Shown here: piece by piece, positions 1 to 64,000 of the stretch | Layout: each line of letters begins with the position of its first letter | How positions within the stretch are numbered: position 1 is the stretch's first letter | Assembly (NCBI GenBank): GCA_945862465.1 | Contig: CAMAYO010000002.1 | Location: 1 to 64,000, forward strand | Length of the DNA: 64,000 nucleotides | Source: Pseudorhodobacter antarcticus | GTDB taxonomy: Bacteria; Pseudomonadota; Alphaproteobacteria; Rhodobacterales; Rhodobacteraceae | Direction of reading: 5' to 3' | Program-made: the position numbers and the translations under genes | Notes under the pieces: generated by a model | What the model saw: the letters and a program-made list of their open reading frames with translations, nothing else | What the model was told of the DNA's origin: nothing | The model's database searches: none

Positions 1-419
1 TGGTTGCCAAAATGGCCCGAGACAAAGATCACCCCGCGCCCCTCGGCTTGCGCGGCCAGAATAGGGGCCATGCCTGCGCCAAGTATGGGCGCGTCGGCGA
101 CAAGGGCTTTGAAGGCTTTTGGCGAATAAAGCTCGGCCAAGGTGCGCCCTGCGTTGTCGCAAACGGCGCGGGTGATGGCATCGACCCGCGCTTGCGGCAA
201 ATCGGGCCAGATCAGCGCCAAATTGGCGCGCACCCGTTGGCCATAGCCAGCAAAGGGCGCAATCACCGCGCGCATGACCCAGCCCCCCAAGGGAATGCGC
301 CAGCGATAGGGCAGGATGCGCAACAGGGCCAAAAGCCCCATCACGACCAGATTCTGCCCCCTGTCCAACAGGTCAGCGATCCGCAAAGCCGAGGCAGAAG
401 GTGCGCGCTTGTTGCCCAA
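1..419 (-). CDS. LpxL/HtrB-like lysophospholipid (lauroyl) acyltransferase, truncated by window edge
   Basis: Reverse-strand reading (proposed TTG start at 419) gives ...NLVVMGLLALLRILPYRWRIPLGGWVMRAV...GVIFVSGHFGN, matching the HtrB/LpxL family GHFGN motif; runs off the left edge. Confidence 0.7.
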   Translation of the reverse strand, partial: MGNKRAPSASALRIADLLDRGQNLVVMGLLALLRILPYRWRIPLGGWVMRAVIAPFAGYGQRVRANLALIWPDLPQARVDAITRAVCDNAGRTLAELYSPKAFKALVADAPILGAGMAPILAAQAEGRGVIFVSGHFGN

Positions 420-424
420 GGATC

Positions 425-1306
425 CTATGCCGGCGACTTGGCCGCGCCGGCCCTTTCTTGACGCCAGACATAAAGCCCTGCCAAGGCGATCACAAGCGCG
501 CCCAACAGCGTAAACTCATCAGGCCAAGCGCTGTAGATGGCGATGGACCAGATCACGGCAAAGACCATGTCCAGATAGCCAAAGGGGGCCAGCACCGCCG
601 CCTCGGCCAGCGAATAGGCGCGGATGGTGAAGAACTGAGCTATTGCCCCCAGCGCACCCAGCAAGGCAAACAGCGGAATATCGGCCAAGGCGATGGGCTT
701 CCATGAAAAGGGCAAAAGGACCGAGGTGATGATAGACCCGAAAAGCGCTGCGTAAAACATCGAGGCCCAAGGGGTTTCTTGTGCGCCCACCAGCCGTGTC
801 AGCAGCATATTGGCCGAATAGCAGACCGCACAGGCCAAAGGCAGAAAGGCCGCAGCAGAGAAAACCCCCATGCCGGGGCGGATCAAGATCAAGGCGCCAA
901 TCATCGCCACACCCACCGCAATCAACCGCGCGCGGGTGAGTTTCTCGCCCAAAAATAGCCCCGCGCCCAAAGTGATCAGCACGGGGTTGATGTCGGCCAA
1001 AGCCGTCGCCTCGGCCAAGCCGATGTAGTGCAACGAGGTGAAGAACAAGATCGTCGTGCCCAGTTGCGTGGCCGATCGCAGCACGTGCCAACCCGGAAGT
1101 TTGGTGCGCACGGCGCTGGTCAGTTTTGGGCCAAGGTAGATCAACACAAAGGCCAATTGGCCCACATTGCGCGCCCAGACAGCCTCGATCGCGGGGTAGT
1201 GGGCGACCAAATGCTTGGCCAAGGCATCCATCGCGGTGAAAAAGAAGATGGCGATGGTCAGAAAGGCGATGCCCTTGCTGGTGGCGGGAAGGGCCGTCTT
1301 GATCAC
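425..1306 (-). CDS. EamA/DMT family transporter
   Basis: ORF 425..1444; likely GTG start at 1306 with AAGGA upstream; ten-TM EamA pattern (AMDALAKHL, ATALADINPVLITLGAGLFLGEKL). Confidence 0.8.
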   Translation of the reverse strand: MIKTALPATSKGIAFLTIAIFFFTAMDALAKHLVAHYPAIEAVWARNVGQLAFVLIYLGPKLTSAVRTKLPGWHVLRSATQLGTTILFFTSLHYIGLAEATALADINPVLITLGAGLFLGEKLTRARLIAVGVAMIGALILIRPGMGVFSAAAFLPLACAVCYSANMLLTRLVGAQETPWASMFYAALFGSIITSVLLPFSWKPIALADIPLFALLGALGAIAQFFTIRAYSLAEAAVLAPFGYLDMVFAVIWSIAIYSAWPDEFTLLGALVIALAGLYVWRQERAGAAKSPA

Positions 1307-1409
1307 GAGATATCCTTGGCGCTTAGGCAGGTGCGTCAAGGTAAGCGCGCTGTGTCCCAAGGGCAAGGGTTGCTGGCGCGCGTCAGCCGGCATGCCTTGG
1401 CCGGCGGGC

Positions 1410-2480
1410 CTAGTCGTCGGGCTGTTGCAAGGTGATCTCGCCACTGGTTTCCAGCTGGCGGATCACGGCCACGATCTTGCCCAAGGCTTGCTCTCCCTCT
1501 TTCGATTTGACCTTGCCGCGAAAGCTGGCTTCTTCGCGCAGCGTTTGGGCCATGCGTTGTGGCAGGCAGGTCAAAATGAATTCGGCAGAGGGTTCAAGCT
1601 TGGGTTGGCCGCGCGCATAAGCCAAGGCGATGGCAAGATCGGCCTGATCCACCAAGCGGACCACAGCAGGCACATCGCGCGGGCCCAGTTTGGTGCGGAT
1701 ATGTTCAAAGGGCAAAAGCCATTTTTCCACCGTTTCGGCAAATTGGGCGTCTTCTTCTTGCAGGCCTTTCATCAGACTGTCGCGCAGGGCGGCGGGCGCG
1801 CTGGTTAAGATGGCCCCCACCCTTTCGCCGGGGCGGGCCTTAAAGGCCTTGATCGGGCGGTTATCCAGCTGTTCGGCCACCGAAAGGCCAATGCGGCGCA
1901 CGGCTTCGGGGGCGATGTCACCGGTCAAAGACACGGCATAGGCCAAATGCCGCGCGCGTTCGCCCGGGACTTTGGACAAAAGCTCTGCCGCAAGGGCTGC
2001 GGGCAATTTCGACAGGATCACGGCGCAAACCTCAACCCCTTCTTCCAGCAAGACAGGCAAAAGCACTTCGGCGGGAAGTGAGGTGATCCTTTGCCAAGGA
2101 TCGTCGCCGCTGTGATGGGCAGACAGGCGGCGCAAACGGCCTGTGGCCCCATCAGACAAGTGGCGTTCCATCAAAGACAAAGCGCCCGGTAGGCCGTTGG
2201 GAAAGGACAGGCCCAGCCCTTCCAACTCGGCCAGAAACTCGCGCACGACAGACTGCAATGTATGGTTCGACACCCGGCGCATCTGGCCCATTTGCTGTGT
2301 GAGGGCTGTTTGCAGGTCTTCGGGCAGCGAGGCCAGATCAAGGCTTGCCCCTTCTGACAGCAAAAGCCGCACGATGATGGCGGCTTTTTCGCGTGGGCTG
2401 ACTGTTTCGCCGATGGCAGACCCGCGCGGCGAAGCCAAAGCGCCCGTGTTTGACAAACTGGCCTGCGCGTTGATTGCCAT
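1410..2480 (-). CDS. FliG-domain protein (flagellar motor switch FliG-like)
   Basis: 356 aa; FliG-like EEGVEVCAVILSKLPAALAAELLSKVPGERARHLAYAVSLTGDIAPEAVRRIG and a C-terminal FE.I..L.PRDV..VVRLVD..DLAIAL segment. Confidence 0.7.
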   Translation of the reverse strand: MAINAQASLSNTGALASPRGSAIGETVSPREKAAIIVRLLLSEGASLDLASLPEDLQTALTQQMGQMRRVSNHTLQSVVREFLAELEGLGLSFPNGLPGALSLMERHLSDGATGRLRRLSAHHSGDDPWQRITSLPAEVLLPVLLEEGVEVCAVILSKLPAALAAELLSKVPGERARHLAYAVSLTGDIAPEAVRRIGLSVAEQLDNRPIKAFKARPGERVGAILTSAPAALRDSLMKGLQEEDAQFAETVEKWLLPFEHIRTKLGPRDVPAVVRLVDQADLAIALAYARGQPKLEPSAEFILTCLPQRMAQTLREEASFRGKVKSKEGEQALGKIVAVIRQLETSGEITLQQPDD

Positions 2481-2549
2481 GAAACCCCCGATTCGTGCTG
2501 ACGTTCAGCCTAGGGGCGTGGGTGTAAAGTGCGGGTTAACAGCGCAGGG

Positions 2550-3854
2550 TCAGGTGCCAAAAACCCGCTTGAAAATCGTGTCGACATGCTTGGTGTGATA
2601 AGCCAGATCGAACTTCTCTTCGATCTGGTCGGGCGATAGGGCGGCGGTCACTTCGGCGTCAGCCAGAAGTTCGGTTTTGAAATCGGCCCCGTGTTCCCAC
2701 ACTTTCATCGCGTTGCGCTGCACCAAACGATAGCTGTCCTCGCGGCTGACACCGGCTTGGGTGAGTGCTAAAAGCACGCGCTGGGACATCACCAATCCTT
2801 TGAACTGGTTCATGTTTTTCAGCATGTTTTCAGGGTAGATCACCAGTTTTTCAATCACGCCCGCCAGACGGTGCAGGGCGAAATCCAGTGTGATCGTGGT
2901 GTCTGGCCCAATGGCGCGTTCTACGGACGAATGCGAAATATCGCGCTCGTGCCACAGCGCCACGTTTTCCAAAGCCGGCGTCACGGCAGAGCGCACCAAG
3001 CGCGCCAGACCGGTCAAATTCTCGGTCAAGACCGGATTGCGTTTGTGCGGCATGGCGGACGAGCCTTTTTGGCCCGGAGAGAAAAACTCCTCCGCCTCAA
3101 GCACTTCGGTGCGCTGCATATGGCGAATTTCGGTTGCGACGTTTTCGATGGAAGATGCGATCACCCCCAAAGTGGCGAAATACATCGCATGGCGGTCGCG
3201 CGGGATGACTTGGGTTGAGATGGGTTCAGGCACAAGCCCCATCATGGCGCAGACGTGTTCTTCGACCGAGGGGTCGATGTTGGCAAATGTGCCCACAGCG
3301 CCAGAAATAGCGCCTGTCGCTACTTCGGCGCGTGCGTTGATCAGGCGGGCGCGGCCACGGGCCATTTCGGCGTAAAAGCGCGCGAAGGTTAGGCCCATGG
3401 TGGTGGGTTCGGCGTGAATGCCGTGGCTGCGGCCAATGCGCACGGTGTTCTTATGCTCAAAGGCGCGGGTTTTCAGGGCAGCCAGAACGCGGTCCAGTGC
3501 CACCAGCAAAAGGTCTGCAGCGCGGCACAGTTGGATGTTAAAGGTCGTGTCCAAAACGTCCGACGATGTCATGCCCTGATGCACAAAGCGCGCCTCATCG
3601 GCGCCGACAATCTCGGCCAGATGGGTCAGGAAAGCGATCACATCGTGCTTGGTGACGGCCTCGATCTCGTCAATCCGCGCGACATCAAAGGTCGCGTCCT
3701 TGGCCTTCCACACCGCTTGCGCATTGGCTTTGGGGATCGTGCCATTGGCGGCCATGGCATCACAGGCATGCGCTTCGATCTGGAACCAGATGTTAAAACG
3801 GCTTTCGGGCGACCAGATGGCCACCATTTCGGGGCGGGAGTAGCGCGGGATCAT
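2550..3854 (-). CDS. purB: adenylosuccinate lyase
   Basis: MIPRYSRPEMVAIWSPESRFNIW...; signature GSSAMPHKRNP; start trimmed to 3854. Confidence 0.95.
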   Translation of the reverse strand: MIPRYSRPEMVAIWSPESRFNIWFQIEAHACDAMAANGTIPKANAQAVWKAKDATFDVARIDEIEAVTKHDVIAFLTHLAEIVGADEARFVHQGMTSSDVLDTTFNIQLCRAADLLLVALDRVLAALKTRAFEHKNTVRIGRSHGIHAEPTTMGLTFARFYAEMARGRARLINARAEVATGAISGAVGTFANIDPSVEEHVCAMMGLVPEPISTQVIPRDRHAMYFATLGVIASSIENVATEIRHMQRTEVLEAEEFFSPGQKGSSAMPHKRNPVLTENLTGLARLVRSAVTPALENVALWHERDISHSSVERAIGPDTTITLDFALHRLAGVIEKLVIYPENMLKNMNQFKGLVMSQRVLLALTQAGVSREDSYRLVQRNAMKVWEHGADFKTELLADAEVTAALSPDQIEEKFDLAYHTKHVDTIFKRVFGT

Positions 3855-3936
3855 GGGGTGGCCTTTCGATGCAGACACAGCCCCCATAATCGCCAAGGGG
3901 GCGGGGTGCAAGATCGGGGGCCTTGATGGCGCGGGC

Positions 3937-5274
3937 TTAGCCCAAAAGGCGCGGGTCGAAGGGGTATTTGGTTAGGTTTTCAAAGCCTGTGTCCGTGATC
4001 AACACCTGATCTTCCAGCTTGATGGAAAAATCACCGCCTTCGGGCGACACCAGCGCTTCGACACACAGGGTCATGCCCGGTTCCAGCACATGGTCGAACG
4101 ACCCTTCCACCCAAGAATCCGGATAAGGCACATAGGGCCATTCGTCACACAGGCCCACGCCGTGCATTTTGCACGAATATTTGCCCTTCCAATATTGCCC
4201 GTCCAATTGGTGGCCGGAATGCACAATATCCCTAATCCGCGCGCCGGGTTTGAGCAGGTCCATATTCACGCGGATATGGTCCAGCGCGTGGTGCATGGCG
4301 GATACCATGGCATTGGTTGGCCGCCCATCGCCCACCCACCATGTGCGCGAGATGTCGATGCACATACCGTAGCAGCCGATCAGATCGGTATCAAAGGCCA
4401 CGATCTCGTTGGTCTGCACGATCCTTGGGCCGCATTCTTGAAACCACGGGTTGGTGCGCTTGCCCGAGGCCAAAAGTCGCGTCTCGATCCACTCGCCGCC
4501 GCGCTTGATATTGCCCTTGTGCAGTTCGGCCCAGATCGCGTCTTCGGACATATCGCCCTTGGGCACGCCCAAGCGGGTGGCCTCTTCCATCTCGGCCATC
4601 GCCGCCTCGCAGGCGTGGTGGGCGCAGCGCATCGCCAAAATGTCATCGGGGCCTTTGATCGAACGCGCGCGTTCGGTGACCTCTTCGCCTTCCATCACCT
4701 CAAACCCGGCGCGTTCTAAGGCCCGCAACCCGTGGACCATAATTTTGTCCACAGCCAAGCGGCGGTTTGAACCGGCATGGGCGCGCATCACTTCATCGAC
4801 TTGGGCGGCGAAGTTCTTGGCGTCATTGGCAGAGGTGTCGCCCGTCACCGAATAAAAGAACGACGCCCCAGAGCGCAGTTCTTTGACCAAGGGGTTGAAC
4901 GTGACAAGGAAGGGAGAGTTCTTATATTCCCACATCACCATATGCCCGTCGGCACAGATCAGGCAGGCGCGAAAGGGGTTGTGGCTGTTCCACAGCTGCA
5001 TATTCGTCGTGTCGGTGGCGTAGCGGATGTTCATGGGATCATACATCAGCAAGCCGCCGTAGCCGCGCGCCACCACGGCATCGACCATGCGCTTCCAGCG
5101 GTATTCGCGCATTTGGGCAAGGTTGGGCAGGGTGAGGCCAGCGGCCTCCCACTCGCGAAACGCAAGCTGGGTCGGGCCAATTTCGATGCGGTCATTGTCG
5201 TTGGGCGTGCCGTCGCCCAGCGTGGCCCCGCGCGATGGGTCAATCTTGCGCCGATCTGCGTAATGGTCTGCCAT
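3937..5274 (-). CDS. dddP: DddP-type DMSP lyase (M24 metallopeptidase-fold)
   Basis: RKIDPSRGATLGDGTPNDNDRIEIGPTQLAFREW... closely resembles Roseobacter DddP as recalled; M24-type metal ligand pattern kept (FDTD, CIDIS, HGVGLCDEW, CVEAL, KLEDQV). Confidence 0.82.
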   Translation of the reverse strand: MADHYADRRKIDPSRGATLGDGTPNDNDRIEIGPTQLAFREWEAAGLTLPNLAQMREYRWKRMVDAVVARGYGGLLMYDPMNIRYATDTTNMQLWNSHNPFRACLICADGHMVMWEYKNSPFLVTFNPLVKELRSGASFFYSVTGDTSANDAKNFAAQVDEVMRAHAGSNRRLAVDKIMVHGLRALERAGFEVMEGEEVTERARSIKGPDDILAMRCAHHACEAAMAEMEEATRLGVPKGDMSEDAIWAELHKGNIKRGGEWIETRLLASGKRTNPWFQECGPRIVQTNEIVAFDTDLIGCYGMCIDISRTWWVGDGRPTNAMVSAMHHALDHIRVNMDLLKPGARIRDIVHSGHQLDGQYWKGKYSCKMHGVGLCDEWPYVPYPDSWVEGSFDHVLEPGMTLCVEALVSPEGGDFSIKLEDQVLITDTGFENLTKYPFDPRLLG

Positions 5275-5367
5275 GTCTGCCCCCTGTTTCATGGCAGTTT
5301 GCGCTGTGGGGGCGGGGGGTCTTTGCCATGTGCGACAGGGGGTGTCGGATTTGGACGGGGCAGAAAC

Positions 5368-5396
5368 GCAAAAGGGGCGCATCGCTGCGCCCCTTT
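5368..5396 (-). terminator. intrinsic terminator after glnA
   Basis: AAAGGGGCGCA-TCGC-TGCGCCCCTTT perfect stem, T-rich on the minus strand. Confidence 0.75.
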
Positions 5397-5414
5397 GTCG
5401 TCATGCTGATCAGA

Positions 5415-6824
5415 TCAGCAGGAATAATACATCGCGTATTCAATCGGGTGCGGTGTGTGTTCAAAGGCGTAAACCTCTTCCCACTTCAGCGCCATGTAGG
5501 ATTCCAACTGGTCGCGGGTGAACACGCCGCCCGCCAGCAGGAAGTCCATATCCTTGGCCAATTCGTCCAGCGCTTCGCGCAGCGAACCGCAAACAGTCGG
5601 GATTTCGGCCAGTTCTTCCGGCGGCAGATCGTACAAGTCTTTGTCCGATGCAGGGCCCGGGTCGATCTTGTTCTTGATGCCGTCTAGGCCAGCCATCATC
5701 AGGGCCGCGAAGGCCAGATAGGGGTTGGCTGCCGGATCGGGGAAGCGGGCTTCCACGCGCTTGGCTTTGGGCGATTCTGTCCACGGAATACGAACGCAAC
5801 CGGACCGGTTGCGGGCCGAGAACGCGCGCAGAACCGGCGCTTCAAAGCCTGGAATCAGGCGCTTGTAGCTGTTGGTCGACGGGTTGGTGATGGCGTTCAG
5901 CGCCTTGGCATGGAGCAGGATACCGCCAATGAAATACAGCGCTTCTTGAGACAGGTCGGCGTATTTATCGCCTGCAAACAGAGGCTTGCCGTCTTTCCAG
6001 ATCGACATGTTCACGTGCATCCCCGAGCCGTTATCGCCCTTCATGGGCTTGGGCATGAAGGTCACGGTCTTGCCGTAGGCGGCTGCCACGTTGTGGATGA
6101 CGTATTTGTACTTTTGGATATTGTCAGCCTGTTCCACCAAGCCGCCAAAGATCATGCCAAGTTCGTGCTGGGCCGTGGCCACTTCGTGGTGGTGCTTGTC
6201 CACCCGAATGCCCATGCGCTTCATGGTCGACAGCATTTCAGACCGCAGGTCTTGGGCTGCGTCAATCGGGTTCACCGGAAAGTAGCCGCCCTTGTGGGGC
6301 GCACGGTGGGCCAAGTTGCCGCCTTCAAACGCTGCATCGGTATTCCAAGCCGCATCTTCCGAATCGATCTGATAAGACACTTTGTTGGGGGCAACCTGAT
6401 AGCGCACGTCGTCGAAGATGAAGAATTCAGCTTCGGGGCCGAAATAGGCCGTGTCACCAATGCCCGAGGCTTTGAGGTAAGCTTCCGCCTTCAGCGCGAT
6501 TTGGCGCGGGCAGCGATCATAAGCCTCGTTCGTGTCGGGCTCGACCACGTTGCAATGCACGCAGAGTGTTTTCTCGGCATAGAAGGGGTCCATATAGACC
6601 GATGCCGCATCGGGCATCAGTTTCATGTCGGACTGGTCAATCGACTTCCATCCGGCAATCGAGGACCCGTCGAACATAAAGCCTTCTTCAAAGAAGTCTT
6701 CGTCGACCAGATCCGCCACCAGCGTCACGTGCTGCAGCTTGCCTTTGGGGTCGGTAAAACGGATGTCGACGTATTCGACGTCTTCGTCCTTGATCAGTTT
6801 CAGAGCTTTCTTGACTGCGCTCAT
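5415..6824 (-). CDS. glnA: type I glutamine synthetase
   Basis: [20 protein letters not shown] and FDGSSIAGW motifs; 469 aa. Confidence 0.97.
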
Positions 6825-6883
6825 CATGCTGCCTTTCGGGTTGAGGTTAAGACAATGGGTAGGGATCTGATGGATCCGTCGGT

Positions 6884-7258
<375 letters not shown>

Positions 7259-7349
7259 TCACTTCCGGTGGGGCGGGACAATTGATCAGGCGACTGGCGG
7301 GCAGGAATGCGGCGGGATTCTGCGCAGCGCGATGAAATTATGGGCGGTA

Positions 7350-7368
7350 TCGCACAAAAATTGTGCGA
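7350..7368. promoter_or_regulatory. candidate NtrC binding site
   Basis: TCGCACAAAAATTGTGCGA: perfect 8-bp inverted repeat fitting GCAC-N5-TN-GTGC; 128 bp upstream of glnB ATG. Confidence 0.6.
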
Positions 7369-7392
7369 ACGGCGAACAAAGGGGCGCAAGGT

Positions 7393-8916
7393 ATGACCGA
7401 TCTTCTAACCAATGCCCAAATGCGCGCCGTTGAGGCAGCGGCCATTGTCCAAGGGCGGGTCAACGGGCGGGTGTTGATGGAGCGCGCTGGGGAATGTGTG
7501 GTGGCCTTCATTATCATCACTTGGCCCGACCTATTGAACGATGTGGGACGCGCGGTTGTTTTGTGCGGTCCGGGCAATAATGGCGGCGATGGCTATGCGG
7601 TGGCGCGCCTGCTGCGCGATCGGTATTGGCAGGTGTTTGTGCATGGGACGGCGGCGGGCGGCGGCGATGCAGGCGATCTGGCGCGGGCGTGGGTTGAAGA
7701 GGGGGGGCAGGTGTTGCCCTTGACCTCTGAGGCGCTGATGGCGTCGATGCAGGGCGCTACGGTGGTTGTCGATGCGCTGCTGGGGATTGGGCAGGTGCGT
7801 TCGGCCGATGCATTGCTAGAGCCTGTTGTGCAGGCGCGGGCTTTGTCAGCCGTTCAGCGCTGGGTCGCGGTGGATGTGCCTACGGGGCTGAACGCCGACA
7901 GCGGGCGGCTGACGGGGGCGCTGGTGTGCAAGGCCGATCTGACCGTAACCTTTCACCGCGCCAAACTGGGCCATCATCTGGCGCAGGGGCCCGAAATATG
8001 CGGCAAATTGGCCGTAGCGAATTTGCGGATTTCCAGCGGCGAAGTCGCAGGCCTTCGGCTGGCGGCACCCGCGGTGGGATTGGGCAAGGGGGCGGGGCAT
8101 AAGTTCAGTCACGGCCACGCGGTGATCTTGGGCGGCCCCTCAGGGCAAGGCGGGGCCGCAAGGCTGGCAGCGCGGGGGGCTTTGCGGGTGGGGGCAGGGG
8201 TGGTGACGCTGGCCTGCCCACAGCACGCTTTGGCCGAGAATGCCGCGCGGTTGGATGCGGTGATGCTGCGGGTCGTCGAGGATGGGGCGGCGCTGACGGC
8301 GGCTTTGGAAGATGGCAGGATCACCGCACTTTGTCTGGGGCCAGGATTGGGCTTGGAGGCGCGGGCTTTGGGATTGGTGCGGGCGGCTTTGCAGGCAGGG
8401 AAAAAGCGCCAATTGCCCACTATGCTGGATGCGGATGCTTTGACCTTGCTGTCACGCGATCCCAGCCTTGTGGCGGCGCTGCATCCGGCCTGTGTCCTAA
8501 CCCCGCACGGCGGAGAGTTTGCGCGTCTGTTCCCAGATCTGGCTGAGAGATTGCAAGATGGACCAAGCGCAGATGTCAGCTATTCCAAGGTTGACGCCAC
8601 AAAAGCTGCCGCCAAGCGGGCAGGGTGCATTGTGCTGTTCAAAGGAGCGGACACTGTCATCGCCGCACCCGATGGCGCCTGTGCGCTGAGTGCCGCCACC
8701 TATGACGCCGCAGCCCCATGGCTTGCCACGGCGGGGTCGGGCGATGTGCTGGCGGGGATCATTTGCGGTCTTTTGGCGCGAGGATTTGCGCCGCAACAGG
8801 CAGCAGAAACGGGGGCTTGGCTGCACCAAGCTGCGGCGCGTCAGTTTGGCGCGGGCCTCATTGCCGAAGATTTACCCGACCAATTGCCCGCCGTTTTTAG
8901 CGCCTTGGGCCTGTAA
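7393..8916 (+). CDS. nnr: bifunctional NAD(P)H-hydrate epimerase/dehydratase
   Basis: MTDLLTNAQMRAVE...; GPGNNGGDGYAVARLL epimerase motif and TAGSGDVLAGIICGLLARG dehydratase motif. Confidence 0.93.
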   Translation: MTDLLTNAQMRAVEAAAIVQGRVNGRVLMERAGECVVAFIIITWPDLLNDVGRAVVLCGPGNNGGDGYAVARLLRDRYWQVFVHGTAAGGGDAGDLARAWVEEGGQVLPLTSEALMASMQGATVVVDALLGIGQVRSADALLEPVVQARALSAVQRWVAVDVPTGLNADSGRLTGALVCKADLTVTFHRAKLGHHLAQGPEICGKLAVANLRISSGEVAGLRLAAPAVGLGKGAGHKFSHGHAVILGGPSGQGGAARLAARGALRVGAGVVTLACPQHALAENAARLDAVMLRVVEDGAALTAALEDGRITALCLGPGLGLEARALGLVRAALQAGKKRQLPTMLDADALTLLSRDPSLVAALHPACVLTPHGGEFARLFPDLAERLQDGPSADVSYSKVDATKAAAKRAGCIVLFKGADTVIAAPDGACALSAATYDAAAPWLATAGSGDVLAGIICGLLARGFAPQQAAETGAWLHQAAARQFGAGLIAEDLPDQLPAVFSALGL

Positions 8917-9059
8917 GCCCGCTGGCCCAAACAGAGGCGGCCAAAAACCTGCTATTTTCCCCTCGCATCCTGTGGAAGCCTTTGTTAGAAGGACGCGGAT
9001 TTTGCTGGGATTGTGCTTAGGCCTCGTCAGGGGTCGGGGGGCTTTTACGGCTTAAAAAT

Positions 9060-9144
9060 GCGGGTGTGGCGAAATTGGCAGACGCACCAGATTTAGGTTC
9101 TGGCGCCGCGAGGCGTGGGGGTTCAAGTCCCTCCACCCGCACCA
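9060..9144 (+). tRNA. tRNA-Leu(UAG)
   Basis: GCGGGTG...CACCCGC acceptor, anticodon arm CCAGA-TTTAGGT-TCTGG, T-loop GTTCAAGTC, encoded CCA, long variable arm. Confidence 0.95.
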
Positions 9145-9168
9145 GACAGGGATGAGAAGGACGAAAGA

Positions 9169-10503
9169 ATGCAGGTCACCGAGACCCTTAAAGACGGACT
9201 GAAGCGCGCCTACACCATCACGGTGACAGCGGCTGAACTGGACGCCAAGGTCAACGAAAAGCTGGTCGAGGCGCAGCCCGACGTTGAGATCAAGGGCTTT
9301 CGCAAGGGCAAAGTCCCGATGGCCATCCTGAAAAAGCAATTCGGTCAGCGCATCATGGGCGATGCGATGCAAGAAGCCATCGATGCGGCGATGAAAAGCC
9401 ATTTCGACGCCTCGGGCGATCGTCCGGCGATGCAGCCCGATGTGAAAATGGTGGGCGGCGACGCTTGGAAAGAAGGTCAGGATGTTGTGGTCGAGATGAC
9501 CTACGAATCCCTGCCGCCTATTCCGGATGTCGATGCATCCAAGATCAAACTGGACCGTTTGATGGTCAAGGCCGACGAGGCTTCGGTGGAGGAGGCTTTG
9601 ACGAACTTGGCCTCTTCGGCGCAAAGCTTTGAAGACCGCAAAAAGGGCACCAAGGCCAAAGACGGCGATCAGGTGACGATCGACTTCAAGGGCTCGGTTG
9701 ACGGCGTGGCCTTTGATGGCGGTGCTGGCGAGGATTATCCGCTGGTTCTGGGCTCGAACTCGTTCATCCCGGGGTTTGAGGCGCAATTGGTTGGTGCTGC
9801 GGCAGGCGATGCTGTCAGCGTGAACGTGACCTTCCCCGAAGCCTACGGTGCCGCCCACTTGGCTGGCAAAGCCGCGGTGTTTGAATGCACAGTGAAAGCC
9901 GTGAAAAAGCCGGTTCCGGCCGAGTTGAACGACGAGTTGGCCAAGAAATACGGCGCAGAAGACATGGCAGCTTTGCGCGGCCAGATCAGCGAGCGGCTTG
10001 AGGCAGAATACCGCACAGCAGCCCGCGCCGTGATGAAGCGGTCTTTGCTGGACCAGTTGGACGCCTTGGTGAAGTTTGACTTGCCCGCCAGCTTGGTGGA
10101 CGCAGAAGCCAACCAGATCGCGCACCAACTGTGGCACGAAGAAAACCCGCATGAACATGGCCACAACCATGGCTCCATCGAGACGACTGAAGAGCATAAG
10201 GTTCTGGCCGAACGCCGTGTGCGCTTGGGTCTTTTGTTGGCCGAGGTGGGCCGTAAGGCCGAAGTGACCGTCTCGGATCAGGAAATGACCCAAGCTGTCT
10301 TGAACGCGGCGCGTCAGTACCCGGGCCAAGAGCGCGCTTACTTTGAGTTTGTGCAGAAGAACCAGCAAGTGCAGCAGCAACTGCGCGCCCCTTTGTTTGA
10401 AGACAAGGTTGTCGACCACATCGTGGCTGGCGCCAAAGTGAAGGACAAAGACATCACCAAAGCCGCGCTGCAAAAGTTGGTTGAAGCGCTGGACGAGATG
10501 TAA
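9169..10503 (+). CDS. tig: trigger factor
   Basis: [19 protein letters not shown]...[12 protein letters not shown]...; FKBP-like domain; start trimmed from ORF 9115. Confidence 0.95.
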
Positions 10504-10527
10504 GCTTTCGCTTTTTCGCTAAAAATC

Positions 10528-10558
10528 AAAGGGCTGCAACGTGATGTTGCAGCCCTTT
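10528..10558 (+). terminator. intrinsic terminator after tig
   Basis: AAAGGGCTGCAAC-GTGAT-GTTGCAGCCCTTTT. Confidence 0.85.
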
Positions 10559-10568
10559 TCTTTGCGCT

Positions 10569-11507
10569 TTAGACCTCTTTCGCCTTGGGCGTTTCCACGC
10601 CCTCGGCGCGCAGCACATAGATCCCCGCAGCCACGATGATGGCGATGCCCAGCCAACCCATCGCATCGGGCCATTGTTGCCAGATCAGCCAGCCCCAAAG
10701 GATGCCCCAAAAGGCAAAGCTGAACTCAAAAGGGGCAACGACTGAGGATTGGCCGATGCGGTAGGCTTGGGTCAGAAGCGTCAGACCCACGGCGGCGATC
10801 AGGCCGCAGGTGCACATCAGGCCAGCATCCAACAGGGTCGGCATAACCCAGCCACGGGTCAGGAAGGCAAGGCTTGGGTGCATCGCCTCGGCATGGTTTC
10901 CGCTGCCATAGGCGACCGATAGGGCCAAGCCGCAAATCAAGAAGGCGTTGTTGCCCCAAAAGGCCATAGCGGCGGCGCTATCTTTGGTGCCCATGGTGCG
11001 CGCCATGATCATCGACAGGGCATAGGCAAAGCCGCCAAGGATGGGCAGCAGCGCCGCCCAGTCAAAGAGGTCTCCGCCGGGGCGAATGATGATCACCACG
11101 CCAAGAAAGCCCACTGCGACAGCCAGCCAGCGTTGCAGCGAGACATGCTCTTTAAGCATCACGACAGACAGGATCACGATGATCAACGGTGCTGTGAAAT
11201 ACAGCGCCACGGTGGTGGCCATGGGCAGGGCGGCAAGGGCCAGATAATACGACGTATAGGCCACAAAGTTCAAAAGCCCCCTTGCAAGCAGGGTGCCCCA
11301 ACGCTTGCTGATCAGGCCCGAAAGCCCGCCGTCATACCAAGCCACGATGCCCAGCATAAAGGGAATGGCCGTGATCGAGCGCAGCACCATGGCTTCGGAC
11401 AGGGGGTAGTCGGACGAAAGCAGCTTTAGGATCAGGTCCTGCACAGAAAAGATCGCGATGCCCGCGCATAGGCACAGAATTCCCACAACATTGGCTGAAC
11501 GTTTCAT
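10569..11507 (-). CDS. EamA/DMT family transporter
   Basis: MKRSANVVGILCLCAGIAIFSVQDLILKLL...; two EamA repeats; start trimmed to 11507. Confidence 0.85.
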   Translation of the reverse strand: MKRSANVVGILCLCAGIAIFSVQDLILKLLSSDYPLSEAMVLRSITAIPFMLGIVAWYDGGLSGLISKRWGTLLARGLLNFVAYTSYYLALAALPMATTVALYFTAPLIIVILSVVMLKEHVSLQRWLAVAVGFLGVVIIIRPGGDLFDWAALLPILGGFAYALSMIMARTMGTKDSAAAMAFWGNNAFLICGLALSVAYGSGNHAEAMHPSLAFLTRGWVMPTLLDAGLMCTCGLIAAVGLTLLTQAYRIGQSSVVAPFEFSFAFWGILWGWLIWQQWPDAMGWLGIAIIVAAGIYVLRAEGVETPKAKEV

Positions 11508-11668
11508 GAGGCGTGGTCCAGCATTGGGGGCATCTTTCAGGTCGCTCTGCCAAATCAATCTGCGGGCATAAAGCCCATTGGGCTGTTCTGGCGGCGACAT
11601 GGCGCGTCGGGCATGCGAAAGCCGCGCAAGGTTTCCCCGCGCGGCTGACTTTAATCATAAGACCCAGA

Positions 11669-12253
11669 TTAACGCGCGTCGCGCGGATCAAAGTCGTTGG
11701 CAGCGCCGATGTCGTCGAAGAGTTCGGCGATTTCAAATTCGGCTTCGGCTTCCGCTTCGGCGGCCAGTTCTTGGATCGATTTGCCAGCCGCTTGCAGTTC
11801 GGCCTCTTCGATCGAACGGGCGACGTTCAGCTTGACCTTGACCACAACTTCGGGGTGCAGGGTCACGCTGACCGTGTGCATCCCAAGTTCTTTGATCGGG
11901 CGGTCCAGCACAACCTGCGCGCGGTTCACGGTGAAGCCCGCGTCGGTTGCAGCTTCGGCGGCGTCACGGGTGGTGACAGAGCCGTAAAGCGCGCCCGCGT
12001 CGGATGCCGAGCGGATGACGGTGAAGATCTGGCCGTCGAGTTTTGCGCCCACAGCTTCGGCTTCTTTTTTCGTCTCGAGGTTGGTTACTTCCAACTGGGC
12101 TTTCTTCAGCTCGAACGTTTTCACGTTGGCAGCCGAAGCGCGCAGGGCTTTGCCTTGGGGCAAAAGGAAGTTGCGGGCGAAACCGTCTTTGACGGTGACG
12201 ACTTCACCCATTTGGCCCAGCTTGGCCACGCGTTGAAGAAGAATCACTTGCAT
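11669..12253 (-). CDS. rplI: 50S ribosomal protein L9
   Basis: [36 protein letters not shown]. Confidence 0.97.
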
Positions 12254-12263
12254 GTCTGTGTCC

Positions 12264-12491
12264 TCACTTCACGGCATAGGGCAGCAGGGCAAGGAAGCGG
12301 GCGCGCTTGATGGCCGTGGCCAGTTCGCGTTGCTTCTTGGCCGAGACGGCGGTGATGCGCGAGGGAACGATCTTGCCACGCTCGGAGATGTAGCGTTGCA
12401 GCAAGCGCGTGTCCTTGTAGTCGATTGCCGGAGCATTGTCGCCCGAGAAGGGGCATACTTTGCGGCGACGGAAAAATGGTTTGTTCGCCAT
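12264..12491 (-). CDS. rpsR: 30S ribosomal protein S18
   Basis: [50 protein letters not shown]. Confidence 0.97.
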
Positions 12492-12520
12492 GATTTAGCG
12501 TCCTTTCCTGTGCCTGAAGA

Positions 12521-13021
12521 TCAACGACGCGGGGCTGAGGAGCGTTCGCCCCCAAAGCCACCCGAGCGTTCACGGTCGCCGCCGCCAAAGCCGCCGCCAC
12601 CAAAGCCGCCCGACCGTTCACGGTCGCCGCCAAAGGAGCGTTCCCGACGTTCGCCGCCGCCAAAACCACCCTCGGGGCGGTCGCCGCGGTCACGTTCGTC
12701 GCGCTTTTGCATTTGGACTGAGGGGCCCTCGACATGGGCGTCGACCTTGATGGTCAAAACGCGCATCACGTCTTCATGCAGGCCCATCAAACGCTCCATT
12801 TCCTGAATCGCGGCCGAAGGCGCATTCGATTTCAGAAAGGCGTAGTGGCCCTTGCGGTTTTTGTTGATCTTGTAGGCCATCGTCTTGACGCCCCAGTATT
12901 CGCGTTCAACGATGGACCCACCGTTGTCAGTGACGACTGTTGCGAAATGCTCGATCAGCCCTTCGGCCTGCGCGGAGGACAAATCCTGACGCGAGATGAA
13001 AACATGCTCGTAAAGCGGCAT
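12521..13021 (-). CDS. rpsF: 30S ribosomal protein S6 with Gly/Arg-rich C-terminal extension
   Basis: MPLYEHVFISRQDLSSAQAEGL core, then a GGDRERSGGFGG repeat tail. Confidence 0.95.
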   Translation of the reverse strand: MPLYEHVFISRQDLSSAQAEGLIEHFATVVTDNGGSIVEREYWGVKTMAYKINKNRKGHYAFLKSNAPSAAIQEMERLMGLHEDVMRVLTIKVDAHVEGPSVQMQKRDERDRGDRPEGGFGGGERRERSFGGDRERSGGFGGGGFGGGDRERSGGFGGERSSAPRR

Positions 13022-13125
13022 GTAAGCTCCAGTTCTTTAAGCGCATTTCATAGGACGGGCGTCAACTTTCCGCGGCCCGTCCACGAGAGGCTGCGCCGGT
13101 TCATGGGATTGCGGAAAGTGAGGGC

Positions 13126-13153
13126 TGTATAGCGGGTTTTGATCGGGATGCAA
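13126..13153 (-). promoter_or_regulatory. candidate sigma70-type promoter for rpsF-rpsR-rplI
   Basis: minus strand TTGCAT-N16-TATACA. Confidence 0.5.
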
Positions 13154-13194
13154 GGGTTGGGAAGACGCCCTTGCAGGGGGGCGTGGGCATGGCG

Positions 13195-13614
13195 TTATTT
13201 GGCCGAGTTGGGCAGACCGAGGAGCCTGTCGAAGGCCCAAGTGAAGGCCCAAGCATAGACAAGGAATAGGGCGATCAGGACGGCTTCATAGGTAAAGGCC
13301 AGCCAAAGTGTGGTGGACAGCCACCATGCCGTGGCGGGCAGTAAGATCAAAACAAGGCCACCTTCGAACAGCACAGCGTGGACGGTGCGCCGCAGGGGGG
13401 AGCGGCCTTTGGTGGTTTGGCGCGTCTCCCATGCTTCAAAGGCCGTGTTGAACAGGAAGGACCATGACAGGGCGACAGCGGCGCTGAAGACGGCGAGCGA
13501 GAAGGATTTCGCACTGCCCGCTTCAGACATCAGGCGCAGTGCCCCTGTGGCCATGATTATGCCGCCGGTTTCAAAGGCGACGGCGTAGATGATTTTGCGA
13601 AGGGCGGGGCGCAT
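13195..13614 (-). CDS. PACE-family (chlorhexidine efflux-like) transporter
   Basis: MRPALRKIIYAVAFETGGIIMATGALRL... and the second repeat TVHAVLFEGGLVLILLPATAWWL, typical duplicated bacterial TM pair. Confidence 0.75.
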   Translation of the reverse strand: MRPALRKIIYAVAFETGGIIMATGALRLMSEAGSAKSFSLAVFSAAVALSWSFLFNTAFEAWETRQTTKGRSPLRRTVHAVLFEGGLVLILLPATAWWLSTTLWLAFTYEAVLIALFLVYAWAFTWAFDRLLGLPNSAK

Positions 13615-13708
13615 GATGCTCGGATTGGTTTTGGGGCAGATTGCAGGTCGGGGCGTTGCGCGCAAGGGCTGTATTGGGTAAGCCGTTCCAAACGAACGGG
13701 AGGATCAC

Positions 13709-14638
13709 ATGAGCCGCGCCTATGTATTTCCGGGCCAAGGGGCCCAAGCCATCGGGATGGGCAAGGCCTTGGCCGAGGCTTATCCGCAAGCCCGCGCTGT
13801 CTTTGACGAGGTGGACGAGGCTTTGGGCGAAAAGCTGTCGGCGGTGATCTGGGACGGCGACATCGAAACGCTGACGCTGACGGCCAATGCGCAGCCTGCG
13901 CTGATGGCAACGTCGATCGCGGCGCTGCGCGCCTTGGAGGCCGAGGGGTTCGGGATTGGCCAGGCGGCTTATGTTGCGGGCCATTCCTTGGGGGAATATT
14001 CCGCCCTGTGTGCCGCAGGGGCGTTAGGGTTGGCCGACACAGCACGCCTATTGCGCATTCGCGGCCGTGCCATGCAAGAGGCGGTTCCCGTGGGCTTGGG
14101 GGCTATGGCGGCTTTGCTGGGCTTGGATTTCGCGGCGGCGACCGAAGTCGCGGCAGAAGCGGCGCAGGGTGAAGTGTGCCAAGCGGCCAACGACAATGAT
14201 CCCGCGCAGGTGGTGGTTTCCGGTCACCGTGGCGCGGTAGAGCGTGCTTTGGACATTGCCAAGGCCAAGGGGGCCAAGCGCGCTATTCTTCTGCCGGTCA
14301 GCGCGCCGTTTCACTGCGCGCTGATGGCACCTGCGGCAGAGGTGATGGCGGGGGCTTTGGCCTCGGTTGTGATTTCGAGGCCGGTTGTGCCGGTTGTGGC
14401 AAATGTGCGGGCCGAGGCTGTGAATGATCCGGACCTGATCCGGCAGTTGCTGGTGGAGCAGGTCACAGGATCGGTGCGCTGGCGGGAATCGGTGCTTTGG
14501 ATGCAAAGCGCGGGGGTCGCCGAATATTGGGAGATTGGCGCGGGCAAGGCGCTGTCGGGCATGATCAAGCGGATCGCCAGTGGGGCTGTGACGCGGGCAG
14601 TTGGGACGCCTGAGGATATCGTGGCGGTTAAGGGATAA
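13709..14638 (+). CDS. fabD: malonyl-CoA:ACP transacylase
   Basis: FPGQGAQAIGMGK and AGHSLGEYSAL motifs. Confidence 0.96.
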   Translation: MSRAYVFPGQGAQAIGMGKALAEAYPQARAVFDEVDEALGEKLSAVIWDGDIETLTLTANAQPALMATSIAALRALEAEGFGIGQAAYVAGHSLGEYSALCAAGALGLADTARLLRIRGRAMQEAVPVGLGAMAALLGLDFAAATEVAAEAAQGEVCQAANDNDPAQVVVSGHRGAVERALDIAKAKGAKRAILLPVSAPFHCALMAPAAEVMAGALASVVISRPVVPVVANVRAEAVNDPDLIRQLLVEQVTGSVRWRESVLWMQSAGVAEYWEIGAGKALSGMIKRIASGAVTRAVGTPEDIVAVKG

Positions 14639-14644
14639 GCGAAG

Positions 14645-14687
14645 TTTTTCGCAGAAAAACTGTGGCTGTCGATTTTTCTGCGAAAAA
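14645..14687. repeat. nested inverted repeat in the fabD-fabG spacer
   Basis: TTTTTCGCAGAAAAA (14645-14659) and TTTTTCTGCGAAAAA (14673-14687): perfect 15-bp inverted repeat, each arm itself a small palindrome. Confidence 0.85.
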
Positions 14688-14717
14688 TCACGTCACACAA
14701 TCGGATAGGAAAAGAGC

Positions 14718-15455
14718 ATGTTCGACTTAAGCGGAAAATCAGCGCTGATCACGGGCGCTTCGGGCGGCATCGGTGCGGAAATTGCGCGGGTTTTGCATCG
14801 GGCTGGGGCCAATGTGGCGCTGTCGGGCACGCGGGTGGAGCCGCTGGAGGCTTTGGCCTCTGAACTGGGCGCGCGCAGTTTTGTGCTGCCGTGTAATCTG
14901 GGCGATGCCGAGGCGGTTGAGGCTTTGCCTAAGGCGGCTATCGCGGCCATGGGTTCGGTGGATATTCTGGTCAACAATGCGGGTGTGACCAAGGACAATC
15001 TGTTCATGCGCATGTCGGATGACGAATGGCAGACGGTGTTGGATATCAACCTCACCTCAACCTTTCGTCTTTGCCGCGGGGTCTTGCGCGGGATGATGAA
15101 GGCGCGGTGGGGGCGGATTGTGAATATATCCTCTATCGTGGGGGCCACGGGCAATCCGGGGCAGGGCAACTATGCCGCCTCTAAGGCGGGCATGGTGGGC
15201 ATGTCAAAAAGCTTGGCCGCCGAAGTGGCCAGCCGCAACATCACTGTGAACTGTGTGGCGCCGGGCTTTATCAGCACCGCCATGACGGACAAATTGAACG
15301 ACGAGCAAAAGGCGCGCATTCTGACCCAAGTGCCTGCGGGCCGCATGGGCGAGCCTGTAGAGATTGCGGCGGCGGTGCTTTATCTGTCCTCGGCCGAGGC
15401 GGGTTATGTCACGGGGGCCACGTTGCATATCAATGGCGGCATGGCGATGATCTAA
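14718..15455 (+). CDS. fabG: 3-oxoacyl-ACP reductase
   Basis: GASGGIGAEIA, NNAG, YAASKAG SDR motifs; between fabD and acpP. Confidence 0.96.
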   Translation: MFDLSGKSALITGASGGIGAEIARVLHRAGANVALSGTRVEPLEALASELGARSFVLPCNLGDAEAVEALPKAAIAAMGSVDILVNNAGVTKDNLFMRMSDDEWQTVLDINLTSTFRLCRGVLRGMMKARWGRIVNISSIVGATGNPGQGNYAASKAGMVGMSKSLAAEVASRNITVNCVAPGFISTAMTDKLNDEQKARILTQVPAGRMGEPVEIAAAVLYLSSAEAGYVTGATLHINGGMAMI

Positions 15456-15482
15456 AGCGCCGCTATCGGCTATGGAAAGAGT

Positions 15483-15510
15483 TTGCCTTGTGGCGCGACC
15501 CTTGCTATAG
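15483..15510 (+). promoter_or_regulatory. candidate sigma70-type promoter for acpP
   Basis: TTGCCT-N16-CTATAG. Confidence 0.55.
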
Positions 15511-15628
15511 GCGCGGCAGGATTTACCGGGTAGAGTTTCCCGGAGCCCCGCAAAGGGGAGCCCGATCCGGGTGAAACGCCCCTTGGGGTACATCTAACGG
15601 GGGCAACCCCAACGACAGAGGAAGTATT

Positions 15629-15862
15629 ATGAGCGACATCGCTGATCGTGTGAAGAAGATCGTCGTCGAGCATCTGGGTGTAGAGGCCGACAAAGTGACC
15701 GAGAACGCCTCGTTCATCGATGATCTGGGGGCGGATAGCCTAGATACCGTTGAACTGGTTATGGCTTTCGAAGAAGAATTCGGGATCGAAATTCCCGATG
15801 ACGCTGCCGAAACCATCCAGACCTTTGGCGATGCCGTGGGCTTTATCACCAAGGCTTCCTGA
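15629..15862 (+). CDS. acpP: acyl carrier protein
   Basis: [54 protein letters not shown] phosphopantetheine motif. Confidence 0.98.
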
Positions 15863-15889
15863 TTGGCCTCAAGGCTGATCTGAATAGCG

Positions 15890-15913
15890 AGGGCACCCTT
15901 TGGGGTGCCTTTT
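15890..15913 (+). terminator. intrinsic terminator after acpP
   Basis: GGCACCC-TTTG-GGGTGCC followed by TTTT. Confidence 0.75.
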
Positions 15914-15936
15914 GCTTTTGGCCTTTGTGCCAAAAG

Positions 15937-15971
15937 AAAAGGCCCCGATGCAGCGGTGCATCGGGGCCTTT
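15937..15971. terminator. bidirectional terminator hairpin between acpP and the RND operon
   Basis: GGCCCCGATGCA-GCGG-TGCATCGGGGCC, A-run on left, T-run on right. Confidence 0.8.
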
Positions 15972-15989
15972 CATTTCCGGTAGGCGCTG

Positions 15990-18900
15990 TTATTCCGCCG
16001 CCAGCCCCGGGTGCTGTTTCAGCTTTGGGGCAGGCGTTGCAAGGTCAGCCAGTTTTTGGCGCAGGTCAGCCTGATCGGCGCTGATCAGCGCAATGCGTTC
16101 GGCCAAGACCTCGGGCGCGGGCGCTTCGGGCTCTTCCTCTTTTTGGCCCAAAAGGCGGCCGAAGAGTTTGCCCAAAAGCCAGCTGAGATCGTCCATGATC
16201 AGATAGAAGGCCGGCACGACCACAAGGCTTAGAACGGTCGATACGATAATCCCCCCGATCACCGCTGTCGCCATAGGCGCACGAAAGGCCCCGCCCTCGC
16301 CCACGCCAAGGGCCGAGGGCAGCATCCCAGCCGACATGGCAATCGAGGTCATCACGATGGGGCGCGCACGTTTGTGCCCCGCCTCGACCACGGCAGCGGC
16401 GCGGGCAAAGCCGCGCGCGCGCATTTCAATCGCAAAGTCGATGAGCAAAATGGCATTCTTGGCAACGATCCCCATCAGCATCAAAAAGCCGATCAGCACC
16501 GGCATCGACAGGGCAGAGCCCGTCAGCAGCAAGGCCGCGGCCACCCCGCCAATCGCCAAGGGCAGCGATAGAAGGATGGTGAAGGGTTGCAAGACTGAGC
16601 CGAAGAGCAAGATGAGCACCGACAGCATCAGCATCAGACCCAAAAGCATCGAATTGACGAAAGAGCCCATCAATTCGGCCTGCACTTCGGCATCGCCCCC
16701 CGCTTGCAAGCGGGCTGTGCCGGGCAGGGTGACGGTGGCTGCGGCTTCCTTAAACGCATCGGTTGCCGTGCCAAGGGCCACGCCCACAGGCAGGTTGGCG
16801 CCAATCTCGGCCAGTTTTGACCGGTTCAGGCGTTTGATCGACGAAGGGCCTTCGCCAAGCCGCACATCGGCCACGGTCGACAGGGGGACCATAGCGCCTG
16901 TGTTGGTGCGCAGTTGCAGGGCTGCGATGCGGTTCACATTCTCGCGGCTGGTATCATTCAGGCGCACGCGGATCGGGATCAGGCGGTTGTCGACCGAGAC
17001 TTTGGCCAAGGCCGCATCATAATCGCCAATCGTGGCCACCCGCAGCGCCGCCGCAATTTCTTGAGCGGTGATGCCCAAACGCGCGGCCTCTGCAGGACGT
17101 GGGGTCACTTGCACCTCTGGCCGGGGCAGGGCCCCTTCGGCAGAGACGTTGGCAAGGTAGGGGTTGCCTTGGGTTGCGACCAGCAGCATCCGCACGGCGG
17201 CGTCAAGATCGGCCTGATTGTCGGCCAGCACCGAGAAGCTGATATCACGCGAGCCCCTGTCCCCCAGTTTCAGCGCGCGGATATCGGGGATTGTGGCGAG
17301 GCGGTTGAAAATCTCTGCCTCGATCTGGTTTTGTGGCACAGGACGGCCCGTGTTTTCGATTTCTGGCACAAGCAGACCCAACAGGGGAATGCTGCGGCCC
17401 AATTGGCTGAGTTTCAGCAACAAGCCATGGTCAAGCTTTTGCAAGGTCACCGTTACCGTGGCGCGGCGCACATCCAAATCGCCGGTCGGAGAGGCCCCGC
17501 CCAGAATGAAGACTTGGTCGATATAGGGGATGTCTTTGATCTTGTCGTAGATCACGCTGGTCACCTTGCCCGTCTCGGCCAAGGTGGTCCCCGGCGGCAG
17601 TTCGACGGACACCGTGATGCGGCTGGCATCTTCGGGCGGGATGAACGAACCCGGGACCTGCATGAGCAACCCGACCGACACGATCACAGCGACGATGGCT
17701 GCAACCAAGGTGATGTAATAGCGGCCAAAGGCCAGCTTGCCGATGTGCCAAGTGCCGGTGCTGGCGGTGACAAACCAGATATAGCCCTTCATCATCCAGC
17801 CGTCGCGATTGCCGTGTTCTGACCCCGCATCCGACGTGCGCATGAGATAGGCCGCCATCATGGGCGTGATTAATCGCGCCACCAGCAGGGAAAAGGCCAC
17901 GGCGACAGCCACTGTGATGCCGAATTGGCGGAAATACTGGCCGGGAATGCCGGGCATAAATGACACGGGCACGAAGACCGCGATGATGGTCGAGGTGGTG
18001 GCAATCACCGCCAGACCAATCTCATCGGCGGCATCAATGGCGGCTTTGAAGGGTGTTTTGCCCATGCGAATGTGGCGGGCGATGTTTTCAATCTCGACAA
18101 TCGCGTCATCCACCAAGATGCCTGTGGCAAGGGTGAGCGACAAAAAGCTGACAAGGTTCAGCGAGAAGCCCAGCATATCCATCACCCAAAAGGTGGGAAT
18201 GGCCGACAGCGGCAGGGCGATGGCCGAGATCAGTGTGGCGCGCCAGTTGCGCAAAAAGATCATCACCACGATCACCGCCAAAAGCGCGCCTTCCAGCAGG
18301 GTATGGATGGCGGCTTCGTAGTTGCCTTGGGTGTAAAACACCGTGTCGTCGATCATCTTGATGGTGGTTTCGGGGTGATCGGCGCGGATTTTATCCAACG
18401 TCTCGTTCACAACATTGGCGACCGAAACTTCAGAAGCGCCTTTGGCGCGAAAGACCGAGAAACTCACCACCGGATCGGCCCCGACCCGCGAGAAAGAGCG
18501 CAATTCTTCAGAGGTATCCACCACAGCGCCCAAGTCGGACAGCACAACATGGCGGCCTGACGGCAAGGCAATCTGGGTGTTGGAAAGTTTGGCCACACTG
18601 GTCGCATCGCCAATGGTGCGGATGGCCTGTTCGCCTGCGCCAAACTCTGACCGGCCGCCGCCTAGGTTGATGTTGGTGGCTTTGAGCTGTTGGCTGACCG
18701 ATTGGGCCGTGACACCAAAGCTGCCCAGTTTGACGGGATCGAGTTCGATCCTAATCTCGCGGTCGGCCCCACCAAAGCGGTCAACCTTGCCCACGCCCGG
18801 CTTGCCTTGCAGGCTGCGTTTGATGGTGTCATCAACAAAAAAGGACAGTTCTTCAAAGGTCATGCCGGGCGCATAGACCGCAAAAGTCATGATCGCCTGA

Positions 18901-19304
18901 CCTTCGACATCAATGCGCGACACATTGGGGGCTTCGACATCGGCGGGCAGGTCGGCTTTGATGCGGTCTATGACGTCTTTAACGTCGGCCACGGCCTTGT
19001 CGGTGGGCACTTCCATACGAAATTCGATGGCGGTGTTGGATTGGCCGCCGGAAACGTTCGAGGTGACGTTCTTAACGCCCGTGATGCCCGCCACGGCGTC
19101 TTCGATCACTTTGGTGACTTGGGTTTCCATCTCGGCTGGGGCAGCGCCGGGTTGGCTGGCTGAGACCAAGACCAAGGGGAAGTCGATGTTGGGAAAACGC
19201 GTGATGGGCAGCGCGTAGAAGCTTTGGTAGCCCAAGACCATCAGCAGCACAAAGGCCAGCAGGGGGGCTACGGGGTTGCGGATGGACCATGCGGAAAAGT
19301 TCAT
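15990..19304 (-). CDS. RND efflux transporter permease (AcrB-like)
   Basis: 1104 aa; MNFSAWSIRNPVAPLLAFVLLMVLGYQSF...; RND repeats and GIVAKNAILLIDF. Confidence 0.95.
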   Translation of the reverse strand: MNFSAWSIRNPVAPLLAFVLLMVLGYQSFYALPITRFPNIDFPLVLVSASQPGAAPAEMETQVTKVIEDAVAGITGVKNVTSNVSGGQSNTAIEFRMEVPTDKAVADVKDVIDRIKADLPADVEAPNVSRIDVEGQAIMTFAVYAPGMTFEELSFFVDDTIKRSLQGKPGVGKVDRFGGADREIRIELDPVKLGSFGVTAQSVSQQLKATNINLGGGRSEFGAGEQAIRTIGDATSVAKLSNTQIALPSGRHVVLSDLGAVVDTSEELRSFSRVGADPVVSFSVFRAKGASEVSVANVVNETLDKIRADHPETTIKMIDDTVFYTQGNYEAAIHTLLEGALLAVIVVMIFLRNWRATLISAIALPLSAIPTFWVMDMLGFSLNLVSFLSLTLATGILVDDAIVEIENIARHIRMGKTPFKAAIDAADEIGLAVIATTSTIIAVFVPVSFMPGIPGQYFRQFGITVAVAVAFSLLVARLITPMMAAYLMRTSDAGSEHGNRDGWMMKGYIWFVTASTGTWHIGKLAFGRYYITLVAAIVAVIVSVGLLMQVPGSFIPPEDASRITVSVELPPGTTLAETGKVTSVIYDKIKDIPYIDQVFILGGASPTGDLDVRRATVTVTLQKLDHGLLLKLSQLGRSIPLLGLLVPEIENTGRPVPQNQIEAEIFNRLATIPDIRALKLGDRGSRDISFSVLADNQADLDAAVRMLLVATQGNPYLANVSAEGALPRPEVQVTPRPAEAARLGITAQEIAAALRVATIGDYDAALAKVSVDNRLIPIRVRLNDTSRENVNRIAALQLRTNTGAMVPLSTVADVRLGEGPSSIKRLNRSKLAEIGANLPVGVALGTATDAFKEAAATVTLPGTARLQAGGDAEVQAELMGSFVNSMLLGLMLMLSVLILLFGSVLQPFTILLSLPLAIGGVAAALLLTGSALSMPVLIGFLMLMGIVAKNAILLIDFAIEMRARGFARAAAVVEAGHKRARPIVMTSIAMSAGMLPSALGVGEGGAFRAPMATAVIGGIIVSTVLSLVVVPAFYLIMDDLSWLLGKLFGRLLGQKEEEPEAPAPEVLAERIALISADQADLRQKLADLATPAPKLKQHPGLAAE

Positions 19305-19314
19305 CGCGTTCCCC

Positions 19315-20403
19315 TTAATTCGTGGCGGCTGAAATTGGGTTGATCTTGTCGCCGTCGGTCACAAAGGCACCGGCTTTGGCGACGATTTGATCGCCTTCGG
19401 CCAGGCCTGACACCACCTCGACCCAACCGCCGTCGCGGATGCCGATGGTGATGACGGTGCGGTGCACCACGCCGTCTTTCACGGTCATCACGGTAATTTC
19501 CTTGCCTTCAGAGCCGACCGCCGTGACAGGCACCGCGATGGTGCTGCGCGAGGCGACAAGAATGTCAGCCTCGGCAAACATGCCCGCGCGGACTTGATCG
19601 GGCATGTCGAGCGTGATGCGCGCCCGACCCAAGCGGGTGGCAAGGTCGATGCTGGGTTCAACCAAGGTAAGTTTGCCAGTCAGGGGCGCTGTGCCTGCGG
19701 CGAGGGTGATGGTGGCGGTTTGGCCTTGTTGGATGCGGGGCAGGTCGGCCTCGGACACGTCAGCGCGCAGTTCAAGCGCGCCGTCACGGGTGATCACGAA
19801 CATCGGCCCAGCTTGGGCCGAGGCGATGGCCCCGATTTGAGCATTGCGCGCTGTTATCAGGCCAGACACGGGGCTTTTGACTTCGGTGCGCGCGATTTGC
19901 AGGGTGATCGTGTCAAGTTGGGCTTGAACCGATGTCACTTGCGCATCTGCGGCTGTCAGGGCGGCTTGGGCTTGATCATTGGCGGCGTTGGAGGCCGCGC
20001 CTTGCGACAGCAGGGCGGCTGTGCGCAAGGCCGTGCGTTTGGCTTCGGCCGCATTGGACTGCGCAGCGGCGAGGCTGGCAGTCAATTGGCTTTGTTGCAG
20101 GACAAGTGTGGCGGTGGACAGTTTGGCCAGAACTTGGCCTGCCGCGACCGTATCGCCCAGATCGGCAGACAGGGTTTCGATTGGTTGCCCTTCGACCAAG
20201 GGCACAACCGAGACTTGCTCCACCGGCGCAATCAATCCCGAGGCCAGAACGTGATCTTCCACCATGCGGGTCACAACTTTGGTCACCGTGATGGCGGGTA
20301 AAACCACCTCGGCAGCGGGGGTTTCCGTTTCGGCACGAACCGCTGAGAACGACAGACCTGACACGGCGGAGGCAAGAAGAAAGGCTTTTAAGATCAAACT
20401 CAT
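19315..20403 (-). CDS. RND efflux periplasmic adaptor subunit
   Basis: HlyD/MFP architecture (VPLVEGQPIETLSADLGDTVAAGQVLAKL); start trimmed. Confidence 0.92.
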   Translation of the reverse strand: MSLILKAFLLASAVSGLSFSAVRAETETPAAEVVLPAITVTKVVTRMVEDHVLASGLIAPVEQVSVVPLVEGQPIETLSADLGDTVAAGQVLAKLSTATLVLQQSQLTASLAAAQSNAAEAKRTALRTAALLSQGAASNAANDQAQAALTAADAQVTSVQAQLDTITLQIARTEVKSPVSGLITARNAQIGAIASAQAGPMFVITRDGALELRADVSEADLPRIQQGQTATITLAAGTAPLTGKLTLVEPSIDLATRLGRARITLDMPDQVRAGMFAEADILVASRSTIAVPVTAVGSEGKEITVMTVKDGVVHRTVITIGIRDGGWVEVVSGLAEGDQIVAKAGAFVTDGDKINPISAATN

Positions 20404-20474
20404 GGAGGGTCTTTCGGATGAAGCGGGTTTGGTCGGGAGAGAGGGGGCGGGGCGGGGGTTGTGCGGCGCGCGCA

Positions 20475-21086
20475 TCATGGCACCACCTTGTCTAAGGCCT
20501 GATCGATGTTGGCCAAGATCATGGCGCGCACCGCTTCATGGTCGATGGGCGAGGCGCAGGACAGGCAAGACGCAGCTTTGATCATGACAAGCAGGAAAGA
20601 GGCCGTCGTGGCATAGCGCTGCTGCGCTTGCGGCAGGCTGAGGCCCGTTTCAGCGGCAAAGACGGCAAGGAGGTTGCCTATAACCTCTGTCTCCATCCGT
20701 TGGGCGGCTTGAGCTATTTCGGCGGAATGGCGCGAGGCGGCCTCGATCTCGGTCCAAAGGGCCTGATCGTCGGCGCAATCTTGGCCCTGAACCCGCGTCC
20801 GGATCACGTGGCGCAGGGTGGCCATGGGCTGATCAGAGGTCAGGATCGCCGCGAAATCACGCTGGACCATATCGGCGTCATGTTCGATCAAAGCTTGGAT
20901 GATGGCGGCTTTAGAGGGGAAATAGCGGTAAAAATTGCCCACGCTCATCCCCGCTGCACGGGCCAAATCTTGCATCGATGCACCATCAAAGCCTTTGTCA
21001 ACAAAGGCTTGGCGCACAGATGCCAGAATGCCGGCTGAGCGGATGTCAGCATGGCTTAGACCCGAAGGGCGCAGGGAGACTTGCAT
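20475..21086 (-). CDS. TetR/AcrR family regulator
   Basis: N-terminal HTH ILASVRQAFVDKGFDGASMQDLARAAGMSVGNFYRYFPSKAAI. Confidence 0.95.
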   Translation of the reverse strand: MQVSLRPSGLSHADIRSAGILASVRQAFVDKGFDGASMQDLARAAGMSVGNFYRYFPSKAAIIQALIEHDADMVQRDFAAILTSDQPMATLRHVIRTRVQGQDCADDQALWTEIEAASRHSAEIAQAAQRMETEVIGNLLAVFAAETGLSLPQAQQRYATTASFLLVMIKAASCLSCASPIDHEAVRAMILANIDQALDKVVP

Positions 21087-21106
21087 TCGGTGGGGAGTTC
21101 CGATGT

Positions 21107-21122
21107 GAATGAACGTTCATTC
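21107..21122. promoter_or_regulatory. palindromic TetR-type operator
   Basis: GAATGAACGTTCATTC perfect 16-bp palindrome 21 bp upstream of the TetR start. Confidence 0.75.
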
Positions 21123-21288
21123 GCGGAGATAGACTTATTTTCACAGGCGTCAAGGGGGGATGCTGCGCGCCACTCGGGCCTTGGACCAATGCTTTGGGGG
21201 AGGGCGGTTGCAGGCTGTTTGAGGGGCGTGTATCACCTAAGCCAAGGGCCAAGCCGCCACCGGTGCGGTTCAGGGCAGAGTTTCGGGG

Positions 21289-22563
21289 ATGGAGGCACAC
21301 GTGCGTCGAGTGGTTATCACAGGATTGGGCATGGTCACACCGCTGGCTTGCGGGGTTGAGGCCACTTGGGCGCGTTTGTTGGCGGGAAAATCGGGCGCGG
21401 GGGCGATTACGCGCTTTGACGCCTCTAACGTGATCACGAAATATGCCTGCGAGGTGCCGCGCGGTGATGGCAGCGATGGCACGTTCAATCCCGATGATTG
21501 GATGGAACCCAAGGACCAACGCAAGGTTGACGATTTCATCATCTACGGCATGACGGCGGCGGTGCAAGCCGTGCAGGATTCGGGCTGGGTGCCTGAGACT
21601 GAGGACGACCGCTGCCGCACGGGGGTTATGATTGGCTCTGGCATTGGGGGGCTGACCTCGATCGCGGAGACGGCGGTGCTGATCAAGGAAAAGGGGCCCA
21701 AGCGGGTGTCGCCTTTTTTCATTCCCGGATCGCTGATCAATTTGATTTCGGGGCAGGTGTCGATCCGCTTTGGGTTTAAGGGGCCGAACCATGCGGTGGT
21801 GACGGCCTGTTCGACAGGTGCGCACGCCATTGGCGATGCGGCGCGGTTGATCCAGTGGGGCGATGCGGATGTGATGGTGGCCGGCGGGGCAGAGGCGCCG
21901 ATCTCGGAAATTGGGATTGCGGGCTTTAACGCGTGCAAGGCGCTGTCGACCAAACGGGCGGATGATCCGACCAAAGCGTCACGCCCCTATGATTCAGACC
22001 GCGATGGGTTTGTGATGGGCGAAGGTGCCGGTGTGGTGGTGTTGGAAGAATACGACCACGCCGTGGCGCGCGGGGCCAAGATTTACGCCGAAGTGCTGGG
22101 CTATGGAATGTCGGGCGATGCTTATCACATTACCGCCCCTTCGGAAGATGGCGATGGCGGCTTTAGGTCGATGCAGATGGCGCTGAAGCGGGCGGGGTTG
22201 CAGCCTGCTGATGTCGATTACATCAACGCGCATGGCACCTCGACCATGGCGGATACGATTGAACTGGGCGCGGTAGAGCGGTTGTTGGGCGATGCGGCGG
22301 AAAAGGCTGTGATGTCTTCAACCAAATCCTCGATCGGGCATTTGCTGGGAGCTGCAGGGGCTGTGGAGGCGATTTTCTGCGTGCTGGCTATTCGCGATGG
22401 CATAGCGCCGCCGACGATCAATTTGGACAATCCGGCGGTGACGCCGCGGTTGAACTTGGCGGCGAATGCGCCAGTGAAGCGCACCATTGACGTGGCTTTG
22501 TCGAACTCTTTCGGGTTTGGCGGCACGAATGCCAGCTTGGTTTTGGGCAAGGTTAAAGGCTAA
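21289..22563 (+). CDS. fabF: beta-ketoacyl-ACP synthase II
   Basis: RRVVITGLGMVTPLACG...; TACSTGAHAIGDA active-site Cys; NAHGTST; GTG start at 21301 also possible. Confidence 0.95.
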   Translation: MEAHVRRVVITGLGMVTPLACGVEATWARLLAGKSGAGAITRFDASNVITKYACEVPRGDGSDGTFNPDDWMEPKDQRKVDDFIIYGMTAAVQAVQDSGWVPETEDDRCRTGVMIGSGIGGLTSIAETAVLIKEKGPKRVSPFFIPGSLINLISGQVSIRFGFKGPNHAVVTACSTGAHAIGDAARLIQWGDADVMVAGGAEAPISEIGIAGFNACKALSTKRADDPTKASRPYDSDRDGFVMGEGAGVVVLEEYDHAVARGAKIYAEVLGYGMSGDAYHITAPSEDGDGGFRSMQMALKRAGLQPADVDYINAHGTSTMADTIELGAVERLLGDAAEKAVMSSTKSSIGHLLGAAGAVEAIFCVLAIRDGIAPPTINLDNPAVTPRLNLAANAPVKRTIDVALSNSFGFGGTNASLVLGKVKG

Positions 22564-23726
22564 TGTGGCGGTCTATCGCCTCGAATGCGTTGACGCTGTT
22601 CATCGTTCTGTTTTTGCTGGTGGCGGGGCTTATTGCATGGGGGCAGCGCACCTATGTGGCGCCTGGGCCTTTGGCGCAGACGATTTGCTTTAAGGTGGGC
22701 AAGGGGGCGACGATGAGCGCCGTGAGTGCCGCTTTGCAGCAGCAAGGTGCTGTCAGCGACGCGCGGGTGATGCGGATCGGGGCGGAGTATTCAGGCAAGA
22801 GCGGATTGTTGAAATTCGGCTCGTATCTCGTGATGCCCGGCTCTTCCATTGAGGAGGTTGTGGCGCTGCTGACCACATCGGGGCAGTCGACCTGTGGGCA
22901 GGATGTGAACCTGCGCATTGGCGTGGCGGGGGCGGAAGTGGTGCTGCGGGCCTATGATGCCACAGTGGGCGGCTATGCCGAGGTGGCGAAGTTTGACCCT
23001 GCTGTTGGGCCTGTGCCCCAGGCCTATCTTGACGCGGCGGCGGATGCGGATTTGCGCTGGCGGGTGACTTTGGCTGAGGGCGTGACATCTTGGCAGGTGG
23101 TGGAATCGCTGAAACTGGCTGATTTTCTGACCGGTGATCTGAAAGCTGTCCCGCTGGAGGGCGCATTGGCCCCTGGATCTTATGAGGTGGGAAAAGGTTT
23201 TGAACGCAAAGCCTTGGTGGACGAAATGCAAGCAGATCAAGCGGCGATCTTGGCCGAGTTGTGGGCCAAACGGGCGGATGGCTTGCCTTATGCCTCGCCC
23301 GAAGAGGCCATGATCATGGCGTCGATCATCGAGAAAGAAACCGGGATCGCTTCGGAGCGGGGCAAGGTGGCTTCGGTGTTTTTAAACCGCTTGGCGGAAG
23401 GGATGAAGCTGCAGACGGATCCGACGGTGATTTACGGCGTCACGAAGGGGCAGGGCGTGTTGGGGCGCGGGTTGAAGGCGAGTGAGCTGAAGAAGGAGAC
23501 GCCTTGGAACACCTATGTGATTGCGGGGCTGCCCGTCACGCCTATCTGCAATCCGGGCCGAGAGGCGATTTCCGCGGCGCTGCAGCCAGAGGCTACGGAA
23601 TTTACATATTTTGTTGCCGATGGCACGGGGGGGCATGCCTTTGCCTCTACCTTGGCGGATCATAACAAGAATGTTGCCAAATACCGTGCGATTGAGGCGG
23701 CGGCCAAGGATGCGGCAGGCAACTGA
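22563..23726 (+). CDS. mltG: endolytic transglycosylase MltG
   Basis: EEAMIMASIIEKETGIASERGKVASVFLNRLAEGMKLQTDPTVIYG. Confidence 0.95.
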   Translation: MWRSIASNALTLFIVLFLLVAGLIAWGQRTYVAPGPLAQTICFKVGKGATMSAVSAALQQQGAVSDARVMRIGAEYSGKSGLLKFGSYLVMPGSSIEEVVALLTTSGQSTCGQDVNLRIGVAGAEVVLRAYDATVGGYAEVAKFDPAVGPVPQAYLDAAADADLRWRVTLAEGVTSWQVVESLKLADFLTGDLKAVPLEGALAPGSYEVGKGFERKALVDEMQADQAAILAELWAKRADGLPYASPEEAMIMASIIEKETGIASERGKVASVFLNRLAEGMKLQTDPTVIYGVTKGQGVLGRGLKASELKKETPWNTYVIAGLPVTPICNPGREAISAALQPEATEFTYFVADGTGGHAFASTLADHNKNVAKYRAIEAAAKDAAGN

Positions 23727-23790
23727 GGTGTGTGTTAAAATTTGGTAAAGGCAACGCGCGCTAACACGCTGATACCAAACGTTTTTTAAA

Positions 23791-23819
23791 TTGACTTTGC
23801 GTCCGCTTGGGTCTATAGA
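23791..23819 (+). promoter_or_regulatory. candidate sigma70-type promoter upstream of GTA g1
   Basis: TTGACT-N17-TATAGA. Confidence 0.6.
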
Positions 23820-23844
23820 TCTGGGCATGCTGGAAGAGGTGGGT

Positions 23845-23876
23845 AAGCGGCACAGGGCAACCTGTGGCCGCTTTTT
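23845..23876 (+). terminator. intrinsic-terminator-like hairpin between GTA promoter and g1
   Basis: AAGCGGC ACAGG-GCAA-CCTGT G GCCGCTTTTT (12 bp stem with one bulge, GCAA loop, U-run). Confidence 0.7.
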
Positions 23877-23915
23877 CATTTCCCGGCCAACCGGAGGGGG
23901 CAGGGTTGAGCAGGC

Positions 23916-24239
23916 ATGACAATACACCACGTGGCCGAAGATGACGGCTCTGTCGATCTGGCAGAGGTGACCGAAAGCCTGTTGCGAGATGCGGCCGAGG
24001 AATTGGCGCGGGTGCTAAAGAAAATCCGCGCGGGAGAGATGGAAGAGGTCAAAGCCACGCCGGCTTTTACCCGTAACGTGAAAGACGCGTTCGAACTGGT
24101 TCAGTTGGAAAGGAGCCGTTTTGATAAACTCCGCAAACAGGTTGCCGGGACTGTCGGAACCCGAGAGCTGGACTTTGACGCCGCACGCCTTGAAATCGGG
24201 CGCAGGCTGGCTCGCCTCCGCGACGCAAGCGCAGGTTGA
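23916..24239 (+). CDS. GTA g1, small terminase-like protein
   Basis: 107 aa immediately upstream of terminase; position and length fit RcGTA g1; ARLEIGRRLARLRD tail. Confidence 0.75.
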   Translation: MTIHHVAEDDGSVDLAEVTESLLRDAAEELARVLKKIRAGEMEEVKATPAFTRNVKDAFELVQLERSRFDKLRKQVAGTVGTRELDFDAARLEIGRRLARLRDASAG

Positions 24240-25539
24240 CGGGTTTCTGGCGGGGTTAAGCGAGAACGCTTTGCTCGCTTTGCCTTGGATGTTCGAATTC
24301 TGGGCGCTGCCGCATCAGATAGCGCCTGACGGCGCATGGAAAACCTGGGTGATTATGGGCGGGCGCGGGGCGGGGAAGACTCGCGCTGGGGCGGAATGGG
24401 TGCGTGCGCAGGTGGAGGGGGCTTTGCCAGCGGGTGCGGGCAGGGCCAAGCGCATCGCACTGGTGGGCGAGACGGTCGATCAGGTGCGCGAGGTGATGGT
24501 GTTTGGCGAGAGCGGGATTTTGGCCTGCTCTCCGCCCGACCGGCGGCCAGAGTGGCAAGCGGGGCGGCGGCAGTTGGTTTGGCCCAACGGAGCTGTCGCG
24601 CAGGTATTCTCGGCCCATGATCCAGACAGTTTGCGCGGGCCGCAGTTTGATGCGGCTTGGGTCGATGAGCTGGCCAAGTGGAAAAAGGGGCAAGAGACCT
24701 GGGATATGCTGCAATTTGCCCTGCGCTTGGGGGATAACCCGCAGCAAGTTGTCACCACCACGCCGCAGAATGTGGAGGTGTTGAAGGCGATTATGAAGAA
24801 CCCTTCGACGGTCAGCACCCATGCGCCGACGGCGGCGAATAAGGCCTATCTGGCCAAGAGCTTCCTTGAAGAGGTGACGGCGCGCTATGCGGGGCGGTCT
24901 TTGGGCTTGCAGGAATTGGACGGGCTGTTGGTGGAGGATCTGGAGGGGGCCTTGTGGCAAAGGCTGGCTTTGGATGCTTACCGCGTTGACGCTGCCGCTG
25001 TTGGGCCGTTTGGGCGGATTGTGGTGGCGGTGGACCCGCCTGTGACGGGCACCAAAGGGTCGGATGCTTGCGGGATTGTGGTGGTGGGGGCTTTCACCGA
25101 AGGCCCGCCGCAGTCTTGGCGAGCGGTGGTGTTAGAGGATGCCAGTGTCACCGGCGCTTCGCCCGACCAATGGGCGCGGGCGGCGGTGGCGGCTATGGAG
25201 CGGCACGGGGCGGACCGCTTGGTGGTGGAAGTGAACCAAGGCGGGGATATGGTGGAAAGCGTGGTGCGGCAGGTGGACCCGCTGGTGGCGCTGCGCAAGG
25301 TGCACGCGACACGCGGCAAGAATCTGCGCGCCGAGCCTGTGGCGGCGTTATACGAGCAGGGGCGCGTGGCCCATGTGGCGGGATTGGGCAAGCTGGAGGA
25401 CCAAATGTGCCTGATGACGCGGTCGGGGTATCAGGGCAAGGGATCGCCCGATCGGTTGGATGCGCTGGTATGGGCGCTGACGGATTTGATTTTGGATGCG
25501 GCCTCGGCCTATCGGCGGCCGCAGGTGCGGGGGCTTTAG
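24121..25539 (+). CDS. GTA g2, large terminase
   Basis: VIMGGRGAGKTRAGAEWVR Walker A, FDAAWVDELAKWK Walker B, nuclease VAVDPPVTGT; TTG start with AAAGGAG upstream. Confidence 0.93.
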   Translation: MINSANRLPGLSEPESWTLTPHALKSGAGWLASATQAQVDGFLAGLSENALLALPWMFEFWALPHQIAPDGAWKTWVIMGGRGAGKTRAGAEWVRAQVEGALPAGAGRAKRIALVGETVDQVREVMVFGESGILACSPPDRRPEWQAGRRQLVWPNGAVAQVFSAHDPDSLRGPQFDAAWVDELAKWKKGQETWDMLQFALRLGDNPQQVVTTTPQNVEVLKAIMKNPSTVSTHAPTAANKAYLAKSFLEEVTARYAGRSLGLQELDGLLVEDLEGALWQRLALDAYRVDAAAVGPFGRIVVAVDPPVTGTKGSDACGIVVVGAFTEGPPQSWRAVVLEDASVTGASPDQWARAAVAAMERHGADRLVVEVNQGGDMVESVVRQVDPLVALRKVHATRGKNLRAEPVAALYEQGRVAHVAGLGKLEDQMCLMTRSGYQGKGSPDRLDALVWALTDLILDAASAYRRPQVRGL

Positions 25540-25600
25540 GGGGCCCAAGAAGCGGGGGGCCAGCCCCCTAGCCCGGCCACGGGCCGGGCGTTCTTCGCGG

Positions 25601-25623
25601 AAATCCTCCACTGGAGGATTTTT
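25601..25623 (+). terminator. terminator-like hairpin between g2 and g3
   Basis: AAATCCTCC-ACT-GGAGGATTT followed by TT; preceded by two more GC hairpins (25555-25568, 25571-25589). Confidence 0.65.
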
Positions 25624-25640
25624 GATCGCTCATCACCCCC

Positions 25641-25673
25641 GGGATATTTGAGCACGTATGAAAGGGGGGGCCG
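25641..25673 (+). repeat. intergenic repeat motif, copy 1
   Basis: GGGATATTTGAGCACGTATGAAAGGGGGGGCCG; 31/33 identical to 49635..49667. Confidence 0.85.
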
Positions 25674-25755
25674 CTTGGGGCGGTCCTTTGCACCGTTGCG
25701 GCCTTTGGGCGCGCGGGCGGTGAAACTTTGCCCGTAGCAAACAGGGAGAGGCGCA

Positions 25756-26928
25756 ATGGTCTTTGGGTTTTTGAAGCGGGGGCCGCAGGTTGGGGTGGAG
25801 CACAAAGCCTCGGCCGTGGGGCGGGTGGTGGCTTGGGGGTCATCGGGGCGGGTGGCCTGGAGCCCGCGCGATGCGGTGTCTTTGACCAAGACGGGGTTTT
25901 TGAACAATCCCATCGGGTTTCGCGCGGTCAAGGTGATTTCAGAAGCGGCGGCGGCTTTGCCTTTGGTTTTGCAAGATGCCAAGGCGCGGTATGATCTGCA
26001 CCCTGTCTGGGATTTGATCCGCAAGCCCAATGGCGCGCAGGGTCGGGCGGAGTTGTTCGAGGCGATCTATGGCTATCTGCTGCTAACCGGCAACGCCTAT
26101 GTGGAAGCGGTGGCTGGCACGGGGGCTTTGCCCGCAGAGTTGCACGTTCTACGCTCGGACCGCATGAACGTGGTGCCGGGCGCAGATGGCTGGCCTGCGG
26201 CTTATGATTATGTGGTGGGCGGGCGCACGCACCGCTTTGGGCTTGGCGAGGGGGCAGCGCCCATTTGCCACATCAAGACCTTTCATCCGCAAGACGATCA
26301 TTATGGGCTGTCGCCCCTGCACGCCGCTGCGGTGGCTTTGGATGTGCATGGGTCGGCGGCGAGTTGGTCAAAGGCGCTGCTGGACAATGCCGCGCGGCCT
26401 TCGGGCGCAATGGTCTTTAGGGGGGCGGATGGGCAGGGCACGCTGACGGCCGAGCAATACGAGCGCCTGGTGGGCGAGATTGAAAGCCACCATCAGGGCG
26501 CGCGCAATGCGGGGCGGCCTATGCTGTTGGAGGGGGGCTTGGATTGGAAGCCTATGGGGTTCTCTCCCTCCGACATGGAGTTTCAGAAAACCAAGGAGGC
26601 TGCGGCGCGCGATATTGCCATCGCCTTTGGCGTGCCGCCGATGCTGATGGGGATACCGGGTGATGCGACCTATGCCAATTATCAAGAGGCCAACCGTGCC
26701 TTCTTTCGCCTGACGGTTTTGCCCTTGGCGACACGGGTGACTGCGGCACTTAGCCAGTGGCTGTCGGGGTTTACCGGCGAGCAGATTGAGCTGCGGCCTG
26801 ATCTGGATCAGGTGCCGGCCTTGGCGGGCGAGCGCGATCAGCTTTGGGCGCGGGTGGGGGCGGCGGATTTCCTGAGCCAAGATGAAAAGCGCTCGCTCTT
26901 GGGTTTGCAGCCTGGGGCTGCGGTATGA
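25756..26928 (+). CDS. GTA g3, HK97-family portal protein
   Basis: 390 aa; NPIGFRAVKVISEAAAALPLVL, SPLHAAAVALDVH, GVPPMLMGIPGDATYANYQEANRAFF. Confidence 0.95.
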   Translation: MVFGFLKRGPQVGVEHKASAVGRVVAWGSSGRVAWSPRDAVSLTKTGFLNNPIGFRAVKVISEAAAALPLVLQDAKARYDLHPVWDLIRKPNGAQGRAELFEAIYGYLLLTGNAYVEAVAGTGALPAELHVLRSDRMNVVPGADGWPAAYDYVVGGRTHRFGLGEGAAPICHIKTFHPQDDHYGLSPLHAAAVALDVHGSAASWSKALLDNAARPSGAMVFRGADGQGTLTAEQYERLVGEIESHHQGARNAGRPMLLEGGLDWKPMGFSPSDMEFQKTKEAAARDIAIAFGVPPMLMGIPGDATYANYQEANRAFFRLTVLPLATRVTAALSQWLSGFTGEQIELRPDLDQVPALAGERDQLWARVGAADFLSQDEKRSLLGLQPGAAV

Positions 26929-27167
26929 CGGCGCGGCGGGCAGAGGGGTCGCGGTACCTTTACGAGGGGTTCGATGCCACGTCGATGCGGCTGGAGGCCA
27001 GCGAGCGGGTGGCAGAGGAACGCTGGTCAGGCTTGGAGTTTCGTCTTGGCCAGATCGACGCCGCCCTAGAGCGGTTGGAAAAGCGCATCTGGGTGGGGGT
27101 TTACGGCGTGGCGGCCTTTTTACTCAGCCAGATGGCCGAGGCGATTATTACGGCTGCAACCAAATGA
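26925..27167 (+). CDS. GTA g3.5-like small protein
   Basis: 80 aa, ATGA overlap with g3 and with g4; C-terminal TM segment. Confidence 0.7.
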   Translation: MTARRAEGSRYLYEGFDATSMRLEASERVAEERWSGLEFRLGQIDAALERLEKRIWVGVYGVAAFLLSQMAEAIITAATK

Positions 27168-27175
27168 GGGACCAG

Positions 27176-27736
27176 ATGTGGAGCATTCCAGGCGCGCCAG
27201 AGCGCAAGTTTCTAAAGGCTGAGGGGCCTGCGTTGCAGGTCACGGATGGCGCGGTGATTTCGGGCTATGCCAGCTTGTTTGGCGCGAAGGACCAAGGCGG
27301 GGATATTGTGCAAAGGGGGGCCTATGCGGCGAGTTTGGCGGCTACGGCCAAGGCGGGGCGGGGAATTAAGATGCTGTGGCAGCACGACCCCGCTCAGCCC
27401 ATTGGCGTGTGGGACGAGGTGCGCGAGGATGCGACCGGTCTGTTCGTCAAGGGGCGCATTCTGACGGACGTGGAAAAGGGCCGCGAGGCGGTGGCACTGC
27501 TTGCGGCGGGGGCGATTGACGGGTTGTCGATTGGCTACCGGACCGTAAAGGCGCAGCGCGATGGCAAGGGGCAGCGGCTGTTGGCGGAAGTGGAGTTGTG
27601 GGAAGTGTCACTCGTGACCTTTCCTATGCTGCCCGAGGCGCGGGTATCGGCCAAAAGCGACGCGCTGGATGACGAGGTTTGGGGCGCCTTGGCCGCAGCC
27701 TTTGAAGCGGTGCGGGTGAGTTTGGCCGTGCGCTGA
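27176..27736 (+). CDS. GTA g4, HK97-family prohead protease
   Basis: GAVISGYASLFGAKDQGGDIVQRGAYA...MLWQHDPAQPIGVWDEV...EVSLVTFPMLPEA; alternative ATG at 27164. Confidence 0.92.
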   Translation: MWSIPGAPERKFLKAEGPALQVTDGAVISGYASLFGAKDQGGDIVQRGAYAASLAATAKAGRGIKMLWQHDPAQPIGVWDEVREDATGLFVKGRILTDVEKGREAVALLAAGAIDGLSIGYRTVKAQRDGKGQRLLAEVELWEVSLVTFPMLPEARVSAKSDALDDEVWGALAAAFEAVRVSLAVR

Positions 27737-27772
27737 AGGCGCAACATTTCAAGCAAATCTAGGGAGAAGGAT

Positions 27773-28969
27773 ATGACCGAGACGAAGGCTCGGGCCGGGG
27801 AAGAACACCCTGCGCCCAAGACGGCTGTGGCAGAGGCGAAAGCTGCCGTGGCGGGATTTCTGAACGCCTTCAAGGGCTTTCAGGACGATGTGAAGACCTC
27901 ATTTCAACAGCAAGAAGAGCGAATGACCATGTTGGACCGCAAAACCATGACCTATGCCCGCCCCGCTTTGTCGACGGCGGTTGAAGACGATCTGTCGCAT
28001 AAAAATGCCCTTGCGGCCTATTTGCGCACCGGCGATGACGACGGGCTGCGCGGATTGACCCTTGAGGGTAAGGCGATGTCGACGGCTGTTTCGGCGGATG
28101 GCGGGTATTTGGTGAATCCGCAGATGTCGGACACTATACAGTCGATGCTGTCTTCCACCGCATCTTTGCGCGCCTTGGCCAATGTGGTGCAGGTGGATGC
28201 CACGACCTATGACGTGATCGTGGACAACAGCGATGTCGGGTCGGGGTGGCAATCGGAGCTTTCGACGCTTTCGGAAACGTCCTCGCCCAATATCAACCGC
28301 ATCTCGATCAAGTTGAACGATCTGTCGGCGATGCCTAAGGCCAGCCAGCGTTTGCTGGACGATGCGGCGTTTGATGTGGAAAGCTGGCTAAGCCAGAAGA
28401 TCGCCACGCGCTTTATTCGCGCCGAGGCTTCGGCCTTTATCAATGGCACGGGGGTGGATCAGCCCAAGGGGATCATGCTGCCTGCCAAGGTGGCGAATGC
28501 GTCTTGGGCTTGGGGCAGTCTGGGCTATGTGGCGACGGGGGCTGCGAGCGATTTTGCCAGCTCTAACCCGCTCGATTGCCTTGTGACTTTGGTTTACGCG
28601 CTGGCAGCCGATTATCGGGCCAATGCGGCGTTTGTCATGAATTCGAAAACTGCCGGCGCGGTGCGCAAGTTCAAGGACACTGTCGGTCGCTTTTTGTGGA
28701 CGGATTCGCTGACGGCGGGGCAGCCGGCTACGTTGATGGGCTACCGTGTGCTGGTGTCGGAAGACATGCCGGATGTGGGGGCGAATGCCTATCCGATCGC
28801 CTTTGGCGATTTTGGTGCGGGCTATACGATTGCCGAACGCCCTGATCTGCGCATTCTGCGCGACCCCTTCTCGGCCAAGCCCAATGTGCTGTTCTACGCA
28901 TCTAAGCGCGTGGGCGGTGACGTGACGGATTACGCGGCTATCAAGCTGTTGAAAGTGGCAGTGTCCTAA
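27773..28969 (+). CDS. GTA g5, HK97-family major capsid protein
   Basis: 398 aa; coiled-coil N-terminus, GGYLVNPQMSDTIQSML, INGTGVDQPKGI. Confidence 0.95.
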   Translation: MTETKARAGEEHPAPKTAVAEAKAAVAGFLNAFKGFQDDVKTSFQQQEERMTMLDRKTMTYARPALSTAVEDDLSHKNALAAYLRTGDDDGLRGLTLEGKAMSTAVSADGGYLVNPQMSDTIQSMLSSTASLRALANVVQVDATTYDVIVDNSDVGSGWQSELSTLSETSSPNINRISIKLNDLSAMPKASQRLLDDAAFDVESWLSQKIATRFIRAEASAFINGTGVDQPKGIMLPAKVANASWAWGSLGYVATGAASDFASSNPLDCLVTLVYALAADYRANAAFVMNSKTAGAVRKFKDTVGRFLWTDSLTAGQPATLMGYRVLVSEDMPDVGANAYPIAFGDFGAGYTIAERPDLRILRDPFSAKPNVLFYASKRVGGDVTDYAAIKLLKVAVS

Positions 28970-28977
28970 ACGGCCAA

Positions 28978-29009
28978 GCGCGCGGGTCGTAGGGCCCGCG
29001 CGCCTTTTT
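28978..29009 (+). terminator. intrinsic-terminator-like hairpin directly after the major capsid gene
   Basis: GCGCGCGGG-TCGTAGGG-CCCGCGCGC then CTTTTT; perfect 9-bp stem. Confidence 0.75.
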
Positions 29010-29032
29010 GCAATGCGGCTTGGGAGAGTGAC

Positions 29033-29632
29033 ATGATGTTGACCGAAGTAAGCAGCGTGGCTTTGGCCGCCTTGCCGGTGCAGGGTTTGAAAGACCATTT
29101 ACGGTTGGGCACGGGCTTTGCCGATGGCGCGATGCAGGATGGGTTGATCGAGAGCTATCTGCGCGCGGCGCTCGCGGCGATTGAGGGACGCACGGGCAAA
29201 GCGATTTTGCAGCGGCGTTTTAAGCTGGTGCTGGACCAGTGGCGCAGTGCCGAGGAGCAGGCGTTGCCGGTGGCGCCTGTGGTGGCGATTGCCAGCGTGA
29301 CGCTGGTGGCGGCGGATGGGTCTAGCACGGTGGTGCAGCCCGCGGCCTATACTTTGGTGACGGATTTCCAGCGGCCCAAGTTGGCGGCGGTGGGGTATTT
29401 GTTGCCCAATGTGCCCACGGACGGGCGGGTAGAGATTGTATTTGATGCGGGTTTTGGCGCAGTTTGGGCCGAGGTGCCAGCCGATTTGCAACAAGCGGTG
29501 ATGCTTCTGGCCGCGCAGTATTACGAACAGCGCAATGAATTCACCGGTGCCTCTGTGGGGTTGCCGCAGCCTGTGCAGGCCTTGATCGAGCGCTGGCGCA
29601 CGGTGCGGGTTTTGGGCGGGGGGGCGGCATGA
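29033..29632 (+). CDS. GTA g6, head-tail connector (adaptor)
   Basis: gp6-like; LKDHLRLGTGFADGAMQDGLIESYLRAALAAIEGRTG. Confidence 0.88.
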   Translation: MMLTEVSSVALAALPVQGLKDHLRLGTGFADGAMQDGLIESYLRAALAAIEGRTGKAILQRRFKLVLDQWRSAEEQALPVAPVVAIASVTLVAADGSSTVVQPAAYTLVTDFQRPKLAAVGYLLPNVPTDGRVEIVFDAGFGAVWAEVPADLQQAVMLLAAQYYEQRNEFTGASVGLPQPVQALIERWRTVRVLGGGAA

Positions 29633-29964
29633 AGGTGCATTTGAACCGGCCCTTGGTGCTGCAAACGCCGACACGGGTGGCGGACGGCGCGGGGGGCTTT
29701 GCGTTGGCTTGGGTGTCGGAAGGGGTTTTGTGGGGTGAGGTTGTGGCGGGGGCGGGCAGCGAGGCTGCGGGGGTAGAGGTAAGCCTTGCCAAGGTGCCGT
29801 ACCGCATCACGGTGCGCGGGGCGGCAGTAGGCTCGCCGCAGCGGCCACGGCCTGAGCAGAGGTTTGAGGATGGCAGCCGCCATTTCATCATTCTGGCTGT
29901 CACCGAACGCGACCCCAATGGCCAATATCTGACCTGCTTTGCCCGCGAGGAGAACCCACAATGA
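29629..29964 (+). CDS. GTA g7, head closure (stopper) protein
   Basis: 111 aa, ATGA overlap with g6; FxxxxRHFIILAVTERDPNGQYLTCFAREE. Confidence 0.85.
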   Translation: MKVHLNRPLVLQTPTRVADGAGGFALAWVSEGVLWGEVVAGAGSEAAGVEVSLAKVPYRITVRGAAVGSPQRPRPEQRFEDGSRHFIILAVTERDPNGQYLTCFAREENPQ

Positions 29965-30359
29965 CCTATCGCGCAGCGGCGGCTTTGCAGGGGGCGGTGT
30001 ATCAACGCCTCAGCACTTGGGGCGGGTTGAACGGGGTTGCGGTGGTGGATGCTGTGCCGCCTGGCACGGGGACGGGGACGTTCATTTTGCTGGGGCCGGA
30101 GCAGGCCAATGATGAAAGCGACGGCTCGGGCTATGGGGTGGCGCATTTGTTTGTCGTTAGCATCATCTCGGATGCGGCGGGGTTTATGGCGGCGAAAGCG
30201 GCGGGGGCGGAAGTGTCTTTGGCGCTGTGTGAGGTGCCGCTGACGTTGGCGGTGGGGTCTTTGGTGGACCTGACCTTCGTGCGCGCGGTGGCCAAGCGGC
30301 TGAACACGGGCGAAAGCCGGCGGATTGATCTGACCTTTCGGGCGCGGATCACGTTTTAA
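29961..30359 (+). CDS. GTA g8, DUF3168-type tail terminator
   Basis: AALQGAVYQRLSTWGGLNGVAVVDAVPPGTGTGTFILLGPEQ. Confidence 0.87.
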   Translation: MTYRAAAALQGAVYQRLSTWGGLNGVAVVDAVPPGTGTGTFILLGPEQANDESDGSGYGVAHLFVVSIISDAAGFMAAKAAGAEVSLALCEVPLTLAVGSLVDLTFVRAVAKRLNTGESRRIDLTFRARITF

Positions 30360-30380
30360 TCCTTAAAGCGATGGAGAGTT

Positions 30381-30797
30381 ATGATGGCTGTGCAAAACGG
30401 CAAGGACCTGCTGATCAAGGTGGATCAGACGGGGGAGGGAGATTTTGTTACGCTGGCAGGGCTGCGCGCCACGCGGTTGAGTTTTAACGCGCAAACGGTG
30501 GATGTCACCAGTTTGGAAAGTGATGGCGGGTGGCGGGAGTTGCTGGCGGGGGCGGGGGTGAAATCGGCTGCCATTTCGGGATCGGGCGTGTTTCGCGATG
30601 CCAATACCGATGCACGGGCGCGGCAGATCTTCTTTGATGCCGAGATGCCGCAGTTTCAGGTGGTGATCCCCAGTTTCGGCACAGTGCAGGGCGCGTTTCA
30701 GATCACTTCGATTGACTATGTGGGCACCTATAATGGCGAGGCGACGTTTGACCTATCGCTCGCCTCGGCCGGGGCTTTGACGTTTGTGGCGCTGTGA
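30381..30797 (+). CDS. GTA g9, major tail (tube) protein
   Basis: NGKDLLIKVDQTG...GLRATRLSFNAQTVDVTSLESDGGWRELL. Confidence 0.9.
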   Translation: MMAVQNGKDLLIKVDQTGEGDFVTLAGLRATRLSFNAQTVDVTSLESDGGWRELLAGAGVKSAAISGSGVFRDANTDARARQIFFDAEMPQFQVVIPSFGTVQGAFQITSIDYVGTYNGEATFDLSLASAGALTFVAL

Positions 30798-31117
30798 TGG
30801 CCAATCCATTAGCAGGCGAAGTGACCATCACTTTGGACGGAGTGCCGCATGTGGCTAAGCTGACGTTGGGGGCGCTGGCCGAGGTGGAGGCGGCGTTGGA
30901 AAGCGGGTCTTTGGTTGATCTGATCAGCAGGTTTGAAGTGCAGAAAGTGTCAACGCGCGATGTGTTGGTGCTGGTGGTTGCCGGTTTGCGCGGCGGCGGG
31001 TGGCAGGGGACGGCGGGAGATTTGCTGCGGGTAGAGATTGGCGGCGGTCTGATGGGCGCGGCGCAGATTGCGGCACAATTGTTGGCCCGCGCCTTCTCAC
31101 CCACGGGGGGGCGATGA
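30794..31117 (+). CDS. GTA g10, tail assembly chaperone-like (GTA family protein)
   Basis: ANPLAGEVTITLDGVPHVAKLTLGALAEVEAAL; ATGA overlap with g9. Confidence 0.87.
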   Translation: MMANPLAGEVTITLDGVPHVAKLTLGALAEVEAALESGSLVDLISRFEVQKVSTRDVLVLVVAGLRGGGWQGTAGDLLRVEIGGGLMGAAQIAAQLLARAFSPTGGR

Positions 31118-31353
31118 GCGGGTTTGACTGGGTGGGGCTGATGCGGGTGGGGCTTTGCGACTTGCGCCTGACGCCGGACGTTTTCTGGCGGCTGACCCCC
31201 TTGGAATTGAAACTGATGCTGGGGGCTCATGGCGCTGCCCCTAGCCTGTCGCGTGCCCGGCTGGACGAGCTGGTGGCCGCTTTTCCCGATGGCAGAAAGG
31301 CAAGGACCGATGACGACAATCGCAGACCTGACAGAGCAGATCACAGCGCTTGA
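31114..31353 (+). CDS. GTA g10.1, phage tail assembly chaperone-like
   Basis: MSGFDWVGLMRVGLCDLRLTPDVFWRLTPLELKLMLG; ATGA overlap with g10. Confidence 0.82.
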   Translation: MSGFDWVGLMRVGLCDLRLTPDVFWRLTPLELKLMLGAHGAAPSLSRARLDELVAAFPDGRKARTDDDNRRPDRADHSA

Positions 31354-31942
31354 GACAAGTTTGGGCGGCACGGCGGGCATGGTTTCCAGCTTTGATGCGG
31401 AACTGGGCAAGTTGCAGGGCAATCTGGCCTATACCGAAAAAGAGGTGGGGGCGTTGGCCAATGGCTTTGGCAATGGGCTGCGGCGGGCGTTTGAAGGTGT
31501 GGTGCTGGATGGCAGCAAGTTAAGCGACAGTTTGCGCGGCTTGGCCAAAAGCATGGCCGACACGGTGTTGAGTGCAGCCTTAAAGCCCGTCACAGATCAA
31601 TTTGGCGGGGTGCTGGCGGGGGTGTTGGGTGGCTTTGCCAAGGGCGGGGCTTTTGTACAGGGGCAGGTGATGCCCTTTGCGCGGGGCGGTGTTGTCTCGC
31701 AACCCACGGCCTTTCCGATGCGGGGTGGCACGGGGCTGATGGGCGAGGCGGGGCCAGAGGCGATTATGCCGCTGACCCGAGGGCCGGATGGCAGTTTGGG
31801 CGTGCGCGCCTCGGGCGGGGGGCAACCTGTGACGGTGGTGATGAACATCACCACACCCGATGTCGCGGGGTTTGCGCGCAGCCAATCGCAGATCGCAGCG
31901 GGGGCCATGCGGGCCTTGGCGCGCGGCCAGCGCAATCGGTAA
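31310..31942 (+). CDS. GTA g11, short tail tape-measure protein
   Basis: 210 aa from MTTIADLTEQITALE; AKGGAFVQGQVMPFARGGVVSQPTAFPMRGGTGLMGEAGPEAIMPLTRGPDGSLGV. Confidence 0.9.
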   Translation: MTTIADLTEQITALETSLGGTAGMVSSFDAELGKLQGNLAYTEKEVGALANGFGNGLRRAFEGVVLDGSKLSDSLRGLAKSMADTVLSAALKPVTDQFGGVLAGVLGGFAKGGAFVQGQVMPFARGGVVSQPTAFPMRGGTGLMGEAGPEAIMPLTRGPDGSLGVRASGGGQPVTVVMNITTPDVAGFARSQSQIAAGAMRALARGQRNR

Positions 31943-31952
31943 AGAGGTTTTT

Positions 31953-32585
31953 ATGGCATTTCATGAAGTCAGATACCCCGTGGGCTTGAGCATTGGCTCC
32001 TCCGGCGGGCCAGAGCGGCGGACCGAGATTGTCACGCTGGTGAACGGCTTTGAAGAGCGCAACAGCCCTTGGGCCCATTCGCGCCGCCGCTACGATGCGG
32101 GGGCGGGGATGCGGTCTTTGGATGATTTTGCGGCGCTGATTGCGTTTTTTGAAGCGCGGCGCGGGCAATTGCATGGGTTTCGCTGGAAGGATTGGGCGGA
32201 TTACAAGACCTGTTTGCCGTCGCAATCTGTCAGCGCCATGGATCAAGAGATTGGTGTAGGGGACGGGTTAACAACCGTTTTTCAGTTGCGAAAGACTTAC
32301 ACCTCGGGCGGTTCGGCTTACACGCGCGACTTGGTGAAGCCTGTGGCGGGAAGTGTGAAGGTGGCGGTGGCGGGGGTGGTGCAAACCTTGCCCGCCGAGT
32401 TCACGGTGGAGGAGGCGCGCGGGATTGTCACGCTGAACCTGCCGCCCGCGCTGGGCGCAGTTGTCACGGCGGGATGCGAGTTTGACGTGCCGGTGCGGTT
32501 TGACACGGACCGCATCAGCGCGTCGATCGCGAGTTTTCAGGCGGGAGAGGTTCCTGCGGTTCCGGTGATTGAGGTGCGGCTATGA
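31953..32585 (+). CDS. GTA g12, distal tail protein (DUF2460)
   Basis: MAFHEVRYPVGLSIGSSGGPERRTEIV...GFRWKDWADYKTC. Confidence 0.92.
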   Translation: MAFHEVRYPVGLSIGSSGGPERRTEIVTLVNGFEERNSPWAHSRRRYDAGAGMRSLDDFAALIAFFEARRGQLHGFRWKDWADYKTCLPSQSVSAMDQEIGVGDGLTTVFQLRKTYTSGGSAYTRDLVKPVAGSVKVAVAGVVQTLPAEFTVEEARGIVTLNLPPALGAVVTAGCEFDVPVRFDTDRISASIASFQAGEVPAVPVIEVRL

Positions 32586-33469
32586 GCGCGTCTGCGGGGA
32601 TTTTGGCGCATTTGGCGACGGGGGCGACCACGGTCTGCCAATGCTGGGCGGTGTCGCGGCGTGATGGCGTGGTTTTGGGGTTCACCGATCACGACTGTGA
32701 TTTGGCCTTTGAGGGGATGATCTTTCGCGCCGCAAGCGGGATGACAGCGCGGGCCTTGCAAACGGGAACGGGGCTTGCGGTAGACAACAGCGAGGCGGTG
32801 GGGGCGTTAAGCGATGCCTCTGTCAGCGAAGCCGATCTGATGGCGGGGCGGTTTGATGGGGCCGAGGTGCGAAACTGGATCGTGAATTGGCAAGATGTGG
32901 GCCAGCGCCTGATGCAGTTTCGCGGCACATTTGGCGAGGTGACACGGGCGGGCGGGGCGTTTCGTGCCGAGTTGCGCGGGTTGAGCGAGGGGCTGAACCA
33001 AGTGCAGGGCTTGGCCTATCAACGCGCCTGTTCGGCCGTTTTGGGCGATGCGCGCTGTGGGGTGGATATGCGCCGCGCGGGGATGGCTTTGGAAGCCCCG
33101 ATTGCAGCACGGGGGTCGGCGGGGGTTTACAGCGTGGCGGCCGTTGCGGGCTTTGCCGAGGGCTGGTTTCAGCGGGGGCGGGCACAGGTGATGACGGGTG
33201 AGGCTGCGGGGTTGGTGGGGCTGGTGAAGTTTGACCAAACCGAGGGCGTATTGCGGCGGCTGGATTTGTGGATGGATTTTGCACGCTCTCCTGCTGTGGG
33301 GGATGTGATCAGGTTAGAGGCGGGCTGTGATAAGCTGGCCGCGACGTGCCGCGACAAGTTTGGCAATTTTGCGAAGTTTCGTGGCTTTCCCCACATTCCG
33401 GGTGAAGATTGGCTGACGTCTTATCCCGTCTCTGGCAAGGCCAATGACGGCGGCAGCCTGTCGAAATGA
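32582..33469 (+). CDS. GTA g13, tail hub protein (DUF2163)
   Basis: LGFTDHDCDLAFEGM...QRACSAVLGDARCGVDM...GCDKLAATCRDKFGNFAKFRGFPHIPGEDWL. Confidence 0.92.
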   Translation: MSASAGILAHLATGATTVCQCWAVSRRDGVVLGFTDHDCDLAFEGMIFRAASGMTARALQTGTGLAVDNSEAVGALSDASVSEADLMAGRFDGAEVRNWIVNWQDVGQRLMQFRGTFGEVTRAGGAFRAELRGLSEGLNQVQGLAYQRACSAVLGDARCGVDMRRAGMALEAPIAARGSAGVYSVAAVAGFAEGWFQRGRAQVMTGEAAGLVGLVKFDQTEGVLRRLDLWMDFARSPAVGDVIRLEAGCDKLAATCRDKFGNFAKFRGFPHIPGEDWLTSYPVSGKANDGGSLSK

Positions 33470-33909
33470 GCGGGCGGTTGGATGTGGTGGCGCAAGCGCG
33501 GCTTTGGCTGGGCACGCCTTATGTGCATCAAGCCTCGACCCTTGGGGCGGGGACGGATTGCTTGGGGCTGCTGCGCGGCGTGTGGCGGGCGGTGATGGGG
33601 CCGGAGCCAGAGAATGTGCCCGCTTACACCATGGATTGGAGCGAGGCTGAGGGCTGCGAAGAAATGCTAGCGGCTGCGCGGCGGTGCTTGGTGGAAAAGC
33701 CCTGCGGCGCTGCACTGGCTGCGGGCGATGTGGTGGTGTTTCGGATGCGGGCGGGGATGGTTGCTAAGCATCTGGGGATTGTGACTGAGGCGGGCGCACA
33801 GGCGCAGTTTATCCATGCCTATACCGGCCACGGCGTCACTGAAAATGCGCTGACTGACGCTTGGGCGCGGCGGATTGCTGGACGGTTTGAATTTCCCAAA
33901 GGAGCATAA
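33466..33909 (+). CDS. GTA g14, NlpC/P60-family peptidase
   Basis: ARLWLGTPYVHQASTLGAGTDCLGLLRGVWR catalytic Cys; ATGA overlap with g13. Confidence 0.92.
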   Translation: MSGRLDVVAQARLWLGTPYVHQASTLGAGTDCLGLLRGVWRAVMGPEPENVPAYTMDWSEAEGCEEMLAAARRCLVEKPCGAALAAGDVVVFRMRAGMVAKHLGIVTEAGAQAQFIHAYTGHGVTENALTDAWARRIAGRFEFPKGA

Positions 33910-33911
33910 GG

Positions 33912-36900
33912 ATGGCCACTCTGGTATTGTCGGCGGCAGGGGCTGCGGTGGGGGCGGGCTTTGGCGGGTCGGTCTTGGGCCTCTCGGGGGCTGTGATTGG
34001 TCGGGCTGTGGGGGCCACGATTGGGCGGTCGATTGACCAGCGCATCTTGGGCAGCGGGTCAGAGGCGGTGGAGCAGGGGCGGGTCTCGCGCTTTGCGGTG
34101 TCAGGGGCCAGCGACGGGGCGGCGGTTGCGCGGGTTTGGGGGCGGATGCGGGTCGGGGGCCAAGTGATCTGGGCCAGCCGCTTTCAGGAAACGGCGCATC
34201 GCAGTGGGGGTGGCGGGAAGGGTGCGCCACGATCCTCTTCGACCACCACCTCTTACAGCTATTCGGTCAGCTTGGCTTTGGCCCTATGCCAAGGACCAGC
34301 CCTGCGGGTGGGGCGGATTTGGGCGGATGGGATCGAGGTTGCGGTGGGCAGTTTGGATCTGCGGTTCTATGCGGGGGCGGAGAGCCAGCGGCCCGACCCT
34401 AAGATCGAGGCGGTGGAAGGGGCAGGCATGGCCCCAAGCTACCCCGGTGTGGCCTATGTGGTGATCGAGGATCTGGACCTGTCGCGCTTTGGCAACCGCG
34501 TGCCGCAGTTTGGGTTTGAGGTGATGTGTCGGGCGGTCTCCGCCGAAGGCGATGATGGCGATCTGGCGGGCTGCGTGCAGGCGGTGGCGATGATCCCGGG
34601 GACGGGGGAATATGCGCTGGCCACGACCAAGGTTAGCTTTCAAGACGGGCCGGGGGTGCGGGCTGCGGCCAATGTGCATTCGGTCGAGGATAAGACCGAT
34701 TTCAGCCTGTCTTTGCAGCATTTGAACGAGGAATTGCCGCGCTGCGGATCGGTATCCTTGGTGGTGAGTTGGTTTGGCGATGACCTGCGGTGCGGGTTGA
34801 CGCAGATGCGGCCCAAGGTGGACCAGAATGCGCAGGACGGGGTTGAGATGCCTTGGGTCGTCTCGGGCATCGGGCGCAACACCGCACAGGTTTTGGCGCA
34901 GCGCGACGGGCGGGCGATTTATGGCGGCACGCCGGCGGATCGCTCTGTGATCGAGGCGATTGCGGCGATCGAGGCATCTGGCAAAGAGGTGATGTTTTAT
35001 CCGTTTCTTCTGATGGAGCAGATGGCGGGGAATGGTTTGGCGGACCCTTGGTCGGATGCCGTGGATCAGCCCGTATTGCCATGGCGCGGGCGCATCACCT
35101 TGGCCAAAGCGCCGGGGCTCGTGGGCAGCGCGGATCGCAGCGCAAAAGCGGAGGCCGAGGTTGCGGCCTTTATGGGCACGGCCTTGGTGGGGGATTTTCG
35201 TCTGACCAATGGGCAGGTGGTTTATAGCGGCCCGCAAGAGTGGCGCTATCGGCGGTTTATTCTGCATTACGCACATCTGTGCGCCTTGGCCGGGGGGGTG
35301 GATGCTTTTTGCATCGGCTCGGAAATGCGCGGGATGACACAAGTGCGGGGGGCGGGGGACAGCTTTCCCATGGTGGCGGCCCTGCGGCAACTTGCGGCAG
35401 AGGTGCGGCAGATATTGGGGGCGCATACCAAGATCACCTATGCGGCGGATTGGTCAGAGTATTTTGGCTATCAGGCGGGCGGGAACCATTACTTTCACCT
35501 TGATCCGCTTTGGGCGGACCCAAACATCGATTTTGTGGGCATCGACAATTACATGCCCTTGTCAGATTGGCGCGACGGGGTCGATCATTTGGATGCGGCT
35601 TGGGGATCGATTTACAATCTGGAGTATCTGAAAGCCAATATCGCGGGGGGGGAGGGGTTTGACTGGTATTACGACTCCCCCGCCACCGCCGCCGCCCAAT
35701 TGCGCCGCCCGATTGTGGATGGGGCTTATGGCGAGGATTGGATTTATCGCCCGAAGGATTTGGTCGGATGGTGGGGCAACGCGCATCATGACCGCATCGA
35801 TGGTGTGCGGGTTGCGGCGCCAACTGCGTGGCAGGCGGGGATGAAGCCTATTCGCTTCACCGAATATGGCTGTGCGGCGCTGGATAAGGGCACAAACGAG
35901 CCCAATCGGTTCTTGGACGCTCAATCTTCGGAATCGGCTCTGCCGCGCGCGTCGAACGGGCGGCGGGATGACTTTTTGCACCTGCAATATTTTCGCGCCA
36001 TGGATCAGTTTTGGTCTGATCCGGCGCATAACCCCGCAGCCCACGCCTATGCGGGGCGGATGGTGGACTGGGCGCGGTGTCATGCTTGGGCTTGGGATGC
36101 GCGGCCTTTTCCCGAGTTTCCGGGGAATGCGGATGTTTGGGGCGATGGGGCCAATTATGACCGAGGCCATTGGCTGAACGGGCGCAGCACGGGGCAACCT
36201 TTGGCGGCCGTGGTGCAAGACATCTGCGATGGGGCGGGGGTGGGGGCTGCGGTGAGTGTTGATGCCGCTTATGGCGTTGTGCGGGGCTATAGCGTGACTG
36301 ACACTGGCACGGCCCGCAGCGCCTTGCAGCCTTTGATGACGGCCTATGCGCTGGATGTGGCCGAGAGGGAGGGCACTTTGACCTTTCAGATCCGCGATGG
36401 TGTGGCCAAGGCCGCGCTTGCGGTGGAGCGCATGGCGCGCGTGGCGGAACTTGATGGCGGGCTGGAAACGGCCCGCGCCGCCGAGGCCGAGACGGCAGGG
36501 CGCGTTAGGCTGACCTATATCGAGGCCGAGAACGACTTTGGGGCGCGCACGGCAGAGGCGATTTTTCCAGATGAAACTTCGTCCGTGGTGACGCAAAGCG
36601 AAGTCGCCTTGCAATTGACCAATGCCGAAGCCCGAGCAGTGGCCGAACGCTGGTTGGTCGAGGCGCGCGTGGGCCGCGACGGCGCGCGCTTTGCCTTGCC
36701 CAAATCGGCGCTGGGCCTTGGGGCGGGGGATGTGGTGGAACTGGCGGGGCTATCCTATCGGATTGACCGAATGGAAACGTCTGACAGCCTGATGGTAGAA
36801 GCGGTGCGGGTGGACCCAGGGGCTTATTTGCCGGCCCAAGATGTGGCGCAGCGCAGCACTCGCGCCTCGCCCGCAGTGGCCTTGCCCGTGTTTCCGCTGT

Positions 36901-37814
36901 TCATGGACTTGCCTTTGCTGACGGGTGCCGAAGTGCCACATGCGCCCCATGTTGCGGCCACGGCCAGCCCTTGGCCTGGGCCTGTGGGCGTGTGGAGTGC
37001 GGGCAGCGCCAATGGCTTTAGCCTGAACCAACAGTTGGACATGCCCGCCGTGATGGGGGTGACGCAAACCCCGATGGTCGCCAACCCTGCGGCGCTTTGG
37101 GACAGGGGAGAGGCTTTGCGGGTGAAGCTGTCGGTGGGGGTCTTATCTTCGGCCCCAGTTTCGGATGTGTTGAATGGGGCCAATCTGGCAGTGATTGGCG
37201 ATGGCTCGGCGGAAAATTGGGAGGTGTTTCAGTTTGTTGAGGCCAAACTGGTGGCCCCCAAGACCTATGACTTGCGCCTGCGCTTGCGCGGTCAAGCGGG
37301 CAGCGATGGGGTGATGCCGCAGGTTTGGCCTGTGGGCAGCTATTTCCTGCTGATGGACAGCGCTGTGCCGCAGATTGAACTGGGGTCTGCCGCGCGGGGC
37401 TTGTTGCGCAGCTACCGCATCGGGCAGGCGGATTTGGGGTATGGCGATGGCCAAGTGGTCAGCGCATCCAAGGCCTTTTCCGGCATCGGGCTGCGGCCCT
37501 ATTCGGTGGCGCATTTGCGCGCAAAAGGGTCTGCGGGTGGGGAGATTGATCTGCGCTGGATCCGCCGCACCCGGGTGGAGGGCGACAGTTGGTTGGGGCT
37601 GGACGTGCCCTTGGGAGAGGAAGAAGAGTTGTATCAGGTGCAGGTTTTGGCCGGCGAAAGGGTGGTGCGGCAAGAGATGGTCGCCTTGCCACGCTTTACC
37701 TACAGCGCTGCGATGCAGGCGGCAGATGGCGTGGGGGCGGGTTTTGATTTGACTGTTGCCCAACTGTCCGTCCGCTTTGGGGCGGGGCCTGCCAAACGGG
37801 TCAGCTTTGCCTAA
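33912..37814 (+). CDS. GTA g15, megatron tail protein with TIM-barrel glycoside-hydrolase-like domain
   Basis: 1300 aa; GSEMRGMTQVRGAG, KITYAADWSEYFGYQ, FVGIDNYMPLSDWRDG, IRFTEYGCAALDKGTNEPNRFLD. Confidence 0.95.
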   Translation: MATLVLSAAGAAVGAGFGGSVLGLSGAVIGRAVGATIGRSIDQRILGSGSEAVEQGRVSRFAVSGASDGAAVARVWGRMRVGGQVIWASRFQETAHRSGGGGKGAPRSSSTTTSYSYSVSLALALCQGPALRVGRIWADGIEVAVGSLDLRFYAGAESQRPDPKIEAVEGAGMAPSYPGVAYVVIEDLDLSRFGNRVPQFGFEVMCRAVSAEGDDGDLAGCVQAVAMIPGTGEYALATTKVSFQDGPGVRAAANVHSVEDKTDFSLSLQHLNEELPRCGSVSLVVSWFGDDLRCGLTQMRPKVDQNAQDGVEMPWVVSGIGRNTAQVLAQRDGRAIYGGTPADRSVIEAIAAIEASGKEVMFYPFLLMEQMAGNGLADPWSDAVDQPVLPWRGRITLAKAPGLVGSADRSAKAEAEVAAFMGTALVGDFRLTNGQVVYSGPQEWRYRRFILHYAHLCALAGGVDAFCIGSEMRGMTQVRGAGDSFPMVAALRQLAAEVRQILGAHTKITYAADWSEYFGYQAGGNHYFHLDPLWADPNIDFVGIDNYMPLSDWRDGVDHLDAAWGSIYNLEYLKANIAGGEGFDWYYDSPATAAAQLRRPIVDGAYGEDWIYRPKDLVGWWGNAHHDRIDGVRVAAPTAWQAGMKPIRFTEYGCAALDKGTNEPNRFLDAQSSESALPRASNGRRDDFLHLQYFRAMDQFWSDPAHNPAAHAYAGRMVDWARCHAWAWDARPFPEFPGNADVWGDGANYDRGHWLNGRSTGQPLAAVVQDICDGAGVGAAVSVDAAYGVVRGYSVTDTGTARSALQPLMTAYALDVAEREGTLTFQIRDGVAKAALAVERMARVAELDGGLETARAAEAETAGRVRLTYIEAENDFGARTAEAIFPDETSSVVTQSEVALQLTNAEARAVAERWLVEARVGRDGARFALPKSALGLGAGDVVELAGLSYRIDRMETSDSLMVEAVRVDPGAYLPAQDVAQRSTRASPAVALPVFPLFMDLPLLTGAEVPHAPHVAATASPWPGPVGVWSAGSANGFSLNQQLDMPAVMGVTQTPMVANPAALWDRGEALRVKLSVGVLSSAPVSDVLNGANLAVIGDGSAENWEVFQFVEAKLVAPKTYDLRLRLRGQAGSDGVMPQVWPVGSYFLLMDSAVPQIELGSAARGLLRSYRIGQADLGYGDGQVVSASKAFSGIGLRPYSVAHLRAKGSAGGEIDLRWIRRTRVEGDSWLGLDVPLGEEEELYQVQVLAGERVVRQEMVALPRFTYSAAMQAADGVGAGFDLTVAQLSVRFGAGPAKRVSFA

Positions 37815-37880
37815 CTCCTTGAGCGGGGGTATTAAACGGCCAAAACCTGTGGTAAAGTGAGGGGTCAAGAGGATAGACCC

Positions 37881-38690
37881 ATGGCCGAGCCCAAAGCAAA
37901 ATTCACCTCCGTCGATCCGGTTTGGCAGCGCGTGCGCGAAGAAGCGGCCGAGGCCGTGCGCGCCGAACCGCTGCTGGGCGGGTTGATCCATGCCAGCCTT
38001 TTGCACCATTCCAGCTTGGAGCGTGCCTTGGCCTACCGCTTCTCGCAAAAGCTGGCCTCGTCTGAGATGAGCGAGCAAATTTTGCGCGAAATCGCGGATG
38101 AAGCCTATGCCGACGACCCCGAACTGGGCCAAGCGGCGCGGGCGGATATCATGGCGGTCTATGACCGCGATCCGGCTTGCCACCGCTTTTTGCAGCCGAT
38201 CTTGTTCTTCAAAGGCTTTCACGCCATTCAAGCCTACCGCATCGGGCATTGGCTTTGGACGCATGGGCGCCAAGACATGGCCTATTTCGTGCAAATGCGC
38301 GTGTCTGAAGTGTTCTCGGTCGATATCCACCCGGCGGCCACGGTGGGCAAGGGCATCATGATTGACCATGCCCATGCGATTGTCATCGGCGAGACGGCTG
38401 TGGTGGGCGACAATGTGTCCATGTTGCATTCGGTGACTTTGGGCGGCACGGGCAAAGAGGATGGCGACCGCCACCCCAAGATTGGCAATGGGGTGATGAT
38501 TGGGGCGGGGGCCAAGGTTCTGGGCAACATTGCGGTTGGCTATTGCAGCCGGATTGCCGCAGGATCGGTCGTGCTAAGTGATGTGCCGCACAACACCACT
38601 GTGGCGGGTGTGCCCGCGCGGGTGGTTGGGGAGGCGGGGTGTTCGCAGCCGTCGATCACGATGGATCAGTTGATCTCGGGCGAAATTTAA
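37881..38690 (+). CDS. cysE: serine O-acetyltransferase
   Basis: VDIHPAATVGKGIMIDHAHAIVIGETAVVGDNVSMLHSVTLGGTGK hexapeptide repeats. Confidence 0.96.
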   Translation: MAEPKAKFTSVDPVWQRVREEAAEAVRAEPLLGGLIHASLLHHSSLERALAYRFSQKLASSEMSEQILREIADEAYADDPELGQAARADIMAVYDRDPACHRFLQPILFFKGFHAIQAYRIGHWLWTHGRQDMAYFVQMRVSEVFSVDIHPAATVGKGIMIDHAHAIVIGETAVVGDNVSMLHSVTLGGTGKEDGDRHPKIGNGVMIGAGAKVLGNIAVGYCSRIAAGSVVLSDVPHNTTVAGVPARVVGEAGCSQPSITMDQLISGEI

Positions 38691-38702
38691 GCCTTTCAAA
38701 TA

Positions 38703-38737
38703 CAAAACGGCCAGAGCTTGCGCTCTGGCCGTTTTTT
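38703..38737 (+). terminator. strong intrinsic terminator after cysE, possibly bidirectional
   Basis: AAAACGGCCAGAGC-TTGC-GCTCTGGCCGTTTTTT. Confidence 0.88.
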
Positions 38738-38755
38738 CATGTCTGCCGTTTGGCT

Positions 38756-40039
38756 TTAGGCCAGCATGGCGACGGGGTTTTCCAACAACTCGACCACAAC
38801 TTTCAGGAATTCTGCCCCCAAAGCGCCGTCGATCACGCGGTGATCGACCGAGAGGGTCATCGACATCACGGTCGCCACGCCGATGGAATTGTCTTTTAGC
38901 ACCACCGGCTTTTTGATCCCCGCACCCACCGCCAGAATGGCGCCGTGGGGCGGGTTGATCACGGCGTCGAAATTCTCGACCCCCATCATCCCCAGATTTG
39001 AAATCGCAAAGCTGCCGCCTTGGTATTCGTGCGGGGCAAGCTTTTTCGTTTTGGCCCGTGCGGCAAGGTCTTTCATTTCAGCCGACAAGGCCGACAGGGT
39101 CTTGCTGTCCGCATCGCGCAGAACCGGGGTAAACAACCCCCCGTCAACAGCAACGGCGACGGCGACATCAGACGGCTTCAGCTTCAAGATCCGATCCCCT
39201 GCCCAAACCGCATTGGCATTGGGCACGGCTTGCAGCGCCAAAGCGCAGGCTTTGATGATGAAATCGTTGAGGGAAAGTTTGATCCCGCGCGATTCCAGCC
39301 CTTTGTTCATCTGCTCACGAAAGGCCATCAGAGCATCCAAACGCACTTCGCGGCGCAGGTAGAAATGCGGGATGGTTTGCTTGGCTTCGGTCAGGCGGGC
39401 CGCGATGGTGCGGCGCATCCCATCAAGGGTGACTTCGGTATAGGCGCGATCGGCATACATCTTCATCACGGTTTCGGCCATTATGCCGGTGGGCATAGCG
39501 CCTTTCGCGGGGGCTGCCGTGGTGGTTGCAGGGGCAGCAGAAGTCTTGACGGGTGCCAAGGCGTTAGAGCCCTCCACGTCGGCCTTCACGATCCTGCCAT
39601 GCGGGCCAGATCCTGCAACACCGGTCAAATCCACGCCCTTTTCCAAAGCCAAACGCCGCGCTAAGGGCGAAGCGAAGACCCGCGCGCCTTGACCTTTGGC
39701 GGCAGGGGCAGCAACCGGCACGGCAGCGGCAACCGCCACGGGCGCTGATACCGCTGCGACGGGGGCCGCAGGTTTGGGCGCGGCGGACAGGCTTTCGCCC
39801 TCTTCCACGATCACCGCAATCGGTGTGTTTACCTTGACCCCTGCGGTGCCCGCAGCGACCAGAAGCTGCGAGATGATCCCCTCATCCACAGCTTCCAACT
39901 CCATCGTGGCTTTGTCGGTTTCAATCTCGGCAAGGATCTGCCCCGATTTGACCTTATCGCCCGCTTTGACCAGCCATTTGGCGAGCGTGCCCTCTTCCAT
40001 CGTCGGCGACAATGCGGGCATCAGGATTTCAACAGCCAT
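38756..40039 (-). CDS. pdhC: pyruvate dehydrogenase E2 (dihydrolipoamide acetyltransferase)
   Basis: N-terminal lipoyl [24 protein letters not shown], catalytic [14 protein letters not shown]. Confidence 0.95.
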
Positions 40040-40047
40040 AAGACACC

Positions 40048-41403
40048 TCAGCGATAGCAGACAGATTTGACAGCGGCGACCACTTCGGCGGTCGTCACCA
40101 GAGCAAGCTTTTCCAGATTGGCGGCATAGGGCATGGGCACATCTTTGCCCGTGCAGGTCACCACCGGCGCATCCAGATAATCAAAGGCGCGCTGCATGAT
40201 GGTAGAGGCAAGGTGATCGCCGATCGAGCCTACTGGGAAACCCTCTTCCACCGTGACACAGCGGTTGGTTTTCATCACCGAAGCCAGCACCGTGTCATAG
40301 TCAATCGGGCGCAGCGTGCGCAGATCAACCACCTCGGCGCTGATTCCGTCTTTGGCAAGGATATCAGCAGCTTCCAGCGCGTATTTCATGCCAATGCCAA
40401 AGGACACAATCGTCACATCCGACCCTTCGCGCCAGATACGGGCTTTGCCGAAGGGGATGGTCAAATCGGGCAGGTCGGGCACTTCAAAGGTTTGACCGTA
40501 CAGGATTTCGTTTTCCAAAAAGACCACGGGGTTGCGGTCGCGGATGGCGGTTTTCAGCAGGCCTTTGGCATCGGCGGCGGAATAGGGCATCACGACTTTC
40601 AGGCCGGGAATAGCCGCATACCAAGCGGCGTAGTCTTGGCTGTGCTGTGCACCCACACGGGCCGCAGCGCCGTTGGTGCCGCGAAACACAATCGGCGCGC
40701 CCATTTGGCCGCCCGACATATAGTTCGTCTTGGCAGCAGAGTTCAGGATATGGTCAATCGCCTGCATGGCGAAGTTCCATGTCATGAATTCTACAATCGG
40801 GTTCAAGCCCCCCCACGAAGCGCCCACGGCGATGCCGGTAAAGCCCATTTCGGTGATGGGTGTATCCACCACGCGCTTGGGGCCAAACTCTTCCAGCAAG
40901 CCTTGGCTGATCTTGTAAGCGCCTTGATATTCGCCGACCTCTTCGCCCATCAACATGACGGTTGGGTTGGCGCGCATTTCTTCGGCCATGGCTTCGCGCA
41001 AGGCTTCGCGCACGGTCATGGTTTTCATCGGCGTGCCGTCGGCCCAATCGGGCGAGGCTTTCGAGACGACAGAAACAGAGGCTGCGACAGGTGCCGCAGC
41101 TGCCACGGGGGCAGGGGCCGCAGTCGCGGCCACGGGCGCTGCTTTCGCCGCCACCGCTTCGCCCTCTTCCGACATCAGCAGGATCGGCGTGTTCACTTTC
41201 ACGCCTGCCGTGCCTTCGGCCACCAACAACGCGCCTACTCGGCCCTCGTCGGTGGCTTCGAATTCCATCGTCGCCTTGTCGGTTTCAATCTCGGCCAAGA
41301 TTTGGCCCGATTTCACCACATCGCCCACTTTGACCAGCCATTTGGCCAAGGTGCCCTCTTCCATCGTGGGCGACAGGGCCGGCATCAGTACTTCGGTTGC
41401 CAT
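40048..41403 (-). CDS. pdhB: pyruvate dehydrogenase E1 beta with N-terminal lipoyl domain
   Basis: [22 protein letters not shown]...[11 protein letters not shown] then [12 protein letters not shown]...[17 protein letters not shown]. Confidence 0.95.
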
Positions 41404-41417
41404 AGTGTCTCTCCCCC

Positions 41418-42407
41418 TCAGGCGTAAATATCGGTCCAAAGCTCGGTCAAGGCCGGCTCTGGGCTGTCTTTGGCGAATTCGGCTGACGCGTTGACCTGTT
41501 CTTTGATTTCACGGTCAATGATCTTCAGATCTTCCTCCGAAGCGAGGCCCGCGTTCAGCAGCAGATCGCGCACGTGTTCGATGGCGTCTTTTTCCGAACG
41601 AATCTTCTCGACCTCTTCGCGCGTGCGGTATTTCGCGGGGTCTGACATCGAATGGCCACGGTAGCGGTAGGTCATCATTTCCAAGATATAAGGCCCTTGG
41701 CCCGCGCGGCAGTGCGCCACCGCCTTTTCGCCAGCCGCTTTCACCGCCAGCACATCCATGCCGTCAACTTGTTCACCCGGAATGCCATAAGCCGCGCCGC
41801 GCCCAAAGAAGGTGCCCGACTTGGTCGAGCGTTTGACCGAGGTTCCCATGGCATACTGGTTGTTTTCGATGACAAAAATCACCGGCAACATCCACAGTTC
41901 GGCCATGTTATAGGTTTCATAAACCTGACCTTGATTGGCCGCGCCGTCGCCGAAATAGGTGAAGGTCACATTGTCATTGCCAAGGTATTTGTCAGCCAAA
42001 GCCAAGCCAGCCCCCAAGGGCACCTGCGCGCCCACAATGCCGTGGCCGCCGTAAAAGTGCTTTTCTTTGCTGAACATATGCATCGAGCCGCCCTTGCCCT
42101 TGGAGTATCCCCCCTCACGCCCCGTCAACTCTGCCATCACGCCTTTCGGGTCCATTCCACAGGCCAGCATATGGCCATGATCGCGGTAGGATGTGATGCG
42201 CTTGTCGCCCTCTTTGGTGCAGGCTTCCAAGCCCACCACAACGGCCTCTTGGCCGATATAAAGATGGCAAAATCCGCCAATCAGGCCCATGCCATAAAGC
42301 TGGCCAGCCTTTTCCTCAAAGCGGCGGATCAACAGCATCTCGCGGTAAAAGCCCAAAAGCTCTTCCTTGGACACATTGCTTTTCTGTGGTTCTTTCTTAA
42401 CGGCCAA
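41418..42407 (-). CDS. pdhA: pyruvate dehydrogenase E1 alpha
   Basis: [47 protein letters not shown]. Confidence 0.96.
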
Positions 42408-42553
42408 AGCGACAGCCTCCCTGCAGCGAAAGATAGTTTAGTGTTAAACCATCCATACAGCATCGGAGAAATAACGCAAAATACTAATTGCGCATGACCA
42501 GACACACCAGCGCATGGCAGCCATGTGCTTTATGCAACGCAACCGCGCGTGGG

Positions 42554-42868
42554 TTAACGGATCACAATCTCATCGGCGCGGATATAGCCCAGCACCGAGC
42601 GGACCTGTTCATCCAGAAGGTCAATGTCCAGATAATCATCTGACAGGCGATGTGTGAGGATTTTGAGTTTTTCCAATTCCGTCAGCAGCGCATCGCGCTC
42701 TGCCGTCAGGCTTTGCAACTCGCCCGCCGTCTGGGCTTGCCGCAGCACACCGTAGTCGCCCTGCACCGCGGCAAAGGCAAAGTAGGCGGCGAGGGTCGCC
42801 GTTAAAGCAAAATACATCATGCCACCAAAATTCGGGCGTGACCGCGACTTGGATAGGGAAATGCTCAT
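42554..42868 (-). CDS. FtsB/DivIC-family septum formation initiator
   Basis: one TM plus coiled coil, GDYGVLRQAQTAGELQSLTAERDAL; start trimmed to MSISLSK. Confidence 0.8.
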   Translation of the reverse strand: MSISLSKSRSRPNFGGMMYFALTATLAAYFAFAAVQGDYGVLRQAQTAGELQSLTAERDALLTELEKLKILTHRLSDDYLDIDLLDEQVRSVLGYIRADEIVIR

Positions 42869-42951
42869 TTTGCCCTCGTGCCCCTCTGATGGGGGATTTT
42901 GGGCAGTATGACACAAGCGATTGCGTTTGAAAAGCCTTGCGGCGTGGGCTG

Positions 42952-43881
42952 TTACGCCTTGCCCTTGTAGATATCGACCAAGTTCTGCAGCAGGGCCAAG
43001 GCTTCGGCCCTTGGGCGTTGAAAGCAGTTGCGCCCGATGATCGACCCGTTGCCGCCACCATCGCGAATGGCGCGGGCATCATCCAGCACCGAATCCGCGC
43101 CTTTTGCAGCGCCACCCGAAAACACAATCAACCGCCGCCCGTTCAGCGCTGATCGCACGCATTCGCGCACGCGGTCGGCTTGGGTTGCCACGGCGATGTG
43201 TCCCGCGTGGAAAGCCTTTTTCGCCTCAGGCTGGCTCAGATGGTCGGTAGAGAGTTTCACCTTGATGATATGCGCGCCCAAGAGCGCCGCGATATGGGCG
43301 GCATAGGCTGTCACATCGGCGGCGGTTTCGCCGTCTTTGTCCAAATCCTCGCCGCGCGGGTAAGACCAGATCACGCTTGCCACGCCTTTGGCCGCAGCCT
43401 CCCGCCGCATTTCGGCGATGTCTGCGAACATCGACAGGCTTTGGGAGGACCCAGGGTAGATCGTAAAGCCAATGGCCGAGCAGCCTAACCGCAGCGCGTC
43501 ATCGACGCTGGCGGTGATGGCTTGGGTCTTGGGGGCCACCGCAGGCAGCAGCGAATTGGCCGAGTTCACTTTCAAGATCGTGGGGATTTGCCCCGCAAAC
43601 GTATCGGCCCCTGCCTCGAGTGGCCCCAAAGGGGCGGCATAAGCCGACAGGCCCGCATCAATGGCTATCTGATAGTGATAATGCGGATCATAGGCCGCAG
43701 GGTTGACCGAGAATGACCGCGCTGGCCCGTGTTCAAAGCCCTGATCGACCGGAAGGATGATCACCTTGCCCGTGCCGCGCAATTGCCCCTCGTTCAAGAT
43801 GCGGGCCAAATTGGCTTTGACCCCGGGCGTTTCGCCTTCATAGTTCGACAAAATCTTCTGAACGATCCGGCTGCTGCGCAT
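42952..43881 (-). CDS. class I (DhnA-type) fructose-bisphosphate aldolase
   Basis: VILPVDQGFEHGPARSF, IIKVKLSTDHL, SGGAAKGADSVLDDARAIRDGGGNGSIIGRNCFQR. Confidence 0.92.
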   Translation of the reverse strand: MRSSRIVQKILSNYEGETPGVKANLARILNEGQLRGTGKVIILPVDQGFEHGPARSFSVNPAAYDPHYHYQIAIDAGLSAYAAPLGPLEAGADTFAGQIPTILKVNSANSLLPAVAPKTQAITASVDDALRLGCSAIGFTIYPGSSQSLSMFADIAEMRREAAAKGVASVIWSYPRGEDLDKDGETAADVTAYAAHIAALLGAHIIKVKLSTDHLSQPEAKKAFHAGHIAVATQADRVRECVRSALNGRRLIVFSGGAAKGADSVLDDARAIRDGGGNGSIIGRNCFQRPRAEALALLQNLVDIYKGKA

Positions 43882-44023
43882 GGCGGGCTCCTGTTTTGAA
43901 CGCTTGGCGTCTTTATCGGGGGGCTTTGGGGCGCTGGCAATGTTGGTTTTGCGCTAACAGCGCGAAAAAATGTCAATTGCCGTGCCAGTTGCGATCAAGC
44001 GGCGCAAAGGATATGCCAAAGCC

Positions 44024-44659
44024 ATGACCAACGCTGATCCCAAAAGATTGATCCGCATATCCCGCGAGAGTGGGGCCGATGGTCCTATTGAGCCGCCGCC
44101 CGAACCCTTGAACCTTGGCCACCGCGTGCGCGAATTGCGCAAGGCCAAAGGCTGGACGCTGGATCAGGCGGCCACACAGGCGGGCTTGGCCCGTTCAACG
44201 CTGTCAAAAATCGAAAACGGCCAGATGTCGCCCACCTATGACGCGGTGCGCAAATTGGCCGAGGGCTTGAAGATCTCGGTCCCGCAGTTGTTTACCCCCG
44301 CCGCCCGCGCGCAGGTGTCGGGCCGCATGGCTGTGACCAAGTTTGGCACGGGGCAGGGCCATGTGACGGCCACCTATGAACATGAATTGCTGGCAGGCAG
44401 CCTAACGCGCAAACAAATGCTGCCCTACCGCGCCACGATCCGCGCCCGCTCGATGGAGGATTTCGATGGCTGGGTGCGTCACGAAGGCGAAGAGTTTCTG
44501 TATGTGCTCACCGGCGTGGTGCGGCTATATTCCGAGTTTTACGAACCCGTCGATCTGCGCCGTGGGGACAGCGCCTATTATGACGCAACGATGGGCCATA
44601 ATGTGATCAGCCTGTCGGAAGATGACGCCACCCTGCTATGGGTCACGTCCTTGGCTTGA
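44024..44659 (+). CDS. XRE-family regulator with C-terminal cupin domain
   Basis: HTH RVRELRKAKGWTLDQAATQAGLARSTLSKIENGQMSPTYD plus cupin EEFLYVLTGVVRLYSEFYEPVDLRRGDSAYYDATMGH. Confidence 0.92.
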   Translation: MTNADPKRLIRISRESGADGPIEPPPEPLNLGHRVRELRKAKGWTLDQAATQAGLARSTLSKIENGQMSPTYDAVRKLAEGLKISVPQLFTPAARAQVSGRMAVTKFGTGQGHVTATYEHELLAGSLTRKQMLPYRATIRARSMEDFDGWVRHEGEEFLYVLTGVVRLYSEFYEPVDLRRGDSAYYDATMGHNVISLSEDDATLLWVTSLA

Positions 44660-44678
44660 CGGGGGCTTAAAGCCCCCG
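44660..44678. terminator. hairpin between the convergent XRE-cupin and entericidin-like genes
   Basis: CGGGGGCT-TAA-AGCCCCCG. Confidence 0.5.
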
Positions 44679-44685
44679 CTTTACC

Positions 44686-44808
44686 TTATTGAAACCCAAC
44701 CCAGCCGCCGACCATGTTGGCGCCGCCTGTGATGTCTTCGCCAAAGCCCGAAACCGTATTGCAGCCCGCGAGGGCCGCCAAAACGGCCAATACCAAGAAT
44801 TTTTTCAT
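44686..44808 (-). CDS. entericidin A/B-family small lipoprotein
   Basis: MKKFLVLAVLAALAGCNTVSGFGEDITGGANMVGGWVGFQ: 40 aa with lipobox LAGC. Confidence 0.82.
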   Translation of the reverse strand: MKKFLVLAVLAALAGCNTVSGFGEDITGGANMVGGWVGFQ

Positions 44809-44830
44809 GCTCTGCCTCTCGTTTCTTTGG

Positions 44831-46645
44831 TTAGTTTTGTTGCCACCATACATCCGGCATAAAGCCAAGCCAATCCCCATAGGCCGCAACATAATCTGGG
44901 TGCTTAAGGCTGGCTTTATGGGCCATGTGGCTGACGTTGGAATACCAAAAGGGAATGACATATCGCCCCGAGGTCAGCACGCGGTCAAGCGCTTGAACTG
45001 CCACGACAAATTCCTCACGGCTTTTTGAACTGACCATCGTGGTGATCAACCCATCTACCGCCGGAGAGGCGACCCCCATCCAGTTGCGCGTGCCTTCTTT
45101 GGTCACACCTTCCGACCCCCAATACAGCGTTTGCTCGTTGCCTGGGCTCAGTGACAAGGACCGCGTGTATTGGGTCATATCAAAGTTATAGACCGTGGTG
45201 CGTTCTTTATACTGGGCCGAGTCCACGGTTTGGATCGTGGCCGCAATCCCCAGTTTCTTCAGCGATTCAACATAGATATTGACTGCCGCAATCGTATCCG
45301 ATGCGCCATTGGCCAGCAGGATTTCAAAGGCAAAAGGCACACCTTGGGCATCTTTCAATGCGCCGTCTTGAATGGTCCAGCCTGCCTCTTCGAGCAGTTT
45401 GTTGGCGGCCCGAAGATTGGCGCGGTTGGCTTCTGATCCATCCGACACGGGCTGGGCATAGCCTTCCAACGCACCGGGAAGGAGGCTGTCTTTGTAAGGT
45501 TCCAGCAGCGCTGCAACCTGAGGGCTGGCGGGTTCGGCCATTTGGCCGGACAATTCCGAATTGTCGAAATAGCTTTGAATGCGGGGGTTGGCCCCACCAT
45601 TGATCGTTTGGTTCACCAACTCAAAGTTAAAGGCCAAACTCAACGCTTCACGCACCCGCCAATCGGCAAAGATCGGTTTGCGGGTGTTAAAGACCAACCC
45701 GTCGATGCCCGAGGGGCGCTTGTGGGGAATGTCTTCTTTGACCACATCGCCCGATTGCACCGCGGGAAAATCGTACGTTGTGGCCCATTTGGCCGCATTG
45801 CTTTCGCGGTACATATCAACGTCACCGGCCTTCAGCGCTTCGACAATCACGGTGGGGTCGGCGAAGTAGATGTATTTCAGGGCATCAAAGTTCCACAGCC
45901 CCTTGTTGAACGCCAAATCCGCGCCCCACCAATTGGGATTGCGCTTGTAGGTGATGAAATTCCCCGCCTCGATCTGATCGACGACATAGGGGCCAGATCC
46001 AATCACTGGATCTAGACTTGAGACGGTGAAATCCTTTCCCTCCCATTGCGCCTTCTTAAGGATCGGGCGCAGTCCCAACAGCAGGGGCATTTCGCGGTCA
46101 GGCTCGGTGAAGGTGAACTTGACGGACCTTGGTCCTGTTTGGGCGGCGGTGGCGATTTTCTTCCATGCTGCAGCGTAGCGAGGATTTCCTTGCTCACCCA
46201 AGGTTTGATAGGACCACAAAACATCCTCCACCGTGACGGGCGATCCGTCAGAGAATCGGGCCCCCTCACGCAGGGTGAATTCCACGTAAGAGCGCGCGTC
46301 ATCTGTGTCGACTGATTCGGCCAATAGCCCGTAAAGGGAGAAGGGTTCGTCGTAAGAACGGCCCATAAGTGTCTCAATTGTAAGCGGAGAAATCGATCCG
46401 GGGGCCGAGCCTTTGGTGATGAACGGGTTAAGGGAATCAAAGCTTCCCGGCTCGCCAAACGTGATGGTTCCGCCCTTGGGAGCATCAGGATTGGCTTGGG
46501 GTAGGGACACAAAATCAGGTGGCAGCGCGGGGTCGCCATACATAGCGATGGCGTAACGCGGCTCGGCAGTGGCCATTTGGGCGGTCACGGCAAGGGCCAA
46601 AGCCGCTCCCAAGGTCTGAAGGATTTTGATCGCGCTGACGGGCAT
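44831..46645 (-). CDS. family 5 extracellular solute-binding protein (YejA-like)
   Basis: 604 aa, signal peptide, PALPPDFVSLPQANPDAPKGGTITFGEPGSFDSLNPFI. Confidence 0.9.
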   Translation of the reverse strand: MPVSAIKILQTLGAALALAVTAQMATAEPRYAIAMYGDPALPPDFVSLPQANPDAPKGGTITFGEPGSFDSLNPFITKGSAPGSISPLTIETLMGRSYDEPFSLYGLLAESVDTDDARSYVEFTLREGARFSDGSPVTVEDVLWSYQTLGEQGNPRYAAAWKKIATAAQTGPRSVKFTFTEPDREMPLLLGLRPILKKAQWEGKDFTVSSLDPVIGSGPYVVDQIEAGNFITYKRNPNWWGADLAFNKGLWNFDALKYIYFADPTVIVEALKAGDVDMYRESNAAKWATTYDFPAVQSGDVVKEDIPHKRPSGIDGLVFNTRKPIFADWRVREALSLAFNFELVNQTINGGANPRIQSYFDNSELSGQMAEPASPQVAALLEPYKDSLLPGALEGYAQPVSDGSEANRANLRAANKLLEEAGWTIQDGALKDAQGVPFAFEILLANGASDTIAAVNIYVESLKKLGIAATIQTVDSAQYKERTTVYNFDMTQYTRSLSLSPGNEQTLYWGSEGVTKEGTRNWMGVASPAVDGLITTMVSSKSREEFVVAVQALDRVLTSGRYVIPFWYSNVSHMAHKASLKHPDYVAAYGDWLGFMPDVWWQQN

Positions 46646-46716
46646 GGAAGGGGGTCCTTTGACGGGGCTTTGATCGCAACCCTACGGTGGGTTAAGGCGC
46701 ATTTCAAACCTTTAGC

Positions 46717-46745
46717 TTGAAGCTTGGGGCCAATATGACTATAAA
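46717..46745 (+). promoter_or_regulatory. sigma70-like promoter driving a candidate sRNA
   Basis: TTGAAG-N17-TATAAA. Confidence 0.65.
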
Positions 46746-46751
46746 GTGCTT

Positions 46752-46828
46752 ACTGCTCGATAGGTTTCTTGCCTGTATGAAACCTGCCTCAACGACTTAA
46801 CGCCGGCTTCGTGCCGGCGTTTTTTTTA
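46752..46828 (+). ncRNA. candidate small RNA, about 77 nt
   Basis: promoter at correct distance; hairpin AGGTTTC-N10-GAAACCT; terminator AACGCCGGC-TTCGT-GCCGGCGTT + T-run; no credible ORF. Confidence 0.6.
46799..46828 (+). terminator. intrinsic terminator
   Basis: AACGCCGGC-TTCGT-GCCGGCGTTTTTTTT. Confidence 0.88.
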
Positions 46829-46896
46829 TTCCCCCAAGCCCCGCTTGCCTTTCCCCTCGCAGCTGCAGCATTCTGGCGCAAAGAATGGAGCATCTC

Positions 46897-47670
46897 ATGA
46901 CCCTATCAGGCAAAACCGCTGTGATCACCGGATCCAACTCTGGCATCGGCCTTGGCGTGGCTGAGGCGCTGGCCGCGGCGGGCGCGCATGTGGTGTTGAA
47001 TTCTTTCACCGATAGGCCCGAAGACCACGCCTTGGCCGCCGATCTGGCGCGGCGTTATGGGGTGAGTGCGCGTTACATCGCCGCCGACATGGCCGATGGT
47101 GCTGCGTGCCGTGATTTGATCGTTAAGGCGGGCGCTTGCGATATTCTGGTCAACAATGCGGGCATCCAGCACGTCGCCGCGATTGAAAACTTCCCCCCCG
47201 CCATGTGGGACCGCATCCTTGCGATCAACCTGTCATCCGCCTTTCACACCACAGCCGCAGCGCTACCCGCGATGAAGGCCAAGGGCTGGGGTCGGGTGGT
47301 CAATATCGCCTCGGCTCATGGTCTGACGGCAAGCCCGTTCAAATCGGCCTATATCGCCGCCAAACATGGGATTGTCGGTCTGTCAAAGACCACCGCGCTG
47401 GAAGTGGCGGGCCTAGGCATCACCGCCAATGCCATCTGCCCGGGCTATGTGCTAACCCCCTTGGTCGAAGCGCAGATCCCTGATCAGATGCAAGTGCATG
47501 GGATGGACCGCGACACGGTGATCCGCGAGGTGATGCTGCTGCGCCAACCCTCGCGCCAGTTTGCCACGGTGGAGCAGATCGGCGGGACAACTGTGTATCT
47601 GTGTTCGCCCGCTGCCGATCAGGTGACGGGCACAACGATCAGCGTCGATGGCGGCTGGACCGCGCTTTAA
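46897..47670 (+). CDS. bdhA: 3-hydroxybutyrate dehydrogenase (SDR)
   Basis: GSNSGIGLGVAEALAAAGA, NNAGIQHVAAIENFP, AYIAAKHGIVGLSK, ICPGYVLTPLVEAQI. Confidence 0.9.
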   Translation: MTLSGKTAVITGSNSGIGLGVAEALAAAGAHVVLNSFTDRPEDHALAADLARRYGVSARYIAADMADGAACRDLIVKAGACDILVNNAGIQHVAAIENFPPAMWDRILAINLSSAFHTTAAALPAMKAKGWGRVVNIASAHGLTASPFKSAYIAAKHGIVGLSKTTALEVAGLGITANAICPGYVLTPLVEAQIPDQMQVHGMDRDTVIREVMLLRQPSRQFATVEQIGGTTVYLCSPAADQVTGTTISVDGGWTAL

Positions 47671-47756
47671 GCGCGTTTCATTTGAACTTGCCTCTGGCGG
47701 AACCCCAACCGGTTTGGGGGCCTTCGGCAAGAGGATTTGGGCACAGGGCAAATGGA

Positions 47757-48683
47757 TCAGCTGGTGGGCAAGCCATTCAAAGCGCGGGCGATACCTGCGG
47801 CCAAGCGAGCGTTGTTTTTCACCAAAGCGATGTTGCAGATCAGCGAACGGCCTTGGGTCAGCTCGAACATCCGTTGCAATAGAAAGGGCGTGACGGCTTT
47901 GGCAGAAATGCCCGCCCTTTGTGCTTCGGCCAGCGCCTGTTCAATAAAGGGGTCGATCTCGGCACGGGGAATTTCGGCCTCAATTGGGATCGGGTTGGCC
48001 ACGAACTGCCCGCCGGTCACGCCAAGGTTCACGCGCATCAGGTGGCTGGCGGCGATTTGGCCGACATTGTCCATGCGCAGTGGCGCTTTGAGGCCTGAAG
48101 AGCGCGACCAAAAGGCGGGGAAGTCATCTTGGCCGTAAGCGATAACGGGAACGCCGTAGGTTTCTAGCACCTCTAGCGTTTTGGGCAGGTCAAGAATGGC
48201 CTTGGCACCTGCGCCCACCACGGTGACGGGGGTTAGGCTGAACTCGGCCAGATCGGCCGAGATATCAAAGCTCACCTCGGCGCCGCGATGCACGCCACCA
48301 ATGCCGCCCGTGGCAAAAACGCTGATCCCTGCCAGATGGGCGCAGATCATGGTGGCTGCAACCGTGGTGGCCCCCATGCGGCCCAAGGCCAAACAGGCGG
48401 CCAAATCGGCGCGGGAAACTTTCATCGCATCACGGGTTTGGCCAAGCCTTTCCAACTCTTGCGACGTTAGGCCCACATGGATGCGCCCTGCCATCAGCGC
48501 CAAGGTGGCGGGCACCGCCCCTGCGGCGCGGATTTCGTCTTCCACCGCGCGGGCGGTTTCTACATTTTGCGGCCAAGGCATCCCATGGGTGATGATGGTC
48601 GATTCCAGCGCCACGAGGGGGCGGCCTGCGGCACGGGCCTCGGCCACTTCGGGCGAAAAGGTCAGGACGTTGGACAGGGTCAT
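47757..48683 (-). CDS. psuG: pseudouridine-5'-phosphate glycosidase
   Basis: PLVALESTIITHGMPWPQNVETA, GGVHRGAE, DLAEFSLTPVTVVGAGAKAILDLPKTLE. Confidence 0.95.
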   Translation of the reverse strand: MTLSNVLTFSPEVAEARAAGRPLVALESTIITHGMPWPQNVETARAVEDEIRAAGAVPATLALMAGRIHVGLTSQELERLGQTRDAMKVSRADLAACLALGRMGATTVAATMICAHLAGISVFATGGIGGVHRGAEVSFDISADLAEFSLTPVTVVGAGAKAILDLPKTLEVLETYGVPVIAYGQDDFPAFWSRSSGLKAPLRMDNVGQIAASHLMRVNLGVTGGQFVANPIPIEAEIPRAEIDPFIEQALAEAQRAGISAKAVTPFLLQRMFELTQGRSLICNIALVKNNARLAAGIARALNGLPTS

Positions 48684-49573
48684 GAGCCCACCTCTTTTGA
48701 GACAAAATCTGCAGCAGCGCGCAAGGCGGCGTTAAGCGCCGTGATGCGATCGGCCCCGCGCCGTTCGGCCACGATATGGGCGGCCATAAAGGTATCGCCC
48801 GCGCCCGTGACGCGGTGCACCATGACTTGGCGCGGGGTGGCACTGATCACCCCTTGGCCGGCCCGCCCCTCAGCACAGGGGTTGCCGCCATTTGTCACCA
48901 AAACGCGGCCTGCACCCCGCGCCAAAAGCGCTTCGGCCGCTTGGACAGCGGTGGTGGCACTGGTATCGCCCGATAGGATGCGCGCTTCTTCCAAATTGGC
49001 GTAAAGCGTTGCGCCGCCGTGGCGCAGCAAGGGCGCCAGACGATCCGCCTTGCCTGGAGAGGCAGGGGCCAACCGCAGATCGGCGCGGGCAAAAAGGGCG
49101 GAGGTGGCGATGTCAGACAGAAGGCTTTCGGTCAGATTGCCATCCAGCGCAATCATCCCCGACCAAGGCGCTTGGGCCGAACCCAAAGTGCCATCCCTTA
49201 AAGGCCGCAGGATTTTGTCGCCTGCGGCTTCCAGCGAATGGGCGTCGGCGATGGCCGCGATCAGGCCTTGGCCTGCCTCTATCGCCATATAGATATCTGT
49301 GGGCAAATCGTCAGAGCGGTAAACATTTTGCGTCAAAAGCCCCAACCGCTGGCATGCCGCGATCAGATCATCGCCTGCCGCATCCCGACCAATCGCGCTC
49401 AGAAGGGCGGGTTTCAGACCAAGTTTCGCCAAAGTGACGGCAATGTTCAACGCCACACCGCCGGGCAAGCGGGTGATGCGGCCGGGCACATCGCCGCCCA
49501 CGGCCAAGGGCACATGGGTGCGCCCGATGATGTCCCACAAGACGGAACCGATGCAAAGGATATCTGGTGTCAT
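48680..49573 (-). CDS. psuK: PfkB-family carbohydrate kinase, likely pseudouridine kinase
   Basis: DILCIGSVLWDIIGRTH, GGVALNIAVTLAKLG, VTGAGDTFMAAHI; 4-nt overlap with psuG. Confidence 0.87.
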   Translation of the reverse strand: MTPDILCIGSVLWDIIGRTHVPLAVGGDVPGRITRLPGGVALNIAVTLAKLGLKPALLSAIGRDAAGDDLIAACQRLGLLTQNVYRSDDLPTDIYMAIEAGQGLIAAIADAHSLEAAGDKILRPLRDGTLGSAQAPWSGMIALDGNLTESLLSDIATSALFARADLRLAPASPGKADRLAPLLRHGGATLYANLEEARILSGDTSATTAVQAAEALLARGAGRVLVTNGGNPCAEGRAGQGVISATPRQVMVHRVTGAGDTFMAAHIVAERRGADRITALNAALRAAADFVSKEVGS

Positions 49574-49634
49574 AAAGCGCATCATCGCGGGTTTTGGGGG
49601 CGCGGTGCAAGGGGAAGTGTTGCAGCCTCCGGCG

Positions 49635-49667
49635 GGGATATTTGGGCACATATGAAAGGGGGGGCCG
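49635..49667 (+). repeat. intergenic repeat motif, copy 2
   Basis: GGGATATTTGGGCACATATGAAAGGGGGGGCCG; 31/33 identical to 25641..25673. Confidence 0.85.
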
Positions 49668-49835
49668 GGGGAAAGAATATGAGGCTGGGCTTGCGCTGGG
49701 GGACAACTGGCGCTAAAGGAGGCGCACTTCACAGGTGGGGCTTGGGCCATGCGGGGAGAAATCCCGTTTGGTCCGCCGGTTGGGGGAAACCCTGAAGACG
49801 GCCTCACTCAGGTTTAAACCGGAAAAGGATAGCAC

Positions 49836-50591
49836 ATGGCTCTTCCCGAGTTCACCATGCGTCAGCTGTTGGAAGCTGGCGTTCACTATGGCCACCAGAC
49901 CGCCCGTTGGAACCCCCGTATGGGCGAGTTCATCTACGGCGATCGCAATGGCATTCACATTCTTGACCTGACGCAGACTGTGCCCATGCTGGACGCAGCC
50001 CTGAAAGCCGTGCGCGACACTGTCGCCAAGGGCGGTCGGATCTTGTTTGTTGGCACCAAGCGTCAGGCGCAAAACGCCGTGGCCGAAGCTGCCGAGAAAT
50101 GCGCTCAGTATTACATGAACCATCGTTGGTTGGGCGGCACGCTGACCAACTGGAAAACCATCCAGAACTCGATCGCCCGCCTGAAGGCGCTGGACGAGAT
50201 CTTGGCTGGCGGGGCCGAGGGCCTGACCAAGAAAGAACGCCTGAACATGGAGCGTGAGCAGGGCAAGCTGCAAGCCTCGCTCGGCGGGATCCGCGAAATG
50301 GGCGGCACGCCCGACCTGATCTTTGTGATCGATGTTGGCAAAGAATCGCTGGCCATCACCGAAGCCAAAAAGCTGGGCATTCCGGTTGTTGGCATCGTGG
50401 ATTCCAACTGCTCGCCCAAAGACATCGACTTTGTCATCCCCGGCAACGACGACGCCAGCCGTGCGATCTCTTTGTATTGCGACCTGATCAGCCGCGCGGC
50501 CCTGGATGGCATGACCGCCCAAATGGGTGCGGCCGGTGTTGACCTTGGCGCTTTGGATGAAGCCCCGGCCGAAGAAGCCGTGGAAGCCTAA
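49836..50591 (+). CDS. rpsB: 30S ribosomal protein S2
   Basis: [29 protein letters not shown]. Confidence 0.98.
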
Positions 50592-50693
50592 TGTTTCGGC
50601 CCCGCCACGGGTGCGGGGCTGGTTTCACAAATCTGGTAACGGGCGGGGGTATATCCCGCCTGCTGCCATTTATAGCACAGTGGAGACTTTAGC

Positions 50694-51602
50694 ATGACCG
50701 TCACCGCACAAATGGTGAAAGAGCTGCGCGAATCAACCGGCGCAGGCATGATGGACGCCAAAAAGGCGCTTGTCGAAACCAATGGCGACATGGAAGCCGC
50801 CGTTGACTGGCTGCGCACCAAAGGCTTGGCCAAGGCTGCCAAAAAGGCAGACCGTGTGGCGGCCGAGGGTTTGGTGGGCGTGGCCGTCAACAACGGCCGC
50901 GGTGTCGCGGTTGAGATCAACTCGGAAACCGACTTTGTCGCGAAGAACCCCGACTTCCAGTCGTTGGTGCGTGAAGTGACCAAGGTTGCCTTGGAAACGG
51001 GCACCTCGATTGAAGTGTTGAAGGCGTCGCATTTGAACGGTGAGCCGGTGGAAACCGTGATCAACGGGGCCATCGCGCGCATTGGCGAGAACATGACGCT
51101 GCGCCGGATGCACGTTTTGGAAGGCGACACGGTTGTGTCTTACGTCCACAACGCCGCCACCGACGGCATGGGCAAAATCGGCGTGCTGGTTGCTTTGACC
51201 GGCCCTGCGGACGCAGCTCAGGCCATCGGCAAGCAGTTTGCGATGCATATCGCCGCAACCTCTCCTTTGGCTTTGTCAGAAGCTTCGCTGGACCCCGTGG
51301 TGATGGAACGCGAACTGGCTGTGCAAACCGCCAAGGCGCTGGAAGAAAACGCGTCCTCGGCCAAGCCCAAGCCCGATGCTGTTATTCATAACAACATCAT
51401 CCCGGGCCGCATGAAGCGCTTTTTGTCGGAAAACACCCTGCTGGGTCAGCAGTTTGTGATCAACCCCGACGTGACAGTGGAACAGGCTGCCAAAGATGCT
51501 GGTGTTGTGATCACGGGCTATGCCCGCGTGTCGGTCGGCGAAGGCATCGAGAAAGAAAAAGAAGACTTTGCCGCCGAAGTGGCAAAGATGAACAAGGCCT
51601 GA
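50694..51602 (+). CDS. tsf: elongation factor Ts
   Basis: [48 protein letters not shown]. Confidence 0.98.
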
Positions 51603-51624
51603 TCTTTACAGATCATGGATTGGC

Positions 51625-51652
51625 AAAGGCCGGAGGAAACTCCGGCCTTTTT
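51625..51652 (+). terminator. intrinsic terminator after tsf
   Basis: AAAGGCCGGAG-GAAA-CTCCGGCCTTTTT. Confidence 0.88.
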
Positions 51653-51654
51653 CA

Positions 51655-52818
51655 TTAAATTACCATCAGCCGTTGCAGTCCGTGGAAGTGGTAAACATCT
51701 GCGTAGCTTGGCGCTTCGACCAGCCGCAGATCGGGGCGGCGGGCGAAAAGGATCGGCAGGGCCAGCCGCAGTTCCAGACGGGCCAAGGGCGCGCCGACGC
51801 AAAAATGCACGCCTGCGCCAAAACTGGTGTTGGCCTTGATGCTGCGGGTGGGGTCAAAGCGGTGCGCGTCATCCCACACCCCCGCATCGCGGTTGGCCAT
51901 GGCCAGCAACAGACCCACCTGATCGCCGCGATGGAAGGTGTGGCCCATCACCTCGACATCGGTATAGGCCCAGCGGGTGAACATATGCAGCGCAGGGTCA
52001 AAACGCAGGATTTCTTCGACCAAGGGCTCGGGATCGGCCATCGCCCCTTGCGTGCCCGTTTCCAGCACCAGTTTCACCCCGTTGCCAATCGTGTGCACGG
52101 TGGCTTCATGCCCCGCGTTCAAAAGCAGGATGCAGGTGGTGATCAACTCATCCGTCGTGAGGCGCTCGCCGTCTTGTTCGGCGGCGATCAGGTGGGTGAT
52201 CAGATCATCGGCAGGCTTGGCGCGGCGCTCTTCAACATAGCCGCGCAGGAAGGCCACGAAGGCCTCGGTTGCAGCCACAGCACGGTCTTCGCGGGCACGG
52301 TCGCGGCCAGCCATATACATGCCCACCATGGCGTTGGACCATCGCAGCAAATCGGGGGCCATGTCTTCGGGCACGCCCAGAAGGCGGGCGATGATGATCA
52401 CCGGCAGCTTTTGGCCAAAATGCGCTAGCAGGTCAAAGGGGCCGTCAGGAAAGGCGTCGATCAATTGATGCGACAGGGCGCTGATCTGCGGCCCCAAAGC
52501 GTCAATTCGGCGCGAGGTGAAGGCGCGCAGCACCAAATTGCGCAGGCGTGTGTGGCGGGGGGCTTCCAGTTCCAGCATCGAATGCGCCTCGACCGCGTAA
52601 AAGGGGCGCAGGTGGTCGGGGATGTTAAGCGGTTCTGGGCTTTCGCGGCCAAACCGCCTGTCGCGGAAAATGGCACTACAGGCGGCGGCGTTGCCGGTGC
52701 AGGTCAGATTGTAATCTGTCCAATGAAAGAAAGGGCCAGCGTCGCGGGCCTGTTCATAAAATGGATAGGGGTTTTGAACAAAGGCGGGGTCTGTCGGCGA
52801 TTGAGAAAACGAACGCAT
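51655..52818 (-). CDS. cytochrome P450
   Basis: heme-binding FGAGVHFCVGAPLARLE, I-helix LLLNAGHEAT, ExxR-type region; start trimmed to MRSFSQSP. Confidence 0.94.
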   Translation of the reverse strand: MRSFSQSPTDPAFVQNPYPFYEQARDAGPFFHWTDYNLTCTGNAAACSAIFRDRRFGRESPEPLNIPDHLRPFYAVEAHSMLELEAPRHTRLRNLVLRAFTSRRIDALGPQISALSHQLIDAFPDGPFDLLAHFGQKLPVIIIARLLGVPEDMAPDLLRWSNAMVGMYMAGRDRAREDRAVAATEAFVAFLRGYVEERRAKPADDLITHLIAAEQDGERLTTDELITTCILLLNAGHEATVHTIGNGVKLVLETGTQGAMADPEPLVEEILRFDPALHMFTRWAYTDVEVMGHTFHRGDQVGLLLAMANRDAGVWDDAHRFDPTRSIKANTSFGAGVHFCVGAPLARLELRLALPILFARRPDLRLVEAPSYADVYHFHGLQRLMVI

Positions 52819-53732
52819 CAGGCGGCTTTCTTGGGCAATCTTTGGGCAACCATCACACCAAGGCCCACCAGCGCTGCCCCAGCAGCCTGCCACCAGTTCC
52901 ACGCCCCGCCCAGCATCACGGCCATGAGCATCACATAAAACGGTGTCGCGTTGATGTGCAAGGCCGCCATCGCGATGCCCAAACGGCGCACGCCGATCAC
53001 CCAGAAAATCTGGCTTAGCGTCAAAGAGCCCATGACAAAGATCAACAAAGCTGCCCATTCACGCCCGCCCATGGCGGCCATATTGGGGCCTTGGGCGATG
53101 CCAAAGGGCACGGTGGCCAAGAACACGATGCTCATCGCCACAGCCCCGCCGACCAAGGTGATGGTGGTTTGCCCCAGCGAGGACAGGCCGGGCAGGGCCG
53201 TGATCGTCCAACGTGAACCGAGGGTGTAGAAAAAAGTCGACAACACACAAAGCAGCGCGCCAAAGCCAAAGCTGATGCCACGAATGCCCGTGCCAAGCGC
53301 CACAACCCCGCCGCACAGCGCCAGCCCAAAGCCCAAAACCAAGGGCAGGGTGATCTTGCGCCCGTCCAGCGCAATCTCTACCACCACACCAATCACCGGA
53401 AGCGCGGCCGAGATCACCGCCACAGTCACCGCATCGGTCAGCGATTGGCCCGCAATCACCAACAGGCTGCCAAGGCCCACAAAACTGCCCACCGCGATGC
53501 CCATCTTCCAATTGGCATTGCGCAGCGCTTGCCAGCCATCCAGCCACAGCCAGAACGGCATCAGCACCGCTGCTGCCAAGATCATCCGTGCCGCGGCCAA
53601 AGCCATAGGGTGCAGCGTGGGCATCAGGAAAGTGTTGGCGGGCAGGCCAGATGACCATGTCACCATTGCCAGCACACAGATCAGATGCGCGGTCCATATA
53701 CGGGCGGGGGGGAGGGGTGTGTTCATAGCCAT
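52818..53732 (-). CDS. EamA/DMT family transporter
   Basis: two EamA repeats; overlaps the P450 start. Confidence 0.87.
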   Translation of the reverse strand: MAMNTPLPPARIWTAHLICVLAMVTWSSGLPANTFLMPTLHPMALAAARMILAAAVLMPFWLWLDGWQALRNANWKMGIAVGSFVGLGSLLVIAGQSLTDAVTVAVISAALPVIGVVVEIALDGRKITLPLVLGFGLALCGGVVALGTGIRGISFGFGALLCVLSTFFYTLGSRWTITALPGLSSLGQTTITLVGGAVAMSIVFLATVPFGIAQGPNMAAMGGREWAALLIFVMGSLTLSQIFWVIGVRRLGIAMAALHINATPFYVMLMAVMLGGAWNWWQAAGAALVGLGVMVAQRLPKKAA

Positions 53733-53786
53733 TCCTAACCCGCCCTTTGGCTGCTTGACTGTTCTAAGGGCGACAAGCCCACAGGG

Positions 53787-54530
53787 TCAGGCGGCGGAAA
53801 GTGCCGCCACGATCGCGCCAAAATCAACTGCCTTCAGGCTGGCCCCACCAACCAAGGCACCGTCCACATCCTTGACCGCGAAAATTTCTGCAGCGTTCGA
53901 CGGCTTGACCGACCCGCCATAAAGAATACGCACACCTTGACCATCTTCGCCCAAGGCCTTTACCAGTTCAGCGCGCAAAAAGGCGTGAACTTCGGCGATT
54001 TGATCTAGTGTAGGGGTGCGGCCGGTGCCGATGGCCCAAACCGGTTCATAGGCGATCACGACATTGGCCGCAGTTGCCCCCACAGGGATCGAGCCGTGCA
54101 ACTGGTTGCCACACAGCGCCAAGGTTTCCCCCGCATCTCGCTGCGCTTCGGTTTCGCCCAAGCAAACGATGGCGATCATGTCAGCGGCAAGGGCGGCTTC
54201 GGCCTTGGCCTTTACCAGCGCATTCGTCTCAGCGTGGTCAGCGCGGCGTTCGGAATGGCCCAAGATCACATGGCTTGCGCCCGCGTCCTTCAGCATGGCG
54301 GCAGAAATATCGCCCGTATGCGCGCCAGACGCCTTGGAGTGGCAATCTTGCCCGCCGATGTGCAGCGCTTTGCCCTTAGTGTGATAGGCCGCTTGGGCGA
54401 TCAAAGTGGCGGGGGGGCACAGCAGCATCTCGCAGGCAGGGGCAGGGTGGGCGGCCAGAAGGGCGCGCATCTCGTCCAAAGCGGCCGTCGTGCCGTTCAT
54501 CTTCCAATTGCCAGCGGCGAGTTTTTTCAT
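53787..54530 (-). CDS. tpiA: triosephosphate isomerase
   Basis: [41 protein letters not shown]. Confidence 0.97.
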
Positions 54531-54598
54531 AGCGGCCTCCTGTTGCTGCAGGCAGGCCTAGCCAAAAGAGGGGCGTTTGGAAAGCTGGAAAAGGCAGG

Positions 54599-54958
54599 TC
54601 ACGCGGCGGTTTGATCTTTGAATTTGATCGATTCGCCGCAGCCACAAGCCTCGGCTACGTTTGGATTGCGGAACTTAAAGCCGCTTTCCAACAGGCCCAT
54701 CTCGTAATCAATCTCGGTCCCGATGAGGAACATCTGTGCCATGGGGGCAATCAGAACCCGCGCACCGTCTTGTTCCACCACCTCGTCCAAAGGGTTGACG
54801 GTGGTGACATAATCCATCGTGTATTCCATGCCCGCGCAGCCGCCCTTTTTGACGCCAATACGCAGCCCTTGCGAACCCTTGGATTCCATCAGGCCAGCGA
54901 TTTGACGGGCCGCAATCGGCGATAAGGTGACGGCGGCTTTGCCGGGTATGCCAAACAT
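54599..54958 (-). CDS. HesB/IscA/SufA-family Fe-S assembly protein
   Basis: LRIGVKKGGCAGMEYTMDY...CGCGESI conserved Cys pattern. Confidence 0.93.
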   Translation of the reverse strand: MFGIPGKAAVTLSPIAARQIAGLMESKGSQGLRIGVKKGGCAGMEYTMDYVTTVNPLDEVVEQDGARVLIAPMAQMFLIGTEIDYEMGLLESGFKFRNPNVAEACGCGESIKFKDQTAA

Positions 54959-55079
54959 AACAAGTCTCCTTTTCGCTAATCTAAGGTCTTGAGGGGGCCG
55001 TTCCAAGACGGGTAGGCCACAATGTTTGCCAAAGGTGCCGCGAACAGGCTCAAAGGGCAAGTGTTTCGTCAGCCTTGGT

Positions 55080-55442
55080 TTACATAAAGCCCAGTTCCAA
55101 ACGCGCTTCGTCTGACATCATCTCCATCCCCCAAGGCGGATCGAAGGTCATATTGACTTTGATCTCTTTGACACCGGCCACAGATTCGACGGCCGCTTCT
55201 ACCCAACCGGGCATCTCGCCCGCAACGGGGCAGCCCGGCGCGGTGAGGGTCATGGCGATATCTACGGCGTTTTCCGTTGAAATTTCAACTGTATAGACCA
55301 ACCCAAGGTCATAGATATTCACCGGAATTTCCGGATCAAACACCGTGCGGCAGGCATTCACGACCGCCTCATACAGCGGGTGGTCGGTGGTTGAAGGGCG
55401 GATCAGGGGGGCGCCCTCGATCTTGTCCGGCTGCTCGGTCAT
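55080..55442 (-). CDS. MIP18/DUF59-family (SufT-like) Fe-S assembly protein
   Basis: RTVFDPEIPVNIYDLGLVYTVEI, MTLTAPGCPVAGEMPGWVE. Confidence 0.92.
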   Translation of the reverse strand: MTEQPDKIEGAPLIRPSTTDHPLYEAVVNACRTVFDPEIPVNIYDLGLVYTVEISTENAVDIAMTLTAPGCPVAGEMPGWVEAAVESVAGVKEIKVNMTFDPPWGMEMMSDEARLELGFM

Positions 55443-55527
55443 GGCACGCTCGCAATAGTTGTTGAGCGATTATATAGGGAATTCTGCCACAAGGTCCAGA
55501 GCAGCCGCTGAAATGGCGAAAAGACGA

Positions 55528-56031
55528 TCAGAATGGGATTTCGTCATCCAAATCAGACCGTCCACCCGATTTCGCGCCAGCCGGTGCGCCACGCGATCCG
55601 CCGCCCGTCGAGGCGGAGCCGCCATAGCCCGCATCGTCATAGCCGCCGCGCTCTTCGCCGCCGCTGCGCGCTGCGCCATCGCGGCCACCCAGCAAGGTCA
55701 ACTCACCGCGGAACTGGCGCAGCACAACTTCGGTCGTGTAACGATCCGCGCCCGATTGGTCTTGCCATTTGCGGGTTTCCAACTGGCCTTCGATGTAAAC
55801 GGTCGAACCTTTTTTCAAGTATTGCTCGGCAATCTTGCCCAAAGCCTCGTTGAAAATGGCGACCGAATGCCATTCGGTGCGTTCTTTGCGCTCGCCCGAG
55901 GCTTTGTCGCGCCAAGTTTCCGATGTGGCGATGCGCAGGTTTACCACCTTGCCGCCATTTTGAAAGCTGCGCACTTCGGGGTCTGCCCCAAGGTTGCCCA
56001 CGATGATCACTTTGTTGACGGACCCAGCCAT
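55528..56031 (-). CDS. ssb: single-stranded DNA-binding protein
   Basis: [21 protein letters not shown]...[24 protein letters not shown]; acidic C-term DLDDEIPF. Confidence 0.97.
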
Positions 56032-56191
56032 TTTGCCTCTCCCTGATTCCAATGTTTCGACAGCCTTGCCGAACTTGGTTAAGAAAAACTTATAGACCAC
56101 CCAGCAAGGTCGCCGCAATGCGCGCGTGAAATCTTGTCAGATGGCACGTCACAGGGGGATGGCGCTATTCTTGCCCATCCTGTGGTAGGCG

Positions 56192-56869
56192 ATGGAAAAC
56201 GGTTGGAAAAAATTGGAAAATTTCTTAAGAGTGCTGCAACAATCGCGCTCTGGGGCGCTAAAGGACGTCGCAAGCTTGCAAAAATCACATCGAACCCTGC
56301 TGACATCGGCCCTTTTGGCACTTGCGCTTGGCACGGGTGCAGGTGCCGAAGGGCTAAAGTTCGGCGGCAACACATCAAAAAGCCGCGCGGCCTTATTTCG
56401 CTCTCAAGTTTCGCTGTTGGATGGCAAATTGGCAGATCAGTATTCCAACGTCGCGCTCAACAAAGGTGCCGAGCGTGATGTCACCCGCTTGCGCTATTCG
56501 GGCAAGTATCGGGGGCTTTACCTAGAAATGGCAAAAGCAGCTGCTCGCAAATATGACGTGCCTGAAGAGCTGTTTCTGCGCTTGGTGCAGCAGGAAAGTG
56601 GGTGGAATCCAACCATCGTTTCGCCCAAAGGGGCGTTTGGTTTGGCGCAGTTGATGCCGGGCACTGCTGACCTTTTGGGGGTGGACGAAACCGATCCGCA
56701 ATCGAACCTCGAGGGCGGGGCGCGCTATCTGTCGATGATGTATGCCCGTTTCGGGTCGTGGAAACTGGCTCTTGCCGCCTATAATGCGGGGCCAGAGGCG
56801 GTTGAGGCTGCCGGCGGTGTGCCCGATTATGAGGAAACCCAGAATTACGTCGCGGCGATCTTGGGCTAA
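56192..56869 (+). CDS. lytic transglycosylase (SLT domain)
   Basis: FLRLVQQESGWNPTIVSPKGAFGLAQLMPGTADLLGVD...NLEGGARYL. Confidence 0.92.
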   Translation: MENGWKKLENFLRVLQQSRSGALKDVASLQKSHRTLLTSALLALALGTGAGAEGLKFGGNTSKSRAALFRSQVSLLDGKLADQYSNVALNKGAERDVTRLRYSGKYRGLYLEMAKAAARKYDVPEELFLRLVQQESGWNPTIVSPKGAFGLAQLMPGTADLLGVDETDPQSNLEGGARYLSMMYARFGSWKLALAAYNAGPEAVEAAGGVPDYEETQNYVAAILG

Positions 56870-56875
56870 AGCGCG

Positions 56876-58966
56876 TTATTCAGCCGCAAACGTAATCACA
56901 GGCTCCATCTGCGCCAGCACATCTGCCCCAAGGTGGCATTTGATCTGATGCCCGTCCGTCAGGGTTTGCACAGGCGGCATCTGGCTGTCACACAAGCCCC
57001 CCGCCACTTGCGATTTCCACCGGCAACGCGTTTGGAACGGGCAACCGGGCGGTGGGTTCATGGCAGACGGAATGTCACCTTCTAGCACGATGCGCTTGCG
57101 GATCACTTTGGTGTCAGCTACGGGCACGGCAGACAGAAGGGCTTCGGTATAGGGATGATAGGGTGGCTGAAAGACCTGATCGGTCGACCCCATTTCCACC
57201 ACATGGCCCAGATACATCACCAAAACGCGGTCCGACAGGTAGCGCACAATCGACAGATCGTGGCTGATGAACAGCAAGGTCGTCTTATTCTGGCGCTGAA
57301 TATCCATCAGCAGATCAGTCACCGCCGCCTGAACTGACACATCCAAGGCGCTGACAGGTTCATCTGCCACCACAACCTTAGCCCCGCCCGCAAAGGCCCG
57401 CGCAATCCCCACACGCTGCTTTTGCCCGCCAGACAACTGGCGCGGCATCCGTTCAGCAAAGGCGCGGGGCAGTTTGACAAGATCAAGCAGCTCTAGCATC
57501 CGGTCATTGCGCTCGGCGTCGGACGTGCCGATGTGGAACACCTCTAGCGCGCGGATGATCTGGCGGCCCACGCTCATCGAGGGGTTGAGCGTGTCAAACG
57601 GGTTTTGAAACACCATCTGCACCGACGACACCGTATCGACGCTGCGCTTTTGAATAGGCGTAGATTGCACCTGTTCGTCAAACAGCATGATCGTGCCAGA
57701 GGTGGCCGTTTCCAGCCCCATCAACACCTTGGCAAAGGTTGATTTGCCACAGCCGCTTTCGCCCACAATCGCCAGCGTTTCGCCTTCATGGGCTGCAAAG
57801 CTAAGCGTTTCATTGGCCTTGACCACTTTGGCATGGCCGCCGCCAAAAGCGCCGCCCGAAACCGCGTAGTATTTCTTCAAATCATCCATCTGCAAAACCA
57901 CTTTGCCGATGGGCGCTTTTTCCTTCACCACCCGCGCTTTAGGCGCTGCTGTCCAATCGATCTCGTCCCACTTCACGCAGCGCGAGGCGTGGCGGTCGGC
58001 GTGGGGCACATCGGCCATCGCCACATCGCCCGCATCACAGCGCCCCGCCTGAAAATACGCGCAGCGCGGACCAAAGTTGCAGCCCTTGGGGCGTTCATGG
58101 GGCAGGGGGAAGTTGCCGGGGATTGAGATGAGTGGCCGTGCATTCTTATCCGCACCGGGCAGCGGGATCGAACGAAACAGGGCTTGCGTGTAGGGATGGC
58201 GCATATCGTCAAACACTTGCGCCACAGCGCCGGTTTCCACCGCCTCGCCCGAATACATCACGCAAAGCCTATCGCAGACATCCATGATCAGGCCCAGATT
58301 GTGGCTGATAAACAGCATCGACGTGCCGTATTTATGCCCCAAATCCTTGACCAGATCGACAATCCCCGCTTCCACCGTCACATCCAGCGCTGTGGTGGGT
58401 TCATCCAAAATCAACAGCGCGGGTTTTGACATCAGCGCCATCGCGATGACGATGCGTTGTTGCTGGCCGCCCGAAAGCTGGTGAGGAAAGGCGTTCAAGA
58501 TGCGGTCGGGGTCGGGCAGGCGCACGTCGGCCACGATCTGGCGCGCCAACTCCCACGCCTCTGCCCGCGCCATGCCTTGATGGATCATCGGCACTTCGAT
58601 CAGTTGCGCGCCGATCTTCATTGCGGGGTTCAAGGATGCCATGGGCTCTTGATAGATCATGGCAATCTCTGACCCGCGCAGATGGCGCAGCTCTTCCTCG
58701 CCCATCGTCACCAGATCGCGGCCCTTGAACTTGATCGATCCTGACACGATCTGCCCGTTCTTGCCCAGATCGCGCATCACGCCCAAAGCCACGGTCGACT
58801 TGCCGCAGCCAGACTCGCCCACCAAGCCCATAGCCTCGCCCGCCATGACTTTGCAGGAAAAATCCATCACAGCCGGAATTTCGCGCATACGGGTGAAGAA
58901 AGAGATTGAAAGGTTTTCGATCTCTAAAATCGGTTGAGAAGCGTCCCAGATCGTGTTGGTCATCAC
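56876..58966 (-). CDS. dipeptide/oligopeptide ABC transporter ATP-binding protein, fused DppD-DppF type
   Basis: two complete NBDs (GESGCGKST twice, LSGGQQQR and LSGGQKQR); 696 aa. Confidence 0.95.
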   Translation of the reverse strand: MMTNTIWDASQPILEIENLSISFFTRMREIPAVMDFSCKVMAGEAMGLVGESGCGKSTVALGVMRDLGKNGQIVSGSIKFKGRDLVTMGEEELRHLRGSEIAMIYQEPMASLNPAMKIGAQLIEVPMIHQGMARAEAWELARQIVADVRLPDPDRILNAFPHQLSGGQQQRIVIAMALMSKPALLILDEPTTALDVTVEAGIVDLVKDLGHKYGTSMLFISHNLGLIMDVCDRLCVMYSGEAVETGAVAQVFDDMRHPYTQALFRSIPLPGADKNARPLISIPGNFPLPHERPKGCNFGPRCAYFQAGRCDAGDVAMADVPHADRHASRCVKWDEIDWTAAPKARVVKEKAPIGKVVLQMDDLKKYYAVSGGAFGGGHAKVVKANETLSFAAHEGETLAIVGESGCGKSTFAKVLMGLETATSGTIMLFDEQVQSTPIQKRSVDTVSSVQMVFQNPFDTLNPSMSVGRQIIRALEVFHIGTSDAERNDRMLELLDLVKLPRAFAERMPRQLSGGQKQRVGIARAFAGGAKVVVADEPVSALDVSVQAAVTDLLMDIQRQNKTTLLFISHDLSIVRYLSDRVLVMYLGHVVEMGSTDQVFQPPYHPYTEALLSAVPVADTKVIRKRIVLEGDIPSAMNPPPGCPFQTRCRWKSQVAGGLCDSQMPPVQTLTDGHQIKCHLGADVLAQMEPVITFAAE

Positions 58967-58970
58967 ATCC

Positions 58971-60137
58971 TCAATCCTTCAGGCTTTCTTCGCGCAGGCC
59001 ATCGGCCAGCAGGTTCAGCCCCAAAACAAGGCTCATCAATGCCAGCGCAGGCACGACGGCAGGGTGGGGCACCATCGACAGCAACTTGCGACCGGCATTG
59101 ATCGTTGACCCCCAATCAGGGCTTTCGGGCGTAACCCCTAGGCCAAAAAAGCCCAGCGTGCCCAAAAGGATCGTCGTATAACCAATGCGCAAACAGTAAT
59201 CGACGATCAGGGGGCCACGCGCGTTGGGCAAAATCTCCCACAGCATGATGTACCACCCCTTTTCGCCGCGCGTTTGCCCCGCCGCCACATAGTCGCGCGA
59301 TTTGATATCCATCACGATGCCGCGCACGATGCGAAATACCGTGGGCGCGTTGACGAAGACGACCGAAACAAAGACGTTGAGCAGGTTCGGATCCATCCCC
59401 CAAACGCCCAGTGGGTCGGCGTTAAAGGCCAAGCCCGAATAGGCCCACAGGCCCAAAACCAGCGTGATGCCGACATAAAGGTTGCGCTTGTTCGGGCTGG
59501 TGTGAAAGCGCGACTGAAACAAGATCGCAAAGAACGCGATGGGGATCAGGAACAACACCGCCGCCAAGACCACCGGAATGCCGGTGTTGCGAATTTCGGG
59601 TGTCACCAGCAGGTAGAACAACAAGATCACCGGAAAGGCCAAAACAAGGTTCGCCAGAAACGACAACCCCGTATCCAAGCGCCCGCCGATATAGCCCGCA
59701 GGCAAGCCCAGCGTGATGCCCACCAAGAAGGCAAAGGTCGTGGCCGCAGGCGCAATGATCAACACCTGCCGCGCGCCCATCACCATGCGCGAAAACACAT
59801 CGCGCGCAAGGTGATCGCCGCCCAAAAGGAACCACTTATACTGCCCCTCAGCCCCTTCTGGCACCACAGCACCGGGCAGGGGGTTCTTGACCGAGCCCAA
59901 CTGCGCCAAAGGATCGAAGGTCATGATGACATTGGCAAAAAGGGCGGTGAAAACCCAAAACATCACCAGCGCAAAGCCTACGATCGCCACGGGGCTGTCA
60001 AACAGCTTGCCATAAAGCCCCAAGCTCCGCTTGAAGCGGAACGACAGCGCAAAGGTCACGGTCAGCGCGACCCATACGGGCCAGAACTGCTTTGCCATCA
60101 GCCCGAAGATTGCGGCCCAAGATAAAGGTTCACTCAT
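58971..60137 (-). CDS. ABC transporter permease (DppC-like)
   Basis: LGGDHLARDVFSRMVMGARQVLI; EKGWYIMLWEILPNARGPLIVDY EAA loop; alternative start at 60173. Confidence 0.93.
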   Translation of the reverse strand: MSEPLSWAAIFGLMAKQFWPVWVALTVTFALSFRFKRSLGLYGKLFDSPVAIVGFALVMFWVFTALFANVIMTFDPLAQLGSVKNPLPGAVVPEGAEGQYKWFLLGGDHLARDVFSRMVMGARQVLIIAPAATTFAFLVGITLGLPAGYIGGRLDTGLSFLANLVLAFPVILLFYLLVTPEIRNTGIPVVLAAVLFLIPIAFFAILFQSRFHTSPNKRNLYVGITLVLGLWAYSGLAFNADPLGVWGMDPNLLNVFVSVVFVNAPTVFRIVRGIVMDIKSRDYVAAGQTRGEKGWYIMLWEILPNARGPLIVDYCLRIGYTTILLGTLGFFGLGVTPESPDWGSTINAGRKLLSMVPHPAVVPALALMSLVLGLNLLADGLREESLKD

Positions 60138-60138
60138 A

Positions 60139-61224
60139 TCAGCCCAGCCGGATTCGGGGATTAAGGAAGACATAGCCGATGTCAGAGATCAGCTGTGTCA
60201 CAAGCACGAAGATCACGGCCACCACAGAGGCGCCCAACAACATCTCGATGTCGTTGTTGCCGGCGGCGGTGACAAGCATCCAGCCGAAGCCTTTGTAGTT
60301 GAACAGCGTTTCCACGATCACCACGCCATTGAGAAGATAGGGAAACTGCAACATGATCACCGTGAAGGGCGCAATCATCGCATTGCGCAGCGCATGGCGC
60401 AGCACGACTTGGCGGAACCCCACGCCCTTAAGCCGCGCGGTGCGGATATATTGCTGCGTCATCACCTCTGTCATCGAAGCGCGGGTCATGCGGGCAATAT
60501 AGCCCACGCCGTAAAGCGCAATCGTGGCCACCGGCAGGCCAAAATTCCAAAAGGTTATGTTATCCATGGCCGAAGTTGCCGTGCCCATGAACAGTGTCTT
60601 ACTGCCAATCCAACCCCATTCCGCCAACAAGGGCGACAGGCCCGTGGCGGGTGAGGCGAGCAGCACCACCAAAATCACGCCCGACACATATTCTGGTGTG
60701 GCGCTTGTGGCGATGGAAAAGGTCGACAGCACACGGTCGGTGCGCGAGCCTTCACGCATCCCTGCCAAAACGCCGATCAGCAGCGCCACAGGCACCATCA
60801 CCAGCATCACGGCCAACATCAGCCAGCCTGTGGCCGCCATTGATTTGCCCAGAGAAAACAGAACCGTCTTCTTGAAAACGGTCGATACGCCCCAGTTGCC
60901 CTGAAAAACGCCGCAAAACTTCGGTGCCATCGCGGGATCGTCGCGCTGCCCGATGCACTTGCCGCGCGTCACCCCTTTTTCGTCGGTGATCACCCAACCC
61001 GGTGCGGCACCCAGCCATTCGGCATAGCGATAAAACACCGACCCGTTGTGGCCATGCTCTTCCAACCACGACGCCACGGCCGCATCCGTCATGCGGACCG
61101 ACCCTTCTGACCGTGCCAGTTTTTCCAAATTCGGCGGCAGATTGGTGAGAAAGAAAACGACAAAGGTCAACACCAAAGCCGTCACCAGCATCACGCCCAG
61201 ACGCCGGATCACGAATGCGAGCAT
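60139..61224 (-). CDS. ABC transporter permease (DppB-like)
   Basis: YIARMTRASMTEVMTQQYIRTARLKGVGFRQVVLRHALRNAM; GWMLVTAAGNNDIEMLLGA. Confidence 0.94.
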   Translation of the reverse strand: MLAFVIRRLGVMLVTALVLTFVVFFLTNLPPNLEKLARSEGSVRMTDAAVASWLEEHGHNGSVFYRYAEWLGAAPGWVITDEKGVTRGKCIGQRDDPAMAPKFCGVFQGNWGVSTVFKKTVLFSLGKSMAATGWLMLAVMLVMVPVALLIGVLAGMREGSRTDRVLSTFSIATSATPEYVSGVILVVLLASPATGLSPLLAEWGWIGSKTLFMGTATSAMDNITFWNFGLPVATIALYGVGYIARMTRASMTEVMTQQYIRTARLKGVGFRQVVLRHALRNAMIAPFTVIMLQFPYLLNGVVIVETLFNYKGFGWMLVTAAGNNDIEMLLGASVVAVIFVLVTQLISDIGYVFLNPRIRLG

Positions 61225-61265
61225 GAAAGCTTCCTACGTGCCAGACAGGCCCAAAGGGCCAGAAT

Positions 61266-61302
61266 GAAAAAAGGCGGGAGCGCTGCTGCCAGCGCTCCCG
61301 CC
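61266..61302 (-). terminator. terminator-like hairpin between solute-binding protein gene and dppB-like permease
   Basis: GGCGGGAGCGCT-GCTGCC-AGCGCTCCCGCC 12-bp stem, T-run on minus strand. Confidence 0.85.
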
Positions 61303-61315
61303 CCGATTTAATCGC

Positions 61316-63013
61316 TTATGCCAGCGACCACAGGTAGTGGTGATGCTCCATCGACGGGTGCATCACAGCGCCCACAACATTCGGCTTGGTGTGGCGATAG
61401 AGCGAGCGCCAGTAGGGCTGAATGATGTAGCCTTCGTCCTGCAGGATCTTTTCCAAGATCGCTGCCTGCTCGCGGCGCTTTTCGCCGTCTGCAAGGGCCA
61501 AAGCTGCGGTCATGGCAGCGTCAAAGTCGGCATTCGCCATGCCGGTTTCGTTCCAAGAACCGGTCGAGGTGTAGGCATACTGCATGTTCTGCACTGCCAG
61601 CGGGCGGTGGTTCCAGGTGGTCGACGAGAAGGGATACTTCTGCCAATCATTCCAGAAGGTCGAACCTGGCATAACGGTGCGCTTCACATTCACGCCCGCT
61701 TTACGCAGTTCATCAGCAACGGCGTCAGAGGTATCCAGTTCAAAGCCGCCATCCAGCGAGATGAACTCGAACTCGGCATCGGCCAGATTGTGCTTGGCCA
61801 GAACGTCTTTGACGCCTGCTTTGTCGAAGGTCTGCGCATCAAGTTTGGCATATTCGGGGTGAACCGGGCAAGCATGATGGTTTTCAGCCGTGGTGCCAAG
61901 ACCATTATAGCCCAACTGTAGTACAACGGCCGGGTCAACCGCGCGCTGCAGGGCAGAGCGGACTTCTTTTTCTTTGTACAAATCCGACGTGGCTGAGTTA
62001 AAGCGGCACACGATGGTCGAGGCGGTGACGGCTTCGTACTTGGTCCAGCCCAAGGTGTTCAGCTGTTCGATGAATTCGCCGGTCGATTCGTAGTTCATGT
62101 CAATCTCGTCCGAGTTGGCGAGGCTGACCATGACTGAAGGATCGGTACCAAAGTCGACGTAGTGAATTTCGTCCAAGGGCGCAACGCCGCCCCACCACTT
62201 GTGGCTTTCGGGGGCGCGCACGATGGTCATCTTCTGGCCGACCGACATTTCGCCCGGAACATAGGGGCCGGTGCCGATGCCATTCACGGCAGGATCATCA
62301 CCGTCTTTGAAGGACGAGTGCACGATTGCCGCCGGATAGTCAGAGATAGCAGCCACAACCGCGATGTCAGAGATCGACATCTTCAGCTCAACTGTGTGGT
62401 CATCGATCTTCACAACCGACCCGTCGCGCAGCTTGGTGACCATAACGGGATTGCCCGCTTCGTCATTCACAGCAGCACCGGCAGCGTCAACCTTGGCGAC
62501 CATTTCGGTCAGGCCGGGGAAGCGCGACGCCATAGCGTTGCCGTCCACCGAGCCGTCAGCCCAACGGGTGAAGTTGAAGATCACGTCGTCTGCGGTGAAG
62601 GCATCGCCGTTGTTCCAGGTAACGCCCTGACGCACTTTCATCGTGTAGCCCGTCGCATCCGCGTTGGCTTCCCACGATTCCAGCAAACGGCCTTCGAACG
62701 AGCCGTCAGGGTTGTACTGAACCAGATATTCCAGCCAGCCGCGGTAAACGTTCGCAATCTGCGGCCAATCTGCCAAGCGAGGATCTTTCATCGCTTTGGT
62801 TTCCATGGCAACGCGAACAACGCCGCCCACCTTGACGTCTGCGGCCATAGCCGGGGCATCCAAGCCCAAAAGGCCATAGGCAGCCACTGCTGACACACCC
62901 AAAGCGGTGGTGCGGGTCAGGAACTCACGGCGGCTCAGTTCGCCGGCCTTCACTTCGGCCAGGTGCATCGAAGCACCCGGATGCAAAGCGTCGATCCTTG
63001 TCATATCGTTCAT
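61316..63013 (-). CDS. family 5 ABC transporter substrate-binding protein with Tat-type signal
   Basis: [14 protein letters not shown] twin-arginine motif; SBP_bac_5 domain; 565 aa. Confidence 0.94.
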
Positions 63014-63337
63014 GGTCGTCTCCCTGTCGGGCTATTGCCCTAGTTATCGTTTGTCAGCGGCACCGCTTGCGCGCGCTGATCCGGCGAACCGGTGTGGCTG
63101 GCGCGGTGCACGTGCTCACCCGCCTATTCCGCATCTTTTCGGGGTCTGCGTCAACGCTTGGATTCGTCACCCCCTATAACGTTTGCGACAAGAACGCGCC
63201 GCTTTGCGCAGTTGCTGCGCTGCGGCATAAGAAAGGTTGGGGTTTGTGGCCGATCGTGCGGCCGCAAACGTGAGATTCATTCTTGGAAATTTCCGCTTAA
63301 ACGGATGTTTGCAGTCCGGCTCTTGGACGCGAATCGC

Positions 63338-64000
63338 TTACAGATTGCGGCGAAACTCGCGCGGCGAGCTGCCGGTGCGGTTCTGGAACGCTCGGGTGAA
63401 ATAGGCGGCCGAGGTGAAGCCAAGGCTGGTGCCGATGACGTTTATGCGAAGTTTCGTTTCCGCCAAAAGCTTGCGTGCCTCAAATATCCGGCGGTCTTGC
63501 AGCAAATCTATCGCCGAACGGCTGCAGGTTTGTCGGCAGCAGCGCGTCAAATGGGTGGGCGTCACCCCCAATTCTGCCGCAAGCAACCCAACCCCCACAC
63601 CAGAGCGAAACTTCTCTTCCATCAAGGCGGTAAAGCGCGCGACCAACCGCCGCGCGGCATCGTTCTTTTGGCCTTCTTCGCCCAATCGCAGGACTTGGCG
63701 TTCAATCCAAACCGACAGAAGGGCAATATAGGCCTGAGCGGCCCGCAGATTGCCCGCTTGGTCGCTGTCCAATTCGCGTTGAATTGCGTCGAGCATGGTG
63801 TTCAACTCTTGTTGCACATGCACTTCGCGAATGCGCAGGTGCACCGGTATCCGCGGCAAATCTTGGTCGGCACCCTGGCCGAAAAATACAGCCATGCCAT
63901 AAACTTGCGCGCCGACCTCAAAGCCGTGCATCACGCCTTTTGGAATGAATATGCCGTTGTGGGCCGTATAGCCACGGGTTTGCCCTGCGATGGTGATGCG
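63338..64000 (-). CDS. AraC-family regulator with N-terminal cupin-like sensor, truncated by window edge
   Basis: C-terminal HTH FEARKLLAETKLRINVIGTSLGFTSAAYFTRAFQNRTGSSPREFR; upstream reading GIFIPKGVMHGFEV continues beyond 64000. Confidence 0.88.
   Translation of the reverse strand, partial: RITIAGQTRGYTAHNGIFIPKGVMHGFEVGAQVYGMAVFFGQGADQDLPRIPVHLRIREVHVQQELNTMLDAIQRELDSDQAGNLRAAQAYIALLSVWIERQVLRLGEEGQKNDAARRLVARFTALMEEKFRSGVGVGLLAAELGVTPTHLTRCCRQTCSRSAIDLLQDRRIFEARKLLAETKLRINVIGTSLGFTSAAYFTRAFQNRTGSSPREFRRNL

Follow-up and report, generated by a model that had tools for sequence, protein, structure and literature searches.

The gap between a yejA-like solute-binding protein gene and bdhA, in the 64-kb stretch of DNA analyzed here (the window), raises a simple question: does it hold a gene in its own right for a small RNA (sRNA), or only the leader and control signals of its neighbors, and if it is a gene, what might its product do? 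The family concerned, the Rhodobacteraceae, is abundant in the ocean and includes laboratory models such as R. sphaeroides. A first-pass annotation had proposed that an intergenic sRNA gene stands here independently, between a promoter and a terminator of its own, and the conservation of this arrangement across homologues bears the proposal out. The gene is real, family-wide and unusually constrained, and its kind, the intergenic sRNA, is one already known.

Anatomy of the locus

The sRNA gene, its elements and its two neighbors are laid out as follows:

44831–46645, minus strand: yejA-like solute-binding protein gene, the divergent neighbor (Pfam SBP_bac_5, E 8e-66)
46717–46722, plus strand: sRNA promoter, −35 box TTGAAG (TTGGAC/TTGGAN in the family consensus; 189 of 210 homologues have TTG at the 17-bp spacing)
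46740–46745, plus strand: −10 box TATAAA, 6 nt before the start (TATAAA in 122 of 210 homologues)
46752–46827, plus strand: sRNA gene, predicted 76-nt transcript (covariance model positions 1–76, 106.2 bits, E 2.0e-22; the conserved block starts at 46752)
46752–46792, plus strand: near-invariant 41-nt core, comprising the single-stranded 5′ tail, the hairpin and the start of the linker (213 distinct loci)
46761–46786, plus strand: hairpin 1, 8 bp, loop TTGCCTGTAT (folding; both arms invariant)
46799–46827, plus strand: intrinsic terminator with a 9-bp stem, the loop TTCGT and eight T (46820–46827); five stem pairs are changed on both sides among 25 homologues
46885–47670, plus strand: bdhA, 3-hydroxybutyrate dehydrogenase, the usual downstream neighbor (NCBIfam TIGR01963 PHB_DH, E 4e-107, above cutoff)

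The promoter, hairpin and terminator of the first-pass annotation were each recovered at their proposed positions. The RNA had been given there as about 77 nt long with a start near 46752; the start holds, the conserved block beginning exactly at this predicted site, whereas the length is more likely 76 nt (46752–46827). In the window the promoter reads TTGAAG, 17 bp, TATAAA, 6 nt and a start A at 46752, and the predicted RNA then opens with a 5′ tail of 9 unpaired nt, followed by a hairpin of 8 bp whose loop has 10 nt (read directly as AGGTTTC-TTGCCTGTAT-GAAACCT at 46762–46785), a linker, the terminator and a long U tail. A 77-nt RNA folds at −26.3 kcal/mol (z = −4.2; 0 of 200 shuffles equally good), most of this stability being contributed by the terminator. 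The first 47 nt without the terminator give only −8.6 kcal/mol and a z of −1.8, with 15 of 200 shuffles equally good, so the fold alone proves little beyond the terminator. By its sequence the locus is an intergenic sRNA gene, having a promoter and a terminator of its own and a conserved non-coding core.

Conservation and coding potential

That the locus is not a product of chance follows from its distribution. Among 61 genomes searched by blastn with a 201-base query, 37 from the Rhodobacteraceae (22 genera) and 24 from other families, 36 gave matches, all of them within the family and none among the 24. A covariance model (R1), built from an alignment of 25 homologues, matches all 246 genomes of the order, every one of which belongs to the Rhodobacteraceae (102 genera), nearly always in single copy. 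Four genomes (G307, G449, G379 and G548) have two R1 matches instead of one. In one deeply sampled genus, 124 of 125 genomes gave the hairpin in a pattern search. In a class-wide sample no R1 match from outside the family exceeds 32 bits, against about 103–107 inside it; those inspected cover the terminator but have no hairpin, or an unrelated one, and are rejected as homologues. At least 118 stretches match among named GTDB contigs, and those listed come from Rhodobacteraceae (Ruegeria pomeroyi, Leisingera, Sulfitobacter, Paracoccus, Defluviimonas and Rhodovulum among them), from Alphaproteobacteria bins and from two Neomegalonema bins. The same model would permit annotation of the sRNA in thousands of genomes at once.

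Across 213 distinct loci there are only two single substitutions in the first 40 nt, position 41 being A, T or C. Pairwise identity averages 99% over the 41-nt core, as against 39% over the promoter spacer and 41% between −60 and −46, while identity to the window copy falls to 45% (median 58%) for the YejA-like protein and to 68% for BdhA. Conservation limited to the terminator, which the first-pass annotation had named as fatal to its proposal, is thus ruled out, since it extends far beyond. Covariation, also suggested there as a check, gave a divided answer: the terminator stem covaries in the 25 homologues, and its T run measures 6–10 nt in all homologues, whereas hairpin 1 has both arms invariant in the 213 loci, with no compensatory change, and because it never varies, covariation neither supports nor refutes it. 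An sRNA present in all sampled members, and nearly letter-perfect among them, should be more basic to the family than its studied stress sRNAs.

A seven-codon ATG reading frame (MKPASTT; 46777–46800, plus strand) starts within the hairpin loop. In 102 of 212 loci this frame (ATG AAA CCT GCC TCA ...) is 7 codons long, in another 42 it has 5, and in the others it mostly reads past the terminator. Its third codon positions are as fixed as the first and second and its stop is not universal, which indicates that the constraint acts on the RNA; an encoded peptide is therefore not supported, and the earlier claim that there is no plausible ORF agrees with the absence of a coding pattern.

Relationship to known small RNAs

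Is this then an sRNA that has already been described? In a scan of Rfam, proposed in the first-pass annotation, no family reaches its cutoff at the locus, so the sRNA is not identical to any that Rfam annotates; a near-invariant sRNA of the Rhodobacteraceae is yet without an Rfam entry. Elsewhere in the window, RF02647 (Ruegeria cis52 sRNA) scores 74.2 bits (cutoff 56) at 60383–60562 on the plus strand; the match lies within an ABC transporter permease-like gene (60139–61224, minus strand), antisense to it, and may reflect coding conservation.

StsR had been singled out as the first comparison, and it was the right one to make. StsR (RSs0827) of R. sphaeroides, 72 nt long (PMC8307010), is likewise a small intergenic sRNA of the Rhodobacteraceae with its own terminator, but its sequence is unrelated to that of the window sRNA and it occupies another locus of the same genome. 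It contains CCGTTCTACCTTCACTGTCC, taken from its Northern probe (PMC11354728), which the window sRNA lacks; the probe sequence has no match in the 64-kb window with up to 3 mismatches allowed. On contig 4 of the R. sphaeroides genome (G090) the exact StsR probe match is at 858073 and the homologue of the window sRNA at 1,443,996–1,444,071 (minus strand), 586 kb from StsR. The probe sequence and the separate loci together rule out identity of the two RNAs. This contig is chromosome 1 of R. sphaeroides 2.4.1 or collinear with it, as SorY starts there at 1,632,645 (Rfam) and its published start site is 1,632,642 (PMC6238624). With so exact a position in R. sphaeroides, the sRNA is directly accessible to deletion, pulse expression and RIL-seq.

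The suhB/MmgR/alphaR8 family (Rfam RF00519) resembles the window sRNA in length, in its two-hairpin layout, in a UUCUUG loop motif and in the ACUU before the terminator. However, the sRNA scores 23.2 bits in the window and 20.5 in R. sphaeroides against a cutoff of 41, and the family model has a CCUCCC-containing linker, whereas the linker here is GCCUCAACGACUU; in four Rhodobacteraceae genomes other places outscore the sRNA locus with this model and none passes the cutoff. Membership is rejected on the score and the linker. MmgR tunes PHB storage and the window sRNA adjoins bdhA, a PHB-cycle gene, a link that is a lead only. SorX (RF02784) and SorY (RF02651) share its size, its hairpin-linker-terminator layout and its family of hosts, but the scores are 22.8 bits against a cutoff of 46.6 for SorX and 17.1 against 111 for SorY, and both carry CCUCCCUGUUGG, which is absent from the window sRNA. 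SorX membership is rejected on its score and this missing motif; SorX itself is cut from an mRNA 3′ end (PMC6238624). Among families known from this bacterial class, suhB/MmgR and SorX score best below their cutoffs, and their weak alignments span the whole length of the sRNA, which is without the CCUCCC element of those families; the other weak Rfam matches are rejected as well.

The sRNA might also have been catalogued under another name in the RNA-seq lists of R. sphaeroides, Paracoccus or Ruegeria, whatever its mechanism, and we put the chances of this at about even. Such lists exist for Ruegeria (PMC4809877) and Paracoccus (PMC5107571), the latter with 167 sRNAs, several of them conserved across the Rhodobacteraceae, and an sRNA gene carried by every member ought to have turned up in sequencing. 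On the other side, it belongs to no Rfam family and is neither StsR nor SorY, and a search of the main texts of papers for pieces of its sequence returned unrelated papers only. The abundant "intergenic 60" of Paracoccus was considered as the same RNA and may be a different one: its listed homologues include Sphingomonadales, and the window sRNA was not found outside the Rhodobacteraceae in the class-wide sample. Uncatalogued in Rfam, the sRNA may nevertheless be listed in published RNA-seq supplements.

Probable function

The explanation that we favor, and consider reasonably probable, is that this is a housekeeping, probably Hfq-dependent sRNA that acts in trans by base pairing and is held under strong purifying selection. 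Its transcription would begin at a sigma-70-type promoter of its own and stop at the terminator described above; a putative Hfq contact would hold its U-rich 3′ end, while the 5′ tail, the loop UUGCCUGUAU or the GCCUCAA linker would pair with several mRNAs near their ribosome-binding sites, giving the sRNA a multi-target regulon in trans. We infer Hfq binding, base pairing and such a regulon from the unpaired 5′ tail, the exposed loop, the linker and the U-rich 3′ end, the U run of 6–10 in all homologues being an indirect basis for the predicted Hfq binding.

Limited seed scans of six genomes with two exact seeds (5′ tail and loop) upstream of ATG, a weak test, gave no recurring gene as a trans target. 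The loop-seed scan took in 130 regions, only about 20 of them at plausible gene starts, and the proteins behind these starts were compared. Closer to home, no conserved pairing site for the sRNA was found in the bdhA start region, and bdhA is rejected as a cis target: the mean duplex energy is below that of most shuffles (1 of 40 as low), but CAGGCAA is present in only 13 of 165 genes and in variable codons. The yejA start region showed no pairing with the sRNA above shuffles in the four usable regions.

An sRNA that does nothing but base-pair would not usually keep both hairpin arms invariant, and the RNA could bind a protein. It has to be asked whether it works mainly in this way, by titration or as a scaffold, with mRNA pairing secondary or absent; the absence of compensatory change in hairpin 1 over 213 loci and the lack of a conserved mRNA seed in the limited scans would both suit such a role. 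We regard this as unlikely, however: the single-stranded 5′ tail and the first part of the linker vary just as little, although a protein that binds the hairpin would not by itself call for this, and the long U run at the 3′ end suits an Hfq sRNA.

Two promoters back to back

The sRNA promoter assumed in the base-pairing explanation looks sigma-70-type (TTGGAC-N17-TATAAN) and not RpoH-dependent. Counted from a −10 set 6 nt ahead of the start, the 210 homologues have mostly TTGGAN at −35 and a TATAAN −10 without the final T (T in only 11), and the 6-nt discriminator is present in 206. A −10 of the TATAAN type agrees with the vegetative promoters reported from R. sphaeroides, whereas RpoH promoters have a C-rich −10. 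The first-pass annotation had read CTTGAA at −35 as a possible sign of heat or oxidative-stress control through RpoH, and a stress sRNA transcribed by RpoHI/RpoHII, like StsR, would account for the CTTG that most homologues have at −35 (TTG follows a C in 171 of 210). This now appears improbable: the −10 is not of the sigma-32 type, the −35 is mostly TTGGAN and not TTGAAA, CTTGAA itself is rare in homologues, and one well-sampled genus often lacks the leading C yet has TTGGAC-N17-TATAAA. Judged from sequence, an RpoHI/RpoHII-dependent promoter like that of StsR is not found, the sigma-70-type −35/−10 being kept in the 210 homologues.

A conserved TCAAAC box upstream of the sRNA belongs to a second promoter, on the opposite strand:

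46702–46707, minus strand: −35 box TTGAAA of the yejA-like gene, back to back with the sRNA −35 (spacing test, 143 loci)
46679–46684, minus strand: −10 box TAGGGT of the yejA-like gene (spacing test, and position read from the sequence)

The box is conserved because it is the −35 of this divergent gene, as the spacing test indicates: minus-strand TTGANN-N17-TANNNT occurs in 127 of 143 loci, and at any other spacing in at most 2 of 143. The assignment further weakens the RpoH-type reading, and the upstream CAAAC...GCTTG, considered as a regulator palindrome, is also better explained as the divergent yejA −35. The yejA-like gene (a family-5 solute-binding protein) is the divergent neighbor in 201 of 208 judgeable loci; loci without it keep the sRNA and, in most cases, a recognizable −35, the TCAAAC box often being lost. 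Two opposite-strand promoters thus lie within 46679–46722, their −35 boxes 9 bp apart in the window, and this arrangement is conserved across the Rhodobacteraceae. At such a distance two polymerases are unlikely to be accommodated at once, and RNA polymerase would presumably exclude itself from one promoter when bound at the other. One could speculate further, tentatively and at somewhat less than even chances, that this is an undescribed and essentially universal hub sRNA of the Rhodobacteraceae, with its first 40 nt frozen over hundreds of genera and with a promoter that adjoins that of the solute-binding protein gene in opposite orientation, each excluding the other; the sRNA would then govern a core regulon of the family or bind one of its core proteins.

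The downstream neighbor bdhA

That the sRNA represents the prematurely terminated part of a bdhA transcript, and so an attenuator or 5′ leader of that gene, is very improbable: although bdhA is the next gene downstream on the same strand in 168 loci, and its start in the window is 57 nt from the end of the terminator, 35 loci that keep the sRNA have no bdhA found downstream, the gap between the two varies from 25 to 486 nt, a TGCARCAT box stands between terminator and bdhA in 72 of the 168 loci, and conserved anti-terminator pairing was not seen. The attenuation that the first-pass annotation had reckoned with is therefore not borne out. With bdhA often absent, its spacing variable and, in many loci, a box of its own upstream of bdhA, the sRNA is a unit in itself, and it persists in loci without bdhA as it does in those without yejA. 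In the window the box reads CGCAGCTGCAGCAT (46858–46871, plus strand) and lies between the sRNA terminator and bdhA. Its likeness is to YGCRNYGCR, the PhaR/AniA motif (PMC12542648), from which it differs in having 2 nt between its halves. TGCARCAT is found 0 times in shuffles of this gap, and in the loci that have it bdhA seems to be under its own control.
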